Assembly: GCF_000472905.1 (NCBI RefSeq)
Contig: NZ_AXAR01000016.1
Span: forward strand, 1-64,000
Length of the DNA: 64,000 nt
Direction of reading: 5' to 3'
Source: Alicyclobacillus pomorum DSM 14955
GTDB taxonomy: Bacteria; Bacillota; Bacilli; Alicyclobacillales; Alicyclobacillaceae
Positions 1-64,000 of the stretch are shown here, one piece after another. Position numbers and translations under genes: made by a program. Under the pieces are notes generated by a model. That model was not told the DNA's origin. It did no database searches and saw nothing but the letters and a program-made list of their open reading frames with translations. The stretch's first letter is position 1, and each line of letters opens with the position of its first letter.

Positions 1-426
1 CGTCGTCAGAATGAGCGAAAAGAGTAGTGGACTTTTTATGAAATGAAGATTGAAGAGTACTTGGGACAAACTGTAGGACAGGACAAACGTGAGGCCCGTT
101 GCGAAGGTCGCAAACACTGGGGGCATCGTCAGGAAACGCGCGTAACGGTTGCCCTTTCCCACCTTGGTTGGCTTTAAGGTAGCAAAGTCAATCTCCAAGC
201 CCGATACGAACATAAGAAAGGCTAAACCAAAAAACTGCAGAAATTGTAGCCATTCACTATTCTGAATAATGTTAAATCCGCTTTTGCCGACGACTACGCC
301 AGCGATAATTTCACCTACCACGATGGGAATACGTACCGCCCGAATTCGCGTCACAATCAGCGGAACAAGAAGTCCAAGTGCTGTCACAATTAAAAGTGAA
401 ACCAAGGAAAATTCCGTATTATCCAA
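1..426 (-). CDS. CPA2-type monovalent cation:proton antiporter, N-terminal part (cut by window edge)
   Basis: The minus-strand frame is open for 142 codons from a TTG start at 424-426 to the left edge. The start is preceded by GGAGG about 6 bases upstream. The translation begins with hydrophobic segments and reads VRIPIVVGEIIAGVVVGKSG and then FLMFVSGLEIDFATLKPTK, which is the TM1-TM3 pattern of KefB/NapA-like CPA2 antiporters (P-x-V-x-G-E-I-x-A-G, then F-x-S-G-L-E-x-D). These proteins exchange Na+ or K+ for protons across the cytoplasmic membrane. The C-terminus, including any regulatory domain, lies outside the window, so the ion cannot be judged. There is no ATG in the first codons, so the start rests on the ribosome binding site and the domain boundary. 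Confidence 0.8.
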   Translation of the reverse strand, partial: MDNTEFSLVSLLIVTALGLLVPLIVTRIRAVRIPIVVGEIIAGVVVGKSGFNIIQNSEWLQFLQFFGLAFLMFVSGLEIDFATLKPTKVGKGNRYARFLTMPPVFATFATGLTFVLSYSLSQVLFNLHFIKSPLLFSLILTT

Positions 427-451
427 ACGCGCCCCTCCTGCCTGTCCGATG

Positions 452-473
452 GTACAATGTTCTGAAATTGTAC
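452..473. promoter_or_regulatory. Inverted repeat over the -10 box, possible operator
   Basis: GTACAAT (452-458) and ATTGTAC (467-473) form a 7-bp inverted repeat with an 8-base spacer. The right arm contains the -10 hexamer of the antiporter promoter, so a repressor binding here would block the polymerase. No regulator is recognised. Confidence 0.4.
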
Positions 474-495
474 AATAATGGTGAAGGTCAGTCAA
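467..495 (-). promoter_or_regulatory. Sigma-A promoter of the antiporter gene, -35 inside IS110 remnant
   Basis: Minus strand: -35 TTGACT (490-495), 17-base spacer, -10 TACAAT (467-472). The -35 lies in the last codons of the degenerate IS110 reading frame. The antiporter start at 426 follows about 35 bases after the expected transcription start. Confidence 0.55.
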
Positions 496-895
496 ACCAG
501 TTGATATCCCTATCTTGCACGTATCCGTAGCGTGGATCGCCCTGTCTTTTTGGAATGAGTGAAGGAGCCAGAACAGTACAAGAGACGTCCATTGCATGGA
601 GCAATCGATACAGGCCATACCCTGTGGGTCCAGCCTCGTAGCAGAACTCCAGTTTTACTCCCCCGCCGTCGAGTTGACGTACGAAGTTTCTTACGGCCTC
701 TATGAGGAAGCATCCCCTGGGCTCACCCCAGCCTTCGTGCGCGACTGAAACTGCTATTTTCTCCTTGGACACATCCAAACCAACGAACTTTGTGATACTC
801 TTCACAGTGCCGGCCCCTTTCGTATGTGGCTCTGCACTGTTTTCGACGGATTCAGTGTAATCCCCGACGTGCGAAATAGCACCGATGTCGTTCAT
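488..895 (-). pseudogene. IS110-family transposase, N-terminal fragment
   Basis: This 135-residue frame has the start of an IS110 transposase: FVGLDVSKEKIAVSVA (first Asp of the DEDD catalytic set, about residues 37-52), then FCYEAGPTGYGLYRLL (Glu, about 84-99) and APSLIPKR. It stops where the family normally continues with a T-D-R-R-D-A motif, which carries the last acidic residues. The C-terminal Tnp20 domain is missing (family length is about 340-420). The element is therefore inactive. What remains supplies a promoter -35 for the neighbouring antiporter gene. No clear IS ends were found. Confidence 0.8.
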
Positions 896-1276
896 TATGA
901 CTATGTTGACTTCTAACCCATTGAGTCATTTCGAATCGTTTTCCCAAAAAGAAAGTTCCAAGCCATATGTGCTTAAATAATGTTTTCGAAGTCTTTGTAC
1001 GTCCTCCTTAGGTCCAATAAGGTACGTTGCGTGACTTACTGCATCAATGCCCCCGATAATTCAAGAACTCAGTATGTTCACTATGAGTGGTTTCTCCACG
1101 ATTTCCCGTCCACTACGAGAACGGGTGGAATTCCAGCTTTACCGACTCGGGAGGAGATTCTCGATTTTATGCAAGACAATGGAAATTCGCCTTTGCGATG
1201 ACTGCACAATTTCCATGAGAGCAGGATTATATATGTTCGCCAGGGTAACGAAGAAGCAAAAGGATTGGATTACACC
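896..1276. other. Intergenic stretch without a supported gene
   Basis: The short open frames here lack a good ribosome binding site and resemble no family. It separates the IS110 remnant from the HAD phosphatase gene. AAAAGGA near 1257-1263 is the only translation signal seen, and it serves the HAD gene. Confidence 0.5.
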
Positions 1277-2047
1277 ATGGATTACAAAATTGTATTTTTT
1301 GATATCGATGGTACGCTCTTCAATGAAGATAAGGAAATCCCTAAATCTACAATAGACGCGATCAACCAGTTGAAGAGCACAGGCGTCGAGTTGGTGATTG
1401 CAACGGGACGGGCACCTTATTTCAGATCCATTACGGAACAGCTTGGCATCGAATCATTTGTAAGCCTAAATGGCGCCTATGTAGTTTACAAAGGTCAGAT
1501 TGTAAAAAGCTATCCCATTCCGAAAGAGGATCTCAAGACGCTGATCCGATGTGCTGAATTACATGGACATCCGTTGGTATTTCTAGGGGATCAGCGCTAC
1601 TTTTCCAACGCCCAAAATCACCCTCGCCTCTTAGAATCAGTCGGTTCTTTAAAAGTGGAGTTACCGGGTTACAACCCATTGTACTGGCAAGAAGCTGACA
1701 TTTATCAAGTTTTTCTACATTGCACAGTTGAAGAAGAACATGTTTATGAACGAGCATTGCCAAACTTGCGGTTGGTCCGATGGCACCCCTTTGCACTCGA
1801 TGTACTGCCTTCAGGCGGATCGAAGGCAAGAGGAATTTTGGATCTGCTGCACGCATTGAACCTCGAACCGGCTCAAGCGGTCGCTTTCGGAAACAGTCTC
1901 AATGACCGAGAATTGTTGGCGTTGGTCGGGTACGGAATCGCAATGGGGAATGCAGTGGAAGAATTGAAGCCTGTTGCCGATTTCGTAACGACGTCTGTAG
2001 ATGACAATGGAATCGTAAATGGATTGAAAGCAGCCGGATTAGTTTAA
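1277..2047 (+). CDS. HAD-superfamily Cof-type phosphatase
   Basis: The protein has about 256 residues, typical of the Cof/YbiV family. All four HAD motifs are visible: DIDGT near the N-terminus (nucleophile Asp and general acid Asp), ATGR (motif II), the Lys region in GGSKARG (motif III) and GNSLNDRELL (motif IV, Mg2+ ligands). The large C2B cap lies between motifs II and III. Members dephosphorylate sugar phosphates, flavin or PLP-type substrates in the cytosol; the substrate cannot be read from sequence. ATG at 1277 is preferred with AAAAGGA upstream; an in-frame TTG at 1265 would add four residues. The gene stands alone, and its product resembles the second HAD protein at 22062. Confidence 0.85.
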   Translation: MDYKIVFFDIDGTLFNEDKEIPKSTIDAINQLKSTGVELVIATGRAPYFRSITEQLGIESFVSLNGAYVVYKGQIVKSYPIPKEDLKTLIRCAELHGHPLVFLGDQRYFSNAQNHPRLLESVGSLKVELPGYNPLYWQEADIYQVFLHCTVEEEHVYERALPNLRLVRWHPFALDVLPSGGSKARGILDLLHALNLEPAQAVAFGNSLNDRELLALVGYGIAMGNAVEELKPVADFVTTSVDDNGIVNGLKAAGLV

Positions 2048-2155
2048 AATCTCACTGTTACAGTAGACCAATACCGAGACTAAGTTGACGTAGCGGCAAA
2101 GCCGAGTGCAACAAGGACCCCTTCGCAGGAAGAGGTCCTTCGTCCCATTGGGTAC

Positions 2156-2707
2156 TCACTGATTCAATAACTTCAGGAACTCCCGCATGAATCCTGGAAG
2201 ATCTGGCCATGCGTGGGCCGACACCAGATTGCCGTCGACGTGGAGCGACTGGTGTACATAGGTGGCTCCCATGCCCTCCACCGTTGGCTTACATGCAATG
2301 TACGCCGTAAGCGACCTTCCACTGAGTGCATCGCGGACCGCTTCGAGCACCTGGACGGCGTGACAAATCGCCCCGACCGGCTTCCCTGCCTCGAAGAAGT
2401 GACGCACAATGCGAGGCACATCCTCGTTCAATCGAATATACTCCGGCGCCCTTCCACCAGGAATCAAGAGACCATCGTACTCTTCTGGTTTGACGTCTGC
2501 AAAAGCAACGTGTGACTCTAGTAGATACCCCGGTTTTTCAGTGTACGTTTCCCATCCGACGAAGTCATGCACCACGGTGTTCAACTTTTTCACGGAAGGG
2601 GAAGCCAGGACAGCCTCGATATTTTCCTCCAGCAACCGATAATAAGGGTAAAACACCTCGAGCGCCTCTACCGCGTCTCCAGTCAGAATCAGTACTTTCT
2701 TACTCAT
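2156..2707 (-). CDS. DJ-1/PfpI family protein
   Basis: A 183-residue single-domain class I glutamine amidotransferase-like protein. The nucleophile elbow GAICHA places the reactive Cys at about residue 114, followed by His. A conserved acidic residue lies in DAVEALEVFYP, and LLIPGGRAPEYIR is typical of PfpI. Family members are intracellular proteases, glyoxalase/deglycase-type enzymes or stress chaperones; sequence does not decide between these. AAGGAGGG precedes the ATG. The gene sits among envelope and stress-type small genes on the same strand. Confidence 0.85.
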   Translation of the reverse strand: MSKKVLILTGDAVEALEVFYPYYRLLEENIEAVLASPSVKKLNTVVHDFVGWETYTEKPGYLLESHVAFADVKPEEYDGLLIPGGRAPEYIRLNEDVPRIVRHFFEAGKPVGAICHAVQVLEAVRDALSGRSLTAYIACKPTVEGMGATYVHQSLHVDGNLVSAHAWPDLPGFMREFLKLLNQ

Positions 2708-2760
2708 GAAACATCCCTCCTTATGCTAGCGAGCAGACTCGATGCCGCATCTTCGCATTC

Positions 2761-2862
2761 CTACGACCTTCGCCACCACCACATGCCACATAAAACGAAC
2801 CCAACAATGCCGATGATGGTCATCGCATACAGAAACGTGTTGGCTGCGCTATCCGAAATCAT
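2761..2862 (-). CDS. Small single-span membrane protein (33 aa), hypothetical
   Basis: The ATG at 2862 follows a strong GGGGGAG at a normal distance, which decides the start over the longer upstream frame. The product is one hydrophobic helix (TFLYAMTIIGIVGFVLCGMW, about residues 9-28) ending in WWWRRS, a positively charged inside anchor. No family is recognised. It lies between the PfpI gene and the YkuD gene on the same strand. Confidence 0.5.
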   Translation of the reverse strand: MISDSAANTFLYAMTIIGIVGFVLCGMWWWRRS

Positions 2863-2985
2863 ACGGTCTCCCCCCAAGTGGTGGTGACAGGTGTGAAAGA
2901 TGTCATCATGTACACGGTATATGGTACAACATTTCGATCCAGGATTAAACACTCATTGTCTCACAATTCGATATAGACACCGTCG

Positions 2986-3324
2986 TCACTGCCGGATGGT
3001 GACGTGCGTTCCGATAGGAACGGTGTTCGCCAAGTACGTGACATCCTCGTTGTACATCCGGACACACCCGTGTGATACTTGTTTGCCGATAGAAGAAGGA
3101 TTGTTGGTTCCGTGGATTCCGTAATGGGGTTTTGACAAACCAAGCCAGTATACTCCAAAGGGGCCACCAGGGTTGGGTTGCTTATTCATGATGGTGTACT
3201 CTCCAATCGGCGTCTCGGTGAGCATCTTCCCAATCCCGACCGGAAACGTCCGCACTACTCTATCGTCATCCAGCAAATGTAGTTTTCGGTCCGACACATC
3301 GACGATAATTCTATACCTTGGCAT
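2986..3324 (-). CDS. YkuD-type L,D-transpeptidase, minimal
   Basis: A 112-residue protein made of a YkuD catalytic domain alone. The signature is complete: H71 in IHGTN and S84-H85-G86-C87-x-R89 in VSHGCVRM, with Cys87 as nucleophile. The start [18 protein letters not shown] is the usual first strands of the domain. Such enzymes make 3-3 peptide cross-links in peptidoglycan or attach proteins to it. There is no signal peptide or LysM domain, unlike longer family members. GGAGG precedes the ATG. B. subtilis has similar short YkuD proteins linked to spores; that role here is inference. Confidence 0.88.
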
Positions 3325-3603
3325 CGTTCATCGCCTCCACTACACTGTATGCCAAATGTCACCTCCATCCACTGGTCGTCCACTCCTCGGCGGCGAAGCA
3401 CCGAATGACCATCCAAGGACTCTCCTGCAACGCATCAAAACGTTACTTGAGGCCGCGCACTTGCTACAGCTGCCGTGCACAGAAAAAATCACAGGTGGTG
3501 GTCATCCTGTGATCTCGGTGCATTACTTCAAGGGAACGACCGTTTCGCCGACCTGATTTCGTCGTGGTGAATCGGCGTCCTGTCGTTGATCCCTGTTCGT
3601 GAG
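3325..3603. other. Intergenic region with an 8-bp inverted repeat
   Basis: No convincing gene. ATCACAGG (3488-3495) and CCTGTGAT (3506-3513) form a perfect inverted repeat with a 10-base loop and no T tract on the minus strand, so it reads better as a protein-binding site or RNA hairpin than as a terminator. Confidence 0.4.
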
Positions 3604-4008
3604 TTACACATGTTCCGCAGAGCGGACTGGTTCAAATCGTTCAAAGATGTGCTCGTGAAGTTTCACAGGTAATGGTGGTAGATATCCCAACGTCACAGAG
3701 GAAGAAGCCCAATCCATAATCGCTTCATATGTCGAGTCTTCTTGGATGCCGCCCAACCAGATTTGTTCGTTCGCAGTCATAATGGCAACGACGTTGACGA
3801 GATCACATGGCCCCAAGCAACCGCTAATCGTCAATTGAACGTGTGGCTTTAACTTTCGCTTTTTCCACTGGTCCTTCAGCCACTCGATTGGAACAGGAGG
3901 TTTTCCTCTTTCGGTGTGTCCACAGCAACATCCAGAACAGATAAATATTTGAGCCAGCACCTGTCGTTTTGTGGTCTGTTGAAGTGCAGGTTGAGCCAAC
4001 GATTCCAT
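3604..4008 (-). CDS. Thioredoxin-like [2Fe-2S] ferredoxin-domain protein
   Basis: A 134-residue protein with IFICSGCCCGHTERGKPPVP (Cys24, 27, 28, 29) and SGCLGPCDLVNV (Cys64, Cys68), the spaced Cys pattern of thioredoxin-like 2Fe-2S ferredoxins. Related proteins (CbiW type) occur with cobalamin/cobalt genes in Bacillota. The extra Cys residues in C-x2-CCC could bind metal. It is the last gene of the cobalt/nitrile island, 66 bases after the Ni/Co transporter, which suggests a part in metal handling; that is inference from context. GGAGGTGA precedes the ATG by a normal spacing. Confidence 0.65.
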   Translation of the reverse strand: MESLAQPALQQTTKRQVLAQIFICSGCCCGHTERGKPPVPIEWLKDQWKKRKLKPHVQLTISGCLGPCDLVNVVAIMTANEQIWLGGIQEDSTYEAIMDWASSSVTLGYLPPLPVKLHEHIFERFEPVRSAEHV

Positions 4009-4074
4009 ACCATCACCTCCATGATGTAGTAAAGCAGTGGACGATTGATTGTATTTGTGCGTTAATTCCTGAAA

Positions 4075-4878
4075 TTATTGCTGATCCGTGATCCATGGCT
4101 GGTCTTTTCTTTTCGAATATAGTGCCACGAGATAACAGCCAATCAAGAACAGAAACGCTACAATACCTACGGTCTCAAAGTTCAGTTGCACTGAAGGAGT
4201 GAATATCGTAATTGCTTCATAACTTGAAACTCCGTACGCAAGAATCACAATGACCCATCCCATAAGTCTCGAAGCAGACTGGCCTAGTTGGCCAGAATGG
4301 CTGACCATTCGATACGTAACCAATGAATCGATGGTATCCGTGGTCATCATTCCCACCATGAAGACCAGTCCTAAAATCAATGGCATATAGCTGACTGAAT
4401 CACCACCTGCTGCAATCGCCCAAACAGAAGTTTGGCTCACTGTGTCTGCCGCCATCGCAAACAGACCACCAAGAAAGATGATGACAATCGGATTCGTTGT
4501 TTCCTTAGCAAACCTCGGAATGAACTTTCCTTTGATTCCACGAATCTGAAAATCATCCGCTTTCGACTTTGAGTTGAGGAGGTTATACACATTCAACGTG
4601 CCAATGAGGAATAACGAAATGATGGATACCCATGTCGTGATTGTATCGAAGTAATCGGGAAACTTGAAATTATGGGCAAACATTCCTAAAACAACAGCCA
4701 CACCGGCTACGACGAATCCATGTCCAAACGAAAACAGCGTTCCTACCCAACGTGCAATTGGACTACCCACACGCCAATTATAACGGGTCTGACCATCAAT
4801 ATAGGCTAGATGATCTGCATCCAGTCCATGACGAAGCCCCAATGTAAGTACGAGAAATATAAGCGATACATTAAGCAT
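4075..4878 (-). CDS. NiCoT-family Ni2+/Co2+ transporter (HoxN/NixA/NhlF type)
   Basis: The protein has the NiCoT signature GLRHGLDADHLAYID in TM2 (H-x4-D-H metal motif), FSFGHGFVVAG (counterpart of the F-S-L-G-H-S motif) and GLFAMAADTVSQTSVWA (counterpart of the L-G-x-D-T-A-T-E motif). Seven to eight hydrophobic segments are visible. It imports Co2+ or Ni2+ through the cytoplasmic membrane. Lying after the cobalt-type nitrile hydratase genes, it is most simply an NhlF-like cobalt importer feeding that enzyme. At about 267 residues it is shorter than most members (about 330-350). ATG at 4878 is chosen because AAGGGTGG lies 8-9 bases before it; GTG at 4890 would sit on that site. Confidence 0.88.
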   Translation of the reverse strand: MLNVSLIFLVLTLGLRHGLDADHLAYIDGQTRYNWRVGSPIARWVGTLFSFGHGFVVAGVAVVLGMFAHNFKFPDYFDTITTWVSIISLFLIGTLNVYNLLNSKSKADDFQIRGIKGKFIPRFAKETTNPIVIIFLGGLFAMAADTVSQTSVWAIAAGGDSVSYMPLILGLVFMVGMMTTDTIDSLVTYRMVSHSGQLGQSASRLMGWVIVILAYGVSSYEAITIFTPSVQLNFETVGIVAFLFLIGCYLVALYSKRKDQPWITDQQ

Positions 4879-5007
4879 TCTACCATCCACCCTTCAATGA
4901 GCTCGCATTAAGGTGAATTTGAAACAATCACGAACCTTGCATCAAAGTCATCACCATGCGGGCGACGTTAGCTTACCGTTTCAACCACACTATTTTTGTT
5001 TTTTCTG

Positions 5008-5038
5008 AAAACGGGACAACGCAGTGTTGTCCCGTTTT
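5008..5038 (-). terminator. 13-bp hairpin between nitrile hydratase activator and Ni/Co transporter
   Basis: AAAACGGGACAAC (5008-5020) and GTTGTCCCGTTTT (5026-5038) pair perfectly with a 5-base loop. On the minus strand the right arm ends in four U residues. It may stop or attenuate transcription from the hydratase genes before the transporter. It is symmetric and could also serve as an RNA processing site. Confidence 0.6.
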
Positions 5039-5052
5039 GTGAACTTTTGTTG

Positions 5053-5421
5053 TTAATAAAACACTTCATCTCGTTCACCAGTGAGAAATTCGTTGGCACG
5101 GGCTTCTATTTCACTCTTGTCTAGCATTCCGGTTTCCACCACGAGTCGTTCTAAGGCTTTTAACCATTGCTCATAGTAGTTCCAGGCATGGTCCTCCTTA
5201 TGCTCGGTGGTTTCCCACTTGGCAATTTCTGCAATCAAGCGAGTTCGAAAATCCTCCCACGAGGTAACACGTTTTTCCTCGTACAAAGCAAGAGCCATAC
5301 CAAATGAGTTTCTTTCCCACGGCTCCTGGAATTCCAATTCACCGTTTTTCCTGGGCGGTGCTGTATCTTCGGGCATATACGCAATGATTGATTCTGTAGA
5401 ACTAGTCTCACAGTTTTTCAT
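5053..5421 (-). CDS. Nitrile hydratase activator / accessory protein (P14K, beta-subunit-like)
   Basis: A 122-residue protein resembling the N-terminal half of the nitrile hydratase beta subunit: FQEPWERNSFGMALALYE, then WEDFRTRLIAEIAKWE and YYEQWLKALERLVVETGML. This is the P14K/NhhG type that follows beta and alpha genes in cobalt nitrile hydratase operons. There it acts as a self-subunit-swapping chaperone that brings a cobalt-loaded alpha subunit to the enzyme. Order here is beta, alpha, P14K, as in Rhodococcus and Pseudonocardia. The start follows the alpha stop by 15 bases, and AGGAGG overlaps the end of the alpha gene. Confidence 0.88.
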   Translation of the reverse strand: MKNCETSSTESIIAYMPEDTAPPRKNGELEFQEPWERNSFGMALALYEEKRVTSWEDFRTRLIAEIAKWETTEHKEDHAWNYYEQWLKALERLVVETGMLDKSEIEARANEFLTGERDEVFY

Positions 5422-5436
5422 CGGGTTCTGTTCCTC

Positions 5437-6078
5437 CTATCGTACATCGGCCGTAGGCGGTTGTACTTGGGCAACACCAATCATGGAATCTCGCGTAACA
5501 ATTTCTGCAAGTTCCGCCTCCGTCATGCCTTCAGTACCCGCAGGTCTTTGCGGTAATACCATAAATCGCACTTCTGAACTACTGTCCCATACTCGGATTT
5601 CTACTGTATCGGGCAAGTCTACACCGAATTCTTGAAGTACCTTTCTTGGCTCTTTAACAACCCGAGCCCGGTAGGCTGGTTCCTTGTACCATGAAGGCGG
5701 TAAACCAAGCAACGGCCAAGGATAGCATGAACATAGAGTGCAGACGACCACATTGTGTACGGTATCCGTGTTTTCCACTACCTTGATGTGTTCTCCCTGC
5801 AAACCAAAATATCCGAGTTCTTTTAACACAGTCTCTGAATCCTCTAGCAATCTTTGTTTGAAAACGGGATCTGTCCAGGCTTTCGCCACGACCTTGGCTC
5901 CGTGCATGGGTCCAAGTTCATGTTCATAGTGATGTACAACCCTTTCAATTGCGTCGGAGGAAAGGAGCCCCTTTTCAATCAGTAGCGATTGGAGAGCATT
6001 TGCCCGTGCCTCCCAAAACGATTGCGGACGTGGATGGTGGTGTGGGAATCGGGGATCTACGTTGTGATGATCAGCCAT
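5437..6078 (-). CDS. nthA: Nitrile hydratase, alpha subunit (cobalt type)
   Basis: A 213-residue alpha subunit. The metal-binding motif VCTLCSCYPWPLLGLPP gives Cys113, Cys116 and Cys118; Thr in V-C-T-L-C-S-C marks the cobalt (non-corrin Co3+) class rather than the iron class. Two of these Cys are normally oxidised to sulfenic/sulfinic acid. With beta it hydrates nitriles to amides. The N-terminus is His-rich (DHHNVDPRFPHHHPRP), common in this family. It starts 24 bases after the beta gene and is followed by the activator gene, so it is in one transcription unit with them. Confidence 0.95.
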   Translation of the reverse strand: MADHHNVDPRFPHHHPRPQSFWEARANALQSLLIEKGLLSSDAIERVVHHYEHELGPMHGAKVVAKAWTDPVFKQRLLEDSETVLKELGYFGLQGEHIKVVENTDTVHNVVVCTLCSCYPWPLLGLPPSWYKEPAYRARVVKEPRKVLQEFGVDLPDTVEIRVWDSSSEVRFMVLPQRPAGTEGMTEAELAEIVTRDSMIGVAQVQPPTADVR

Positions 6079-6102
6079 AACAAACTCCTCCTGTACTCAC
6101 GA

Positions 6103-6792
6103 TTAGTTTGAAATAGGTTCCAAATAACTTTCCCAAAGATCTACATAAACTGCATCTTTTTGTTTTACTCCCCACAATTCTTCTGCATCAAAACGTACGC
6201 GATAGAGATATTGCGGGTTCTCTCCCCTCCTGTGTGCGGCATCATCAGGGAAAACATGAGCCCCATACACTTCATCGATGACACCATACTTGTCACGGAC
6301 GTAACGGGGGAATCTTGTATGCCCCGTTGGGTGAATGTTCCTCGTCTTGATTCTCTCTCCCGCCTCGAAACGGGGAGGAGACGATATTTCGCGGAGCGGA
6401 GACAATCCTTCTAACAGTGCTTTTTCTACAAGCTTTACTAATTTCGGATCCTCGCGGCGCGGAATTTTTGTCTCCGGTTCCTTCAAAAAAGTTTGTGTTC
6501 GAGCTTCGAGTTCTTCAGCGTCCAATACTCCCGTCTCAACTAAGTTGTATTCGACGGTCGCAATCCAGTGACCATAATATGATGACGTTAGATAGTCCAC
6601 TGGACGCATTCGTTCTATACCAATCCTGAATTCATCAAACGCCTTCATCCCTAATCCTTGTGCCATGCAACCAGCCACAAGACCGAAAGCAAGCCTTTCC
6701 CAATCACGAGTGAAGTAAGGGTCGTCCTGTTCTTTCACATACATAACTTTCCCAAACCCATCCATACCTCCAACATCGTGGATGCCGTTCAT
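6103..6792 (-). CDS. nthB: Nitrile hydratase, beta subunit
   Basis: A 229-residue beta subunit. [16 protein letters not shown] is the canonical beta start. [19 protein letters not shown] and the C-terminal SH3-like barrel ([21 protein letters not shown] to [11 protein letters not shown]) are clear. Beta shapes the substrate pocket and pairs with alpha. The gene order beta before alpha is typical of cobalt enzymes. ATAGGAGGT stands before the ATG. A 183-base gap with a TATAAT-like box separates it from amiB, so it may have its own promoter besides read-through from the amiE promoter. Confidence 0.95.
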
Positions 6793-6831
6793 TTGTATAC
6801 CTCCTATCTTGAATTTAATGTTTTCAACACC

Positions 6832-6860
6832 ATTATAATCTAAACATTCAAAATTATGAA
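6832..6860 (-). promoter_or_regulatory. Possible internal promoter before nitrile hydratase genes
   Basis: A perfect TATAAT lies at 6832-6837 (minus strand), 40 bases before the beta start. The best -35 at 17 bases is TTCATA (6855-6860), a weak match. The surrounding 100 bases are very AT-rich. Confidence 0.35.
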
Positions 6861-6901
6861 GTATATTTTATGAAATTATTAATTTATCTGACGATATGAA
6901 A

Positions 6902-6934
6902 TTAACAGAAAGACGACGGTTGATTTTCCGGCAT
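6902..6934 (-). CDS. Possible 10-codon leader peptide between amiB and nitrile hydratase
   Basis: ATG at 6934 follows AAAGGAGAGG at a good distance and encodes MPENQPSSFC before TAA. The ribosome binding site is as strong as those of real genes nearby. It could be a leader peptide, a remnant of a lost gene start, or chance. Confidence 0.3.
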   Translation of the reverse strand: MPENQPSSFC

Positions 6935-6975
6935 ATCTACCTCTCCTTTACGCACTTGGTTAGACAGTGGATGAC

Positions 6976-8073
6976 TCAGGGACTTTCGTAGAACAAGGTT
7001 TCGGTGCTCCAAACGGCTGTAATCTGCTGCAGCGGGGCATTTGGATTCCAAGGGCGTGTGAACAAGTAATTCGCGAGGGGAACTTCAACATACTTACGGA
7101 CAGCCCGCTTCAACGACCTGGCTCCGTACCGCTTGTCGAAACCGACATTGGCTAAGTGATTGATCAGAGAAACATCCAAACAAAGTTTGCACCGATGTTT
7201 GGCGATGCGGTGATTCAGCCGCTCGATTTCCAACGAGATGATGTCATGTAACACATCACCGCGAATCCAATTGAACGTTACAATCTCGTCCATGCGATTG
7301 AGAAACTCCGGAGAGAATTTTTCCTCTAAACCCTTTCGAATCATTTCTTGGGTCTTGCTTTTGCTTGGAACACCTCGAATTCCAAACCAACGGTTCCACC
7401 AGGACTGGGATTTCCGTTGTGCATACTCTTGAATCTCCCTCGCCCCAATGTTACTTGTCATAAAAATCAATGAATTTCGGAAGTTGATCTGGAGTTGACC
7501 CGAAGCGACCGTCATGATGCCATTGTCAAAAACATTCAGCAACGCTTGCAGAACCGTGGAACTCGCCTTTTCGACCTCATCAAACAAGACAATTCCGGGA
7601 GCGCGGAAGGAGCCTTCTATCTTTTCCTTGTCTAAAATGGTCTGGCCTTCCTTACTCCCCACATAGCCGGGGGGCGCTCCGGTCAGAGAGGCGGCATAAT
7701 GTTCTTGCGAGAGCGTATTCATGTCTACCCGGCAGAAAGATTCTCTGTTTCCGTGTATCGCTTCTGCCAACAATCGAACAAGTTCGGTTTTTCCAACTCC
7801 AGTCGGGCCAAGGAAGAGGCAGACAAAGAGCGGACGCTGAGGGTCTGCAATGTCAACCCGAACCCACCGCAACATTTCCTCTATCGTTTGAAGCACTTCA
7901 GATTGACCGACAATCCGGCTTCTGAGTAACTTCATCACCTTCTCGACGTCGTACGTGAATCGCGTTACGACCTTCGACGGAGTCGGGACCGTGTCAGCGG
8001 CTTTCGATCCGGATTCATCGAGCGCTCGTTGCTCCTTAGCGAAGCTGTCTACCATGTCATTGATAAAGGGCAC
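6976..8073 (-). CDS. amiB: AmiB-like Clp/AAA+ ATPase of the amidase operon
   Basis: About 365 residues with one AAA-2 domain of the ClpA/ClpB second-ring type: Walker A GPTGVGKTE (about residues 89-97), Walker B IVLFDEVEKA (about 160-169), sensor 1 region FMTSNIGA, and the C-terminal D2-small domain GFDKRYGARSLKRAV. It has no N-terminal Clp domain and no first AAA ring. This size and its place behind amiE match AmiB of the Pseudomonas aeruginosa amidase operon. A job in folding or assembling amidase or nitrile hydratase is plausible but not shown. Start chosen: GTG at 8073 behind AAGGAGG; the upstream frame extension lacks such a site. Confidence 0.85.
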   Translation of the reverse strand: MPFINDMVDSFAKEQRALDESGSKAADTVPTPSKVVTRFTYDVEKVMKLLRSRIVGQSEVLQTIEEMLRWVRVDIADPQRPLFVCLFLGPTGVGKTELVRLLAEAIHGNRESFCRVDMNTLSQEHYAASLTGAPPGYVGSKEGQTILDKEKIEGSFRAPGIVLFDEVEKASSTVLQALLNVFDNGIMTVASGQLQINFRNSLIFMTSNIGAREIQEYAQRKSQSWWNRWFGIRGVPSKSKTQEMIRKGLEEKFSPEFLNRMDEIVTFNWIRGDVLHDIISLEIERLNHRIAKHRCKLCLDVSLINHLANVGFDKRYGARSLKRAVRKYVEVPLANYLFTRPWNPNAPLQQITAVWSTETLFYESP

Positions 8074-8173
8074 AGCAATCCTCCTTCGTCGAAGAATAAT
8101 GAGCACTGTGCAAACCGCGCAGGAAGAGGGGTATACCAGGCCAATTCCGGTCTGATCTACCCCGACTTCGCGG

Positions 8174-9220
8174 TTACTCTACGGCTTCGCGCTCCCTGCC
8201 ATTGTAGGGCAAACTCCCCACCGGACAACACGCCGTCGTTAGCGCCGAACGAGTGATTTTTTCGACATTCTCTCTTGCTTGTTCTGCGTCCAGAACCCAG
8301 GTGCGATAGAAGTCAAACGGGCATTCCGCAATCCCCTTGTCTCCATCGCCAGAGTTATGAATTCCCGTGTAGCCTCGATGCAACAATTTGAACAACTGGT
8401 TCTGGGACTGCCAGTTTTGACGGGCATCGCGAATGGCGGAAATCGACAGTTCAGCGTACTGGATTCCGTATTCTTCTTCACCGCATTCACCTAGGGTCCG
8501 ACCGTCAAACCCAATGATGGCGGAATGACCAAAGTATGAATAGACTCCGTCAAATCCCGCAGCATTCGCCACTGCAACGTAAACATTGTTGGCCCATGCC
8601 ATGGTTTTGGCCATCAACACCTGCTGGTCCTTTGCTGGGTACATATAGCCTTGCGGACGGACAATCAATTCTGCGCCCTTCATGGCACAATCACGCCAGA
8701 TTTCTGGATAGTTTCCATCGTCGCAAATGATGAGGCTGACTTTCAGGCCTTTCGGGCCATCCGATACATACGTCTTGTCGCCTGGGTACCACCCTTCAAT
8801 CGGTGCCCAAGGTAGAATTTTTCTGTATTTCTGAACAATTTCTCCCTTGTTGTTGATGAGCACCAAAGTGTTATACGGAGATTTACGAGGATGCTCTTCG
8901 TGGCGCTCTCCCGTCAACGAAAACACACCCCACGTATTTGCTTTGCGGCACGCTTGACTGAAGATCTCCGTTTCTGGACCAGGAATGGTGCAAGCTGTTT
9001 CGAACATTTCATCGGTATCGTACATGATGCCCATCGTACTATACTCCGGAAAAACGACCAGATCCATCCCCGGCAAGCCTTGTTTCATGCCGACAATCAT
9101 ATCGGCGATTTTGCGCGCGTTTTCTAGTACCTCTTCTCGAGTGTGAAGACGTGGCATCTTGTAGTTTACAACTGCGACGCCCACCGTATCCGGGCTGCTA
9201 GAAATGTCCCCGTGTCTCAT
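8174..9220 (-). CDS. amiE: Aliphatic amidase AmiE (acylamide amidohydrolase)
   Basis: 348 residues, the usual length. It begins [20 protein letters not shown], the hallmark AmiE start. The nitrilase-superfamily triad is in place: Glu59 (VVFPEYS), Lys134 (QKYRKIL) and Cys166 ([11 protein letters not shown]). AmiE hydrolyses short aliphatic amides such as acetamide to acid and ammonia, so it takes the product of nitrile hydratase. The open frame extends to 9298, but a sigma-54 promoter lies in that extension and AAAGGATG precedes ATG 9220, so 9220 is the start. At position 189 the sequence is [11 protein letters not shown]. aeruginosa AmiE, as I recall it, has Cys there. Confidence 0.96.
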
Positions 9221-9261
9221 CTGCAAACATCCTTTCACTAGGTATTCAATGACACAGATAA

Positions 9262-9279
9262 ATGCATGAACTGTGCCAA
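9262..9279 (-). promoter_or_regulatory. Sigma-54 (-24/-12) promoter of the amiE operon
   Basis: Minus strand TTGGCACAGTTCATGCAT has GG at 9276-9277 and GC at 9264-9265 with exactly 10 bases between, the RpoN rule (consensus TTGGCAC-N5-TTGCA). The expected transcription start is near 9252, about 30 bases before the amiE ATG at 9220. The divergently encoded activator has the matching GAFTGA motif. Confidence 0.8.
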
Positions 9280-9387
9280 ATCTTTTGATGACTCGCACGA
9301 TTTAGACAAGCGATTGAAGTGGCCCCCTCTCGTAAGTCATTCTCATGCTTCCTGCATCTGAGTTAAATCTTGCTCGGAACGATTTTA

Positions 9388-9418
9388 TCAATTGAACCAT
9401 GAATATTCAATCAATTGA
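9388..9418. promoter_or_regulatory. Candidate enhancer: two TCAATTGA palindromes
   Basis: TCAATTGA occurs at 9388-9395 and 9411-9418, 23 bp apart, with the palindrome TGAATATTCA (9400-9409) between. The centre is about 150 bp upstream of the sigma-54 start, a usual place for activator binding. Confidence 0.45.
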
Positions 9419-9512
9419 CGTAATATAAGTTAACATGGGAAATGCTTTTTTTAAGAAAAAAGCAATGAAACCGAGATTTTGTGTTAATTTATATAACATG
9501 CATGAGTTTAGA

Positions 9513-9548
9513 TGGCGCAAACTGCGGACCAGGACCCGTCCTGCGCCA
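9513..9548. promoter_or_regulatory. Inverted repeat TGGCGCA-N22-TGCGCCA
   Basis: TGGCGCA (9513-9519) and TGCGCCA (9542-9548) are perfect mirror arms in the intergenic region between amiE and its regulator. It could be a second activator site or an operator for the regulator gene. Confidence 0.35.
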
Positions 9549-9757
9549 AGTTGATTGCTGGGTTGATCAATGCCCTTGCGTAGACAATCTTTGGTGTTGA
9601 CACGATAAAAATGAATTCAGAACAGCGAGCACCCAACCAAAAACGTGCTTCCTGTTTGTCTCTTTTCGTCCGGAGTTGTTCACATGTTGTATCAACCGGA
9701 TGTCAATGTGTAAAAGTACAGCCTCGATCAGACGTGAAACAGGATGAAACACCCTTG

Positions 9758-9786
9758 TTCACTTCATCATCAGAATCGTTTATTAT
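9758..9786 (+). promoter_or_regulatory. Possible sigma-A promoter of the amide-sensing regulator
   Basis: -35 TTCACT (9758-9763), 17-base spacer, -10 TATTAT (9781-9786); the regulator ATG lies 40 bases further on. Confidence 0.4.
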
Positions 9787-9825
9787 CTACCTAAGCGAGG
9801 GGATGAGGGAACGGAGGGCTTTACG

Positions 9826-12760
9826 ATGTCGAATATTTCAGATATTAAGGTGGGTTTGCTTTTCTCTCTAACCGGGACGACCAGTGTCACAGAAAGGGGA
9901 CAGTATGAATCCGCATTATTGGCTATCCGCCAAATCAACGGACAAGGTGGTATTCACGGTGCAAGGCTGGTTCCTGTAACAGAGGATATTGCATCGGATC
10001 CCGTCCTTGCCGCCATCAAAGCGGAGAAGCTCATCCAAGACCACGGTGTCACTGCCATCGTAGGCTTGTATACATCCGCCTGCCGCAAAGCCACAATACC
10101 CGTTCTCGAAAAATATAATACGTTGTTGTTCTATCCCGCCTTGTACGAAGGGGAGGAACTATCTCCTCATGTGGTTTATTGCGGACCCGTGCCAAACCAA
10201 CAACTTCAGCATTTCATACCTTGGCTCGTAGGAAACATCGGTTCTGCTTTTTACCTCATTGGTTCCGATTATGTGTATCCGCGGGAGAGTAACAAACATA
10301 TCCGCCAATTGGTGAAAACCCATGGCGGAGCCATCGTAGGGGAACACTATGTTCCACTCGGATTAGAAAAATTCCATACAGCCTTGCAGGACATCTCAAA
10401 AACCAATCCCCATGTGGTCTTTTCAAATCTGGTTGGTAGCAGTGCGATTGCGTTTTACCAACAATTCCACCAGACGGGTCTGCGAATTCCAATCGCCAGC
10501 GCCATTACCGGCGAAACAGAGATTCAGGCGATGGGTGCGCAGTTTGCGCAGGGCCACTATACTTCATTCCCCTACTTTTCTTCTATTCAGTCCATTCAAA
10601 ACAGTGAATTTCGAAAATTGTTCATGGAGAGCTACGGCACTTCCACCGTCAGTTTTGTGATGGAAAGTGCGTATTATAGTGTCTGGCTACTAGCCGAGGC
10701 AATCAAAACGGCTCGTTCGACAGAATCGGATGCCATCCGTGTGGCTTTGCAAGGAATCGAATTTGAAGCTCCCCAAGGGAGAATTCGAGTGGACGACAGA
10801 AATCAGCACCTTTGGCTACACTCAAGAATTGGGCAGGTCAATGAGAAAGGAGAGTTCGATATTGTCTGGGCGTCGGATGAACCGATTCCTCCACTCCCCT
10901 TTTTCCGCGCCAAAAGCAGTCATGAGGACACCCAGGATGCAGGAGACGTCAGCGCTCCGGTAGAGCTAAAAGATGCCCAGTGCGACTATGGTCCGCTCAT
11001 CGAAGCATTACAGGATCTGACGAAGTATTTTCCTTACCAGTTCGCCGTTTTTCATCCAGATGGTCTCATCCTGTCGGTCTTTGGAGCTGAACTTCCAGAT
11101 ACACCGGAACTCCCCCCTTTCCTACGGACAGGGATCCGAGTCACCCCACAACTTCTGGGCCGATCCGGAATTGCCATGGCCCTCACTGGACGCAGTCAGG
11201 CCGTCGTGCGGGGAATGGATCATGAACGCGAGTCGCTCCGGCAATGGGTTTCCATCGGGATCCCGATACAAGGGAAATCCGGGGGATTCCATGGTGTCCT
11301 AGGTGTCTTCATTCCGGATTGGGCCATCAGCCCTGACGCGGTTTCTCTGCTTTGCACCGCATTAAAGCAACTCGTGGAAAGTGCCGTAGAAGCCCTCGAG
11401 TCGCGAAGCCGTCAATGTGCCTTTGAATCATTGCTCACTGGAACCATCAATCTATTTCCAGAGGGCTATATGGCCGTGCGAGATGGACATGTACTGGTGA
11501 TGAACGATTTGGCACAGACAATCCTCAGTGAAGATGCCACCCTCGTAGAAAGGGTGAAAGAGCCCCTACAAACACAAACAGAGTGTGAGTTTCGGATTCG
11601 CTCCGTCGATTCCCAACACGTCATTGAAGCCAGAGGCCGGATGAAAAATGGAATTCAGCACGTGTTTCTCAAACGAATTGATTGCATGCAGACACAGTCA
11701 ACTGAAAAACAAAGAAAAACCACGAAAGACCTCGTGGGTTCCAGTCCCGCCTTCCTCAAAAATCTGCAGATGGCTGAACTCGCTGCACAAATGGACGCAA
11801 ACGTGCTCATTTTGGGCGAGAGTGGCACTGGTAAAGAATTGTTTGCACGCGCAATTCATGAAGGCAGTGCGCGCAGTGATCAACCATTTAATCGCCATCA
11901 ATTGTGCAGCCCTCCCCAGTGACCTGCTGAACGCTGAGTTATTTGGATATGTGGAAGGGGCTTTCACTGGCGCAAAACGCGGTGGCAACCCCGGAAAGTT
12001 TGAGGCCGCAAACGGCGGTACACTGTTTTTAGATGAAATCGGCGACATGCCTGTGGAGCAACAGGCAGCCCTGCTGCGCGTGTTGCAGGAAAAAGAGGTC
12101 GTCCGGGTGGGTGGAACTCATCCAATCTCGGTCAACGTCCGGATTATATCCGCGACCAACAAACGGTTGGCCCAAGAAATTGCATATAACGGTTCCTTCC
12201 GCAGCGATTTATACTTCCGATTAAATGTATTTTCGATTGAACTCGCTCCGTTGAGAAGGCGCAAGGAAGATGTCCCCGAGTTGGTTGAGCACTTCATCAG
12301 ACAATTTAGCCAGACAACCGGGATGCCCTTGAAGTCTATCGATAGTCGTGCCATGGACATGTTGATGACGTACAGTTGGCCGGGAAACATCCGCGAATTG
12401 CGAAACGTCATCGAGCGGGCCTTCTATTTATCTGGAAATGCGCCGACGATTTCGTTGCAGCATCTTCCAGAGTTGTTGTGGACAGGCCCCAAAGCAGACG
12501 CCACGGGTTCCTTGAATGAGCCGGACATACAGCCTGATGAACCTGTCCTAGGGGATCTCCAGCCAAACGGACAACCGGATGCAGGGACTTCACTCATTCG
12601 AAGTGTCCACTCCATCCGATTGAGCAGTTGGCAGAAGGAAAGATCTGAAGTGGAGCGCGTCCTTCGACAATACAAAGGAAACATCAGCCGCTGTGCGAAA
12701 GCGCTCGGTATCTCCCGCAGCACTTTATACCGTAAGCTGAAGGAATACCAATTGATGTAA
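9826..12760 (+). pseudogene. AmiC-like sensor fused to sigma-54 activator (Fis-type), one frameshift
   Basis: Two overlapping frames make one gene of about 977 residues. Order: an AmiC/UrtA-type type 1 periplasmic-binding fold without signal peptide (about 1-375, [20 protein letters not shown]); a GAF-like region (about 385-535); a PAS-like stretch; an AAA+ sigma-54 domain with Walker A GESGTGKE (664-671); then, in the +1 frame, LNAELFGYVEGAFTGA with the sigma-54 contact motif, Walker B GGTLFLDEIGD, the arginine region and a C-terminal Fis-type HTH (RCAKALGISRSTLYRKLKEY). Removing one A at 11890/11891 restores the family sequence [12 protein letters not shown]. The likely role is amide-responsive activation of the divergent amiE sigma-54 promoter. 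GGAGGG precedes the ATG. If the extra base is real, the protein is truncated inside the ATPase domain. Confidence 0.85.
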
Positions 12761-12795
12761 AACACCGGACGTATGATGCCGGAGTCAGCCCGTGC

Positions 12796-14736
12796 CTATA
12801 CAGTTGCCCGCTGGGGTGTGGCCACCCCTTGTTGTTCGCGAAGATGTCGCGTCAGCTCAGTGGTCAGGTCGTAACGCAAGAACGGCGTAATGAGGTATAT
12901 GCCGTTAAAGTAGTTCCGAGCTTCATTCAGCAACGTCTTTGCAATGTCGAGCCCAACATCCGCAGCGGATTCTGGGTCTGCCTCGAGCATTTGCCTCAAG
13001 ATGGACTCCGGAATGGTGATGCCAGGTACTTCGTGGTGTAAAAATCGCGCGTTGCGGGCGCTCACCAGCGGCATGATTCCAACAAAGACAGGTGCCCCAT
13101 ATTCTTCGGCAGCACGAGCAATCGGTTCGAATAGCCGAATGTCAAAAATGGGCTGCGTCATCACGTAGTCGGCCCCTGCGTCCAGTTTTCGCCGCAATCG
13201 CTCCAACGCCTTGTCGAAGTGCCGCACGTGGGGATTGAAGGCCGTCCCGATGATAAAGCGCGAAGGGTATTTCATAGGCTGGCCGGAGAATCCGATGCCC
13301 GCGTTGAGTCGCTTGACCATTTTTGTCAGTTCTATGGATGAAACGTCGTACACAGATGTGGCGCCTGGCAGGTCGCCGAAGCGAGAGGGGTCACCCGTCA
13401 CCAACAAGACGTGATGGATTCCGAGTACGTGCAGACCCATCAGGTGAGACTGCTGGCCAATCAGGTTCCTGTCCCTGCACGTCACGTGCACCAGCGGTTC
13501 TATGCCGTTTTGCTTCAACATACTCGCAAGCGCCATGTTGCTTACGCGAACGGTGCCCAGGGAATTGTCCGCGAGCGTCACTGCGTCGGCGCCTGCCTCG
13601 CGCAGCGCTGCGGCACCCGCAAGGTATTTTGTGACGTCCAGCGTCTTCGGGGGATCTAATTCCACCACGATGGACATGCGTTGGCGAACGCTCTCCAGCA
13701 GTGAGAACGTGGATGGCTCTGACGGGCGCTGCCCATGCGCAGCATCTTGCACCTTTGTAACCGGTTGAACCTCCACTGTCGCGATTGTCTTTGTGGACGC
13801 AGACAATGAACCTTTGCCTGATCCCGATTGGTCCAAGACCGATTCCACGTGGCCACTCTCCATCCTCTGCTTCAGCCGGCGGATATGGTCCGGCGTGGTT
13901 CCGCAACATCCGCCTAGCACACGAATCCCCCGTGCAGCCAGCTGTCCGCCAACTTCAGCGAAGTACTCGGCGTCGGCCGTGTACGAATAATCTCCATCCG
14001 AGTAATGCAACATGCCCGCGTTCGGGTAGGCGGCGTAAATGAAATCCGAATTTAAAGTGAATTTTTCATACGTGCGAAGAATACCGGAAAGGCCAAGTCG
14101 ACAGTTGAGCCCAACCACATCAGCGCCCGCCAAGCGCATGGTCGCGAACGCGTCCACCACGGAGTATCCGTCTCGCGTGACGCCTACGACATCTGGGGCT
14201 AAGTTCGCAATGATGGGAAGAGACGTTAACCTCCGCGCCGTTTCCAGCGCAATCATCATCTCTTCGAGATCAGAAAACGTCTCAAGCAATAGACCGTCTA
14301 CGGACGCCTCCAACAACGCCGTCATCTGCTCTTCGAAAATGTCTGACAAAGATGCATTCGAAGCGGGTTGTTCTCTGTCTCCCGCCCCAAGGTCGCTGGT
14401 GGAACCGACGGTGCCGAGGACAAAGGCACCGCTCTCACCCACAGCTTCTCTGGCAAGCCGTACTGCAGTTTGGTTCAATTCCTTCAGGTGGGCCGTTATG
14501 CCGTATCGTGCAAGTCCCACGCGGTGACCACTGAACGTGTTGGTTTGAATCAACTCCGCCCCCGCAGCCACATAAGCGCGGTGGACGTCTCTTACCATCT
14601 CCGGCTGGGACAAACACAGGCCCTCGAAACAAGTGCGTGCTGGCACGCCAATCTGATGAAGCAACGTCGCCATCGCGCCATCGCCTACAATCCATCCGTT
14701 GGCAAGCCGCTCTTTCAGTGTCGCGGTACGTGTCAT
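12796..14736 (-). CDS. yitJ: Bifunctional homocysteine S-methyltransferase / methylenetetrahydrofolate reductase
   Basis: About 646 residues. The N-terminal homocysteine-binding barrel (about 1-300) has IVGDGAMATLLHQIGV and the zinc ligands GLNC and GGCCGTTPDHIRRL. The C-terminal half (about 350-620) is a MetF-type reductase: VELDPPKT, VHVTCRDRNLIGQQSHLMG, LLVTGDP, MTQPIFD. This is the YitJ fusion known from Bacillota. It makes 5-methyl-THF for methionine synthase. It follows metH by 28 bases and so shares the S-box-controlled transcript. ATG at 14736 behind GAGAGGAG is chosen; the longer frame to 14820 overlaps the metH end. Confidence 0.93.
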   Translation of the reverse strand: MTRTATLKERLANGWIVGDGAMATLLHQIGVPARTCFEGLCLSQPEMVRDVHRAYVAAGAELIQTNTFSGHRVGLARYGITAHLKELNQTAVRLAREAVGESGAFVLGTVGSTSDLGAGDREQPASNASLSDIFEEQMTALLEASVDGLLLETFSDLEEMMIALETARRLTSLPIIANLAPDVVGVTRDGYSVVDAFATMRLAGADVVGLNCRLGLSGILRTYEKFTLNSDFIYAAYPNAGMLHYSDGDYSYTADAEYFAEVGGQLAARGIRVLGGCCGTTPDHIRRLKQRMESGHVESVLDQSGSGKGSLSASTKTIATVEVQPVTKVQDAAHGQRPSEPSTFSLLESVRQRMSIVVELDPPKTLDVTKYLAGAAALREAGADAVTLADNSLGTVRVSNMALASMLKQNGIEPLVHVTCRDRNLIGQQSHLMGLHVLGIHHVLLVTGDPSRFGDLPGATSVYDVSSIELTKMVKRLNAGIGFSGQPMKYPSRFIIGTAFNPHVRHFDKALERLRRKLDAGADYVMTQPIFDIRLFEPIARAAEEYGAPVFVGIMPLVSARNARFLHHEVPGITIPESILRQMLEADPESAADVGLDIAKTLLNEARNYFNGIYLITPFLRYDLTTELTRHLREQQGVATPQRATV

Positions 14737-14764
14737 GCGCTCCTCTCCTCTCCCTCTCTCGTCT

Positions 14765-17700
14765 CTATTCGACGTTGAAATAGCGCGCCTGTGGATGCGC
14801 GAATACGACGGCGGATACACTCGCTTCGGGGTCCATCATGTAGCCATCCGTCAGCTGAACGCCGATATCTTCAGGTTGTAACAGGCGGAACAATTTTTCC
14901 TGGTCTTCGATGTTCGGACACGCTGGGTAACCGAATGACACGCGAATTCCCTGATAGCGCGCTATCCACCGCTCGCGCATGGTCATGTTCGGGGGATCCG
15001 GGATTCCCCACGCGTCGCGCAACATGTGGTGTAAACGTTCGGCGAAGCCTTCCGCGTATTCAATGGCAATGGCCTGAATGGCGTGTGACTTCACGTACTC
15101 GCCGCTGGCCTTCCAGCGCTCTGCGAGGTCTCGGATCCCCCGTCCAGCCGTCACCGTAAACAACGCAATGTAGTCCATTTCACCGCTCGCGACGGGCCGC
15201 AAGAAGTCGGCAAGGCAAAGGTGCGGTGGGTTGGCCTGGCGCGGGAAGTGAAAGCGTTCGAGAACCGTGCGTGCATCGGCGGGATCGTAAACGAGGACCG
15301 TATCCCCGTCCGCTTGTGCCGGGAAGAACCGGTACGCAGCATGCGCCTGGATGCCGCCATCGCGCTCCACCATCTCTGTCAGTTCCTCGACCATTCGCAA
15401 CAGCGATACCGCCTTCTCATTCCCTTCCTGCAACAACTTCTCCACGTTGCCACGAAGCCCGAGATGCTTGCCGAGCAGCATTTGCAAGTTCACATACGGG
15501 CGAATCAAGGACAGTGGATACTGGCGGAGCACATGTCTATCTAAATCTGGCGGTAGATGTACCGGAACATCGTGAGAGATGGTCTTGTCTTTGACTGGAC
15601 CGGTGGATACCGTCGGAGCGGAAGCCACTGTGGATCTGGCCTCCATCTCGATGCGCGCCGCCTCCAATTCCTCCAACAACACATCGCGTTGTTCGGGCGA
15701 ACATAGACGGTTGGCAATGTCCAACCCTTCCATGGCGTCTTTCGCATACGCGACGATCCCTTCGTAACTCGGCTGGATGCGCGTGAACGTAAACTTCTTG
15801 GTCAGTGCAGCACCACCGACCAACAGTGGCAAGGAAACCCCTGCATGGCGCAAATCTTCGGCTGTGGTCACCATTTGGTGGGCGGATTTGACGAGCAGGC
15901 CAGACAATCCAATCATGTCCGGCTGGACGTCTCGAACCGCCTGAATCAGTTGGTCAGGAGACACCTTGATGCCGAGGTTCACCACTTCAAACCCGTTGTT
16001 GGCCAAGATAATTTCGACAAGGTTCTTGCCGATGTCGTGCACATCCCCTTTGACCGTGGCAAGTAGCACCTTGGCTTTGGTGGCCGACTCCGTTTTCTCC
16101 ATGTGCGGTTCCAAAAAGGCCACGGCAGCTTTCATCACTTCTGCGCTTTGCAGGACTTCCGCCACAATCAGCTCGTTGTTGTTGAACAGGCGTCCCACTT
16201 CATTCATGCCGTCCATCAATGGGCCATTGATGATGTCCAGTGGGGACATGGTCAAGAGCGCTTCCGTCAAATCCGGAATCAGTCCTTCTTTGCTGCCATC
16301 CACCACGTAGCGGGCGATGCGCTCGAGCAGTGGCAACGTTTCTTTGGCGACGGTCGGTGTGGACTTTTTTTCGCGATAGAACGCGGTAAACTCAGCCACA
16401 AGCTCCTCGTTCGTCTCAAACAAGAGCCGTTCGCAAAGGCGTCGCTCATCCGGTGAGATATTGGCGTACCGCTCCAGCTTTTCGCTGTTCACGATGGCAT
16501 AGTCGAGACCGGCCTTGGTGCATTCGTAGAGAAAGACGGAGTTCAGAATTTCCCGTCCAGCAGGCGGCAGCCCGAACGACACGTTGCTGATGCCAAGAAT
16601 GGTCGGACAGTCCGGGAGGTGCTCCTTGATGAGACGGATGCCCTCCACCGTCTCCTTCGCGGAGCCGATGTACTTCTCGTCGCCTGTGCCCACCGGGAAC
16701 GTGAGCGGATCGATGATAATGTCTTCAATAGGTAATCCGTACTTGTTCACCAGCAAGTCCACACTGCGCAGTGCGACTTCGAGTTTCCGTTCGCGGGTGA
16801 CTGCCATCCCTTGCTCGTCGATGGTGCCCACGACCAGAGCGGCACCGTAGCGCTTGGCAAGCCCCGCGAACTTCGCCAACCGTGGCTCTCCATCTTCCAG
16901 GTTGGTTGAGTTGATGATGGCCTTACCTTGGCTGTGCTTCAAACCGAGCTCCGCGACTGCTGCGTCGGTGGAGTCAATCATCAGTGGCGCCTTGACCTTT
17001 TTCACGACAAACGGCAAAAACTGCGCCATATCGAGCATTTCGTCTCGGTCTGGGTCAGCCAGGCAAATGTCTATCACCTGCGCCCCGGATTTGACCTGCT
17101 TCCTCGCGATTTCGGACGCTGCTTCAAAGTTCCCCTCGGCAATCAGCTTGCGGAACTTTTTCGATCCAATGACGTTGGTCCGCTCCCCGACCAAAATGGG
17201 GCGGTTGCCGTCTTCGAGGAAGACGGCTTCCAGTCCGGACACCGCGTGATAGCGCTTGGCGGCGGGAATTCTTGGCGCGATGCCAGAAACAGCCTGCCGC
17301 ACGGCTGCAATGTGATCCGGCGTGGTTCCACAACAGCCGCCGACGATGTTGATCCACCCTTGCTCGGCAAACTCTGCCACTTTGACCGCAAAACTTTCCG
17401 GAGTCTCGTGGTAGTGGCCCTCTTCGTCAGGAAGTCCGGCGTTGGGGTAGCAGCTGACGCCACAGGTGGCCAATTGGGACAGGGTGCGGACGTGATCTCG
17501 CATGAACTCGGGACCGGTCGCGCAGTTCAGACCAACAGAAATCGGGTTCAAGTGGCGAACCGCGAGATAAAACGCCTCGATGGTCTGACCCGCGAGTGTG
17601 GTCCCCATCGGTTCAATCGTCCCAGATACCATGACTGGAACCCGACGGCCCGTGGCTTCGAACGCGCGTTGAATTCCAAACCCGGCGGCCTTCACGTTGA

Positions 17701-18199
17701 GCAGGTCCTGCGCAGTCTCCACAAGCAGCAAATCCACGCCGCCTTCCAGCAGGCCAGTGGCTTGTTCGGTGTAGGCCTCTATCAGGCCTTCGAAAGTGGC
17801 ACCGCCTGTGACAGATAAACTTTTGGTGGTCGGCCCCATGGCGCCTGCCACGAAGCGCGGCCACTCTGGTGTACTGAACTTCTCGGCTGCTTTCCTGGCG
17901 AGGACTGCCGCCTGGCGATTCAGCGTGCGGGCGAGGTGACCCAAGCCGTATTCATCGAGCACCAGCGGCGTCGCGCCAAACGTATTGGTTTCAATGACGT
18001 CGGCTCCGGCAGCGAGGTACGCCTCGTGAATGCCGCGAATCACATCTGGTCGCGTCACGGTTAAGTATTCGTTGCACCCGTCGTACAGTGCTCCCCCGAA
18101 ATCTTCTTCCGTGAGAGATTGACGTTGAATCATGGTTCCCATGGCGCCGTCAAGGACGAGAATCTTGTTGGTCAGCGCAGTTTCCAGTTGAGTCCCCAT
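14765..18199 (-). CDS. metH: Cobalamin-dependent methionine synthase
   Basis: 1144 residues with the four MetH modules in order: homocysteine-binding domain (LDGAMGTMIQ, zinc ligands GLNC and GGCCGTTPDH), pterin-binding domain (VGERTNVIGSKKF onward), the cobalamin cap and B12 domain with DVHDIGKNLV (His ligand in D-x-H-x-x-G) and LSGLLVKS, and a C-terminal AdoMet activation domain (ERWIARYQGIRVSFGYPACPN). It transfers the methyl of 5-methyl-THF to homocysteine. Transcription starts behind an S-box riboswitch with a terminator. GGGGGATG precedes the ATG. Use of B12 fits a cell that also imports cobalt. Confidence 0.97.
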   Translation of the reverse strand: MGTQLETALTNKILVLDGAMGTMIQRQSLTEEDFGGALYDGCNEYLTVTRPDVIRGIHEAYLAAGADVIETNTFGATPLVLDEYGLGHLARTLNRQAAVLARKAAEKFSTPEWPRFVAGAMGPTTKSLSVTGGATFEGLIEAYTEQATGLLEGGVDLLLVETAQDLLNVKAAGFGIQRAFEATGRRVPVMVSGTIEPMGTTLAGQTIEAFYLAVRHLNPISVGLNCATGPEFMRDHVRTLSQLATCGVSCYPNAGLPDEEGHYHETPESFAVKVAEFAEQGWINIVGGCCGTTPDHIAAVRQAVSGIAPRIPAAKRYHAVSGLEAVFLEDGNRPILVGERTNVIGSKKFRKLIAEGNFEAASEIARKQVKSGAQVIDICLADPDRDEMLDMAQFLPFVVKKVKAPLMIDSTDAAVAELGLKHSQGKAIINSTNLEDGEPRLAKFAGLAKRYGAALVVGTIDEQGMAVTRERKLEVALRSVDLLVNKYGLPIEDIIIDPLTFPVGTGDEKYIGSAKETVEGIRLIKEHLPDCPTILGISNVSFGLPPAGREILNSVFLYECTKAGLDYAIVNSEKLERYANISPDERRLCERLLFETNEELVAEFTAFYREKKSTPTVAKETLPLLERIARYVVDGSKEGLIPDLTEALLTMSPLDIINGPLMDGMNEVGRLFNNNELIVAEVLQSAEVMKAAVAFLEPHMEKTESATKAKVLLATVKGDVHDIGKNLVEIILANNGFEVVNLGIKVSPDQLIQAVRDVQPDMIGLSGLLVKSAHQMVTTAEDLRHAGVSLPLLVGGAALTKKFTFTRIQPSYEGIVAYAKDAMEGLDIANRLCSPEQRDVLLEELEAARIEMEARSTVASAPTVSTGPVKDKTISHDVPVHLPPDLDRHVLRQYPLSLIRPYVNLQMLLGKHLGLRGNVEKLLQEGNEKAVSLLRMVEELTEMVERDGGIQAHAAYRFFPAQADGDTVLVYDPADARTVLERFHFPRQANPPHLCLADFLRPVASGEMDYIALFTVTAGRGIRDLAERWKASGEYVKSHAIQAIAIEYAEGFAERLHHMLRDAWGIPDPPNMTMRERWIARYQGIRVSFGYPACPNIEDQEKLFRLLQPEDIGVQLTDGYMMDPEASVSAVVFAHPQARYFNVE

Positions 18200-18275
18200 A
18201 CGGACATCCCCCTGATTGTTCTCTGTGAGCGATTTGCAAATCGCTGGTCTGTATATAGCACCTCATCCACCTGTA

Positions 18276-18303
18276 CACAAAAAGCGCCCAAAAGGGCGCT
18301 CGT
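18276..18303 (-). terminator. Intrinsic terminator of the S-box leader
   Basis: On the minus strand AGCGCCC-TTTT-GGGCGCT (18300 to 18283) is followed by TTTTGTG. It lies between the SAM aptamer and metH, the usual expression platform that stops transcription when SAM is bound. Confidence 0.85.
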
Positions 18304-18319
18304 ACGACGACGTATCACC

Positions 18320-18437
18320 CTTATCTTCCGAATCCGTGTGTATCATCGCACACACGGTTCGCTGGAATTGGCACCTCGTGCATTTTACACAGGTTGCCGG
18401 GCTTCATAGGGCCAGTCCCTCAGCCACTCTTGATAAG
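18320..18437 (-). ncRNA. SAM-I (S-box) riboswitch
   Basis: The minus strand shows the conserved S-box core: CTTATCAAGAGTGGCTGAGG at the 5' side, then GGACTGGCCC, GAAGCCCGGCAACC, GGTGCCAATTCC, AGCGAA and the closing GATAAG (18320-18325) that pairs with CTTATC (18432-18437) as helix P1. It controls metH-yitJ: SAM binding favours the downstream terminator, and low SAM allows read-through. Confidence 0.95.
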
Positions 18438-18583
18438 GTATCAAGTTTGATGTTGCGTTTTGCAAAATTTTATTGAAGTGTTTCAGCGCGATGAAACCTT
18501 GCTTTCCAGTGTTGCACGAAACACTACAGGTGGTGCGCAACCAAGCTGATGTCGGTATTTTGCGAAACACTGAATTTATACGA

Positions 18584-18611
18584 AGTATATCACAGATTTT
18601 GCGTTTGTACA
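18584..18611 (-). promoter_or_regulatory. Possible sigma-A promoter of the metH leader
   Basis: -35 TGTACA (18606-18611), 16-base spacer, -10 TATACT (18584-18589). The predicted RNA would start about 140 bases before the riboswitch. The stretch between holds AGTGTT-N6-AACACT (18508-18525) and nothing else recognised. Confidence 0.4.
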
Positions 18612-18707
18612 GTAGATTGCTTCCCGGTCCTTGGTTGGAGTACGCCTATTCGACTGGCCCCGGCCCCTTGCCCGGCTGAAACGCCCTCCGCTCACGCAGG
18701 ATGACAA

Positions 18708-19499
18708 TTACAAACTGCGCACCATGCCTCCGTCGACCAGGATGGATTGTCCTGTGATGTATCCGTTCGCTGCCGATCCCAGAAACACGGCCAACGCTGC
18801 AAACTCGTCCGGATGCCCGTAGCGCCCCAAGGGGATTTGCGACTTCCTAAGCGCCTCAACTTCTTCTATCGAAATTCCCTTTCGCTTTGCGAAACTTGCG
18901 TCCAATGCAGCCACCCGATCCGTAGCGATGCGGCCGGGTCCAAGCGTGTTCACCAGAATATTGTCTTTCGCCAACTCCGTCGCCAATGATTTGGAGAGAC
19001 CCGCAATCGCGGCGCGGAAGGTATTGGACAAGATCAGGTTGTCAATCGGTTGCTTGATGGAGGAGGAAGCAAAATTGACAATCCGCCCCCACTGTTGCGC
19101 TCGCATGTGCGGCAACGCCAGTCGCACCGCGCGTACCACGCTCATTAACGACAACTGAAATGCATCTTCCCACTGTTGCAATGTCACTGAATCGAACGAA
19201 CCTTCCGCGGGTCCACCCGCGTTGTTGATCAAAATGTCAACGCCCCCAAACGTCTGTTCGACCTCCGCGAATGTCCGTTCGATGTCCTCTGGCACGGATA
19301 CGTCCGCCACACACCACGCGACATGAACATTGCCTGTGTCGCGGCGAATTTCATCTACAGCCCGCTCCAGCGCCGCGGCACTGCGACTGGTCAACATAAC
19401 TCGAGCACCTTCTGCAGCAAACTTTTTCGCCGTCGCAAAACCTAAGCCACGACTGGCTGCAGTCACAAGCACTGTTTTGTTGGTTACACCGAGTTCCAC
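18708..19499 (-). CDS. SDR-family protein with substituted catalytic Tyr and Lys
   Basis: About 263 residues. The Rossmann motif TAASRGLGFATAK (T-G-x3-G-x-G type), NNAGG and the C-terminal ITGQSILVDGG identify a short-chain dehydrogenase/reductase, close to 3-oxoacyl-ACP-reductase-like proteins. The usual Y-x-A-S-K site reads S-N-T-F-R (ILSNTFRAAIAGLSKSLA), so both the catalytic Tyr and Lys are replaced. A subgroup of SDR proteins has this form; its activity is unclear. GTG at 19499 behind GGGGGATG is chosen over an upstream frame to 19571. Confidence 0.82.
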   Translation of the reverse strand: MELGVTNKTVLVTAASRGLGFATAKKFAAEGARVMLTSRSAAALERAVDEIRRDTGNVHVAWCVADVSVPEDIERTFAEVEQTFGGVDILINNAGGPAEGSFDSVTLQQWEDAFQLSLMSVVRAVRLALPHMRAQQWGRIVNFASSSIKQPIDNLILSNTFRAAIAGLSKSLATELAKDNILVNTLGPGRIATDRVAALDASFAKRKGISIEEVEALRKSQIPLGRYGHPDEFAALAVFLGSAANGYITGQSILVDGGMVRSL

Positions 19500-19880
19500 G
19501 TGACATCCCCCTATCTTCTCGTCTCCCGTACTATCATACACCCAATTGTCCAACTCATTGTGCTTACACATCTACAATGACCGATGCAACACAGACAGTG
19601 CCTTTAGTCCGGCAATGGTTTCACAGGTTTGGCGCCACAGCGCGTGTCGTGGATGAGATCCCTGTCTCCCCGCTCGCCGCCGCCCAGAACAATTGGCGCT
19701 TGCACCATATCCCCCAACAATGGTGTTTCCCGCCTCCGTAGAAGTCGTCGCCAATGGGCCCACTTCCCAAAAAGGTTTTCAGAATCCTACCACATCGCCA
19801 GCGACATCGACGCACAGCGTTTTCCAACATTCCGTTACAGTGGTTCGCCGCTAATAAACTACTTCACAGAAATTTATTCT
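19500..19880. other. Intergenic stretch without a supported gene
   Basis: Open frames on both strands here are short, lack good ribosome binding sites and match no family known to me. It lies upstream of the SDR gene and presumably holds its promoter, but no clear -35/-10 pair was found. Confidence 0.45.
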
Positions 19881-19913
19881 AAAACAAAGGCGCCCGAGGG
19901 GCGCCTTTGTTTT
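19881..19913 (-). terminator. Strong intrinsic terminator (15-bp stem)
   Basis: AAAACAAAGGCGCCC (19881-19895) and GGGCGCCTTTGTTTT (19899-19913) pair perfectly around a 3-base loop. It touches the stop codon of the small minus-strand gene at 19912-20106 and can act in both directions. Confidence 0.85.
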
Positions 19914-20106
19914 ACAAGTTCTCTGGATTGGTGGTTCCGGCCTCTACATTGACACGCTCCTCCTGATGTGGGATTTCTGGAGCAATGCCACCTTCGTCCC
20001 GCATCCGGTCAATGCCGTCCACGACAGATTCGAGGATCACGGCGTCTAGTGCTTGATGGCCCGCCCTCTCAGAATCGGTGTCGATATCAGATTTGCGCTT
20101 GTTCAT
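19912..20106 (-). CDS. Small acidic hypothetical protein (64 aa)
   Basis: ATG at 20106 follows GGAGGGGG at a normal distance, and the gene ends in a strong terminator, so it is a real transcription unit. The product is hydrophilic, has no membrane segment or Cys and begins MNKRKSDIDTDSERAGHQAL. I recognise no family. Its neighbour at 20240 is of similar size and also has its own terminator. Similar small hydrophilic proteins in spore formers are often sporulation products, but nothing here proves that. Confidence 0.6.
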   Translation of the reverse strand: MNKRKSDIDTDSERAGHQALDAVILESVVDGIDRMRDEGGIAPEIPHQEERVNVEAGTTNPENL

Positions 20107-20180
20107 GTTTGCCCCCCTCCCCATTACCATGACCGTACGCCGTGGTCTTCATTCTCACTCGGCATGTTGTCATTCCTAAA

Positions 20181-20207
20181 AACAAAAAGGGAGTCCGAGG
20201 ACTCCCT
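20181..20207 (-). terminator. Intrinsic terminator of the small gene at 20240
   Basis: AGGGAGTCC (20188-20196) and GGACTCCCT (20199-20207) form a hairpin; on the minus strand TTTTTGTTTTT follows. Confidence 0.85.
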
Positions 20208-20239
20208 GGGGTGTGAAACTTCACAGTGCCATGCTTGAT

Positions 20240-20428
20240 TCAGTTGGAGCGACGGCCCAGGTGCGGCACATTCGCCCGGTGAATCTGCTTCCACGGTATC
20301 GGCGTTAACGCAGCGTCGTGAAACGCCCGGTCATGCCGCCCTACGATAGCCTCGTAGCGGTCATTGCTCAGCAGTGCGCCAGAAAACGTGAGTGCATCGT
20401 TATGGTTTTCCGTGTGTTCGTTTGACAT
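20240..20428 (-). CDS. Small hypothetical protein (62 aa)
   Basis: ATG at 20428 follows GGGGGGTGG and begins MSNEHTENHNDALTFSGALL. It contains His-rich and basic stretches and no membrane segment. Its own terminator lies 33 bases after the stop. No family is recognised. It stands between glyQS and another orphan small gene. Confidence 0.55.
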   Translation of the reverse strand: MSNEHTENHNDALTFSGALLSNDRYEAIVGRHDRAFHDAALTPIPWKQIHRANVPHLGRRSN

Positions 20429-20482
20429 GTAAGCCACCCCCCGTTGTATGGTGTACCCATTCCTCAGGGGTTTCATCCCACA

Positions 20483-21862
20483 TCAAAAGGAGACCTTTTC
20501 ACGGATCCACGCATTAAGGTCCGCAATCGGAACGCGCGACTGTTCCATCGTGTCCCGGTCGCGGATGGTTACGCAACCGTCTTCCTCGGACTGAAAGTCG
20601 TACGTAATACAAAACGGCGTGCCAATCTCATCGTGACGACGGTACCGTTTCCCGATGGAACCAGAGTCGTCATAGTCCACCATGAATTCCTTCACCAATT
20701 GTTCGTACACCTTTGTCGCACCGTCAGCGAGCTTCTTGCTCAACGGGAACACAGCCGCTTTGTATGGCGCAATCGCCGGATGAAAATGCAGCACCGTGCG
20801 CACATCGCCAGCTTCCAAGGTTTGCTCCTCGTAAGCGTCCGCAAAGATGGCCAGCAACAGTCGATCCGCGCCGATAGAAGGCTCAATCACGTAAGGCACG
20901 AATGGCTCTTTTCCCTCCTCGGACACTGTGAAATCTTCATGAGAGTACTCCTGATGCTGCGTCAAATCGTAATTGGTCCTATCCGCTACCCCGAGCAACT
21001 CACCCCAACCAAATGGGAAATTGTACTCCACGTCCGTTGTCGCGGAACTATAGTGAGAAAGCTGTTCCTTCTCGTGGTCGCGCAGCCGCAGATTTTCCTT
21101 TTTCAGGCCTAGCGACAGCAGCCAGTCGTAGCAGAACTGACGCCAATAGGAAAACCACTCTACATCAGAGCCTGGTTCACAGAAAAACTCGAGCTCCATC
21201 TGCTCAAACTCGCGAGTGCGGAAAATAAAGTTGCCCGGCGTGATCTCGTTGCGAAAACTCTTCCCGATTTGGCCGATGCCGAACGGCAGCTTCTTCCGCA
21301 TGGTGCGCTGCACGTGCTTAAAATTCACAAATATCCCCTGCGCCGTCTCCGGCCGCAAAAAGATTTCGTTCGCGGCTTCATCCGTGACTCCCTGATGGGT
21401 TTTAAACATCATGTTGAACTGCCGAATTGGCGTAAATTCCTTGCTCCCACACACTGGGCACGAGACCTGGTATTCCTGGATAAGATTTTCCATCTCCGTG
21501 AACGAGAGCCCGTCCACAATCTTCTCAACGCCTTGCGCAGCCAGTGCATCTTCAATGAGCTTGTCGGCTCTGTGACGTGCCTTGCAAGACTTGCAGTCAA
21601 TCATGGGGTCATTAAAGTTGCCGACGTGTCCCGAAGCCACCCAAACCTGGCGATTCATCAAAATCGCGGAGTCGAGCCCAACGTTGTAGGGAGACTCCTG
21701 GATAAACTTCTTCCACCAAGCCCGCTTAATGTTGTTCTTCAGTTCCACACCAAGCGGTCCGTAGTCCCACGTATTCGCAAGCCCGCCGTAAATGTCCGAG
21801 CCAGGAAAAATAAATCCTCTGTGTTTCGCGAGTGCAACGAGTTGTTCCATCGTGACTGTCAT
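20483..21862 (-). CDS. glyQS: Glycyl-tRNA synthetase, alpha2 type
   Basis: About 459 residues, a class II synthetase of the single-chain eukaryote/archaea-like type used by many Bacillota. Seen: [21 protein letters not shown] near the N-terminus, a zinc ribbon (CKSCKARH and CPVCGS), the class II motif 2/3 regions [12 protein letters not shown] and [25 protein letters not shown], and a C-terminal anticodon-binding domain. It charges tRNA-Gly. ATG at 21862 lies 7 bases behind GGAGGAAAA. No T-box was found in the short leader. Confidence 0.96.
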
Positions 21863-21973
21863 ACATTTTCCTCCGTTCCCAAACTGCACATAGCGCTATG
21901 ATACTTGATTTCACCGTCGGTGTCTAACGGTCAACGGCCACTTCGCACGAGACGGGCGGTCGCAAACGCTGTT

Positions 21974-22003
21974 TTGACGCAAAGAAATTCCCCACCGTAT
22001 AAT
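21974..22003 (+). promoter_or_regulatory. Sigma-A promoter of the second HAD phosphatase gene
   Basis: -35 TTGACG (21974-21979), 18-base spacer, -10 TATAAT (21998-22003), upstream of the plus-strand gene starting near 22062. Confidence 0.6.
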
Positions 22004-22061
22004 GGGCGAAGTAGAGGTAGCAGGCTAAGCCTGAAGTCCGTGTCAGCTGGGAGTGGGAAAT

Positions 22062-22865
22062 GTGGATCATCATGGACATCAACGGACCATCGAAGCTGTG
22101 TTTTTAGACATCGATGGGACCATCTTTTACGACGGAACATTGATTGAGAGCGCCAAGGAGGCTGTTCGGCTGCTCCAAAGACAAAACATACGTGTCGCGC
22201 TGTGCACAGGACGCTCCATCCTACACACCACCGAAGTGCAACAGACACTGAACATTTCGCACGCCACGTACTTTAATGGGGGCTTAGCCATTTCGGACGG
22301 CGACGTTGTCTTATCTAGTCCGATGGAGGAAGATGTCGTACAGCGTGCAATTAATTTCAGCGAGCGGAACGACATTCCCATCATACTGCACTCCCTGTCC
22401 CGAACACTGGTCTTTCATCCGCTTCCCGACAAATACCTGCCCATCATCGAATCGTTCAAGTATCCACCGCTGCAACGAGTCTCGCGAAACGAATGGACCG
22501 CAGCCGAAGAACAGATCTACCAAATGAATTTGTTCATGAGCGGAACGTGGGACCAGAAAGTACAAAACGAATTCCCAGAATGTTTGCTATACCGATGGCA
22601 TGATGAGGCCGTAGATCTGCAGAAGCGGGGCTGCGACAAAATTCACGGGGCGACGGCACTTCTCCATCGATGGAACATTTCAAAAGAACGCGCAATGCAC
22701 ATCGGTGACGGAGGTAACGATATACGGATGTTTCAAGAATTGGGTGTCTCTGTGGCGATGGGAAATGCCACTGACGAAGTCAAAAAGCACGCCAAACTTG
22801 AGACAGCACCAGCCTATGAGAATGGAGTCTACCTCGCCCTCAAACGGTTGCACCTCATACCGTAA
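22062..22865 (+). CDS. HAD-superfamily Cof-type phosphatase
   Basis: About 267 residues with HAD motifs AVFLDIDGTIFYDG (nucleophile Asp), LCTGRS (motif II), a Lys region near LQKRGCDKIHGATAL, and IGDGGNDIRMFQELG (motif IV), plus the C2 cap between. Cytosolic phosphatase of unknown substrate, paralogous in type to the gene at 1277. GTG at 22062 is favoured because GGGAG lies about 8 bases upstream; GTG at 22053 is a second option. It is a single-gene unit with its own promoter and a hairpin after the stop. Confidence 0.85.
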   Translation: MDHHGHQRTIEAVFLDIDGTIFYDGTLIESAKEAVRLLQRQNIRVALCTGRSILHTTEVQQTLNISHATYFNGGLAISDGDVVLSSPMEEDVVQRAINFSERNDIPIILHSLSRTLVFHPLPDKYLPIIESFKYPPLQRVSRNEWTAAEEQIYQMNLFMSGTWDQKVQNEFPECLLYRWHDEAVDLQKRGCDKIHGATALLHRWNISKERAMHIGDGGNDIRMFQELGVSVAMGNATDEVKKHAKLETAPAYENGVYLALKRLHLIP

Positions 22866-22921
22866 ATCATTCACTGGCTTTCGAATATGCGGGTATACGC
22901 GTGATTCAGTCGGAATGTGGT

Positions 22922-22948
22922 GAAAAGTGCCGGACCATGGCGCTTTTC
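22922..22948 (+). terminator. Hairpin between HAD gene and yneA, likely bidirectional terminator
   Basis: GAAAAGTGCC (22922-22931) pairs with GGCGCTTTTC (22939-22948) with one G-U pair. It lies between two convergent genes. A separate perfect palindrome ATTCCCATGGGAAT follows at 22952-22965. Confidence 0.6.
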
Positions 22949-22984
22949 ATCATTCCCATGGGAATCACCCTTAACATGCATGCC

Positions 22985-23293
22985 TCAGGGGTTGGGTAAA
23001 ACCAGCCTATCTCCCGGATGCAGGTCCGCCGACTGCAAATGATTCATTTCCATCATTTCATCTACAACGCCTCGAGGATCTCCGCCATGTGTCAAATGAG
23101 ACGCAATGGACCAAAGGGTATCCCCTTGTTCCACAATGTACGAGCTGCGCTTCGTATACGCAGATGCAACACTCCCCGACTGATGGCACAACAACCCAAT
23201 GCCAACGGTCCAACACACTGCGTACAACAGGAGAATCCCTGCAAGCCGACTCCTCCTGTTCTTGCGATGCGCGCCATGATGCCGATGGTACAT
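22985..23293 (-). CDS. yneA: YneA-like LysM protein, SOS cell-division inhibitor
   Basis: 102 residues: basic N-terminus, one membrane span (LAGILLLYAVCWTVGIGLLC) and a C-terminal LysM domain (YIVEQGDTLWSIASHL to LHPGDRLVLP). This is the layout of B. subtilis YneA, which blocks division during DNA damage and is encoded divergently from lexA, as here. Three LexA boxes lie in the shared promoter region. ATG at 23293 follows GAGGGGG. Function is inferred from layout and context. Confidence 0.85.
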   Translation of the reverse strand: MYHRHHGAHRKNRRSRLAGILLLYAVCWTVGIGLLCHQSGSVASAYTKRSSYIVEQGDTLWSIASHLTHGGDPRGVVDEMMEMNHLQSADLHPGDRLVLPNP

Positions 23294-23308
23294 CAATAAT
23301 CCCCCTCA

Positions 23309-23322
23309 CGAACATTTGTTCT
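23309..23322. promoter_or_regulatory. LexA (SOS) box 1, yneA side
   Basis: CGAACATTTGTTCT matches the Gram-positive LexA consensus CGAACATATGTTCG with two changes. It is 16 bases from the yneA start. Confidence 0.85.
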
Positions 23323-23339
23323 GTTGGAGATTATATATA

Positions 23340-23353
23340 CGAACATACGTTCC
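23340..23353. promoter_or_regulatory. LexA (SOS) box 2, centre of the lexA-yneA region
   Basis: CGAACATACGTTCC matches the LexA consensus with two changes. It lies midway between the divergent genes. Confidence 0.85.
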
Positions 23354-23366
23354 GTCAAGCCGCATG

Positions 23367-23380
23367 CGAACAAACGTTTG
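23367..23380. promoter_or_regulatory. LexA (SOS) box 3, lexA side
   Basis: CGAACAAACGTTTG keeps both conserved half-site cores. The same 14-mer occurs in the recA promoter at 56146-56159 (opposite strand). Confidence 0.8.
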
Positions 23381-23440
23381 CAAACACTAGGGTGCGTTGG
23401 TATACTGTTACCAAGTTCAGTGAATCGGAGGAGTATTGCA

Positions 23441-24067
23441 TTGACGAAGCTGTCTGAGCGACAACAAGCGATATTGGATTTTATTCGCCAAAACGTCCGT
23501 GAAAAGGGATACCCACCGTCCGTGCGCGAAATTGGCGAGGCGGTTGGTCTAGCTTCGAGTTCGACGGTTCACGGGCATCTCGAACGGTTACAAGTGAAAG
23601 GATATTTGCGGCGCGACCCCACCAAACCGAGAGCCATCGAATTGCTGGACGATTCTGCCTCCGACAGCGCATCGTTATCCCCGGAATCTGCGGTCATGGT
23701 TCCCATTGTGGGGAAGGTTACGGCCGGCCAGCCCATTACCGCCGTTGAAAACGTGGAGGACTATTTCCCCCTGCCGAGGAGCATGGCCAAAAATGACGAC
23801 GTGTACCTGTTAAGAGTACAAGGCGACAGCATGATTGACGCAGGTATCTTTGACGGAGACTTTGTCATCGTTCGCCGCCAAGATTACGCGAACAACGGGG
23901 ACATTGTGGTTGCCATGACTGAGGATGATGAAGCAACCGTGAAGAGGTTTTTCAAAGAAACGGATCACATTCGGTTGCAACCCGAGAACCCGAATATGGA
24001 ACCCCTGCGCTACCACAATGTGTCCATTCTCGGAAAAGTGATAGGTGTCTTCCGTCAACTACACTAA
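23441..24067 (+). CDS. lexA: LexA repressor
   Basis: 208 residues starting [15 protein letters not shown] from TTG at 23441, placed by GGAGGAG 9 bases upstream and by the family start. The N-terminal winged HTH has [24 protein letters not shown]. The C-terminal S24 peptidase half has the Ala-Gly cleavage site in GKVTAGQPI, the catalytic Ser in [10 protein letters not shown] and Lys in EATVKRFF. It represses SOS genes until RecA triggers self-cleavage. Three LexA boxes upstream indicate autoregulation. The open frame extends upstream to 23324 but that part runs through the operators and is not used. Confidence 0.97.
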
Positions 24068-24095
24068 TTTCGTACTGTGTTCCCGTGTGACGCCG

Positions 24096-24133
24096 AGAGC
24101 TTCCGTGACGACCTTCGTCTAGGAAGCTCTTTT
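24096..24133 (+). terminator. Intrinsic terminator of lexA
   Basis: AGAGCTTCC (24096-24104) pairs with GGAAGCTCT (24122-24130), with an inner GACGA/TCGTC stem, followed by TTTTCGTTTT on the plus strand. Confidence 0.8.
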
Positions 24134-24137
24134 CGTT

Positions 24138-24333
24138 TTGAGGATAGCCTCGAGCAAAGCGAAACGGAACGCTGAGAGACTGTGTCCCTCAGTGATCAGA
24201 TCTCTACAGACATGCCTTGGAACGTGCCACGGGGATACACGTCCATACTCCACCGATACAAATGCAGATTTTCGTACCGTCACTGAACTGGCCATATACT
24301 GCATGAAATCGACGAGCACACAACATATATGAA
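24138..24333. other. Spacer between lexA and glnA terminators
   Basis: No gene or repeat is seen between the two convergent terminators. Confidence 0.5.
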
Positions 24334-24367
24334 CAACAAAAAACCACCCTCGCGATATCGAGGGTGG
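24334..24367 (-). terminator. Intrinsic terminator of glnA
   Basis: CCACCCTCG (24344-24352) and CGAGGGTGG (24359-24367) form the stem; on the minus strand a T-rich run (TTTTTTGTTG) follows. Confidence 0.88.
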
Positions 24368-24461
24368 CTGAATGACGTGCGGCGATTCCAGGTACACATC
24401 GCGACGCCTTCACCGGGAAGGAGCGCCACGACGGTCCAACTGGCGTGTTCCCGCGCAACGC

Positions 24462-25799
24462 TTAATAATTATTGATGTACTGCTCCCGTTCCCACTCTGT
24501 CACTTGCGTGCGGAACATGTTCCACTCAATGGTCTTCGCTTCAACAAAGTGCGTGTAGACGTGTTCGCCCAGTGCCGAGACGATGACTTCATCTTTCGCG
24601 AGTTCTTCAAGAGCCTTGCCCAAGTTTTCCGGTAAGCTGCGAATGCCCGCTGTTTCCTTTTCTTCATCGCTCATGATGTAGATGTTGCGGTTGGTCGGCG
24701 GTACAAGCGGCAGTTCGCGGCGGATACCGTCGAGTCCCGCTGCGAGCATCGCTGCAATGGCGAGGTACGGATTTCCAGATGGATCTGGGCTACGCACTTC
24801 GATGCGCGTGCTGAGCCCACGAGCGGCAGGCACGCGAACGAGCGGAGAGCGGTTCTTCGCGGACCACGCTACGTAGCACGGTGCTTCATAGCCCGGCACC
24901 AGTCGCTTGTACGAGTTCACCAGCGGATTACAGATGGCTGTAAATGCCGGCGCGTGTTCCAGAATACCGGCCAGGAATTGACGAGCGGTTTCGCTCAATC
25001 CAAGTTCGTCGTTCTCATCATAGAACGCATTTTTGCCGCCCTTGAACAGCGACATATGGCAATGCATGCCGGATCCGTTGATCCCATACACCGGCTTTGG
25101 CATGAAGGTTGCGTGCAGCCCGTGTTTCCGCGCAATGGTTTTCACAACCAGTCGAAATGTCGCAATGTTGTCGGCTGCTTCAACCGCATCTGCGTACTTA
25201 AAGTCGATTTCATGCTGGCCTGGAGCCACTTCGTGGTGAGACGCCTCGATTTCGAAGCCCATTTCCTCGAGCGTCACGACAATCTCGCGACGGCAGTTTC
25301 CGCCCAAGTCGAGCGGTGCCCAGTCGAAGTACCCGCCTTCGTCGTTGACCTCTGGCGTCGGACGTCCGTTGCTGTCCAGTTTAAACAGAAAGAATTCCGG
25401 CTCTGGACCAACGTTGAACGAATCGAAGCCCATTTGGCGCGCTTCGTTCAGGACGCGTTTCAAGACGCCGCGTGGATCACCAGGAAACGGTTCACCGCCC
25501 GGAAGATAGACGTCGCAGATCAGGCGGGCCACTTTCCCCTGTCCTTCCGTCCAAGGGAAGATCAGCCATGTGGACAGGTCTGGCACGAGGTACATGTCGG
25601 ATTCTTCAATCCGTACAAACCCTTCAATCGAAGAGCCGTCGAACATGATTTTGTTGTCCAGCGCCTTCGGCAGTTCGTCCACCGGAATCTCCACGTTCTT
25701 GATGACGCCGAGCAGATCCGTAAACTGCAGTCGAACGAATCGAACGTCGTTGTCCTTGGCAAATGCCAAGATTTCTTCCTTACTGTACTGCTTGCGCAT
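24462..25799 (-). CDS. glnA: Glutamine synthetase type I (GSI-alpha)
   Basis: 445 residues, the short GSI-alpha length of Bacillota. Seen: [10 protein letters not shown] (beta-grasp active-site loop), [18 protein letters not shown] (ATP and metal site), [20 protein letters not shown] (Glu flap region) and [12 protein letters not shown]. It makes glutamine from glutamate, ammonia and ATP. ATG at 25799 follows GAGGAGG; the frame to 25838 overlaps glnR. Cotranscribed with glnR, 35 bases upstream, under the GlnR box at 26287. It also links to ammonia released by the amidase island. Confidence 0.97.
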
Positions 25800-25834
25800 C
25801 GACAGTCCTCCTCTGCCTATGTAGCTTCCGCGGG

Positions 25835-26218
25835 TCACTTCCGGCGATAAAATCTGGAGAGCTCACCTTGAAATTCATGACTCCCAGCGTCGGGGCGACC
25901 TAGCATTTGCTGCTGCATCCACTTGTACAGGTCTCGGTCTGTAGGTTCATTCCGCTTTGCGTCCGAGGTCCCGTTCGCCCCTCGAGCCAACTGCGCCTTC
26001 ACGCCTGCCATGTTGAGTCCTCGGTCGAGCCAACTGCGTACTTCGAGCAGACGCTCGACATCGTGGAACGAAAACAAGCGTTGGTTACCTTCACTTCGCG
26101 CCGGTTTCACCAACCCATGTTGTTCGTAATAACGAATTTGCCGTGCAGACAAACCCGTAAGTTTCTGAACAATCCCTATGGGAAACAGCGGCATTTGCTT
26201 TCTCGCGTGAAGGTCCAC
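25835..26218 (-). CDS. glnR: GlnR, MerR-family nitrogen repressor
   Basis: 127 residues. The MerR-type winged HTH is [49 protein letters not shown]; the short C-terminal tail ends in the region that in B. subtilis GlnR senses feedback-inhibited glutamine synthetase. It represses glnRA when nitrogen is ample. GTG at 26218 behind GGAGGGG is the start. A perfect GlnR/TnrA box stands in front of its promoter. Confidence 0.93.
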
Positions 26219-26250
26219 AAGCGTTCCCCTCCAAGTACCTGGTCGCAGAC

Positions 26251-26280
26251 ATCGTAACACTGAACACGGGCATCGCGCAA
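26251..26280 (-). promoter_or_regulatory. glnRA promoter
   Basis: -35 TTGCGC (26275-26280), 18-base spacer, -10 TACGAT (26251-26256), just downstream of the GlnR box. Confidence 0.5.
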
Positions 26281-26286
26281 TACATA

Positions 26287-26303
26287 TGTAAGATTTACTT
26301 ACA
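26287..26303. promoter_or_regulatory. GlnR/TnrA binding box
   Basis: TGTAAGATTTACTTACA fits TGTNA-N7-TNACA perfectly. It ends at the stop codon of ynbB and sits 7 bases from the glnRA -35, as expected for GlnR control. Confidence 0.9.
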
Positions 26304-27545
26304 TCAATTCGTCAACATGAGTGACGCCGCTATCTTTTCTATCGCAATGTAGGCATGTTCGTATGTCAGGCCCCCCTGCATGTACCCAATGTACGGCTCG
26401 CGCATTGGCGCATCTGCAGACAATTCGAGCGATCCCCCTTGTACAAATGCGCCTGCAGCCATCACAACATCGTCTTCGTATCCGGCCATCGGCGCGGCTT
26501 CTGGACGCACGTAAGAGTCTACGGGGGCGCTACTCTGTACCGCCCGGCAGAAAGCCAACAGACGAGCGCGCGACCCGAACTTGGCGGTCACAATGATATC
26601 GGATCTCGGTTCATCCCACGCAGGTGACACTTCCAGTCCCAGCGATGCCAGCACATGAGACGCTAAAATGGAACTTTTGACCGCTTGGCTGACGGTGTGG
26701 GGCGCCAGGAACAGTGCCTGATAGAACTCGCGCAGAAACGAATGCGTCGGGCCCGCTTCCGCACCCACCCCAGGTGCCGTAAGCCCCGCTGCAATCCCTT
26801 CCATCCAGCGCGCTTTGCCCACAATATACCCACCTGTGGATGCGATGCCCGCCCCCGGATTCTTAATGAGGGAACCTGCGGCTAAGTCTGCCCCGACGTC
26901 GGTCGGTTCAAACCGCTCCACGAATTCCCCATAACAATTGTCGACAGCGATGCACACGTCCGGCCGACGTTTGCGTACAGCCGCAAATGCCTGCTCGAGC
27001 GCGGACACGGACAACGCGGGTCTGTCGCTGTATCCGCGCGACCGCTGAAACATGACCACTTTCGTATTGTCCCGGAGTGCACCCAGGACCGCCTCCACAT
27101 CGATGGATCCGTCAGCCCCAAGCGAGACAATCGTGTGCTGGATGCCCCACTCTGCAAGGCTGCCTACTGCCGGGCGAATGCCCACCACCGCCTCCAGCGT
27201 GTCGTACGGAGCTCCAGTCGCAAACAAAAGGTGATCTCCGGGGCGTAGCACACCGAACAGCATCAGTTTCAACGCGTGGGTTCCCGAGACAATTTGCGGT
27301 CTCACCAAAGCGGCTTCCGCACCAAAGACGCGCGCGTATATTCTCTCCAGTTTGTCTCGGCCTTCATCAGAAAGACCATACCCGGTGGAACCTTGAAAGT
27401 CAGCGGCGCTCACTTTCTCCTGCCAAAACGCCTCCAGCACCTTTCTCTGATTGTGTTTCGCAATCGCGTCCACATCCTGAAACGCCGACTGAACGCACTG
27501 CTCCGAGTGTGCGACCAGTTCACGAGCTTTGTTGATCAATTCCAT
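26304..27545 (-). CDS. ynbB: YnbB-like PLP-dependent protein (aluminium-resistance / methionine gamma-lyase-like family)
   Basis: 413 residues of the PF06838 family: STGYGLSDEGRDKLERIYARVFGAEAALVRPQ, the PLP-aspartate strand VCIAVDNCYGEFVE and the PLP-lysine region GSLIKNPGAGIASTGGYI. Fold type I aminotransferase class; the true substrate is not established, in spite of the aluminium-resistance name. It lies between hflX and glnR exactly as in B. subtilis. AAGGGAG precedes the ATG. The hflX-ynbB gap is 31 bases, so one transcript is likely. Confidence 0.9.
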   Translation of the reverse strand: MELINKARELVAHSEQCVQSAFQDVDAIAKHNQRKVLEAFWQEKVSAADFQGSTGYGLSDEGRDKLERIYARVFGAEAALVRPQIVSGTHALKLMLFGVLRPGDHLLFATGAPYDTLEAVVGIRPAVGSLAEWGIQHTIVSLGADGSIDVEAVLGALRDNTKVVMFQRSRGYSDRPALSVSALEQAFAAVRKRRPDVCIAVDNCYGEFVERFEPTDVGADLAAGSLIKNPGAGIASTGGYIVGKARWMEGIAAGLTAPGVGAEAGPTHSFLREFYQALFLAPHTVSQAVKSSILASHVLASLGLEVSPAWDEPRSDIIVTAKFGSRARLLAFCRAVQSSAPVDSYVRPEAAPMAGYEDDVVMAAGAFVQGGSLELSADAPMREPYIGYMQGGLTYEHAYIAIEKIAASLMLTN

Positions 27546-27576
27546 TTCAAACTCCCTTCACCAAGACCTTCGCGTC

Positions 27577-28881
27577 TTACGACGGCGGAAGGCCTTCCTT
27601 CCACGCCACATCGAATCCTCTATCTGCGACCATCCACTGCAACACATTCCTGGCCGAGCGCCGCTCCACGGCCACCGTGGCCTCTATGTGCGCGTCATCC
27701 ACCGGCCGAACGTCCACGACCGCCCCGAGTTTAGCGAACTCCACTGACAACACAGAAGACGTTGGACCGCGAACCACCAGTTCCACCCGGTCGAGCCCAA
27801 GTTGTCGTTCAACCGCTGCGTACAGTGCATCCATGTTCAAACCCGTTGCAGCAGAACCATGTAGGCTGAGGACAGCACGCATGTCGGGCGGCGGCGGTGT
27901 CAGAGCGAGATCCATCTTGTTGAAAAACGTAATCACGGGCTTGTCCAAGGCGTGAATCTCTTGCAGCACGTTGTATGTCGCAGACATCCGCTGCTGCAAA
28001 GGCGTGGCACCGTCCACGACGTGGACAATTAAGTCGGCTGCCAGGACTTCTTCGAGTGTCGCGCGAAACGCCTCCACCAGTAGATGTGGCAAGTCTTGCA
28101 CAAACCCGACGGTATCCAGAAGCACGATGTCAGCGGTGGGTCCGCAGCGTACTTTGCGAGCCACTGGTTGGAGTGTGTCAAATAGGCGATCCTGACCCTG
28201 CATCGCGGGCTTGGTACCTTTGTCCGCCGTCCACCTCTGCAACAAGGTGGACTTGCCTGCGTTGGTGTAGCCTACCAGCGCCACGACCGGAACGGACTTG
28301 GCCCGTTTGCTTCGCTGTGTCGCCCGGTAGGTGTGTATTTGTTTGAGCGCAGCGCGAAGATGGTCGATGCGTTGGCGAATGCGACGTCGGTCCGTCTCCA
28401 GCTTGGTTTCACCGGGGCCTCTCGTACCGATACCGCCCCCCAACCGAGACATCTCAACACCTCGGCCGGTTAGACGCGGAAGTAAGTACTGCAACTGGGC
28501 AATTTCAACCTGCAATCGCCCTTCGCGAGAACGAGCGCGCAGCGCGAAAATATCCAAGATGAGCTGCGTCCGGTCAATGACGCGACAGCCTAGCTGCGCC
28601 TCGAGATTCCGCACTTGTCCTGGGCTCAATTCACCGTCGAACACCACGACGTCGACTTCTCTTTCGGCAATCCATTGGGCCATTTCCGCCACTTTACCGG
28701 AACCAAGATAGAGTCCGGCGTCCACGCTGCGACGAACCTGGACAAATGCCTCCACCACCTGGCCACCGGCGGCTTCGCACAGACCCACCAGTTCGTCCAG
28801 TCTGGCACGAAAGGCTTGTTCGCTCTCGCTTGGATTGCGTCGGCACCCAATCACCACACTTTGCACTGTCGTCTCGGTCAC
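27577..28881 (-). CDS. hflX: GTPase HflX
   Basis: 434 residues. The N-terminal HflX domain has DAGLYLGSGKVAEMAQW and FDGELSPGQVRNLE; the glycine-rich linker GGGIGTRGPGETKLETDRR is diagnostic; G motifs are GYTNAGKSTL (G1), DTVGFVQDLP (G3) and FNKMD (G4). HflX splits stalled ribosomes, notably under heat or antibiotic stress. GTG at 28881 overlaps the stop of the preceding small gene (GTGA), so translation is coupled. Confidence 0.95.
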   Translation of the reverse strand: MTETTVQSVVIGCRRNPSESEQAFRARLDELVGLCEAAGGQVVEAFVQVRRSVDAGLYLGSGKVAEMAQWIAEREVDVVVFDGELSPGQVRNLEAQLGCRVIDRTQLILDIFALRARSREGRLQVEIAQLQYLLPRLTGRGVEMSRLGGGIGTRGPGETKLETDRRRIRQRIDHLRAALKQIHTYRATQRSKRAKSVPVVALVGYTNAGKSTLLQRWTADKGTKPAMQGQDRLFDTLQPVARKVRCGPTADIVLLDTVGFVQDLPHLLVEAFRATLEEVLAADLIVHVVDGATPLQQRMSATYNVLQEIHALDKPVITFFNKMDLALTPPPPDMRAVLSLHGSAATGLNMDALYAAVERQLGLDRVELVVRGPTSSVLSVEFAKLGAVVDVRPVDDAHIEATVAVERRSARNVLQWMVADRGFDVAWKEGLPPS

Positions 28882-29105
28882 CTGATCACCTCTTCGCGCT
28901 CATTGTACCACGTCGCGTGAGTGGACACGCTGTTACAGATAGGACAGTTCCCTTTCTCCAAGGCGTCCATCCGCAGTCGCAGTGGCGCCTCGCAAAGGGC
29001 CGCGGAGCGCCCCTCCTTGTGCCCCATACGGCGGCCAATGGAATAGGCAAACAAACCCACAAAACAGACAGCCAACCAACCGATGATGATGACTTCCGCA
29101 GACAT
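28878..29105 (-). CDS. Small membrane protein with CxxC motif (75 aa)
   Basis: One N-terminal membrane helix (EVIIIGWLAVCFVGLFAYSIG), then a basic/charged segment and a CPICNS C-x2-C pair near residue 55. ATG at 29105 overlaps the TAA of the UbiA-like gene (TAATG), and its own stop overlaps the GTG of hflX, so it is wedged between both. No family is recognised. A lone CxxC could bind half a zinc site in a dimer or be redox active. Conservation of this overlap in relatives would show whether it works with the UbiA-like protein. Confidence 0.7.
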   Translation of the reverse strand: MSAEVIIIGWLAVCFVGLFAYSIGRRMGHKEGRSAALCEAPLRLRMDALEKGNCPICNSVSTHATWYNEREEVIR

Positions 29106-29725
29106 TACAAGTGTACCCCATTGTCTTCGTCCAAGGCTTGCCACAGTGTGCTCGTGGTCGCTTCCGACAACATCGTGAGCATTGTCAGGGCAATGAACCC
29201 GAGTGCCGTCCACCACGCGTTCAACAGGATGGCAGCGCACATTACAATCAGGGTCAACAATGTCGTTTCCACCACGCCGATACGCAAAGCCATGTTGCGC
29301 TGCCCCGTCTTGTGGTCAGTCATCCGATCCACAAGATCATCCAACCAGTCAAACATCGCCATCAAGCACGCGCCCCACAGAGCGATGTGCCATCCAACCA
29401 ATAGCGTCGACAACCCGAACGCAACGATGATTTCGATGAATGCGGGTACCCGCGTAGGCAGTTTCTCCCGCCAGGTTGTGAGCATCCCGGCCGCGTAACT
29501 TCCGAAGAAGACGGAAATCGTGATGTCAAGGTTGAGGTACGCAGCCAACAAGCCGAGCACAAGCGCGTACGGCAGGGTACCTCGCGACAGCTTGACCGCC
29601 AGCGTGTGCTTTCCGCGGCAGATATCGTACTCAGCGTCCAGGTAATCATCCATCAGTTTGATGGTCGCACCGGCCAGTACAAGGCACAGAAGCGTTCGCC
29701 CGACTTCAAGCAAATCGCCATACAT
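29105..29725 (-). CDS. UbiA-superfamily-like integral membrane protein
   Basis: 206 residues, five to six hydrophobic helices. Two Asp-rich motifs resemble UbiA prenyltransferases: IKLMDDYLDAEYDICRGKHT near residue 22-41 and FDWLDDLVDRMTDHKTGQRN around 125-145; these bind Mg2+-diphosphate in the family. It is shorter than typical UbiA enzymes (about 290 residues, nine helices), and the first motif lies right at the N-terminus. The prenyl donor and acceptor are unknown. It overlaps the GTPase gene by 20 bases upstream and the CxxC gene downstream, in a block between spoVK and hflX. Confidence 0.7.
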   Translation of the reverse strand: MYGDLLEVGRTLLCLVLAGATIKLMDDYLDAEYDICRGKHTLAVKLSRGTLPYALVLGLLAAYLNLDITISVFFGSYAAGMLTTWREKLPTRVPAFIEIIVAFGLSTLLVGWHIALWGACLMAMFDWLDDLVDRMTDHKTGQRNMALRIGVVETTLLTLIVMCAAILLNAWWTALGFIALTMLTMLSEATTSTLWQALDEDNGVHL

Positions 29726-30338
29726 GTTGTTTCACCTCCCGAAACCCAGTTCCGTACAGCGCTGAAATCGGAATGACGCGGTGCCTCGAGAACCGCTGGC
29801 ATAGGTGGCGATAGCCCTGCTTCGCGTCTGGAAGGTCCATCTTGTTGGCAAGAATCAGGTAGCCGGATTGGAGAGTCCCGAAATTCGACAGCTGTTCATC
29901 CAGGGCGTCCCATGTGGAACCAAACGCAGGCCTCCCCGCGGCGTGAGAAGTGTGCTTTCCAATGTCGGATGCATCTACGACATGAAGAATGACTCGGGCA
30001 GTCATCATGGCTTTCAGCGTCTGGGCCATGGCCTCCCGGACCTCAGCCTCCGGATGGATGCCGTCTGTCAACCCCGTTGTGTCCGAAAGCAACAGCTGAT
30101 GTCTTCCCTTGCCACGCGGAAAATCGACGGCGACCGATTGCAAGTTACGTGTCCGATGGGGGACGGGCCCGGACAGCGTCGCTTCCGCTTCCGAGAGTGA
30201 CATGCGTTTGTGTTCGGTTCGTCCGTCCGTGCGCTCCATCAGCCACTGTAATTCCTTTATCCCCATGTATCTGGCAAAATGGATGCAGAACAACGTCTTA
30301 CCCACATTGGTCTTACCAATAATTAACCCTCGGTTCAC
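29706..30338 (-). CDS. Small P-loop GTPase of the spoVK-hflX interval
   Basis: About 210 residues with LIIGKTNVGKTLF (G1), a DTTGL G3 motif, LANKMDLP (G4) and PISALYG (G5), an Era/EngA-type fold without a C-terminal domain. Binding partner unknown. GTG at 30338 overlaps the spoVK stop (GTGA) and follows GGGAGGG; its stop overlaps the UbiA-like start by 20 bases. This tight coupling suggests joint function with the membrane protein. Possible timing in sporulation is inferred from spoVK upstream only. Confidence 0.78.
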   Translation of the reverse strand: MNRGLIIGKTNVGKTLFCIHFARYMGIKELQWLMERTDGRTEHKRMSLSEAEATLSGPVPHRTRNLQSVAVDFPRGKGRHQLLLSDTTGLTDGIHPEAEVREAMAQTLKAMMTARVILHVVDASDIGKHTSHAAGRPAFGSTWDALDEQLSNFGTLQSGYLILANKMDLPDAKQGYRHLCQRFSRHRVIPISALYGTGFREVKQHVWRFA

Positions 30339-31318
30339 GTTGCAATTCCCTCCCATCGGAAGTCTTGGGGTTGCAGCGTCATTGCCGCCTCACGATTGAT
30401 CTCCACGACGTCAAACAACCGGACCGCATGCTGACGAATGGCGCGCTCTACGAGGTTTCGAACAAACCGGGCATTGCTAAAATTCCGTCCGCTTCGTCCC
30501 TGAACCACAGACTCCAGGTGGCGGCGAAGTTTGAGTTCGGCCTCTGCGCTAATGGTGTACTGTCGACCCGCAGCATTGCGCCGTGCAATCTCGACCAAAG
30601 ATCTGATGTCGTAGTTTGGGAACGTCAAGTGAATCGGAAACCGGCTCGGCAGTCCCGGATTCGTTGACAGAAACCACTCCATCTCCTGTTCGTAACCAGC
30701 GATAATCGCGATGAACTGGTCTCGGTAATCTTCCATGCTCTTCACCAGACAATCGATGGCCTCTCTTCCGAAGTCCTTCTCGCCCCCCCGGGCAAGGGAG
30801 TACGCTTCGTCGATGAAGAGGACTCCACCGAGCGCTTTTTTCACCATTTCCCGCGTCTTTTGCGCTGTGTGACCAATGTATTCACCCACCAAATCGGCGC
30901 GTTCTACCTCTACTAGATGGCCTTTCTCGAGCATGCCGCACTCATGAAACATCTTCGCCAACAAACGAGCGACCGTCGTCTTTCCAGTTCCAGGATTTCC
31001 CTTGAACACCATGTGCAGGACGACAGGCTCGGATTTCAAATGGAGCTGTTGCCGTCGCTGCTGCATGTACAGGTACGCGAAGATCTCGCGTACGATGGAC
31101 TTCACTTGATGTAATCCCACCAGTTCATCCAGTTCTCCCAGAATGGAGTGAAGGCGTTCCTTAGAAACCCCTGGTCGAACGGTCTCTGCCATTTGCGAAT
31201 TCCCACTCATCATTTGCAGCGCTTCGGACAGCGCAATTTGTCCTTGGCGATACTGGTCCACCACGCTGTTCGCCGAAGACGTCCGCGTGTTGTTTCGCTT
31301 GGTTTCCACCGGCAACAT
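30335..31318 (-). CDS. spoVK: Stage V sporulation protein K, AAA+ ATPase
   Basis: 327 residues of the CbxX/CfqX AAA family: GLHQVKSIVREIFAY before Walker A FKGNPGTGKTTVARLLA, Walker B GGVLFIDEAYSL, sensor region IIAGYEQEMEWFLSTNPGLPSRF and a C-terminal helical part (GRSGRNFSNARFVRNLVERAI). Needed for spore maturation in B. subtilis, where it also stands upstream of hflX. GAGGTGATGG precedes the ATG. It heads the overlapping block spoVK-GTPase-UbiA-like-CxxC-hflX. Confidence 0.93.
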   Translation of the reverse strand: MLPVETKRNNTRTSSANSVVDQYRQGQIALSEALQMMSGNSQMAETVRPGVSKERLHSILGELDELVGLHQVKSIVREIFAYLYMQQRRQQLHLKSEPVVLHMVFKGNPGTGKTTVARLLAKMFHECGMLEKGHLVEVERADLVGEYIGHTAQKTREMVKKALGGVLFIDEAYSLARGGEKDFGREAIDCLVKSMEDYRDQFIAIIAGYEQEMEWFLSTNPGLPSRFPIHLTFPNYDIRSLVEIARRNAAGRQYTISAEAELKLRRHLESVVQGRSGRNFSNARFVRNLVERAIRQHAVRLFDVVEINREAAMTLQPQDFRWEGIAT

Positions 31319-31448
31319 CCATCACCTCAGTTCGAGCCCAATCCCATCGTGGGCCGGTGGTTGGTACACAGCCCTTATCTGGAATGTGCGCGCAGGATAA
31401 CGTATGCAGCAGGAGCGTTCTGGGTGATGGCCCATATCCAAGCCCGAA

Positions 31449-31481
31449 GTCAATAAAAAATCCCGGTTTGTCAGACCGGGA
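31449..31481 (-). terminator. Intrinsic terminator after the spoVAF-like gene
   Basis: TCCCGGT (31461-31467) and ACCGGGA (31475-31481) form the stem; on the minus strand TTTTTTATTG follows. Confidence 0.85.
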
Positions 31482-31500
31482 ACTGCGAGTACGCGCCACC

Positions 31501-33009
31501 TCAGCCTTTGCGGCGCATGTGTTTGGGTTTGAAGACAGGCGGCCTGCCCGTGACGGACGAGATGGGCCGCCGAAACAAAATCTCACGCATCCCGTTCCTC
31601 CACTGAAACGGTATGAGCGGCCACAAGTAGGGAATGCCAAACGACTTCGTCCGGGACAAAACAACGAACCACACCACGGTTGCGAAGAGAAGGCCCCACC
31701 CCCGAAACAGCGCTGTACAGACAATAATCCAATATCGCGAAAGTTCGTTCGCCATGGCCAACTCAAACGATGTTGTGGCAAATTGAGCAGTCATCACAAA
31801 CCCCATGTACACCAAGACTTCGGGCTGCAACAAGTGAATCTGCGTTGAAAATTGACCAAACAAGAGCGCTGCTACAATACTCACGCCGGAAGCTAAAGTG
31901 GCCGGCGTGTTGACAAGCGCCAAGCGCAATATGTCCAATGCGATGTCAGCGACAATCAGCTCAACCCAGAGCGGTAATGGATCCGCCCTGCTGGCGATGA
32001 AAAAATTCAGCTGTTTTGGCATGATGTCTGGGTGGGCGTTCACCACCAAGAACACACCCGGCATGAATATACTGGAGATGACCGCGAGTAGAATCACCCA
32101 TCGGAGGAAGGTGCCGAGGGCAGGATTGGAGTGGTATTCTTCGGGATGCTGCAAATGCTGAAAGAACGTGATAGGCGCGATGATCACTTCCGGACTCGTA
32201 TCCACCACAATGAGCACGTGCCCATCCAACAACGCCGTCGTTGCAACGTCTGGCCGCTCGGTAAAACGCACAATCGGGTACGGATTCCACTTCACATTTC
32301 CAATCAACTCCGTCACCGCTTGATCCGCCATCGCCAACGCGTCTACGTTGATGGCCTTGAGCTTCTTCCGAATATCATCGACCAGATTCTCGTTGGTGAC
32401 ATCCTGCAAATACAGTAAACTCACGTCAGTCTGCGACCGCGTTCCAACCTGCATGAGTTCAATGCGCAGGCGTGGATCGCGAAGACGTCTTCGAATCATA
32501 GCCACGTTCATGAGCATGGTCTCCGTAAAGGCATCCTGCGGCCCCCGAATGACGCGCTCTACTTGTGGCGTGCTGATGCTTCGCATGGGGTAAACTCGAG
32601 TGTCCACAAGTAGGACATCCTGACACCCGTCGATGAACGTGACCATTGGGCCGGATAGGATGAACCGAATCGCGTCCGACATTTTGTCGACCACTTGCAC
32701 CTGCACGAACGGTAGATGGGTGTTGAGATACTCCATAAGCTCGTGAACGCTGAATCCTTGGTCTGACTTGCGTTCACGCACGAAATCTCCTACTGTTTTT
32801 TCGAAGTTTTGCAGCAAGATTAAGACGTGCGTGGTCATGAAGAAACCGTTCATGATATACGTAGCCATGTGGACGTCCCCAAATCGGAACGGTTTTTGTA
32901 TGATGTCCCACGTCGTACCGATGCCAAGTAAATCGTTCACAAAACGGACATTCTCGTGTAAGTCAGACGATATATTGGTTTGTTCCGCGCGCTCCATGGC
33001 AGTCGTCAT
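31501..33009 (-). CDS. spoVAF: SpoVAF/GerA-type spore germination protein
   Basis: About 502 residues of the GerA family, closest in signature to SpoVAF: an N-terminal soluble region with GPMVTFIDGCQDVLLVDTRVYPMRS, VIRGPQDAFTETMLMNVAMIRRRLRDPRL, then WNPYPIVRFTERPDVATTALLDGHVLIVVDTSP, followed by five to six membrane spans. These proteins act in the inner spore membrane during germination. The gene is not next to a spoVA operon, unlike B. subtilis. The frame opens upstream to 33192, but that part overlaps the tRNA terminator; ATG 33009 with AAAGGCGGA upstream gives the family length. The start remains uncertain. Confidence 0.85.
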   Translation of the reverse strand: MTTAMERAEQTNISSDLHENVRFVNDLLGIGTTWDIIQKPFRFGDVHMATYIMNGFFMTTHVLILLQNFEKTVGDFVRERKSDQGFSVHELMEYLNTHLPFVQVQVVDKMSDAIRFILSGPMVTFIDGCQDVLLVDTRVYPMRSISTPQVERVIRGPQDAFTETMLMNVAMIRRRLRDPRLRIELMQVGTRSQTDVSLLYLQDVTNENLVDDIRKKLKAINVDALAMADQAVTELIGNVKWNPYPIVRFTERPDVATTALLDGHVLIVVDTSPEVIIAPITFFQHLQHPEEYHSNPALGTFLRWVILLAVISSIFMPGVFLVVNAHPDIMPKQLNFFIASRADPLPLWVELIVADIALDILRLALVNTPATLASGVSIVAALLFGQFSTQIHLLQPEVLVYMGFVMTAQFATTSFELAMANELSRYWIIVCTALFRGWGLLFATVVWFVVLSRTKSFGIPYLWPLIPFQWRNGMREILFRRPISSVTGRPPVFKPKHMRRKG

Positions 33010-33151
33010 GCCGTACAGTCCGCCTTTCCGCCGTTCATTCTCCTCGGTAGACTTCCCCGGGCGTGCCCATACCATGCGAACACACGACTTGAACAACAAT
33101 CGTACCGAACTTGAAAACCGCAACACCACGTACACTTCAAACGACTCTACA

Positions 33152-33188
33152 AATAGAAAAAGAGAGCCTCGACAACGCGAGACTCTCT
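33152..33188 (-). terminator. Terminator of the tRNA operon
   Basis: AGAGAG-C-CTCG (33161-33171) pairs with CGAG-A-CTCTCT (33178-33188) with one mismatch; on the minus strand TTTTCTATTT follows. Confidence 0.75.
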
Positions 33189-33201
33189 TCAAACACCGAT
33201 A

Positions 33202-33294
33202 TGGCGGAGTGAGACGGATTCGAACCGTCGATACGGTATTACCCGTATACTCGCTTAGCAGGCGAGCGCCTTCGACCTACTCGGCCATCACTCC
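33202..33294 (-). tRNA. tRNA-Ser (GCT)
   Basis: Cloverleaf with long variable arm, T-loop GGTTCGAATCC, anticodon loop CTGCTAA and encoded CCA. It is the last tRNA of the array. Confidence 0.95.
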
Positions 33295-33298
33295 ACAT

Positions 33299-33374
33299 TG
33301 GTGGGCGGTAACGGGCTCGAACCGCTGACCCCCTGCTTGTAAGGCAGGTGCTCTCCCAACTGAGCTAACCGCCC
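33299..33374 (-). tRNA. tRNA-Val (TAC)
   Basis: 76-base cloverleaf starting GGGCGGTTAGCTCAG; anticodon loop CTTACAA; CCA encoded. Confidence 0.95.
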
Positions 33375-33410
33375 GCAGTCACGCAGGACCACGCAACACG
33401 AAATTCAACT

Positions 33411-33485
33411 TGGTGACCCCAAGGGGATTCGAACCCCTGTTACCGCCGTGAAAGGGCGGTGTCTTAACCACTTGACCATGGGGCC
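33411..33485 (-). tRNA. tRNA-Glu (TTC)
   Basis: 75-base cloverleaf starting GGCCCCATGGTCAAG; anticodon loop CTTTCAC; CCA encoded. Confidence 0.95.
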
Positions 33486-33493
33486 ATCATCAG

Positions 33494-33569
33494 TGGAGCT
33501 CCCAATCGGATTTGAACCGATGACCTCATCCTTACCATGGATGCGCTCTGCCGACTGAGCTATGGGAGC
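33494..33569 (-). tRNA. tRNA-Thr (GGT)
   Basis: 76-base cloverleaf starting GCTCCCATAGCTCAG; anticodon loop ATGGTAA; CCA encoded. Confidence 0.95.
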
Positions 33570-33571
33570 AC

Positions 33572-33646
33572 TGGCTCCCCGAGTAGGATTCGAACCTACG
33601 ACCCTCCGGTTAACAGCCGGATGCTCTACCGCTGAGCTATCGAGGA
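33572..33646 (-). tRNA. tRNA-Asn (GTT)
   Basis: 75-base cloverleaf starting TCCTCGATAGCTCAG; anticodon loop CTGTTAA; CCA encoded. The 68 bases upstream (33647-33714) hold no tRNA. Confidence 0.95.
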
Positions 33647-33714
33647 ATATCAACAACATTTCTGCGTGGGCGTGAGAGCGAAACGATCCACATCTCTACC
33701 TTACGCAGGTATGA

Positions 33715-33790
33715 TGGTGGAGGTAGACGGATTCGAACCGACGACCCCCTGCTTGCAAGGCAGGTGCTCTCCCAACTGAGCTATACCCCC
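33715..33790 (-). tRNA. tRNA-Ala (TGC)
   Basis: 76-base cloverleaf starting GGGGGTATAGCTCAG; anticodon loop CTTGCAA; CCA encoded. Confidence 0.95.
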
Positions 33791-33842
33791 ATAACCACCT
33801 GCAAACCCTACAAAATACACGGAAACCGTGCAATACGAGGGT

Positions 33843-33919
33843 TGGTCGGAGCAGCGGGATTTGAACCCACGACCTCCTGCTCCCAAGGCAGGCGCGCTAC
33901 CAAGCTGCGCTATGCTCCG
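33843..33919 (-). tRNA. tRNA-Pro (TGG)
   Basis: 77-base cloverleaf starting CGGAGCATAGCGCAG; anticodon loop CTTGGGA; CCA encoded. Confidence 0.95.
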
Positions 33920-33996
33920 TGGCGTGCCCGGAGAGATTCGAACTCCCGACCTCTTGATTCGTAGTCAAGCGCTCTATCCAGCTGAGCTACGGGCAC
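33920..33996 (-). tRNA. tRNA-Arg (ACG)
   Basis: 77-base cloverleaf starting GTGCCCGTAGCTCAG; anticodon loop CTACGAA; CCA encoded. It abuts the tRNA-Pro gene. Confidence 0.95.
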
Positions 33997-34018
33997 ATAT
34001 TGCGGTCCAAAGGACCGT

Positions 34019-34093
34019 TGGCTGGGGAGGAAGGGTTCGAACCTTCGCATGACGGAGTCAAAGTCCGTTGCCTTACCACTTGGCTACTCCCCA
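34019..34093 (-). tRNA. tRNA-Gln (TTG)
   Basis: 75-base cloverleaf starting TGGGGAGTAGCCAAG; anticodon loop CTTTGAC; CCA encoded. Confidence 0.95.
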
Positions 34094-34101
34094 TCAAGAT
34101 G

Positions 34102-34178
34102 TGGGGTGAGTAGTGGGAATCGAACCCACGAATGCCGGAACCACAATCCGGTGCGTTAACCACTTCGCCATACTCACC
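34102..34178 (-). tRNA. tRNA-His (GTG)
   Basis: Cloverleaf GGTGAGTATGGCGAAG with the extra 5' G of tRNA-His; anticodon loop TTGTGGT; CCA encoded. Confidence 0.95.
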
Positions 34179-34179
34179 A

Positions 34180-34255
34180 TGGCAGGGGCGGCAGGATTCG
34201 AACCCACGACATGCGGTTTTGGAGACCGCCGTTCTACCAGCTGAACTACGCCCCT
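34180..34255 (-). tRNA. tRNA-Trp (CCA)
   Basis: 76-base cloverleaf starting AGGGGCGTAGTTCAG; anticodon loop CTCCAAA; CCA end encoded. Confidence 0.95.
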
Positions 34256-34276
34256 ATCGCCGTGTTACACGGCATC

Positions 34277-34360
<84 letters not shown>

Positions 34361-34364
34361 GTAG

Positions 34365-34440
<76 letters not shown>

Positions 34441-34456
34441 GCCGCGACGAGATATA

Positions 34457-34485
34457 AGTTAACACATCCAAAACATCGTTGTCAA
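34457..34485 (-). promoter_or_regulatory. Possible promoter of the tRNA array
   Basis: -35 TTGACA (34480-34485, perfect), 17-base spacer, weak -10 TTAACT (34457-34462), just upstream of tRNA-Thr (TGT) and downstream of hfq. Confidence 0.5.
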
Positions 34486-34523
34486 CGCCGTTTTGCACAC
34501 TTTTTACTCACAAAATTCACCAA

Positions 34524-34766
34524 TTACTCCCCATTGTTTTGCTCCAGGTTCAAGGAGACACTGCGCACCGGCGTGAACGTGGAAATGGCGTGTTTGTAAA
34601 TCATCTGTTGCTTCCCGTCGGCTTCGAGCACAATGGTGAAGTTGTCAAAGGCTTTCACCATGCCCCTTATTTGAAATCCGTTGACCAGATACACTGTCAC
34701 CAGGACTTTGTCCTTCCGAATCTGATTCAAAAACGTATCTTGAATGTTGATAGGTTGTTTGCTCAT
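34524..34766 (-). CDS. hfq: RNA chaperone Hfq
   Basis: 80 residues. The Sm1 region ([42 protein letters not shown]) and the Sm2 motif YKHAIST (Y-K-H core) are complete, with a short acidic tail. Hexameric Hfq binds small RNAs and mRNA. It follows miaA by 39 bases as in B. subtilis and many bacteria, so it is probably in the mutSL-miaA transcript. Confidence 0.97.
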
Positions 34767-34805
34767 GGATGTGCCCTTCTTTCACCACAGAGTCGTACTT
34801 AACAC

Positions 34806-35777
34806 TTATTCTCGGCTGGCGTTCCGAATTCCTGCTAACATTTGCCGCCCAATTGTCAAAATGTCTTGTAAATCGTCGCTACGAATACCACCTTTTTCGT
34901 CCAAGTGCAACCAACGCACGCGGGGATCGCGCCGGAACCACGAAAGTTGGCGTTTGACGAAGCGGCGAGTTGCCATTTTGATATCCGCCACGGCTTGCTC
35001 GAGTGAGACTTCCCCGTCCAGATAGGTCAGCAGTTCCTTGTAGCCAATCGCCTGCATGGACGTGAGATTCCGGTGGTACCCAAGGCGTCGCAACTCTGCG
35101 ACTTCCTCCAACAGCCCGATTTCCATCATTCTATCCACACGTGCGTTCACGCGTTCATACAGCACTTCCCTATCCGCAGTTAATCCGAATTGCTCCGTCC
35201 AATACCGGCCACCTTTCACTCGCCAGTCGTAGTGCGCGGATAAGGGCTTCCCCCCCAATTCGAACACTTCCAGCGCGCGAATGACGCGCCGCGTATCGTT
35301 TGGGTGAAGTCGCGCTGCAGAGGCCGGATCACGTTCGCGAAGCGCCTGGTGCAGCGCTTCCGGTCCGTGCTGCTGTAAATAGGAGAACCAGCGCCGACGA
35401 ACCTCTTCAGAACCCTCCTCCTCTGCAAACGACAGGTCTTCCGTGATAGCGCGAATGTAGAGCCCAGTTCCTCCGACCACGATGGGAAGATTTCCCCGCG
35501 CGTGAATCTCCGAAATGGCCGCATCCGCACGTTGCACCCAGTCGGCGACGGTAAAACGCACGTCGGGAGACACGAGGTCCAACAAGTGGTGTGGAACCCC
35601 TTGTTGCTCCTCCCGGGTGACTTTCGCCGTCCCAATGTCCATCCCCCGATACACCTGCATCGAGTCAGCCGACAGCACCTCTCCTGACAGATGCTTGGCC
35701 AGCTCAATCCCCAGCGCACTCTTTCCGGTGGCCGTGGGGCCGACGATACACAGTACAGGCGGCTTACTGACATCCAT
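34806..35777 (-). CDS. miaA: tRNA dimethylallyltransferase
   Basis: 323 residues: P-loop IVGPTATGKSALGIELA, DSMQVYRGMDIGTAK, VVGGTGLYIRAI, and QSLRxDP-like C-terminal RQLSWFRRDPRVRW. It adds the isopentenyl group to A37 of tRNAs reading UNN codons. MiaB, encoded at 41927, then methylthiolates that base. ATG at 35777 lies behind GGAGGAAGGAG. Its first bases overlap the end of the methyltransferase gene by 14. Confidence 0.96.
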   Translation of the reverse strand: MDVSKPPVLCIVGPTATGKSALGIELAKHLSGEVLSADSMQVYRGMDIGTAKVTREEQQGVPHHLLDLVSPDVRFTVADWVQRADAAISEIHARGNLPIVVGGTGLYIRAITEDLSFAEEEGSEEVRRRWFSYLQQHGPEALHQALRERDPASAARLHPNDTRRVIRALEVFELGGKPLSAHYDWRVKGGRYWTEQFGLTADREVLYERVNARVDRMMEIGLLEEVAELRRLGYHRNLTSMQAIGYKELLTYLDGEVSLEQAVADIKMATRRFVKRQLSWFRRDPRVRWLHLDEKGGIRSDDLQDILTIGRQMLAGIRNASRE

Positions 35778-36582
35778 GACGGTTCTCCTTCCTCCATACG
35801 CCGAAAGCAAACTTTGCACGCGGTTTGTCTGGCACCACGCCAAACCGCTCAAATTCACCAAAACCAGGTCGTTCTTTCAACACCACTGCCCTACGTGCAA
35901 CCCTTTTCGCTGCCTCCCAGGCCTCGTGTGACAGCGGCGAAGGGTTGGTGATGGACCGAGCACTCTCCAAATTGGACGACGCATTGTGCAGAGGGCTGCG
36001 AAACATGGGGTCAAAATAGACAATATCCACCGCACCCTCGTCCATCGCTCGAAGCAGCTCGAGGTGATTGCCGACGTGGACCTCCACGCGCTCCAATGCT
36101 TCCACCACAAACGGGTGCAAGTGTCTTTCGTACACCTGTGCGTACTGGAATAACCTGGCCAGCAACAGAGATGACTCCACAGCGATGACGCGGCCGTTTG
36201 GCCCCACCGCTTCTGCCAAGACCAAGCTATCGCTGCCCAGTCCCATGGTCGCGTCGAGGACCACGTCGCCGGCCTGCACATTGGCCACCGTCACAAGCCG
36301 ATCCGCACCTCCCTTACGCAGTTGCGAGATGCGTTGATGGGCCATCCCTGGGTGAAAAAACAGCGGGTGGTCGAGATCTTCCCTGAAGAAGATGCGTATT
36401 GGCTCGTCCGCTACAATCACCGCGTCGGCGCAGGATTTTCGGAAAATGGAGGCCAAGCTGTCTTTCCTCCGCGAGATGGTTTTACATCCGAACCACTTCG
36501 CTACGCGCTCCATACGCTCCACATTGGCTCCATCCACACGCACCGGCGTGGTCGCAACCAACGCCAACGGCCAATCAGCCAT
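35764..36582 (-). CDS. RsmJ-like class I SAM-dependent methyltransferase
   Basis: About 272 residues. Motif I is VVLDATMGLGSDSLVLAEAVG and motif IV VDIVYFDPMF; the pair D-A-T-x-G-L-G and D-P-M-F is that of RsmJ, the 16S rRNA m2G1516 methyltransferase. The rest diverges, so the substrate is inferred. ATG at 36582 behind AGAGGA is chosen; the frame to 36939 runs across mutL. It overlaps miaA by 14 bases and follows mutL closely, so it is part of the mutS-mutL-miaA-hfq operon. Confidence 0.8.
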   Translation of the reverse strand: MADWPLALVATTPVRVDGANVERMERVAKWFGCKTISRRKDSLASIFRKSCADAVIVADEPIRIFFREDLDHPLFFHPGMAHQRISQLRKGGADRLVTVANVQAGDVVLDATMGLGSDSLVLAEAVGPNGRVIAVESSLLLARLFQYAQVYERHLHPFVVEALERVEVHVGNHLELLRAMDEGAVDIVYFDPMFRSPLHNASSNLESARSITNPSPLSHEAWEAAKRVARRAVVLKERPGFGEFERFGVVPDKPRAKFAFGVWRKENRHGCQ

Positions 36583-36607
36583 ACCGGGATTCCTCTGACC
36601 GATGGAA

Positions 36608-38560
36608 CTAGACAATGCGCCGAAACTCCTTTTCCAGGTCGTGCGAAGAAAGTCGAATAAAGACGGGTCGGCCATGCGGACAGTGGAATGGATCCTCCAA
36701 CGTCGACAACGCCTCGCACAAAGCGTCAATCTCCATGCTGGATAGGTATTCGTTGGCCTTGACAGCCGCTTTACAGGCCTTGGTGACCACGCGTTCCCGC
36801 AGTACATCGCGAACATCTGACTTGCCGGTCGCCTCGGCCAGCGCTTGTAAGAAGTCATCGACGAGGCGGGGGTAGTCCAGCCCCTCCCATATACCTGGGA
36901 TGCTCCGCAACAACACCTCGCGACCCCCAAACGGTTCAAACACGAGACCCATCTCCGCGAGTAACTCCATATTGTCGTGCACAGCCGTGAATTGCTGTCC
37001 AGACAGTGTCAAGGTCAGCGGAGTAAGCAGTTGAATGGACTGCACTTCGGTCTCCTGCATGCGCTTGCTGAACTTTTCGTAGAGCACCCGCTCGTGGGCT
37101 GCGTGCTGGTCAATGATATAAAGGTTCTCCCCGTCGTCGGCGACAATGTACATACCGAGCGCTTGTCCAATGGGCCGCAACTTCCAATCGGATGGGCGCG
37201 GTTCCACGGAGGCAGACGGGGACTGTGTCGACGCCGAGTCCTCGTACACTGCGGACGATTCCTGAGACACCGCCAAATCCGTCTTGTCGGCTTGCGCATC
37301 CGAGAATTCCGGGTTCGGCAACAAAACCCGCTTCCACGCGTCGCCGGACACTCGCCCTTCCCCTTGCGGCCTGCCGTTGACGCGAGAACCTTGTGTCGAC
37401 GTCACTGCGGTCTCCAGGTGTGTATGAGCGTATGCTTCTCGCGCGGGAGCGGGCGGTATATGATACGACGGCTTTTGCTCTGTGGCACTGAACGAGAGTT
37501 GAGTCTGTACGGATGGTTGCGGACGTTGCGCAGGTTTCCCTCCCGGCAATGACACTGTCGGTACCAAAAACGCTTCGTCCAAGGCCTCATGTACCGCTTG
37601 TTGGACCAGTTGTACCAGGTCCCGCTCCTCACTGAACCGGACTTCCGCTTTGTGTGGATGGATGTTGACATCGACCAACGTCGGATCCATCTGAATATGA
37701 ATGGCGTACATCGGATGTTTGCCGACCATCAAGCGATGCCCGTAGCCAGCCACCACAGCCTGATGGATGGCGATATTCCGTATGGGACGCTGGTTGATGT
37801 ACAGGCGGGCGTGGCTTCGGCTGGACTTCGACTGGGTCGGACGGCCCACCCATCCGGTCACCTTGTAATCGGCTGACTCCTTCGCAATGCGCAAGAACTG
37901 CTTGGCCTCGCCCACGCCGTACAAGGCAGCCAGCACGTCCAATACGTCTCCCCGTCCGCTCGTGCGAAACACGGTGTGACCGCTGACGTCACATCGAAAT
38001 GCGACGTCCGGCCTTGCGAGCGCCGCCTGATGTACGACGTCGATGCAACGGGCCTGTTCGGTCGCAACGGATCGCAAGTATTTCAGGCGAGCAGGGGTGT
38101 TGTAAAAAAGGTCCCGGACTTCAATTTTCGTTCCGGGCGGCATCCCAATCGGGGTCGACTCTACGACCACGTCTCCGCCTTCCACAACCACCTGTATGCC
38201 GTGAGAGCTTTCGTGCGGTCGCGTCTGCAATGTCACTCGCGCTACGGCCGCGATGGACGCCAACGCTTCTCCCCGAAAGCCAAGGGTCGCAATGCGAAAG
38301 AGGTCGCGCTGGTGCTTGATTTTACTCGTGGCGTGGCGAGCAAACGCGAGTCTTGCGTCCTCTTCGTCCATACCACAACCGTCATCCTGGACGGTCATGC
38401 TGGCAATGCCGCCTTCCTCGAGTGACACGTAGATGGACTTAGCTCCGGCGTCCAGGCTGTTTTCCAGCAGCTCCTTCACGCAAGAGGCCGGTCGCTCCAC
38501 GACTTCCCCCGCTGCGATTTGATTCGCTAGGATGTCGGGAAGGATTTGGATTTGCCCCAT
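36608..38560 (-). CDS. mutL: DNA mismatch repair protein MutL
   Basis: 650 residues. The GHKL ATPase has IAAGEVVERPASCVKELLENSLDAGA, DDGCGM and GFRGEALASI. The C-terminal endonuclease half keeps DQHAAHERVLYEKF (D-Q-H-A-x2-E-R), ACKAAVKANEYL and CPHGRPVFIRL, so it is a nicking MutL, as expected without MutH. A long low-complexity linker (about 360-460) separates the halves. ATG at 38560 behind AAGGAGG overlaps the mutS end by 34 bases. Confidence 0.97.
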   Translation of the reverse strand: MGQIQILPDILANQIAAGEVVERPASCVKELLENSLDAGAKSIYVSLEEGGIASMTVQDDGCGMDEEDARLAFARHATSKIKHQRDLFRIATLGFRGEALASIAAVARVTLQTRPHESSHGIQVVVEGGDVVVESTPIGMPPGTKIEVRDLFYNTPARLKYLRSVATEQARCIDVVHQAALARPDVAFRCDVSGHTVFRTSGRGDVLDVLAALYGVGEAKQFLRIAKESADYKVTGWVGRPTQSKSSRSHARLYINQRPIRNIAIHQAVVAGYGHRLMVGKHPMYAIHIQMDPTLVDVNIHPHKAEVRFSEERDLVQLVQQAVHEALDEAFLVPTVSLPGGKPAQRPQPSVQTQLSFSATEQKPSYHIPPAPAREAYAHTHLETAVTSTQGSRVNGRPQGEGRVSGDAWKRVLLPNPEFSDAQADKTDLAVSQESSAVYEDSASTQSPSASVEPRPSDWKLRPIGQALGMYIVADDGENLYIIDQHAAHERVLYEKFSKRMQETEVQSIQLLTPLTLTLSGQQFTAVHDNMELLAEMGLVFEPFGGREVLLRSIPGIWEGLDYPRLVDDFLQALAEATGKSDVRDVLRERVVTKACKAAVKANEYLSSMEIDALCEALSTLEDPFHCPHGRPVFIRLSSHDLEKEFRRIV

Positions 38561-41166
38561 GACACAACCTCCTTCGCCTGTTGTACCAGTTCATCTAAGA
38601 GATTGATGGCCATCAGCGGCGTCAGCGTTTCCACTCGCGTGTTTGCAAGCTGCTGAAGCAGCGCTTCCTGTTTCCAATGAAATAAGGGCAACGGTGCGTC
38701 TTCCACCGGCTCTTCTGCGGCGGCCGCTTCGCGGACGTGATGTTCGTTCTCTAGCGCAGACGAGGCCGTCTCCCGGACTTGCAGCAACTCCGTCGCACGA
38801 GCAATGACGGACTCTGGGATGCCGGCGAGTTTCGCTACCTGAATCCCGTAACTCTTGTCTGCCGGACGTGGCACAACGGTGTGCAGGAAGGAAATACCTT
38901 CCTCTGTCTCGCGCACCAGCACCGAGTAATTGGCGGCACCCTCCAGTGCTTCAGCCTTCGCCGTCAGTTCGTGGTAGTGCGTGGCAAACAGGGTGAGCGG
39001 ACGGCGACCCGGTTCCAGCAGCGCTTCCATCACGGCTTCCGCAATGCTCATGCCGTCGTAGGTGCTTGTCCCACGGCCAATTTCGTCGAGCAACACCAAG
39101 CTCCTATCCGTCGCCTGACGAAGAATCTGCGCCAGTTCGACCATTTCCACCATAAACGTGCTCTGACCAGCGGAAAGGTCGTCCGAAGCGCCGATGCGAG
39201 TGAAAATTCTATCCACCAACCCGACAACGGCTTCTCGCGCGGGCACAAAACAGCCGATGTGCGCCATCAGAACAATCAACGCCGTCTGGCGCATGTACGT
39301 GCTCTTCCCGGCCATGTTCGGACCGGTAATCAGCATCAAATCGCTGTCCTCACCCAGCGACACGTCATTCGGTACAAACGTTCCGGGCGATGCAGCTTCC
39401 ACCACTGGGTGGCGTCCCTGAACAATGTGGATGCCTCGTTCATTACGGATGGTCGGTCTCGTGTAGTTGAATCGAATCGACACCGTAGCCATCGCGCAGA
39501 GGGCGTCAATGGCAGCGATGCACTCCGACGCGAGTTGAATGTCGCGCAACCTCTGCAACGTCTTGTCGCGGAGCTCGCAAAACAGTTCGTACTCTCGCTC
39601 CAAACTCCGCTCTTCGGCGTTTAAGATGTTCGCTTCCTGTACCTTCAATTCGGGCAACGTATAACGTTCACTGGACGCGAGGGTCTGGCGTCGCTCGTAT
39701 TCAGCGGGTACCAGGTGGACATTCGCTTTGGAAACCTCAATGTAGTAACCAAACACCTTGTTGTATCCGATTTTCAGCGAACGAATACCGGTACGTTCGC
39801 GTTCTCTTTGTTCGAGGTTGGCCAGCCACTCCTTGGCAGAGGTGTTCATCGACCGAAGCCTGTCCAACTCCGCGTCCGCGCCCGGGCGAATCAGCCCGCC
39901 CTCTTTCAGCCCAAGTGGAGGTTGGTCCACAATGTAGTGGTCAATCTCACTCACCAACTCCGAAAAATCGGGGATGCGCGAGACAGTAGACCGGAGCAAA
40001 TCACTCGACGTCGGTGATAACAGTTCCACAATCCGCGGCAACTTTGACAAGGACTGCCCGATGGCACGAAGATCTCTAGCATTGGCCGTACCAAACGAAA
40101 TACGTCCTGCAAGGCGGTCGAGATCATACACGTCGCGCAAAAGTTCCCGCAACGATTCGCGCAAAAACACGTCTTCCACAAGCGTAGCTACGCCATCCAA
40201 TCGCTCATCGATGGCCGCCTTGTCTGCCAGTGGCCGCTCAATCCATGCGCGTAAGAGGCGAGAGCCCATGGCAGTCTCGGTGGCATCCAACAACCCGTAC
40301 AAGGATCCCTTCTTTTGCCGACCCCGACTGCTCTCAATCAGCTCCAGGTTGCGTTGTGCTGTGTAGTCCACGACCAAGTACCCGCGGCTCGCCACGTTTT
40401 TGGGTGTGCGCATGTGCACGAGGTGCTGGCGCTGCGTTTCTTCGACGTAAGACAACATCAGCCCGAGCGCTTCTGCCGCGATGGGCGATGTGTCCAATCC
40501 AAGCGGTACCAAGCTTGTGACCGCAAACTGTCGGTACAGATTCTCGTACGCCGCCTGCGACGCATGGCGTCCTTCGGGCAATCGTCCCAATCGACTCCCG
40601 TTGTCTTTACACCAATCGACGATGGCCTGGAAATCTGGATGTTCGTACTGACTGTCGTAAACCAACACCTCGGCTGGTGTCCACTGGGACAATAATTCTC
40701 GAAGTCCGTCCCCTGCGACCTCCGCATACCACGTGTCGCCCGTAGACACGTCCCCCATGCCGATGCCGTAACCCCCCCGCCTCTGGACGACCGCAGCCAG
40801 AATCCGATGGGCACTACCTTCGTCTCGCAAAGTGGTACCTGGGGTTACAATGCGCACGACATCTCGCTTCACCAGCCCTTTGGTTTGCTTGGGGTCTTCC
40901 AGCTGTTCGCAGATGGCTACGCAAAACCCCTGGTCTACGAGACGGTCGATATATTGTTCTGCCGCGTGAAATGGAACGCCGCACATCGGTACTCGCCCTT
41001 GACTTCCGGCGTCGCGCCCTGTGAGCGTGATGTCCAGGACTTTGCTGGCAGTGACAGCGTCGTCGAAAAAGAGCTCATAAAAATCACCGAGCCGAAACAT
41101 CAGGAGTGCGTCCGGGTGCTGATTTTTAATCTCAAGGTATTGCTGCATCATGGGCGTCAATGCCAA
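38527..41166 (-). CDS. mutS: DNA mismatch repair protein MutS
   Basis: About 879 residues. Domain I has LMFRLGDFYELFFDDA with the mismatch-reading Phe in the F-x-E type motif; core and clamp follow; the ABC ATPase has LMLITGPNMAGKSTYMRQ (Walker A), LVLLDEIGRGTSTYDG (Walker B/signature) and ATHYHEL. TTG at 41166 gives the family start (ALTPMMQQYLEIKN), with GGTGGTGGG upstream; the longer frame to 41307 has no support. Downstream mutL is translationally coupled. Confidence 0.97.
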   Translation of the reverse strand: MALTPMMQQYLEIKNQHPDALLMFRLGDFYELFFDDAVTASKVLDITLTGRDAGSQGRVPMCGVPFHAAEQYIDRLVDQGFCVAICEQLEDPKQTKGLVKRDVVRIVTPGTTLRDEGSAHRILAAVVQRRGGYGIGMGDVSTGDTWYAEVAGDGLRELLSQWTPAEVLVYDSQYEHPDFQAIVDWCKDNGSRLGRLPEGRHASQAAYENLYRQFAVTSLVPLGLDTSPIAAEALGLMLSYVEETQRQHLVHMRTPKNVASRGYLVVDYTAQRNLELIESSRGRQKKGSLYGLLDATETAMGSRLLRAWIERPLADKAAIDERLDGVATLVEDVFLRESLRELLRDVYDLDRLAGRISFGTANARDLRAIGQSLSKLPRIVELLSPTSSDLLRSTVSRIPDFSELVSEIDHYIVDQPPLGLKEGGLIRPGADAELDRLRSMNTSAKEWLANLEQRERERTGIRSLKIGYNKVFGYYIEVSKANVHLVPAEYERRQTLASSERYTLPELKVQEANILNAEERSLEREYELFCELRDKTLQRLRDIQLASECIAAIDALCAMATVSIRFNYTRPTIRNERGIHIVQGRHPVVEAASPGTFVPNDVSLGEDSDLMLITGPNMAGKSTYMRQTALIVLMAHIGCFVPAREAVVGLVDRIFTRIGASDDLSAGQSTFMVEMVELAQILRQATDRSLVLLDEIGRGTSTYDGMSIAEAVMEALLEPGRRPLTLFATHYHELTAKAEALEGAANYSVLVRETEEGISFLHTVVPRPADKSYGIQVAKLAGIPESVIARATELLQVRETASSALENEHHVREAAAAEEPVEDAPLPLFHWKQEALLQQLANTRVETLTPLMAINLLDELVQQAKEVVSWGKSKSFPTS

Positions 41167-41255
41167 AATTCCCACCACCGATGAAAGAAGTCTCTGCGCG
41201 TGGCACAGCGTCCCGCATTGCGAATCGCCGCATCCCCGCTGAAAACTGTCAAAAA

Positions 41256-41319
41256 AGCTACAGGTGTCCGCTGTCGATGTCGATTGGACACGGTTGTTCG
41301 ACACCACAGCGCTGTAGCT
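41256..41319 (-). ncRNA. Structured RNA element upstream of mutS with terminator-like 3' end
   Basis: On the minus strand AGCTACAG (41319 to 41312) pairs with CTGTAGCT (41263 to 41256), followed by TTTTTTG. The 48 bases between can pair further (CGCTGT with ACAGCG, GTGTC with GACAC). It may be a long-stem terminator behind ricA or a leader element of mutS. Confidence 0.45.
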
Positions 41320-41454
41320 GTCCGTCTATGTACGTGAGAGACGTACAGAACGCCATTTCGAGCCGTTCAATACGAGTTATCGCTGTATTGCAAATCGCTG
41401 GCAACACATTGGGTACATGCGAGAAGAAGCATCGCGGATACTGCAGAAGGGATA

Positions 41455-41492
41455 GCGAAGAGGGATCCCGTCACAAGTGAATCCCTCTTCGC
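41455..41492 (-). terminator. 12-bp hairpin after ricA, no U tract
   Basis: GCGAAGAGGGAT (41455-41466) and ATCCCTCTTCGC (41481-41492) pair perfectly; the minus-strand 3' flank is TATCCCTT, so termination would be weak. It starts 12 bases after the ricA stop. Confidence 0.5.
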
Positions 41493-41504
41493 AGCACTCC
41501 GCGC

Positions 41505-41930
41505 TCAGTGACCTTGTCCGCCGCAGGTACATCCCTGTCCGTCAGGTCCCTTTCCGCAACCCTGTTTGGGACCGAGTTCCACCGGTACCTTATCCGACAA
41601 CCGAACCAACAATAGGTGCATGACGCCTTGCAGTAATTCGTTCAACTCCGCCTGCGCTTGCTTGTACTGCATGGCCACTGGAATCTCGTACAACTGTTCC
41701 TCAATCTCCTGAATTTCTGCCTGCAACTGTTGTACTTTCGGGTGATCCTCCGGCAGTGCGTGCGCCAAGCCGAGTCGATTGTTCGTCTTCAACTTCAGCG
41801 ACTCGAACAACGCCTGCGCTTCTTCATGCCGCTCCATCTTCTCGCGCGCTTTCCAATACTGGCGAGCTGCCTCTGACTGGCAAATCATGTCCGCAATGGC
41901 GTCTGCCTTGGTCATCAAGTCCTCGGTCAC
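41505..41930 (-). CDS. ricA: RicA (YmcA/YlbF family) with Cys-rich tail
   Basis: 141 residues, mainly helical YlbF/YmcA fold (SEAARQYWKAREKMERHEEAQALFESLKLKTN), ending in a Cys-rich tail GCGKGPDGQGCTCGGQGH. In B. subtilis RicA, with RicT and RicF, carries 4Fe-4S clusters and steers RNase Y mRNA processing, competence, biofilm and sporulation; rny lies in this window. GTG at 41930 overlaps the miaB stop (GTGA) and follows GAGGGGG. Confidence 0.88.
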   Translation of the reverse strand: MTEDLMTKADAIADMICQSEAARQYWKAREKMERHEEAQALFESLKLKTNNRLGLAHALPEDHPKVQQLQAEIQEIEEQLYEIPVAMQYKQAQAELNELLQGVMHLLLVRLSDKVPVELGPKQGCGKGPDGQGCTCGGQGH

Positions 41931-43525
41931 GCCAATACCCCCTCGGGGCGCTCCACGAGGGTACCCATCAGTGTCCAGGTTTTCGGCTGCTCAATCCGAA
42001 CGGAAACAGTCTGACCAGTGAGCCCCACGTCACCTTGAAACAACACCAACTTGTTTGTGCGCGTCCGGCCAGCGAGAACGTCCGGATTCGTCTTGCTTTC
42101 TCCCTCCACCAAAACGTCTACCACTTGTCCCGCCAGCGCTTGGTTTTTCGCCAGGCTGATGGCGTACTGTACCTCGTTCAAGCGCTGCAGACGAGCCTTC
42201 TTTTCCGACAGCGGCACGTCATCAGGAAACTTCGCCGCAGGTGTGTTTTCACGCGGCGAGTAGATAAAGGTAAACGCGTTGTCAAACTGGACCTCCTCGA
42301 CCAACCGCAGCGTGTCCAAGAACTGCTCCTCCGTCTCGCCGGGGAAACCGACAATGATGTCCGTGGTCAAACTCACGCCAGGGATGGCCGTCCGAATCTT
42401 GTTCACCAGTTCAAGGTAGAACTCTCGCGTGTGGGACCGATTCATCCGCTTCAAAATCTGATTGTTGCCAGACTGAACAGGCAAATGAATATGTTCCACG
42501 ACCTTGTCGCAGTCGGCCAAAGCCTGAATCAACTCGTCCGTGAAGTTCCACGGATTGGATGTCGTAAAGCGAATTCGCTCAATGCCATCGACATCATTGA
42601 CTTGGCGAAGCAGTTTTGCAAACGTGACTGAACCTAAGTCGACGCCGTAGTCATTCACGTTTTGTCCAAGCAACGTGATCTCTTTCACACCGTCCGCTGC
42701 CAACTGCTGAACTTCTTGCAGAATGTCTTCTGGAAGTCGGCTGCGCTCTGCACCGCGCGTGTACGGCACAATACAGTACGTGCAGAACTTATTACAACCG
42801 TATTGGACATTGACCCAGGCGCGAATGTGGTCTTTGCGCGCCTTCGGAATATCTTCCACCGTTTCCGCCGCTTTGTCCCACACTTCGAGGATGGTCTCCT
42901 GGCTGTGCCGAGCGTTGGTCAACAACTGCGGCAAACGGTGAATGTTGTGGGTCCCGAAAACGACGTCCACCCAAGGGAATTTCTCCAAGACCATTTTCTG
43001 CACGCCTTTTTCCTGCGCCATGCACCCGCACAAGCCGAGAACCAGTTCTGGGTTTCGCGTCTTTAGCGGACGCAGCCGGCCAATTTCGCCAAACACCTTG
43101 TCTTCGGCGTTCTCGCGAACGGCGCAGGTGTTAAACAAGATGAAGTCCGCTTCGGCGTCTTCCTTTGCGGGTCGATACCCCATGGCTTGCAACAAGCCGG
43201 CCATCGTTTCCGTGTCATGCTCGTTCATCTGACAACCATAGGTCTTAATGATGTACCGATACGGTTCTCCGGACGCCTTGGTCCCCACTTGGTAATCCTT
43301 GGTCAACGCATCTATGTCAAACGAGGTCCGAACAGCCGTGTTGGGCCGGTGCGTTCCGAAGACAATCCCTGCCCCCGGTTGCAAGCGGCCTTCACGGAGT
43401 TTCGTAATCAAGTTCTCCACCCTTGCACCACTCACTTTCTCTGCTGTTTCAACGTCCATGGAACGTGATATAGAATCCCACTCGGGCATACGTTTCACCA
43501 TCGCGTCCGCCTTGCCGACAGACAC
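41927..43525 (-). CDS. miaB: tRNA-2-methylthio-N6-dimethylallyladenosine synthase
   Basis: About 532 residues. The MTTase domain has IIKTYGCQMNEHDTE, FNTCAVRENAEDKVFG and LCGCMAQ (three Cys of the auxiliary cluster); the radical SAM core has YGCNKFCTYCIVPYTRGAERSR (C-x3-C-x2-C); the C-terminal TRAM domain ends near TWTLMGTLVER. Start uncertain: ATG 43537 lies on a TATAAT box (43536-43541), so GTG 43525 behind GAGGG is preferred; ATG 43501 is a further option. MiaB acts after MiaA. Confidence 0.93.
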   Translation of the reverse strand: MSVGKADAMVKRMPEWDSISRSMDVETAEKVSGARVENLITKLREGRLQPGAGIVFGTHRPNTAVRTSFDIDALTKDYQVGTKASGEPYRYIIKTYGCQMNEHDTETMAGLLQAMGYRPAKEDAEADFILFNTCAVRENAEDKVFGEIGRLRPLKTRNPELVLGLCGCMAQEKGVQKMVLEKFPWVDVVFGTHNIHRLPQLLTNARHSQETILEVWDKAAETVEDIPKARKDHIRAWVNVQYGCNKFCTYCIVPYTRGAERSRLPEDILQEVQQLAADGVKEITLLGQNVNDYGVDLGSVTFAKLLRQVNDVDGIERIRFTTSNPWNFTDELIQALADCDKVVEHIHLPVQSGNNQILKRMNRSHTREFYLELVNKIRTAIPGVSLTTDIIVGFPGETEEQFLDTLRLVEEVQFDNAFTFIYSPRENTPAAKFPDDVPLSEKKARLQRLNEVQYAISLAKNQALAGQVVDVLVEGESKTNPDVLAGRTRTNKLVLFQGDVGLTGQTVSVRIEQPKTWTLMGTLVERPEGVLA

Positions 43526-43648
43526 TTCATCCCTCATTATAAAGGAAGTCGACCCAGTTCTGCGAAAGCCAAGTGTTGCTACTCATTATAGACCGGAAAG
43601 ATTTTCAATCAAAGCTTGTCCCGTGATACCAGCTTGGAGGCGATTGCA

Positions 43649-43903
43649 ATGTCTGAAAAACGCCATGTCCCAACGTTTAAGTTATACCTATACGGTGAGA
43701 GTGAAGCCTTTGAAGGCCCCGTGGTCTCCCCTACGAAGGACGAAGTCGCAGTCGATATGTGCAATCTGCATGAGATTCTAAAGGCTCACAACGCACTTCT
43801 GGTCTATGCCAGAAGGTGGGTGTACGTGCCTTTGCATTCCGTCTCCCGTGTAGAGCGCGGCGCCAGTCGCTTTTCCCTCCCCTGGCCGCTCGTCGACCAA
43901 TGA
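43649..43903 (+). CDS. Hypothetical protein (84 aa), lone plus-strand gene
   Basis: ATG at 43649 follows GGAGGCGA at a good distance and decides the start over the upstream frame. The product MSEKRHVPTFKLYLYGESEA... is predicted mainly beta/alpha without membrane segment, containing ALLVYARRWVYVPLHSVSRVE. No family is recognised. It is the only plus-strand gene between lexA and the right edge gene, lying between miaB and the spore ligase cluster. Confidence 0.55.
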   Translation: MSEKRHVPTFKLYLYGESEAFEGPVVSPTKDEVAVDMCNLHEILKAHNALLVYARRWVYVPLHSVSRVERGASRFSLPWPLVDQ

Positions 43904-44000
43904 CACCCGACAACGAACAGACCGCGTGGTTGCCGTCCGCTCGCAACGTTCCCATCGACGACTGGAGCAACGAAACGCATCTCATTTCGTCACTCGACGG

Positions 44001-45347
44001 TCACAAGCTCGGTCTCCTTCGAACGGCTCGCTGCTTTCTCCTCATCTTGGCGGTCGCCGTCTGAGCGACGGCCGACGCCGGACGCAATTCATCCAGGTGA
44101 GCCAGAATCCCCTGTAGAGACTTGCGGCGGATCTCGGGCTCATCGAACTTCATCGGCTTTGAATTTGCTTCAAAAAACCAAGGGTGTCCGTATTCGTCAA
44201 CGCCAACATCCATCGACATCTCGCCTAACTCGTATTGGTAATACTCGTCAATCGCTTCGGCACAGCGAACCACCATGCGTTCAATCTCCTGGTCTACCTG
44301 TGTATCATCCGCCCCAAACTGCTGGGTGAGGACTTGCACAGCGTGCGCGATGGATCCACCGTTTGGAACATGCGTGGTGATGGCGTTGGCCCCCGCCACA
44401 CGAACCCCTTTCCCAACCACCACCCAGCGCTGGTCTCGCTTCTGCAGTAAAACCCGGAAATCGCACGGCCGTTGGTTCCACTCAATGAGCGGTATGGCGG
44501 ACTGGATCACATACTGGCTGACCAGGCGGTGTTGCTCTACGAGCGCCCATAGACTGCGCGGGCTGTCCGCGACGTACGTTTGGCAGTGAGCGTTCTTCAA
44601 GACCTTTACCACGTAGTCAGCACCACACACTTCTACGCGAATCATGCCGTGGCCAATGCTGCCGCCCGTGGGCTTCAAATACACCGCTGGATGCCGTCGC
44701 AGCATTCGGTACAACGACTCCGCACTCAAGGATTCATGGGTTTCCGGCAGATACTCGTGCAAGTTCGCCGCCCGAATGATGCGATAGATGGTGGCTTTGT
44801 TGAAATAGCCTGGGTTGAACAGCGGGATGCCGAATCCGTGAATAATGGTTTTGGCCGTGCGCGTCGTCTCGCATCGTTCCAGGTTGCGTTTGGGAATGCG
44901 GTTGTACATGGCCTCAGGCCTCGGACAGGGCAGCGGTATCCATTGCCGATTCCCGCTGCGGACATAGCCTTGCCACAATTCATTGCGGTTGACATGATCT
45001 GTCGGAATCACGTAGACAAAGCTGTTTCGCAATCGAGCCGTCTTCATGATGTCGCGGAAATTGGATCTCGCGCCGACAAATGACGACTTGCCGGAACCCG
45101 CGAGTATGGCATAGATAGGGCCCGCAACCCATTCGCCGCCACCATCACGCGTTAAACCGACTCGATGACGGAAAATCACTTGCCCTTCTGGTACCGAACC
45201 AACGAGAGGCACCCGTAGATTCGAGACTTTCACGTCTCCACCGGCGGTCTCGAGCACACTGGATAGCTCCTGCGGGGCAAGGACGTACAGCATCATCTCT
45301 GACCGACGTTGCACCCACACCAGTTCACCGGTCCATGACCCACTCAC
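44001..45347 (-). CDS. YheC/YheD-family ATP-grasp protein (endospore coat-associated)
   Basis: About 448 residues. The C-terminal two thirds is an ATP-grasp domain: AVYLKPTGGSIGHGMIRVE (ATP-binding Lys, glycine-rich loop), WNQRPCDFRVLLQKRDQRW, and ELGEMSMDVGVDEYGHPWFFEANSKP with the Mg2+-binding Glu-x-Asn. The N-terminal part has the YheC fold. B. subtilis YheC/YheD act in spore coat build-up; ATP-grasp enzymes join a carboxylate to an amine. GTG at 45347 behind GGAGGGGG is chosen. Last gene of a four-gene run. Confidence 0.85.
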   Translation of the reverse strand: MSGSWTGELVWVQRRSEMMLYVLAPQELSSVLETAGGDVKVSNLRVPLVGSVPEGQVIFRHRVGLTRDGGGEWVAGPIYAILAGSGKSSFVGARSNFRDIMKTARLRNSFVYVIPTDHVNRNELWQGYVRSGNRQWIPLPCPRPEAMYNRIPKRNLERCETTRTAKTIIHGFGIPLFNPGYFNKATIYRIIRAANLHEYLPETHESLSAESLYRMLRRHPAVYLKPTGGSIGHGMIRVEVCGADYVVKVLKNAHCQTYVADSPRSLWALVEQHRLVSQYVIQSAIPLIEWNQRPCDFRVLLQKRDQRWVVVGKGVRVAGANAITTHVPNGGSIAHAVQVLTQQFGADDTQVDQEIERMVVRCAEAIDEYYQYELGEMSMDVGVDEYGHPWFFEANSKPMKFDEPEIRRKSLQGILAHLDELRPASAVAQTATAKMRRKQRAVRRRPSL

Positions 45348-45382
45348 GACAACACCCCCTCCAATCTCGCCCACATTCGTCG

Positions 45383-46855
45383 CTACGCCCGTGCACGAGC
45401 CGCACGGCGTTGCACGCGTCGCACCGACGACTTCCGCTGCCCGTGTAGGGGAATTCCCCACAGTGTTCGAATATCCACTGATTCATCCCACGTTTGACCC
45501 TGACGAATCATTTCAAACAAGGGGTCAATGTAATTCTTGTAGCGTTCATAGGCAGTCAATCCGCTCAAGGCCTCGAAGTTGCGTTCCACAATCGGTTTCA
45601 GGATTTCGTGTCCACCGTTAAAAAAAGCGAATTGCAAGCGTTCATCGTACAAATCTACGATAGGCAACTCGCGATGGTGAACTGCCACCACGTATGCGAG
45701 ACAAAACGCCGCTACCGTAATGTCTGGGCTCACGATAAAACTGCCCGGCGTCCGATATTCAAATCCACCGTAATCCTTATGGCGAACATCTCCAAGAAAT
45801 CCATAACGCGGCCTCCGCAGCCGTGCAGTTCGAGGATCTTCCACCATCATCAGCGGCAGCCCGAGGTAATTGTCGAGCACTTTTACAAATCGACTGGAGA
45901 ACGGCACGCTTGAGAAGTGGATGTGCCCACCTGTGCAGTAGCGTTTGAACGGCATGCTACCTGCACGCCATTCCACTTGTGCTCGGTCAATCTTCCGCGT
46001 GGCCTCCATCATCGTGTCGCGCAGGTTCGCCATTAATCCGAGCGGCGAAGCATCCGGTTCTGGCCGTAACTCCATCAGAGGGAGTCGCTGTCCATCGAAC
46101 TGCAAACTTCGGTCATCGCACCCGACGCGTCCCTTACGACCGAAATAATTGCTGGCTAGGACCATCTTGCCCACCGGATTTCGCAGCATGAGTTCCATGT
46201 CGGCACCAAGCAAAAAGGCACTTGTGCCCGTCTCCGCAACCCTGTCCTCTCGGGCCATGAAGTCTTCCACGGCGCGGGCGTAGAGGTCAAGCATTCGCCC
46301 ATGCAGAACCGGCGAGGCCGTGACATCGAGGACGTACAGCACCCCTTGCTGCGCCATACCAATGCTGACCATACCATGGTCAAGCCCCAACGCGTGCAAC
46401 ACTCGCGACGCGAGTCGAACAGCGCGCACGGTCACTCGGTCGTCATCCAGCGGCACTTCGCGGAACGAGTCCTGAACACGTTGGATGCGTTGATTGATCC
46501 ACACCTGATTGCCATCGCAGCGGAAGCACGTCAGCGGGGTAAGGTCGAACATCGGAATCCGGTACTGCCGTAACAATCGAGCGTCTTCGCTCTGCCCCCT
46601 GTCTTTCGTCCAGACACGAACTCCAATCCGCCGCAGAAAGCGGGCCATGGCGCCCCTGGAAGCCGTGCGCTGGATTGCGTTTTGCGGATTGAATACCGTT
46701 CCTTGATGAGGGTCCGCCTCTGGGCTACCTCCATAGCGTATGACAACGTCGCCACTTCCAATATTGGAACTGGAGACGTACGGCTTGAGTATTGGGACCC
46801 GTTTTAGCAGGCGCCGTGCGGAAGGCTGCCCGGCATGCAGCAGATAGTAGGTCAT
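45383..46855 (-). CDS. Amidoligase-domain protein (COOH-NH2 ligase type 2)
   Basis: 490 residues. The C-terminal half resembles the putative amidoligase family (glutamine synthetase/GCS-like fold): FLLGADMELMLRNPVGKMVLAS, MELRPEPDASPLGLM, FKRYCTGGHIHFSS and GGFEYRTPGSF, rich in the Glu/His/Arg residues that bind ATP and acid in this fold. The N-terminal half shows a weaker ATP-grasp-like pattern (SRVLHALGLDHGMVSIG, VLDVTASP). It probably forms amide or isopeptide bonds; the substrates are unknown. It lies 35 bases from the next ATP-grasp gene. AAAGGAGATG precedes the ATG. Confidence 0.75.
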   Translation of the reverse strand: MTYYLLHAGQPSARRLLKRVPILKPYVSSSNIGSGDVVIRYGGSPEADPHQGTVFNPQNAIQRTASRGAMARFLRRIGVRVWTKDRGQSEDARLLRQYRIPMFDLTPLTCFRCDGNQVWINQRIQRVQDSFREVPLDDDRVTVRAVRLASRVLHALGLDHGMVSIGMAQQGVLYVLDVTASPVLHGRMLDLYARAVEDFMAREDRVAETGTSAFLLGADMELMLRNPVGKMVLASNYFGRKGRVGCDDRSLQFDGQRLPLMELRPEPDASPLGLMANLRDTMMEATRKIDRAQVEWRAGSMPFKRYCTGGHIHFSSVPFSSRFVKVLDNYLGLPLMMVEDPRTARLRRPRYGFLGDVRHKDYGGFEYRTPGSFIVSPDITVAAFCLAYVVAVHHRELPIVDLYDERLQFAFFNGGHEILKPIVERNFEALSGLTAYERYKNYIDPLFEMIRQGQTWDESVDIRTLWGIPLHGQRKSSVRRVQRRAARARA

Positions 46856-46883
46856 GAGCTACATCTCCTTTCAGGGTCCGTCG

Positions 46884-48260
46884 TCATTTCATGTTGGCTA
46901 AACGAAATGCGTATTCCATGGGACGCGAAAAGGCAAGGTCAACAATCTCTTGTCGTCCCTTTTCGGTGGTTGGCGACTTCCAGGGCTTTGAGTTGACCTC
47001 AATAATCCAGACGTGCCCTTTGTCGTCAAGGCCGACATCAATCCCCAGCTCACCAAACATTTTCCCGGACTGCTCCTCAATCACTTCTGTTACGAGACTC
47101 GATACCTTGCGGATGAGACGACGGCAACGGATGCGCTTATCTTCGCTGGCGTAGAGCTCTTTTAACACCGTATCCACCAGCAAGGCCTCGCCGCCGCTGC
47201 TGAGATTGGACGTAAAATCACCGGGTTGCGCAACGCGAGCAAACATTTTCGTCCGCCTCCACTCTCCTCGACCATCTCGTTGCAGGACGATACGGACATC
47301 GAATGGGCGGTTGTGATACGTCGCCAGCGAAATACCCTCCTGAATCAAATACGGACGTGACCGCAAGCGGGGACGGACCGCTTCCACAACGCTTTCCAGC
47401 GTCGATACCCGTCCTGTCGACTTGCCAGTTTGTTGTTTGACTTCATACGTTAACGCCCCGTCCGGGTACCGAGCAATCCGAATGATACCCAGTCCCAGAC
47501 TTCCGTGGACCGGTTTGAGAAAAATCATAGCGTGTTGTTTCAGGAACTGAACGATGTCCGTTCCTTTTGTATATTTGACAGTTTGCGGGACGTACGGGCG
47601 CGTGCGCCGGTCTCCCGTGAGCCACTCGTGAACCTGCCATTTGTCAAAAAAACCGTCGTTGAAAATTCGGTGTGCGTAAATTTTACTCAGTCGTACGCGT
47701 TGCTCAAGATACTTGGGGTCCCGCTCCACTTTGCGGGAGATCACCTGGTCGTAAATGGCATCGGGAAATGGCAGGTCCAATACGGTCCACTGACCTGCTT
47801 CCAGCACGTACCCCTTCACCTGCTCCTTGGCAAAGTCTACGTCCTGGATGCGAAACAGGTACACCAACGCACCGAGGCGTGCCCCGGCCTCGACCATTTT
47901 TTGAAGCCCCGGCAGTTGCTTGGTGTTTTTCAGTTGTTTCTTTTTCGAATCCCACTTGGGATTACAAAGAATGCCGATGGTCGGTCCGATGTGCAGTCCC
48001 GAAGTCGTCATCTCAGCCGATACCAAGTCCGATGACACGTTCAGCATCACCTGTCTCGATAGACCATCACTCAACCACACCGTGTTCGCGGGAACCGCCG
48101 GGTCCAAAAAGAGGACCGCTTCAGCCGAATGCCACCCAAAGAAACAACGGTATCTGCGCCCTTCCGTCGCATTCAGGAGTTGCGAGGAGCTCGGGTGAAC
48201 TCGAATCAGCGGGTTCGGGCTGTGAAACACAGCAATCCGAATCTTTTGGTCAACTCCCAT
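46884..48260 (-). CDS. YheC/YheD-family ATP-grasp protein
   Basis: 458 residues. The N-terminal YheC-type domain includes GPTIGILCNPKWD and DAIYDQVISRKVE; the ATP-grasp part has MIFLKPVHGSLGLGIIRI, NRPFDVRIVLQRDGRGEW and KMFGELGIDVGLDDKGHVWIIEVNSKPWKS. It is paralogous to the genes at 44001 and 48276. All are on one strand with gaps under 40 bases. Product localisation to the developing spore coat is inferred from the family and from cotE upstream. Confidence 0.87.
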   Translation of the reverse strand: MGVDQKIRIAVFHSPNPLIRVHPSSSQLLNATEGRRYRCFFGWHSAEAVLFLDPAVPANTVWLSDGLSRQVMLNVSSDLVSAEMTTSGLHIGPTIGILCNPKWDSKKKQLKNTKQLPGLQKMVEAGARLGALVYLFRIQDVDFAKEQVKGYVLEAGQWTVLDLPFPDAIYDQVISRKVERDPKYLEQRVRLSKIYAHRIFNDGFFDKWQVHEWLTGDRRTRPYVPQTVKYTKGTDIVQFLKQHAMIFLKPVHGSLGLGIIRIARYPDGALTYEVKQQTGKSTGRVSTLESVVEAVRPRLRSRPYLIQEGISLATYHNRPFDVRIVLQRDGRGEWRRTKMFARVAQPGDFTSNLSSGGEALLVDTVLKELYASEDKRIRCRRLIRKVSSLVTEVIEEQSGKMFGELGIDVGLDDKGHVWIIEVNSKPWKSPTTEKGRQEIVDLAFSRPMEYAFRLANMK

Positions 48261-48275
48261 GTGCGGGGGCTCCTT

Positions 48276-49472
48276 TCACTGATGGGATCCAGCGGATATC
48301 CCGTTCGCCCTGATAGCATATTCAACGAGACAATGGAGTGACATTTCGCGGATATTCCCTGGCAGAGATCTCAGCATCCGCCTACCCGGCGTCGGATTGA
48401 CCTCGAACACCACAACCTCCCCTGAGTTTCGCAGTGCGAGATCAATTCCAACCTCAGCGAAAGGCCCATACAGGCGCTGTAATCGCTTCGCAACCGCCAG
48501 TGCTACCCTATCCACAGCCGCAATGACTTCGTCGATGTGGTGCGGGGAGACGTGCGCGACCGCCTGTTCCGCCGGAACCGCACGACCTCCTGTGTGAATG
48601 TTGGTCGTCACGGACTTGACATCCCCTATCCTCGCCACACGCGCCATCACCTCCATGTCGTGCGTACATTGGATGAGCCACCGAAAATCAAACGGACGCC
48701 CCTCTCGCGTACGTGGAACGCGAATGGTCTCCTGGACAAGACAGCGTTGAAATCCCGTTGCCCGCCAAAATCGGTCGAAGTCAGCAGCAGTAGGAAGTTC
48801 TCGCTCCACAACCTCTACATCGTGCAGATTCGACCTTCCACTGCGTTTCACGCGCCGCTCCCAGATTGCCAATGGCATCTGGTTCACTAGGTACAAGCGG
48901 AAGATGGACACGCCCCGGGCTCCGTTCAGAGGTTTTACGTAAATGTCACCGTATTGATGAAGAAGGCGGTGAACCTCGTCCTTCGATTGCACGAAGTGCG
49001 TTCCGGGCAGGTGATCCCGAAGTTGTGCGGACTCCGACATCTTGCGGTAGAACACCCATTTGTTACTGCAGGTGAGCGGTAGAGTATGTAAACACCCTTC
49101 CGCGTTGAAGTAATTCAAATCCTCGGTGACGATGCGGGGGGCCACGTTCCGAGAGGTACCTGACCTCCGCAACACGACACCGGGCAAGGAGACGTCGGCG
49201 GACTGCCACCGCTTGGTCGCGGAATGCCACCGCCAGCCCCGTCCAGTTCGACGGTACCCGGGTGGTAGCACCGCCACGTCCATTCCTCGTTCGTCGGCAT
49301 ACGCCGCCAGTTCTGCAAACATCCTCGTTTGTTCTCCGAACATCCGCTTGGCATCGGGCCTGCACTCGGCATAAAGGCCAAGCGAAGGTCTGTTCCCCTG
49401 CCGGACCGCCAACTTTGAAACGTTCAACTTGAGCCCAGTTGTGCTGCGTGGTACGCTATCCCGCGTCCCCAT
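48276..49472 (-). CDS. YheC/YheD-family ATP-grasp protein
   Basis: 398 residues. ATP-grasp motifs: DIYVKPLNGARGVSIFRL, GRPFDFRWLIQCTHDMEVMARVARIG and FAEVGIDLALRNSGEVVVFEVNPTPGRRML. The N-terminal part (SLGLYAECRPDAKRMFGEQTRMFAEL) differs from the other two paralogues, so the substrate may differ. First gene of the ligase run, 18 bases after a terminator that closes cotE; AAGGAGTGG precedes the ATG. A separate promoter was not identified in the short gap, so partial read-through from cotE is possible. Confidence 0.85.
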   Translation of the reverse strand: MGTRDSVPRSTTGLKLNVSKLAVRQGNRPSLGLYAECRPDAKRMFGEQTRMFAELAAYADERGMDVAVLPPGYRRTGRGWRWHSATKRWQSADVSLPGVVLRRSGTSRNVAPRIVTEDLNYFNAEGCLHTLPLTCSNKWVFYRKMSESAQLRDHLPGTHFVQSKDEVHRLLHQYGDIYVKPLNGARGVSIFRLYLVNQMPLAIWERRVKRSGRSNLHDVEVVERELPTAADFDRFWRATGFQRCLVQETIRVPRTREGRPFDFRWLIQCTHDMEVMARVARIGDVKSVTTNIHTGGRAVPAEQAVAHVSPHHIDEVIAAVDRVALAVAKRLQRLYGPFAEVGIDLALRNSGEVVVFEVNPTPGRRMLRSLPGNIREMSLHCLVEYAIRANGISAGSHQ

Positions 49473-49489
49473 CTAGCGCCACTCCTTGC

Positions 49490-49515
49490 AACAAAAACGG
49501 GGCGTTTCCGCCCCG
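49490..49515 (-). terminator. Intrinsic terminator after cotE
   Basis: CGGGGCG (49498-49504) and CGCCCCG (49509-49515) form the stem; on the minus strand TTTTTGTTGC follows. Confidence 0.85.
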
Positions 49516-49553
49516 CCTTCGCCCACCGATTGGTCTGTTGCTGCCCGTGGGTG

Positions 49554-50093
49554 TTAGTCTTCAATCTCCACTTCTTCCAGCAGATCTTCCTCGTCCTCGA
49601 TGAAGTCTTCATCCTTCTTGTCGATAACGTCACACGTAACGACACACAGTTTCGTACGACCGAGCACTTCTACGCCGAGTTCCTTCTCCACGCGCACCAA
49701 GATTTCAGAACCATTGCCGGTGACGGTGGCGTCGAGACAATTCGGACTTTGCAACACGCGAATATCCACTTCACGCGAGTCGCGGTCGCAGTTCGTATCC
49801 AGGTCCCGAAGCGCAATTTGCTCCACGTAAGACACGGTGTCCTTGGCGACTGCAGTTTCGGAGTTCCCGTTGTACGAGTACCACACGTTGACGTCGAAGC
49901 GCCCGTGCACCTCCACGTAGTCGCCCACCAATTCCGCTTCGAACGAGTGGTTCATGACCCAGCAACCACCAATTGTCGTTGGCCGATTTGCCGGGCGAAT
50001 GGTGTATGTGGTCTGCGAGTACTTGCTGCCACGGCCGCAAACCGCGTGGGCCATGATTTCGCGGTAACTCAGATCTTTGTTTGAGAGCACCAT
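49554..50093 (-). CDS. cotE: Outer spore coat morphogenetic protein CotE
   Basis: 179 residues, the family length (181 in B. subtilis). YREIMAHAVCGRGSKYSQTTYTI and GCWVMNHSFEAELVGDYVEVHGRFDVNVWYSYN are conserved CotE segments; the tail is highly acidic (DEDFIEDEEDLLEEVEIED). CotE directs outer coat assembly. In B. subtilis it lies between ricA and mutS; here it is displaced beyond miaB next to coat-type ligase genes. ATG at 50093 behind GAGGAGG is the start. Confidence 0.95.
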   Translation of the reverse strand: MVLSNKDLSYREIMAHAVCGRGSKYSQTTYTIRPANRPTTIGGCWVMNHSFEAELVGDYVEVHGRFDVNVWYSYNGNSETAVAKDTVSYVEQIALRDLDTNCDRDSREVDIRVLQSPNCLDATVTGNGSEILVRVEKELGVEVLGRTKLCVVTCDVIDKKDEDFIEDEEDLLEEVEIED

Positions 50094-50340
50094 GCGGCTA
50101 CCTCCTCTTGAACTCACAGGCCCTGGGCAGTTTCGCGCGCCTGTGCACCCGCCCAGCCCTGTTGTACTGCATGAGTATGCGTGGCGGCGTTCATTGGTGC
50201 AGTGCGCGCAACACCCCTGTATGGGGTCCTGCCCTACCAGCCGCCCATCTCGTTACGCAACATCGTATGCATTTGTCACCGCACGTGTCATGGAGAGAAC
50301 CGACACATGGAAAAATCGGGCTTGACCGCGGCTTGGTACA
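50094..50340. other. Upstream region of cotE
   Basis: No gene is supported. It should hold the sporulation promoter(s) of cotE; no sigma-E or sigma-K promoter could be assigned with confidence. Confidence 0.4.
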
Positions 50341-50368
50341 CAAAAATGCCCTGGCCAATGCCAGGGCA
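50341..50368 (-). terminator. Intrinsic terminator after the dipeptidase gene
   Basis: TGCCCTGGC (50347-50355) and GCCAGGGCA (50360-50368) form the stem; TTTTTG follows on the minus strand. Confidence 0.88.
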
Positions 50369-50422
50369 CGCCAAGGCGTATCCAAGTACATATCATTGAG
50401 CTCGGAATGATGCGGACGATGA

Positions 50423-51370
50423 TTACGAAAGCGTGCGTTGCAAAAATGATTCGAAGTTTTGAAACAGAATCTTCTCTGCCAGTGCTGATCCGTAACGTTT
50501 CCGAATGAGATCCGCGAACCGCCGGTAGTCTCCAGCATCGGACAAACCCGGCATCGGATGAGACGTTCCATCAAAGTCCGAACCAAATCCGACATAGTCT
50601 TCGCCGCCCAACTGGAGCACGTGGTCCAGGTGCAACAACAACTGATCTACTGTCACGTCTGCCGGCTTCCCCACAAAACTCCCCTCAAACACCAACCCCA
50701 TCCATCCTTCGCGGCGAAACAATTCGCGAATGACGTCGTCCGTCAGATTGCGGGGGTGAGGATGGATTGAGCGACAGTTCGCGTGAGATGCCATCAATGG
50801 CCCCGATGTGCGGTCAAACAGATCTGCAATACCCCGGTCTGACAAATGCGACAGATCTACCCACATGCCAAGTCGGTGAGCCTCACGCACGACAGCCAGT
50901 CCATGCGCGGTCAGCCCCCCTCCCCGCGGTTCCCGGCAACCGTCGCAAAGCTCGTTCGCATCATTCCAAGTCAAACCAATGCCCCGAACGCCGAGTCGGT
51001 GCAGAGTGCGTAACATCTCAGGTTGTCCACGGAGGCATCCGCCCCCTTCCAAAGACAACAACCCCGCCATTACGCCCTCGCGCCGCGCACCATGCAAGTC
51101 CGCCAGATCCCGAACCGGGCGCAACACAGCGTCGCGAACGACGCGTTCGTAAAACAGATCTATCTGCCGCAGCACAATCTCCAACTGGTACTGCGAGGGT
51201 AAGCTCGGCGACACGAACAAGGCAAAAACCTGAGTTGCTATGCCGGCACTCATTAATCGTTCAGCACTGGCCTGTAACGGAGAGGGACCGTAAAAGTCGC
51301 AACCTTCGCGTTCCATCCGATACAGCACGTCAACGTGAGCATCCGCAATCCAGGAAGTGTGCTCGCTCAT
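50423..51370 (-). CDS. M19-family membrane dipeptidase (renal dipeptidase type)
   Basis: 315 residues with the M19 metal sites: ADAHVDVLYRM (H-x-D), LSLEGGGCL (bridging Glu), WVDLSHLSD, ASHANCRSIHPHPRNLTDDVI (His ligands) and VGFGSDFDG. Hydrolyses dipeptides, possibly including D-amino acid or cell-wall derived ones. There is no signal peptide, so a cytosolic site is likely. ATG overlaps the spoVS stop (ATGA), so the two are translated together. Role in sporulation is inference from this coupling. Confidence 0.9.
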   Translation of the reverse strand: MSEHTSWIADAHVDVLYRMEREGCDFYGPSPLQASAERLMSAGIATQVFALFVSPSLPSQYQLEIVLRQIDLFYERVVRDAVLRPVRDLADLHGARREGVMAGLLSLEGGGCLRGQPEMLRTLHRLGVRGIGLTWNDANELCDGCREPRGGGLTAHGLAVVREAHRLGMWVDLSHLSDRGIADLFDRTSGPLMASHANCRSIHPHPRNLTDDVIRELFRREGWMGLVFEGSFVGKPADVTVDQLLLHLDHVLQLGGEDYVGFGSDFDGTSHPMPGLSDAGDYRRFADLIRKRYGSALAEKILFQNFESFLQRTLS

Positions 51371-51627
51371 CGCGGCTCCACGATTAACTTAATCGCGGTG
51401 CGCTCCTCACCGTCAATGACTATATCCGTAAAAGCGGGCACACAAATCAAATCAACGCCGCTGGGTGCGACAAATCCCCGTGCAATCGCCACAGCCTTCA
51501 CCGCTTGATTCAATGCACCGGCCCCGATGGCTTGAATTTCAGCGGTGCCGCGTTCGCGAAGTACTCCTGCCAAAGCGCCTGCTACGGAATTTGGGTTTGA
51601 TTTTGCCGATACCTTTAATACATCCAC
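51367..51627 (-). CDS. spoVS: Stage V sporulation protein S
   Basis: 86 residues, exactly the usual length, of the very conserved SpoVS/Alba-like family: LKVSAKSNPNSVAGALAGVL, AEIQAIGAGALNQAVKAVAI, ARGFVAPSGVDLICVPAFTD. Needed for septation and coat steps of sporulation. GTG at 51627 lies behind AAGGAGGT; a longer frame to 51654 has no such site. It follows ymdB, as in B. subtilis, with about 180 bases between. Confidence 0.97.
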   Translation of the reverse strand: MDVLKVSAKSNPNSVAGALAGVLRERGTAEIQAIGAGALNQAVKAVAIARGFVAPSGVDLICVPAFTDIVIDGEERTAIKLIVEPR

Positions 51628-51807
51628 CCTAAGGCGACCTCCTTCGATGACCACGGGACTGGACTAGCACACTATATGAATATTCGCTGCTTACTGATAT
51701 ATTCCTCTGACATTTACGCGGTGACAAGCAGAAGCTTGCAGAGGTCTTCCTCGCGATTCACAGGTGCTGTCCAACCACACTTCCCAATCCCAGTACGGCG
51801 TCCGTTC

Positions 51808-52584
51808 CTACTCCACTACCCGAATACGCCGGATGGAGGTGGCCCGACCCGTTTCATCCGATAGCTCCAACAAGACCGCACAAAATTGCCTCGGTCCATC
51901 GGCAACCTGAAATCGGACAGGCATGTGCGTCAGCATCTTCTGCAGCACCAGTTTTCTATCAATCCCCAAAATACCGTCGTTCGGACCCACCATCCCAACG
52001 TCCGTGATAAAGCCTGTGCCTGCTGGAAGCACGCGCTCGTCGGCCGTTTGAACGTGCGTATGAGTGCCAATCACCGCTGACACTCTGCCATCTAGATACC
52101 AACCCATGGCAATTTTCTCCGACGTTGTTTCAGCATGCACGTCTACCACTACGTGGCGAATCTCAGGGTACGCTTCGAGGATTTTGTCCACCGTCCGGAA
52201 CGGACAGTCGAGCTGACTCAGGAACGTCCTTCCCATCACGTTAATGACCAGTACCGACATCCCTCTCACATTGCACACAGTAAAGCCTCGACCTGGCGTT
52301 CCGTCTGGGTAATTTGCAGGGCGAACAATGCGCGCATCACTGTCGATAAACTGCAGCAGCTCTTTCTGATCCCAGGTGTGGTTCCCGAGCGTAATCAACT
52401 CGACCCCGATGTCATACAGGTATTCTGCTGCGGCGCTGTTCAATCCTTTTCCGTGCGTCGCGTTTTCCCCATTTGCAATGACAAGGTCCGGTTCCTCCTT
52501 CGGAATCAAGTCCCTCAGACAATCGGCCGCGAACTCTTGACCTGGGCGACCCACGATGTCTCCAATAAACAGTACTCTCACCAT
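51808..52584 (-). CDS. ymdB: YmdB metallophosphoesterase (TIGR00282)
   Basis: 258 residues: FIGDIVGRPG, IANGENATHGKGLN, ITLGNHTWDQKEL, VVDVHAETTSEK and VIGTHTHVQTADE carry the di-metal ligands of the calcineurin-like fold. B. subtilis YmdB is a cyclic nucleotide phosphodiesterase that steers biofilm and motility and lies downstream of rny. Here a terminator separates it from rny. GGAGGTGCA precedes the ATG. Confidence 0.94.
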   Translation of the reverse strand: MVRVLFIGDIVGRPGQEFAADCLRDLIPKEEPDLVIANGENATHGKGLNSAAAEYLYDIGVELITLGNHTWDQKELLQFIDSDARIVRPANYPDGTPGRGFTVCNVRGMSVLVINVMGRTFLSQLDCPFRTVDKILEAYPEIRHVVVDVHAETTSEKIAMGWYLDGRVSAVIGTHTHVQTADERVLPAGTGFITDVGMVGPNDGILGIDRKLVLQKMLTHMPVRFQVADGPRQFCAVLLELSDETGRATSIRRIRVVE

Positions 52585-52626
52585 TGCACCTCCAGATGGA
52601 CGCCCAGCTTTCCATGCCGCATCGAA

Positions 52627-52659
52627 AAAATAGAGTAGCCAAGGCGGCTACTCTATTTT
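52627..52659 (-). terminator. Intrinsic terminator at the end of rny
   Basis: AAAATAGAGTAGCC (52627-52640) and GGCTACTCTATTTT (52646-52659) pair perfectly; a TTTTTT run is part of the minus-strand 3' arm and flank. It overlaps the rny stop codon region. Confidence 0.85.
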
Positions 52660-54194
52660 GCGTATTCCACGGCTCTAGTTTCTCGAATGACTGTTACTTT
52701 GATTTGTCCTGGATAGTCCAATTCATTTTCAATCTTCTTGGAAATCTGTTTCGCAATTCGAACCGACTCTGCGTCGTCAATCATGTCAGGCTTCACAATG
52801 ATACGCACCTCACGGCCAGCCTGGATGGCATACGACTTTTCCACACCTTCGAACGACTCCGCAATGGACTCTAACTTTTCGAGGCGCTTCATGTAAATAT
52901 CCAGCGTTTCGCGCCGCGCACCTGGACGAGCTGCGGAAATGGCATCCGCTGCAGCCACAATCACGGACACAGCTGAACTGAACTCGACATCGCCGTGGTG
53001 GGCCGCAATCGCGTTGATGACCACCGGGTTCTCACGATACCGGCGTGCGAGATCCACACCAATTTCTACGTGCGAACCTTCCACCTCGTGGGTCACGGCC
53101 TTTCCAATGTCGTGCAACAGACCGCCGCGCTTTGCCAAATTTACGTCCAACCCGAGTTCCGAAGCCATCAAACCAGCCAAGTGCGCAACTTCCACCGAAT
53201 GCTTGAGCACGTTTTGACCGTAACTTGTTCGAAATCTCAGGCGTCCGAGCAGTTTCACCAAATCGGGATGCATCCCGTGAACACCCGTCTCAAATATCGC
53301 TTGTTCGCCTTCTTCACGAATCAAGTCATCGATGTCCCGACGGGCCTTTTCAACCATTTCTTCAATGCGGGCGGGGTGAATTCGTCCGTCCGCCACCAGG
53401 CGCTCCAAGGCAACTTTGGCCACTTCCCTGCGTACGGGATCAAAGCCTGACAAGATCACCGCTTCCGGTGTATCGTCGATAATCAAATCAATCCCAGTGA
53501 GGGTTTCAAGAGTTCGAATATTTCGTCCCTCGCGACCAATAATGCGCCCTTTCATCTCGTCGTTTGGCAAGTTCACAACCGATACAGTGATTTCCGCTGC
53601 GTGATCCGCAGCACACCGCTGCACTGCCGTCGCGATGATGTCACGCGCTTTCTTTTCCGCTTCCTGACGTGCTTCCTGTTCGATTTCTTTCATCAGGACA
53701 GCCGCGTCGTGGCGACTCTCACGTTCCACCGCCGATAAGATCAACTCACGTGCAGCTTCTTGCGTCAAACCTGAAATTCGTTCCAGTTCCTTCACCTGAC
53801 GCTGATGAAGGGTCTCAATGTCTGCCTGCTTTTCTTCCAATTGCCGCTCTTTCTCTCGCAGCATTTCAGACCGCTTGTCGAGCGCTTCGAGCTTTTTGTC
53901 GATGGTTTCTTCCTTCTGTAAGATCCGTCGCTCCAGCTTTTGCAATTCGGCGCGTCGCTCCCGCCCCTCGCGCTCTGCTTCCTGGCGGATTTTATGCGCC
54001 TCATCCTTCGCCTCAAGCAACATCTCTTTCTGTTTCGCTTCTACATCTTTCTGCGCGGATTCAATAATGTGTAGGGCACGCGCCTCCGCGGAGCCAATTT
54101 TTGCTTCGGCGATGGACTTACGTACCACATACCCAATTCCAGAACCAACTAGAAACGCCAAAACCACAACGATGATCCACAACAGTGGTCCCAT
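52653..54194 (-). CDS. rny: Ribonuclease Y
   Basis: 513 residues: N-terminal membrane anchor ([21 protein letters not shown], about 4-24), a long coiled coil (to about 200), a KH domain ([19 protein letters not shown]) and an HD domain with [11 protein letters not shown]. RNase Y starts mRNA decay at the membrane in Bacillota. RicA in this window is a known specificity factor of it. ATG at 54194 behind GGGAGG is chosen. Confidence 0.97.
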
Positions 54195-54308
54195 GAAAAC
54201 TGCCTCCCTGCTCACCCCTGACACGACGTGTCAGGGTGTTACAACGACTTCGAGCTAGAGGCCGTAAATGATACGCAGTTTGATTTTATATTTTTGTGCC
54301 AAACGTTG

Positions 54309-54974
54309 TCAAGAAAGGTCCCCGTCCTCATCTTCAGCGCTGGACACTGCGTCGAGCACTTGATAAATCAGCGACATCGGGAATCCTTTTCTATGCAAGA
54401 AAGCACCGACCTTGTCGCGTCGGCGCGCAGGAACCTCCCCGCGGTACTTCCTCCATTGGCGAACTGCCAACGCCATGGCGACCGAACATTCGTCGTGACG
54501 TGCGCTCTGCCTGAGGACCTCCTCAGCCACAGATGCTGCAATCCCCCTCTGTCGCAACTTCCACAGCAATTCCTTCCGGCTGAGCCGCGTTCCTTTCGCC
54601 TCGACAAACTGCTGGGCGTATTGCACGTCATCGATGTAGCGCAACGATTCCAGCTCTTGAACAATGGACGTGGCCATGTCCGTCGAACATTGTAGCCTCT
54701 GCAGGTAGCGGATGACCTCGGACTTCGTGCGTGGGCGAAAGCGCAGGTAATTCAGGGCTTTGTGGTAAAACAAAGCCCTGATGCTACCCTCTTCTAATTG
54801 CTTCAACTGCTCTGCGCTAAGCGAACTGTTCACGCGCAGGTTATAGTCAACAAAATCTTTGAGGAAAACGTCGAGCGTGGCGTGTTCCGCAAACCGAAGC
54901 CGTATCAAGTCGGGTGCGCCCGGAATCTCCTCATAACCGACGAGCATGTCCACCTGTGCGGTGTCATTCGTCAA
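54309..54974 (-). CDS. recX: Regulatory protein RecX
   Basis: 221 residues of three-helix repeats: [89 protein letters not shown]. RecX modulates RecA filaments. TTG at 54974 overlaps the last codons of recA and has GAGGTG upstream, so it is coupled to recA. A terminator was not seen between it and rny. Confidence 0.93.
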
Positions 54975-56007
54975 AGTCGAACACCTCGTCGTCTTCCACC
55001 GCAGTCACTGGGACCGGACTGCCGAGTTGAAACGCTTCGCGGATCTTGCGTTCGATTTCTTCGGCCAGCTCGGGATGTTCCTTCAAGAACTGCTTAGCAT
55101 TTTCACGTCCCTGGCCCAACCGTTCGTCGTTGTAGGAATACCAGGCACCACTTTTTTGAATAACGTCAATCTCTGTCGCGATGTCAATCATGCTGCCTTC
55201 CCGTGAGATCCCTTCACCGAACATGATGTCCACTTCCGCTTGTTTGAACGGAGGTGCCACTTTGTTCTTGACCACCTTAATCTTCGTGCGGTGACCGACC
55301 ACGTCATTGCCCTGTTTAATCGCTTCACCACGGCGTACTTCCAGTCGCACGGACGCGTAAAACTTTAAGGCTCGACCGCCAGTTGTCGTTTCCGGATTTC
55401 CGAACATGACACCTACTTTTTCACGTAATTGGTTGATGAAAATCGCCATGGTCTTCGACTTGCTGATGGCACCCGCCAGTTTCCGCAACGCTTGGGACAT
55501 CAGACGCGCCTGCAAACCGACGTGAGAATCTCCCATTTCACCCTCGAGTTCATTCTTGGGCACGAGGGCAGCCACCGAGTCCACCACGATAATGTCCACA
55601 GCACCGCTGCGAACCAGGGCCTCTGCAATTTCCAGCGCCTGTTCTCCCGTATCCGGTTGGGAAATCAGCAACTCGTCAATGTTGACCCCTAACTTACTGG
55701 CGTACACAGGGTCGAGCGCGTGCTCTGCATCGATAAATGCCGCTTGGCCACCACGTTTCTGCACTTCCGCGACGGCGTGCAAGGCGACGGTCGTCTTACC
55801 GGACGACTCTGGACCATAAATTTCTATGATACGTCCACGCGGGAACCCTCCAACGCCGAGTGCAATGTCAAGTGCAATGGAACCAGACGGCACGGTTTCT
55901 ACGTTCATGCTGGCAGAAGCTTCGCCCAGCTTCATGATGGAGCCCTTTCCAAACTGCTTTTCAATTTGTTTCAGCGCAACTTCCAGCGCCGCGCGACGGT
56001 CGCTCAT
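54964..56007 (-). CDS. recA: Recombinase RecA
   Basis: 347 residues: [29 protein letters not shown] start, Walker [10 protein letters not shown] (about 65-73), [28 protein letters not shown] and loop L2 [20 protein letters not shown], with an acidic tail. It pairs homologous DNA and triggers LexA cleavage. ATG at 56007 follows AGGATGG. A LexA box in the promoter (56146-56159) marks SOS control. Confidence 0.98.
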
Positions 56008-56105
56008 AAACACCATCCTATCTCGTATATGCATTCCTGCCATGGAATCCGAAACCCACATCGGTCCGCCTCCGGAATCCATCGATTACTTCGCCTTAGA
56101 GGCTT

Positions 56106-56151
56106 CCTTTCCTGCTTTCCATTGTACCAGCATTCATACAAAAGGCAAACG
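56106..56151 (-). promoter_or_regulatory. recA promoter
   Basis: On the minus strand TTGCCT is followed after 16 bases by TACAAT, a sigma-A-like pair whose -35 overlaps the LexA box. Limits given cover the region. Confidence 0.4.
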
Positions 56152-56159
56152 TTTGTTCG
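56146..56159. promoter_or_regulatory. LexA (SOS) box of recA
   Basis: CGAACAAACGTTTG on the minus strand, identical to box 3 of lexA. It overlaps the promoter -35 region of recA. Confidence 0.85.
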
Positions 56160-56174
56160 CTCTTGTTGCAAAGA

Positions 56175-56199
56175 GAAAACCGCCCTACGGACGGTTTTC
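56175..56199 (-). terminator. Intrinsic terminator after the DEAD-box helicase gene
   Basis: GAAAACCG (56175-56182) and CGGTTTTC (56192-56199) form the outer stem with GG/CC pairs inside; TCTTTGC follows on the minus strand. Confidence 0.7.
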
Positions 56200-56327
56200 C
56201 CTGGTGCAACTGCATCGAGCGACTTACAAAACGCCTGGTGTGTTTCCCCCATGCCGGAAACACAGTATATTGTCCTGAACCAACTGTTCGTCGCTATTGC
56301 AAGTCGCTGACATCATCGGACATCCCT

Positions 56328-57908
56328 TTAGCGCGAGCGAACGCGCGGCTTCGCAGGCTCCATGTTCACCCGAGCACCATTGATCCGGCTCTGCCGCAAT
56401 GCCTCGTAGACGAAGGGTGCGGATTCCTCTTCAATTTCAACAAACGTGAATCGGTCAAAAATGTCAATCTTACCGACCACTTGACCAGGCACGCCAGCTT
56501 CCTCGGAAATGGTCCGCACCAGGTCTCCAGGGCTGATGCGAGCGGTCCGCCCAATATTCACGAAGAAGCGCACCATACCCGGCGTTGCCCCCGTATCACC
56601 AAAGTCGTAGTCTGCTTCTTCCTGGTTCTCCAGCTCCCCGGCCGAAGCCAACTTCAAAGCTGCGCACGCGACGTCAATCGGATCGTGTTCGTCGATGATG
56701 TTGCCGAGAATCGCGCGATAATGACCAAGCCCACCGTCCTGAATGGCTTCGATAATCCGGTTACGCCAGATCTCAGCCTGGCGCTCTGCTACATCCGCCA
56801 AGGAGGGCACTTCGCGGGCAACCAGCGTTGCCTTCGTCTCGCGCTCAATTTGTTTCAGTAACTTGAATTCGCGGGGCGTCACCAGTGTAATCGCCAACCC
56901 GCGCTTGCCCGCGCGGCCCGTCCGTCCGATGCGATGCACGTAAGACTCGGGATCTTGCGGAATGTCGTAGTTGATGACGTGGGTCACGTTGTCGACGTCA
57001 ATGCCGCGTGCCGCCACGTCCGTCGCCACGAGCAACTCCACTTCGCTCCTGCGAAACTTATTCATCACGCGATCTCGCTGCGCCTGACTCAAATCCCCAT
57101 GCAAGCCGTCTACCAAATAGCCGCGCGCAAGGAGCGCTTCGACCAATTCGTCCACTCCGCGCTTGGTCCGGCAGAAGATGATGCCCAGTTGCACCTCTTC
57201 GCTGTCCACAATGCGGCACAAACTCTCCAACTTATTGCGTTCCAGGACCTTGTAGTACACTTGATCAATGAGTGGAACCGTCACCTCTCCACGGTTTACC
57301 GTCACGTGTTCAGGCGACTTCATGTAACGCACGGCCAGGCGCTTGATGTCAGACGTGAACGTCGCAGAAAAGAGCAAGGTTTGGCGCTCAGCCGGCGTCT
57401 CCCTGAGAATGGTTTCGATGTCGTCGATGAAACCCATATCCAGCATCTCGTCGGCCTCATCGAGCACCACCGTGCGAAGATTAGAGAGTTTCAAGGTTCC
57501 GCGGCGAATGTGATCCAACACGCGCCCAGGCGTTCCAATCACAATCTGCACGCCTTGTTGGAGGGCCCGAATTTGGTGCCCTATCGACTGTCCTCCGTAA
57601 ATCGGAAGCGTGCGGACGCGCTTATACTTCGCAATCTTGCGGAATTCGCCAGCCACCTGAATGGCCAGTTCACGCGTCGGGGTCAGGACCAGAGCCTGTA
57701 CCCTGGATTCTGGCGTGACGCGCTCCACCAGTGGAATCCCAAAAGCGGCTGTCTTCCCGGTGCCCGTTTGCGCCTGTCCAATCACGTCACGGCCTTCCAG
57801 CACCAAAGGTATACAAGCTGCTTGTATCGGAGAGGGCTCTTCAAAGCCCATTTCATCAATTGCCTGCTGAACTTTGCGACTCAGCGCTAACTCTTGAAAA
57901 ACTGTCAT
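56328..57908 (-). CDS. DEAD-box RNA helicase with DbpA-type RNA-binding domain
   Basis: About 526 residues. Helicase motifs in order: Q motif (FEEPSPIQAACIP), AQTGTGKTAAFG (I), PTRELAIQ (Ia), GTPGRVLDH (Ib), VLDEADEMLDMG (II), FSATF (III), ATDVAARGIDV (V), HRIGRTGRAGKRG (VI). The C-terminal part (VRFFVNIGRTARISPGDLVR to INGARVNMEP) is a DbpA-like RRM that in relatives binds 23S rRNA. Likely in ribosome assembly or cold-type RNA remodelling; CshA/DeaD or DbpA-like. ATG at 57908 behind AGGTGAG is chosen. Confidence 0.9.
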   Translation of the reverse strand: MTVFQELALSRKVQQAIDEMGFEEPSPIQAACIPLVLEGRDVIGQAQTGTGKTAAFGIPLVERVTPESRVQALVLTPTRELAIQVAGEFRKIAKYKRVRTLPIYGGQSIGHQIRALQQGVQIVIGTPGRVLDHIRRGTLKLSNLRTVVLDEADEMLDMGFIDDIETILRETPAERQTLLFSATFTSDIKRLAVRYMKSPEHVTVNRGEVTVPLIDQVYYKVLERNKLESLCRIVDSEEVQLGIIFCRTKRGVDELVEALLARGYLVDGLHGDLSQAQRDRVMNKFRRSEVELLVATDVAARGIDVDNVTHVINYDIPQDPESYVHRIGRTGRAGKRGLAITLVTPREFKLLKQIERETKATLVAREVPSLADVAERQAEIWRNRIIEAIQDGGLGHYRAILGNIIDEHDPIDVACAALKLASAGELENQEEADYDFGDTGATPGMVRFFVNIGRTARISPGDLVRTISEEAGVPGQVVGKIDIFDRFTFVEIEEESAPFVYEALRQSRINGARVNMEPAKPRVRSR

Positions 57909-58032
57909 CAGTATCTCACCTATCAAAATGAATTCTCCCCGCGCCCGTCGTTTGGACGAGACGAACCGTCTTTACCATTTGCGTCCCATGTTGTGTCTGC
58001 GGGCCATTTATACATCCGTTGTATCCAAGCAT

Positions 58033-59298
58033 TCATGCGTCTGCACCTGCGCCCCTGGTGAGCGTACGAATCAACCGCCAGAGGGTGTGTTTTGCGGCGC
58101 GTAGGCGAATCTGCTCTCTTGATCCGGAAAACACACTCCGAAAGACCTCTGTCCCACGAGGGCCAGCCACCGCCATATACACTAATCCAACCGGCTTGTC
58201 ATCGCTGCCTCCGCCAGGTCCGGCAATTCCCGTGGTCGACAGCCCGTACACAGTCCCCAGCCGTTCGCGAACACCTTCAGCCATCTCTCGAGCGGTCTGC
58301 TCCGAGACAGCACCGTATCTCTCCAGTGTTTCCGGATGAACGCCGAGTGCCTGACGCTTCACGGCGTTGTCATAGGCCACAACACCGCCGGCGAACACCT
58401 GAGATACGCCGGGTACACCGGTGAGCATCGTACTGATCTGACCACCGGTGCAGCTTTCCGCGACGGAGAGCGTGGCTTGTTGCTCCGCCAACAGACGGAA
58501 CGCCACAGCTTGCAACGTCTCGCCATCCACGCCGTAAATGTACGGCGCAAAGCGTTTGCGAATCTCCTGCTCCACCCTTGCAATGCTTTGGACAGCATCC
58601 TGATGTGTACCGCCGCGAGCGGTGATTCGCAACAACATTTCGCCCTCACCAGCCAATGGCGCGACGGTTGGATTTTCGCTGGAGAGCAAGTCGTGAATTT
58701 GCTCGTCAACGTGAGACTCGCCAATCCCACAGAAATGGAGCGTCCGGGAAACGAGAACCTGAGGAGTTGGGAATATTCGCTTTAAGCGTGGAAGCACTTC
58801 CCTTTGTAGCATAGGCTTCATCTCGAGGGGAGGCCCAGGCAGCAGAAAGTAATGAACGCCACCGTGTTCCACGTATTGCCCAGGGGCTGTTCCATAGGGA
58901 TTCGGAAGCATGGTTGCACCTTGAATGCGCATCGCCTGCCGACGATTTTCTGCAGGCATGGACCTGCCGCGCTTGCGAAAGTACGACTCAATGTCCTGCA
59001 AGGACTTCTCATCCAACTCCAAGGCAACACCCAGGTGCGCAGCGACCGCGTCACGGGTCAAATCGTCTTCCGTGGGCCCGATGCCCCCCGTAAGGACAAT
59101 GACGTTGGAGCGACCGGCAGCGTGGTTCAGAACGTCGACAATACGCGACAAGTTATCGCCAACCGCCTGGTGGTGGTAGATGAATAATCCATGATTTGCG
59201 AATTCCAGTGACACTGTCTGCGCATGAGCATTCAATATTTGCCCCAACAAAATCTCGGTGCCTATAGCAATATGTTCGGCAACGCACTCCTGTTTCAA
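58033..59298 (-). CDS. cinA: CinA, competence/damage-inducible protein
   Basis: 421 residues: an N-terminal MoaB/MPTb-type domain (IAIGTEILLGQILNAHAQ, VIVLTGGIGPTEDDLTRDAVA, LPGPPLEMKPM) and the C-terminal NMN deamidase domain (LSVAESCTGGQISTMLTGVPGVSQVFAGGVVAYDNAVK, STTGIAGPGGGSDDKPVGLVYMA). Involved in pyridine nucleotide recycling and competence. TTG at 59298 behind GGAGCGGG is the start. It lies between pgsA and the helicase/recA genes, near its usual place. Confidence 0.95.
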   Translation of the reverse strand: MKQECVAEHIAIGTEILLGQILNAHAQTVSLEFANHGLFIYHHQAVGDNLSRIVDVLNHAAGRSNVIVLTGGIGPTEDDLTRDAVAAHLGVALELDEKSLQDIESYFRKRGRSMPAENRRQAMRIQGATMLPNPYGTAPGQYVEHGGVHYFLLPGPPLEMKPMLQREVLPRLKRIFPTPQVLVSRTLHFCGIGESHVDEQIHDLLSSENPTVAPLAGEGEMLLRITARGGTHQDAVQSIARVEQEIRKRFAPYIYGVDGETLQAVAFRLLAEQQATLSVAESCTGGQISTMLTGVPGVSQVFAGGVVAYDNAVKRQALGVHPETLERYGAVSEQTAREMAEGVRERLGTVYGLSTTGIAGPGGGSDDKPVGLVYMAVAGPRGTEVFRSVFSGSREQIRLRAAKHTLWRLIRTLTRGAGADA

Positions 59299-59328
59299 AC
59301 ATCCCGCTCCGTTCTTAGCACTTCCGCG

Positions 59329-59907
59329 TCATCCGACGTTTTCAATCACGTGCTTGTTTTTGACGAAATAGTCTATGCCTGAAATCACCGTAGTGATAAC
59401 CATCACGTAGACCATGACGACGTCAAAGGGAAAACCGACGTAGGAAAACGGAAAATTGTTGATAATCAGCGCCACCATGGCAACGATTTGCGAAGCCGTT
59501 TTCCACTTCGCAATCCTACTGGCCGCAATGACAATTCCTTCCGTCGCCGCAACCAACCGCAACCCAGTGACCGCGAATTCCCGGCTGATGATGAGAATGG
59601 CAACCCACGCAGACAGCCGTTGCATTTCAACCAGGCTGATGAGAACGGCGGAAATGAGGAGTTTGTCGGCGAGCGGATCCAGAAGCTTACCAAAGTTGGT
59701 GACGATTTTCCGCTTCCTCGCGATGTATCCGTCCAAGCCATCCGTGCTGGCAGCAATGATGAACACAAGAGCTGCGACCATTTCACTTCCAGTTGTGGTC
59801 CGATGGTTGATAGTGACTGTGAGAAAGTCGAACCTTACCAACAAAAGAAAAATGACCACAGGCACCAAAAAGATTCTGGCTATCGTAATTCGGTTAGCCA
59901 GATTCAA
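59329..59907 (-). CDS. pgsA: CDP-diacylglycerol-glycerol-3-phosphate 3-phosphatidyltransferase
   Basis: 192 residues, four to five membrane spans. The CDP-alcohol phosphotransferase signature DGLDGYIARKRKIVTNFGKL plus LDPLADK (D-G-x2-A-R-x8-G-x3-D-x3-D) is complete. It makes phosphatidylglycerophosphate. TTG at 59907 behind GGGGAG is the start. cinA follows after 30 bases. Confidence 0.95.
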   Translation of the reverse strand: MNLANRITIARIFLVPVVIFLLLVRFDFLTVTINHRTTTGSEMVAALVFIIAASTDGLDGYIARKRKIVTNFGKLLDPLADKLLISAVLISLVEMQRLSAWVAILIISREFAVTGLRLVAATEGIVIAASRIAKWKTASQIVAMVALIINNFPFSYVGFPFDVVMVYVMVITTVISGIDYFVKNKHVIENVG

Positions 59908-60052
59908 TCAAAACACTCCCCATTCCGGTGTCCAACTTGTCGGAAAGAGACTGGGTTCGCCTGCAATCGATAGCCCGTTTGCCAGGAGCCAATCTTCGCC
60001 ATACACCAGTATAGCCCACCGCAAATTAGGCTGTCAAAACACGGTTCGGTTG

Positions 60053-60544
60053 CTAGCGATAATTCGTAAATTGCAACGGCACGTCGAGATCCGCGTCGCG
60101 CAACACTTGGATGACCGTTTGCAGATCATCCCGACTCTTTCCGCTCACGCGTACTTGATCTCCCTGAATACTCGCTTGCACTTTCAGCTTGGAATCCTTT
60201 ATCAACTTCGTAATCCGTTTTGCGGTGTCCTGATCTATTCCCTGCTGAAGCGCCACCACCTGCCGCACCGTGCCGCCAGAGGCAGGCTCCACCTTGCCCA
60301 TTTTCAACGCTTTCAAAGAAATTCCGCGTTTGACGCATTTCGTCTGAAGAATGTCGGTGAGCGCGGATAACTTGTATTCGTCGTCCGAAATCAACGTCAA
60401 CGACTCTCCGTCGAATTTGATGTCGCTTTTACTTCCTTTAAAGTCAAATCGCGTTTGAATTTCCTTCAACGCCTGGTTGACCGCGTTGTCTACCTCTTGC
60501 ATGTCCACTTGCGAGACGATGTCAAAAGACGCGTCCTTAGCCAT
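60053..60544 (-). CDS. YajQ-family nucleotide-binding protein
   Basis: 163 residues: [76 protein letters not shown] and [33 protein letters not shown] are the conserved blocks. Two ferredoxin-like folds; some members bind cyclic di-GMP, others nucleic acid or GTP. Function here open. ATG at 60544 follows AAGGAGGG. It lies between rodZ and pgsA. Confidence 0.95.
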
Positions 60545-60619
60545 CGAATGAATTCCCTCCTTGAAGAGCAAAGCCTGATGTCTAAGTGGCTTGAGACTTG
60601 AGCGCTCGGCGCTCGCGAT

Positions 60620-61588
60620 TTACTGTGCCTGCCCCTTTGTCACCGTAACCCAAATCGGATTGTTGGTGTTTGGCAATTGAAGCGATTGTCCATTCACTGA
60701 AATGGTAACTGATGACGGTAACCCGAGGCGAATGCGGATGGACTGATTCGCTGTCCATGACCGCTGGCCGTTGGCGGAGACCGTTTCACCCGAATCCACC
60801 ATCTTGCCGTCAGCCGTCGTTTGCAGCCAGCAGCTGCCTGTCGCTTGCAGTTGCACGTTCAGCGGAGCCGAAGTAGCCACAACGTAGGTCTGCTCGTTGT
60901 TCGTGAACGATTGAGACACAACTTTTAGCGCCGTCGGGGCTCCTCTCCCCGCGCCGCCCGCATTCGACATAGCTTGATTCCCTACTCCGTGATTCACCGC
61001 ATTGCCTTGCCCGGCTGCAGTCGTATTGGATGGCTTGTTCACTGCATTGGACTGGGGTGACATGGACAAGTTGTTGTCTTTGGGATGCTCGCCTTGACCC
61101 GAACCGCCAATGAACCACCATGCTGCGCCGACCACCGCCAAAATCGCAACCACAGCAACGGCCTCCCCCGTGACATTGCGGCCACGCTTGCGCCGCGGGT
61201 TCACCACAGACCTCGACATAGACGTATTTTTCCTCCGGGGCTGCCGTACCGATTCCGTCAGTTCCTGTGGTACCTTCTCAGGGAATACTGAAGGCTTTTC
61301 AAGTTCCCCTCCCACGGGCGATTCACCTTCACCCGGCCGACCTTCGGTATCTGCCTCCACATGGTCACCTATGTACTTTTCGAGCAACTCCGCGCCATCT
61401 AAGCCAACCGCTTCTGCGTAGCTGCGTACAAACCCTCTGGCATACACATCGCCCGGGAGCAACTCCCAGTCTCCGTCTTCTAGCGCAATCAAGTAACGCT
61501 TTCGGATCTTTGTTTTCGCCTGTAGTTCATCGAGACTGATTCCAAGCTGTTCACGCTTGTTGCGCAACACTCGGCCTAATTCCTTCAT
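60620..61588 (-). CDS. rodZ: RodZ-like protein (HTH + membrane span + DUF4115)
   Basis: 322 residues: an N-terminal HTH of the RodZ type (LGRVLRNKREQLGISLDELQAKTKIRKRYLIALEDGDWELLPGDVYARGFVRSYAEAVGL), a basic patch, one membrane helix (about 144-162, AVAVVAILAVVGAAWWFIG), an Asn/Gly/Ser-rich linker and a C-terminal DUF4115 domain (SCWLQTTADGKMVDSGETV, IRLGLPSSVTISVNGQ). RodZ links MreB to the wall machinery. Matches YmfM of the ymf-pgsA-cinA-recA region. GGGAGGG precedes the ATG. Confidence 0.9.
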   Translation of the reverse strand: MKELGRVLRNKREQLGISLDELQAKTKIRKRYLIALEDGDWELLPGDVYARGFVRSYAEAVGLDGAELLEKYIGDHVEADTEGRPGEGESPVGGELEKPSVFPEKVPQELTESVRQPRRKNTSMSRSVVNPRRKRGRNVTGEAVAVVAILAVVGAAWWFIGGSGQGEHPKDNNLSMSPQSNAVNKPSNTTAAGQGNAVNHGVGNQAMSNAGGAGRGAPTALKVVSQSFTNNEQTYVVATSAPLNVQLQATGSCWLQTTADGKMVDSGETVSANGQRSWTANQSIRIRLGLPSSVTISVNGQSLQLPNTNNPIWVTVTKGQAQ

Positions 61589-61753
61589 CGAATCCCTCCC
61601 TGCGGCAACCTCTTTCAGAGTATAGCTGCCACTTCCACGTTCTGCATCACGTCAACGAAAACACGGTTCAGCTCCGTCACGATGCTCCCGCTTTCGCGAC
61701 AGACAACGCACCTTCGCGCCAAACCTGTCTCAAACCTGTTGCGAAACATCACC

Positions 61754-62557
61754 TTACTCTTCGTTCCACCTGGCGGCCTCTTGTTCGTAGACTTCGTATT
61801 GAATGAGTTCATCCGGGTGACGGCGAAGCTCAATGAGCAAGTCGAACAATTGCCATCCAAAATGCGTACGCTTGACGAAGATGTCAGGGTGCTCAATGAC
61901 AATCGGAGCCGGTAGGCCCAGCACTTCGTCCACTAGGCACAGGTGCCGCTCATCTCCGCGCAGCGTGGATACTGCCCCGTCAATGATATATACGAACGCG
62001 TCCGAATCCAACTGATCTTGTCTCAGTTCACGAACTATCGTTTGCTTTAACAGGGTAGACGATACAAAGGTCCAACGTTTGTTGGCATAGACACTCGCCG
62101 CGACGATGGACTCCGTTTTTCCGACGCGCGGTTGTCCTCTCACGCCAATCACCTGACGGCCAGGGCGCTTGAGGCGTTCGCCAAGAAAGTCGACGAGAAT
62201 CCCCAATTCATCGCGCACGAACCGATACGTTTTCGCCTCCGTGTCACTGCGTTCGATGAACTTGCCGTGTCTCAACGCAATGCGATCCCGAAGAGACGGT
62301 GGTCGCAACGCGCTGAGTTCGATGTCCTCCAACGATTTCACCATGGTCCGCAGCACTTCCACCGATTCAGGGCGATTTGTGCGCAACAGAAAACCGCGAC
62401 CTGTTTCTGACACGCCGCCAAGCTGGAGAATATTGAATCCGAGCATCCCGAGAAGCGACGCGACGTCTCCCAGTAAACCAGGTCGGTCCTTCAATATTTT
62501 GTACTGAAAGTACACATCCACAGCGTCTCCCTGCAACCACTGCTGTACATTCGACAT
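61754..62557 (-). CDS. ymfK: DUF3388 (YmfK-like) protein with ACT-like N-terminus and P-loop
   Basis: About 267 residues: an ACT-like N-terminal part (VYFQYKILKDRPGLLGDVASLLGMLGFNILQLGGVSETGRGFLL), then a P-loop-like GVRGQPRVGKTESIVAASVYANKRW. B. subtilis YmfK, in the same neighbourhood, is of this type; function unknown. ATG at 62557 is favoured because the ACT domain begins right after it; AAGGAG lies 11 bases upstream. The frame to 62722 runs across the lipoprotein gene. Confidence 0.82.
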   Translation of the reverse strand: MSNVQQWLQGDAVDVYFQYKILKDRPGLLGDVASLLGMLGFNILQLGGVSETGRGFLLRTNRPESVEVLRTMVKSLEDIELSALRPPSLRDRIALRHGKFIERSDTEAKTYRFVRDELGILVDFLGERLKRPGRQVIGVRGQPRVGKTESIVAASVYANKRWTFVSSTLLKQTIVRELRQDQLDSDAFVYIIDGAVSTLRGDERHLCLVDEVLGLPAPIVIEHPDIFVKRTHFGWQLFDLLIELRRHPDELIQYEVYEQEAARWNEE

Positions 62558-62604
62558 CGCTCGCTTGACTCCTTCCCCTTGACAGATAAACCTCGTGATT
62601 GACT

Positions 62605-63615
62605 TCAGTGACCCAACCCAAGGCTCGTTTGCCACTGCTGTTGCAGTGCACTCGGAACTTGATTCCAAGCCGAGTCTACCGGGATGGTGTGATTCTCGAG
62701 TGTCCGCGACATGCCTCGCCACGTGGCAAGTACGTTTGACGGAATCAACGACGGATTCAACTGCAACAGAGGAGATGGCGTTGCGGTTACAGTGCCATCA
62801 TTCCAGCGTCGGTTTGCAAAGGCCGAAACGTCTTTCATCACCGCATCCGGCCCAGGAAATCCTGGTTGTGCAGCGACTGCGGACACGTTTGGCTGAGGAC
62901 ACAGTGAAAAGACTGTGGCATGCAACACCTGCAGAACGGAAACCTCACTGGCGGACAACGGGTGATCCGCAATGACCACGTCGGGAAACCTGGTCAGTGG
63001 CTGCGAAAGGTTTGACGGTATCTGCACCGGCACCATACTTACACCCGAAGCAGCCGCGTATGCACCTGCGAGCGCAGACCGTTTGGCCACAGTTGCCACG
63101 CTGTTGGTTCCGGACGCGAGCCAACCGACAGCGGGACCATAGGCGTTGTGCGCGACGGCCACGTTGGCCGCGAGCCATCCAATGGCATAGGCTGTCGTCA
63201 CGGAATCTGTGACAACTTGACGAACGTTCGGCACGTGGATGGACGATGCATCCGTCGCTATCCACTCGTACCGTTCCTCCGGACGTTGTCGTGCCGCGTT
63301 CTCCATCTCTTGCGTTGGCTTTCCTGGACGGACAATCACAACCAGTCCAACCGTATCGCGGGCGCCCTCCGTTTGCAGCACAGAAGGCAAGGATGCCTCC
63401 GTACAAGTCACAGTTTTCGTAACCACGTTTTGCGCCGACGCCAGCGACTGCACCTCTTGGTCGGACCAACTGGCGGGGTCATTCACGACAATGACCAGCG
63501 CAGCAGGTTTCCACACGGATGGCTTCATATTCTGCAAATCAGGAGCGCCGCAGCCTGCCGACACCAGTGCCGAAGTCACCGCAGTGCACAAGCGCATCTT
63601 TTGTCCCAAATTCAT
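62605..63615 (-). CDS. BMP/Med-like lipoprotein
   Basis: About 336 residues starting MNLGQKMRLCTAVTSALVSAGC, a short signal with lipobox L-V-S-A-G-C, then a periplasmic-binding-like fold: TVGLVVIVRPGKPTQEMENAAR, AYAIGWLAANVAVAHNAYGPAVGWLAS, PDVVIADHPL. Resembles the BMP family of nucleoside-binding lipoproteins and Med, a positive regulator of comK in B. subtilis. No transporter genes are adjacent in the window. GGAGG lies about 12 bases before ATG 63615, a long spacing. Confidence 0.65.
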   Translation of the reverse strand: MNLGQKMRLCTAVTSALVSAGCGAPDLQNMKPSVWKPAALVIVVNDPASWSDQEVQSLASAQNVVTKTVTCTEASLPSVLQTEGARDTVGLVVIVRPGKPTQEMENAARQRPEERYEWIATDASSIHVPNVRQVVTDSVTTAYAIGWLAANVAVAHNAYGPAVGWLASGTNSVATVAKRSALAGAYAAASGVSMVPVQIPSNLSQPLTRFPDVVIADHPLSASEVSVLQVLHATVFSLCPQPNVSAVAAQPGFPGPDAVMKDVSAFANRRWNDGTVTATPSPLLQLNPSLIPSNVLATWRGMSRTLENHTIPVDSAWNQVPSALQQQWQTSLGLGH

Positions 63616-63734
63616 CCCGTGCGTATGCCTCCACAGTACGTCTCGTAACTCACTATGCACTAAGATGTGACCCTCGCAAATCACGACAAACGATGAATAC
63701 GTCTTATTGTACCATTTTCTACCCCAGTTCTCTC

Positions 63735-63763
63735 TTGCCTTTCTATTGAGAACAGCGGATAAT
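63735..63763 (+). promoter_or_regulatory. Sigma-A promoter of the right-edge gene
   Basis: -35 TTGCCT (63735-63740), 17-base spacer, -10 GATAAT (63758-63763), 24 bases before the ATG. Confidence 0.55.
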
Positions 63764-63786
63764 GTTCGTGAGAGGTGGGAATTCGC

Positions 63787-64000
63787 ATGCCGAGTACGGG
63801 GGGAGAGCACCTGTCCGTCGCAAAGGCGCTATACCAGTTAGACTTTTATCTTCGCGTACTGAATCTGCCGTTCACCGTGGTAGATTTGTACGAACGGGCG
63901 TATAAAGCGCGTCGTGGCGATCACTACGATGACCGATGGGTGATATGTCTAGGTGAAAATCCTGACGTCGCCGCATCTGTAGATGAACCGTTTACGACGC
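63787..64000 (+). CDS. Hypothetical protein, cut by right window edge
   Basis: ATG at 63787 follows GAGGTGG at a good distance, behind a plausible promoter; the frame is open for 71 codons to the edge. The start MPSTGGEHLSVAKALYQLDF is soluble and contains LYERAYKARRGDHYDDRW. No family is recognised from this fragment. It is divergent from the BMP/Med-like lipoprotein gene. Confidence 0.6.
   Translation, partial: MPSTGGEHLSVAKALYQLDFYLRVLNLPFTVVDLYERAYKARRGDHYDDRWVICLGENPDVAASVDEPFTT

Follow-up and report, generated by a model that had tools for sequence, protein, structure and literature searches.

A cluster of four ligases, three of the YheC/D ATP-grasp family and the fourth a GS-like amidoligase (PF14395), lies directly 3′ of cotE on the minus strand of the window (the whole 64,000-nucleotide stretch of DNA analysed, with the cluster at positions 44,001–49,472), and we suggest, with a little less than even confidence and from sequence comparison, that it may be a dedicated system making amide bonds on the tails of CotE or of other coat proteins. 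The cotE gene (49,554–50,093; PF10628, E = 1.4e-58) encodes a spore-coat morphogen with an acidic C-terminal tail and likely starts at the ATG at 50,093–50,091, behind an AGGAGG, rather than at the GTG at 50,117. It is followed on the same strand by YheC/D ligase A3 (48,276–49,472; PF14398, E = 6.1e-48), YheC/D ligase A2 (46,884–48,260; E = 3.4e-79), the two-domain amidoligase (45,383–46,855; PF14395, E = 1.7e-99), and YheC/D ligase A1 (44,001–45,461; E = 1.8e-65), with intergenic gaps of 15 and 28 nt among the first three ligase genes. As listed, the A1 open reading frame (ORF) shares 79 nt with that of the amidoligase, and its start is uncertain, an internal Met near 45,296 probably being the more plausible one. 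The four-ligase cluster beside cotE that an earlier note had described is thus real, as judged from ORFs and Pfam profile matches in the window.

Structurally, profile and model comparison shows the amidoligase as a complete GS/GCS-type active site predicted to sit behind a RimK-like pseudo-ATP-grasp domain. The PF14395 match covers the whole profile (residues 216–468, 332.7 bits, profile positions 1–254 of 254), and the GS-type residues D219, E221, E262, R264, H311, H313, E366, and R368 are invariant across 58 relatives. In the predicted model (pLDDT 92.7), residues 211–468 are identified by fold match as a carboxylate-amine ligase domain, aligning with YbdK (1tt4_A; Z 17.5, rmsd 3.2, 241 residues aligned) and with PafA (4bjr_A; Z 15.1, rmsd 3.5, 248 aligned). 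Residues 1–205 align with RimK (7qys_E; Z 16.1, rmsd 3.7, 195 of 292 aligned) and have the fold of the RimK-type N- and C-terminal subdomains; the central ATP-binding subdomain of a RimK-type ATP-grasp is missing from them, leaving the region ~90 residues short (the place of the gap is our reading), and the E-x-N metal site is replaced in the window by D and T at positions that are not conserved in the family. Both ligase domains occur in one chain in the proteins at loci L119 and L146. Separately, a scan of viral contigs returned 14 distant relatives.

The three YheC/Ds of the window score 221, 266, and 164 bits against PF14398 (cut-off 26.8), and A1, A2, and A3 all keep the catalytic residues K207, K249, Q307, D321, R323, D408, E421, and N423 (A2 numbering), which rules out the case raised in the earlier note that the ATP-grasp paralogues are inactive in all three. 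Structure prediction, which that note had recommended, yielded an A2 model (pLDDT 93.4) that is RimK-like (5zct_C; Z 22.5, rmsd 2.9, 273 aligned) and also matches TTLL6, the matched part lying outside residues 1–90, an extra N-terminal region. Evolutionarily, the YheC/Ds of the three cluster places form separate groups on the tree, and groups A1 and A2 also contain copies from distant Bacillota, a pattern that fits the suggestion, made earlier from the paralogues' differing N-terminal parts, that they may perform distinct steps. Across Alicyclobacillales the amidoligase is accompanied by three or four YheC/Ds that share the RimK/TTLL fold and keep their active sites intact.

The arrangement is conserved among the 80 named relatives, in a synteny survey of the kind the earlier note had proposed: CotE is found in 77 of them within the stretch read, directly before the amidoligase in 34, and the tallied genes lie on one strand in all 80. 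This shared neighbourhood of cotE and ligases across relatives rules out a chance arrangement and bears out the earlier observation of two classes of amide-bond-forming enzymes by a coat morphogen. In a sample of 151 Bacilli, 115 have CotE and 94 the amidoligase; every one of these 94 also has CotE, within 8 kb in 92 cases, and in Paenibacillus and Thermoactinomyces relatives the amidoligase stands alone between cotE and mutS. The pairing recurs in several other Bacillota lineages. At the level of the phylum sample, SpoIVA accompanies the amidoligase in 52 of 53 genomes. A CotE match is missing from 22 of the 53, each of which has a YheC/D match in the stretch read; CotE is therefore ruled out as the sole substrate of the amidoligase family. 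The B. subtilis control has no PF14395 amidoligase, and one Bacilli clade has lost it, as a single change on the MutS tree.

Regarding substrates, the earlier note saw none nearby except perhaps an 84-aa gene; this conserved gene (43,649–43,903) lies on the plus strand, opposite the cluster, has no Pfam match, and was rejected as a substrate; it is probably not part of the system. Its relatives, 41–59% identical, were counted at 19 loci, a number that still contains repeats of the same genome. A look for graspetide (RiPP) precursor peptides among ORFs of at least 60 aa in the window and at least 80 aa in relatives returned this gene alone. The neighbouring candidate substrate is instead CotE. 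Its acidic tail, DKKDEDFIEDEEDLLEEVEIED (49,557–49,622, minus strand), carries two lysines, K159 and K160 of 179 aa (codons at 49,619–49,614), and among Bacilli a lysine at tail residues 3–22 is present in 113/113 distinct readable tails with the amidoligase versus 3/20 in the clade without it, these three amidoligase-negative Bacilli keeping theirs. Distinct tails were counted because many loci come from the same genomes; L317 and L322 were scored as positive since the gene lies elsewhere in their genomes, and L287 has no readable CotE tail. Left out of the 113 were L188, where cotE is split by an inserted element and the downstream piece has the lysine, and L324, where the tail is frameshifted and another frame has it; the latter is positive in the count by a position rule over tail residues 3–26 (149/150 proteins versus 5/20). 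A first definition, by local acidity, gave 140/181 versus 8/29 over all lineages, with many tails wrongly cut. Outside Bacilli, our own count found the lysine at 20 of 22 amidoligase-positive and 1 of 5 negative loci (exceptions: positives L113 and L145 without, negative L285 with), 7 of those 20 by a second rule. With amidoligase loss in Bacilli being one event, the correlation has few independent points, and the 2 to 3 independent contrasts given by a CotE-core tree do not suffice for a sign test. YheC/Ds persist in all five amidoligase-negative genomes checked, which ties the lysine to the amidoligase and not to them. CotH was considered as a cause of lysine loss and showed no clear association, occurring in 23/94 genomes with and 8/21 without the amidoligase.

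From a regulatory perspective, a terminator-like hairpin (CGGGGCG-GAAA-CGCCCCG followed by T5; 49,493–49,515, minus strand) separates cotE from A3, and among the Alicyclobacillaceae and near loci 16 of 26 showed, by a crude script, a hairpin plus T run behind cotE. Upstream of cotE lie two promoter-like AC-N17-CATA elements on the minus strand, one distal (50,261–50,288) and one proximal (50,171–50,198). An initial scan, run on approximate gene starts and with tighter patterns, had found the sigma-K form at 7/77 loci and the sigma-E form at 3/77, against 11/1560 and 7/1560 random windows; the patterns follow the usual sigma-factor consensus. A looser scan covered the 57 upstream regions with a script-placeable start, drawn from the 80 named loci and the window, and found AC-N16-18-CATA at 21/26, 11/12, 4/4, and 15/15 loci in four groups, versus 2.2, 1.1, 0.9, and 2.1 in shuffles, although this pattern was picked after the conserved CATA sites had appeared and so is not an independent prediction. 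The strict sigma-K form, with TA, occurs at 0, 0, 4, and 3 loci of the same groups, so that none of the 26 Alicyclobacillaceae and near loci scanned has it, and the sigma-E form as tested is not enriched in these 57 regions. The AC-N16-18-CATA sites would fit mother-cell sporulation control and do not prove it.

Mechanistically, we posit that the cluster may encode a system that modifies the spore coat and centres on CotE, presumably made in the mother cell; read-through beyond the terminator behind cotE would yield much scaffold and little enzyme. The RimK-like domain would hold an acidic protein tail in the way RimK docks its own substrate, while the ligase domain would activate a carboxylate, by family precedent the γ-carboxylate of glutamate, and pass it to the ε-amine of a lysine in the acidic tail of CotE, giving either an ε-(γ-glutamyl)lysine bond, formed inside one CotE molecule or linking several, or an attached amino-acid tag. 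The YheC/Ds, in turn, might extend the acidic tails of coat proteins, CotE or others, by amino acids. That the tail lysine is the acceptor is, taken alone, a tentative proposal drawn from tail comparisons, and the residue could serve another contact. In its boldest form, which we regard as rather unlikely as a whole, many endospore formers that do not belong to the Bacillus lineage would have their coats welded by a PafA-like ATP-dependent isopeptide ligase, its dead RimK domain gripping the acidic tail of CotE as activated glutamate carboxylate is joined to lysine, with RimK/TTLL-like YheC/Ds elongating the tails much like tubulin tails; in the Bacillus lineage first the enzyme and later the lysine would have disappeared, hiding the step from work on its model organism.

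The closest folds of these ligases include the small-molecule ligases YbdK, glutamate-cysteine ligase, glutathione synthetase, and D-Ala-D-Ala ligase, and the cluster could instead build a free non-ribosomal peptide, γ-glutamyl compound, or polyamino acid in or on the spore surface, with CotE a co-transcribed neighbour. The 22 CotE-less amidoligase genomes and a GNAT gene 3′ of the cluster in ten loci speak for such a product, which we nevertheless consider unlikely: it does not predict the tight cotE pairing in Bacilli, including at loci without YheC/Ds alongside, nor the tail lysine going with the amidoligase, and the peptide-like polymer of the earlier note, if meant as a free polymer, drew no positive evidence from this analysis.

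Alternatively, the system might modify or cross-link other coat proteins, with CotE as the recruiting platform and the tail lysine as part of the docking site. In its favour, CotH assembly in B. subtilis is governed by the charge at the C-terminus of CotE (PMC4618286), and YheD, a coat protein, surrounds the spore as a shell (PMC7911427). Although arginine would in most cases be accepted in a salt bridge, it is found in 3/113 CotE tail windows, and the clusters of relatives showed no further recurrent structural gene among ORFs of at least 80 aa. We consider this alternative unlikely. Finally, the amidoligase might replace the transglutaminase Tgl as coat cross-linker where Tgl is missing; Tgl is found in 0/12 sampled genomes of the window's family, and in 10/21 CotE-bearing genomes without the amidoligase versus 23/94 with it (Fisher p 0.059). 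The two enzymes are not complementary, however, 11 CotE-bearing genomes having neither; the 23 genomes with both rule out strict replacement, and we regard replacement in general as highly improbable.

CotE organises the outer spore coat and has been studied mostly in B. subtilis; with the amidoligase in 94 of 115 CotE-bearing Bacilli, nearly always by cotE, and absent from the B. subtilis control, the choice of model may have hidden a coat-modifying step. Our results suggest that the amidoligase is a long-standing CotE partner, apparently lost by the best-studied spore-former. Reading the cluster as a system that modifies the tails of CotE or of further coat proteins gives the so far unexplained YheC/YheD coat proteins a possible role, could explain coat stabilisation in the window's family, whose 12 sampled genomes have neither Tgl nor CotH, and makes the specific prediction that a defined lysine in the acidic tail of CotE carries an amide bond.

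The ligase families themselves are already known. No pairing of the amidoligase with CotE was found in the literature covered, which leaves outside Iyer et al. 2009, reportedly the founding paper on these ligase families, where the neighbourhood may be mentioned. Among known systems, PafA, whose acceptor is a protein lysine, and Dop have the carboxylate-amine ligase fold in common with the amidoligase (Z 15.1 for 4bjr_A, Z 15.5 for 5lrt), which, unlike them, has a RimK-like domain in front and is paired with CotE and sporulation. The best folds for residues 211–468 are YbdK and glutamate-cysteine ligase of the GCS2 type (1tt4_A, Z 17.5; 1r8g_A, Z 17.2; 2gwc_B, Z 16.1), free glutamate ligases that lack the RimK-like domain and are 9–16% identical to the amidoligase. 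RimK, LysX/ArgX, and TTLL/TTL, which attach amino acids to carriers or to the acidic tails of proteins, are the best folds for A2 (Z 19–22) and for amidoligase residues 1–205; the latter differ in being shorter and in having lost the metal-site residues, and the YheC/Ds in their additional N-terminal region. Tgl, a Cys enzyme that works without ATP, belongs to another family than the amidoligase. The bond proposed for the amidoligase would be the same as the ε-(γ-glutamyl)lysyl bonds that Tgl makes in the coat (PMC6490927). B. subtilis YheC and YheD fall in the same Pfam family as the YheC/Ds of the window (control match) and are encoded there without a PF14395 amidoligase, by sigma-E genes raised by SpoIIID (PMC517825).

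The amidoligase, a COOH-NH2 ligase type 2 (PF14395), belongs to a minus-strand cluster headed by the coat-morphogen gene cotE (49554-50093), which is followed by the YheCD (PF14398) gene A3 (48276-49472), A2 (46884-48260), the amidoligase gene (45383-46855) and A1 (44001-45461), so the four-ligase cluster claimed in the earlier note does adjoin cotE. Downstream of A1, a gap containing a small plus-strand gene of 84 aa (43649-43903) precedes miaB and ymcA, with mutS and mutL past these (named from sequence). The 84-aa gene gave no match in a Pfam scan and is kept in Alicyclobacillus, on the opposite strand, between A1 and miaB. Upstream of cotE lie spoVS, ymdB and rny (named from sequence) and an M19 membrane-dipeptidase-family gene (50423-51370, minus strand), a possible peptidase partner that recurs in most of the loci read from the window's taxonomic order and is absent in Tumebacillus. 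The window's own genome holds 12 YheCD matches and one amidoligase; on its contig C7 (20.8-38.2 kb), six YheCD matches besides the window's three fall within 18 kb, mostly short open frames of 250-280 aa distant from the amidoligase.

A synteny survey, as the earlier note had proposed, showed that the cotE-amidoligase pairing recurs. In a sample of relatives, 40 of 41 genomes, counting the window's own, have the amidoligase. Alicyclobacillus contaminans is the nearest named relative identified, its amidoligase being 73% identical. Of 535 relatives, the best 80 were taken as named loci; CotE was present in 77 of these, and all 80 had the tallied genes on one strand; in 34 the amidoligase stood right behind CotE with no YheCDs, a type seen in Paenibacillus, Thermoactinomyces and Brevibacillus relatives, and the majority order in the remainder was cotE-YheCD-YheCD-amidoligase-YheCD(-YheCD). 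All five genomes checked of the YheCD-free type carry a run of four or five YheCDs at another place, and YheCDs are also retained in five amidoligase-negative genomes. Of 151 sampled Bacilli, 115 carried CotE and 94 the amidoligase, and every amidoligase genome also had CotE (p 2.7e-20, uncorrected for kinship), at a distance below 8 kb in 92 (below 2 kb in 61 of them), 484 kb in one and on another contig in one. Amidoligase-free, CotE-bearing Bacilli numbered 21, of which the 13 placed on the MutS tree form one clade, as do the 20 with a readable tail on the CotE-core tree; PF14395 was not found in B. subtilis, one of the control genomes.

Of 398 genomes sampled phylum-wide, 53 had the amidoligase (a weak fragment in one case), 52 had CotE (48 above cut-off) and 31 had both (p 1.7e-18, uncorrected). 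By coordinates, 28 of these 31 pairs lie within ~7 kb and two (G351, G394) within 27 kb, and one genome (G399) has the genes on separate contigs. SpoIVA accompanied 52 of the 53 amidoligases, the exception being a genome 61% complete. No CotE match was present in 22 of the 53, and in all 22 the stretch read contained a YheCD match. Outside Bacilli, CotE matches appeared in 39 sampled genomes, often beside the amidoligase, and were weaker than within Bacilli, mostly above the curated cut-off. PMC3533761 reports that CotE was not observed among clostridia; it also describes A. acidocaldarius and K. tusciae as lacking SafA and a protein printed "SpoIVD", which we took for SpoVID. Nine non-Bacilli loci have a tandem pair of cotE-like genes, and in seven such genomes the first copy is nearly tailless and the second has a long acidic tail. 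A succinylglutamate-desuccinylase/M99-like carboxypeptidase frame, identified by Pfam scan in one locus (L114, 8945-9889) and by relatedness in the others, lies near amidoligases in 19 loci, many in CotE-free genomes.

The acidic C-terminal tail of CotE varies with the amidoligase. Lysine occurs in tail residues 3-22 of 113/113 distinct readable tails from amidoligase-positive Bacilli (exactly one in 61) and of 3/20 from amidoligase-negative ones; arginine occupies that stretch in 3/113. Mean D/E content is 40% in negative versus 43% in positive tails, tryptophan is commoner in negative ones (15/20 versus 11/113), and some of the latter are serine-rich. Outside Bacilli, 20 of 22 amidoligase-positive loci have the lysine (our count, excluding two repeats), 13 by the Bacilli rule and seven by the motif LK(Y/C)(D/E)ED, which lies more distally in the second CotE copy's tail in seven loci of one two-copy family; it is absent in two (L113, L145), and present in one of five amidoligase-negative loci (L285). 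Evolutionarily, the 116-row CotE-core tree counts 89 rows with lysine and enzyme, 21 with neither, four with lysine only and two with enzyme only; the amidoligase changes three times, giving two to three independent contrasts (mean 1.6 in the same direction as lysine, none opposite), too few for a test. The correlation is deep, yet few independent events underlie it. In five loci cotE itself is split by insertions. One site is used in Alicyclobacillus suci (L188, ~2105-4952); in four genomes belonging to a single family the break is elsewhere, following YSYNNNT, with the cotE pieces separated by ~4, 11 and 17 kb, in one case across contigs, and with the 5' piece alone visible in L360. The inserts, which bear apparent large serine recombinases as judged by eye, are probably skin-like elements excised in sporulation.

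Structure prediction, also proposed earlier, divided the amidoligase (58 sequences, pLDDT 92.7) into residues 1-205 and 211-468. The latter folds like carboxylate-amine ligases of YbdK type (1tt4_A, Z 17.5; 1r8g_A, Z 17.2; rmsd 3.2, 241 aligned), plant glutamate-cysteine ligase, Dop and PafA (4bjr_A, Z 15.1, rmsd 3.5, 248 aligned), and its GS-type residues are invariant in the 58-sequence alignment. The former matches RimK (7qys_E, Z 16.1, rmsd 3.7, 195 of 292 aligned) but is ~90 residues shorter, a gap that we place from sequence, and has D and T for the metal-site E and N, at positions not conserved across the family; we read it as a putative pseudo-ATP-grasp without the central ATP-binding part. 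In the A2 model (YheA2, pLDDT 93.4), residues 90-458 match RimK (5zct_C, Z 22.5, rmsd 2.9, 273 aligned), ArgX (Z 22.4) and TTLL6 (Z 19.5), enzymes that attach amino acids to acidic protein tails or carriers. ATP-grasp catalytic residues are kept in A1, A2 and A3, so inactivity of all three, as judged by residues, can be set aside. The three paralogues have 24-30% pairwise identity over aligned parts and form separate groups in an 89-row FastTree phylogeny (quick-method support, to be trusted less): A1 and A2 fall in supported groups of 26 and 24 rows including copies from distant Bacillota, and A3 has support within its order only (eight rows). PF14395 and PF14398 share a single chain in two Pfam-scanned loci, L119 (7067-9886, 940 aa) and L146 (7467-10433, 989 aa); five more frames of 872-961 aa matched the amidoligase domain. 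Ten loci have a nearby GNAT-family gene (Pfam scan of L130, 3852-4343; related frames in the other nine), which may represent a further, third type of enzyme forming amide bonds.

Upstream of the window's cotE are two AC-N17-CATA elements (AC at 50288 and 50198). The looser AC-N16-18-CATA pattern, picked after CATA sites had been seen there, is present within 250 nt upstream of cotE in 21/26 Alicyclobacillaceae and near loci (2.2 in dinucleotide shuffles), 11/12 loci from another group in the order (1.1), 4/4 Tumebacillus (0.9) and 15/15 other loci (2.1). The strict sigma-K form (ending TA) was found in 0/26, 0/12, 4/4 and 3/15, respectively, and the sigma-E form tested was not enriched in these four groups. 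Since the 81-nt gap between cotE and the first ligase contains a terminator-like hairpin but lacks CATA, the ligases would most simply be made by read-through from cotE.

Functionally, we posit that the mother cell would express the ligases, that the RimK-like domain may dock the acidic tail, and that a glutamate gamma-carboxylate, by family precedent, could serve as acyl donor to the tail lysine of CotE (K159/K160 in the window), with YheCDs as putative elongating ligases. Docking at this tail has a precedent in B. subtilis, where CotH assembly is determined by how the C-terminus of CotE is charged (PMC4618286). The cluster may instead yield a small molecule, or act on coat proteins other than CotE.

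Neither the coat cross-linker Tgl nor CotH was found in sampled genomes of the window's family (0/12 each). The literature searched was not found to describe the constant amidoligase-CotE partnership and its loss in one Bacilli clade, or the RimK-like/PafA-like architecture and covarying CotE lysine. The parts themselves are members of known Pfam families, and YheC and YheD are known coat-related genes (PMC517825 and PMC7911427).
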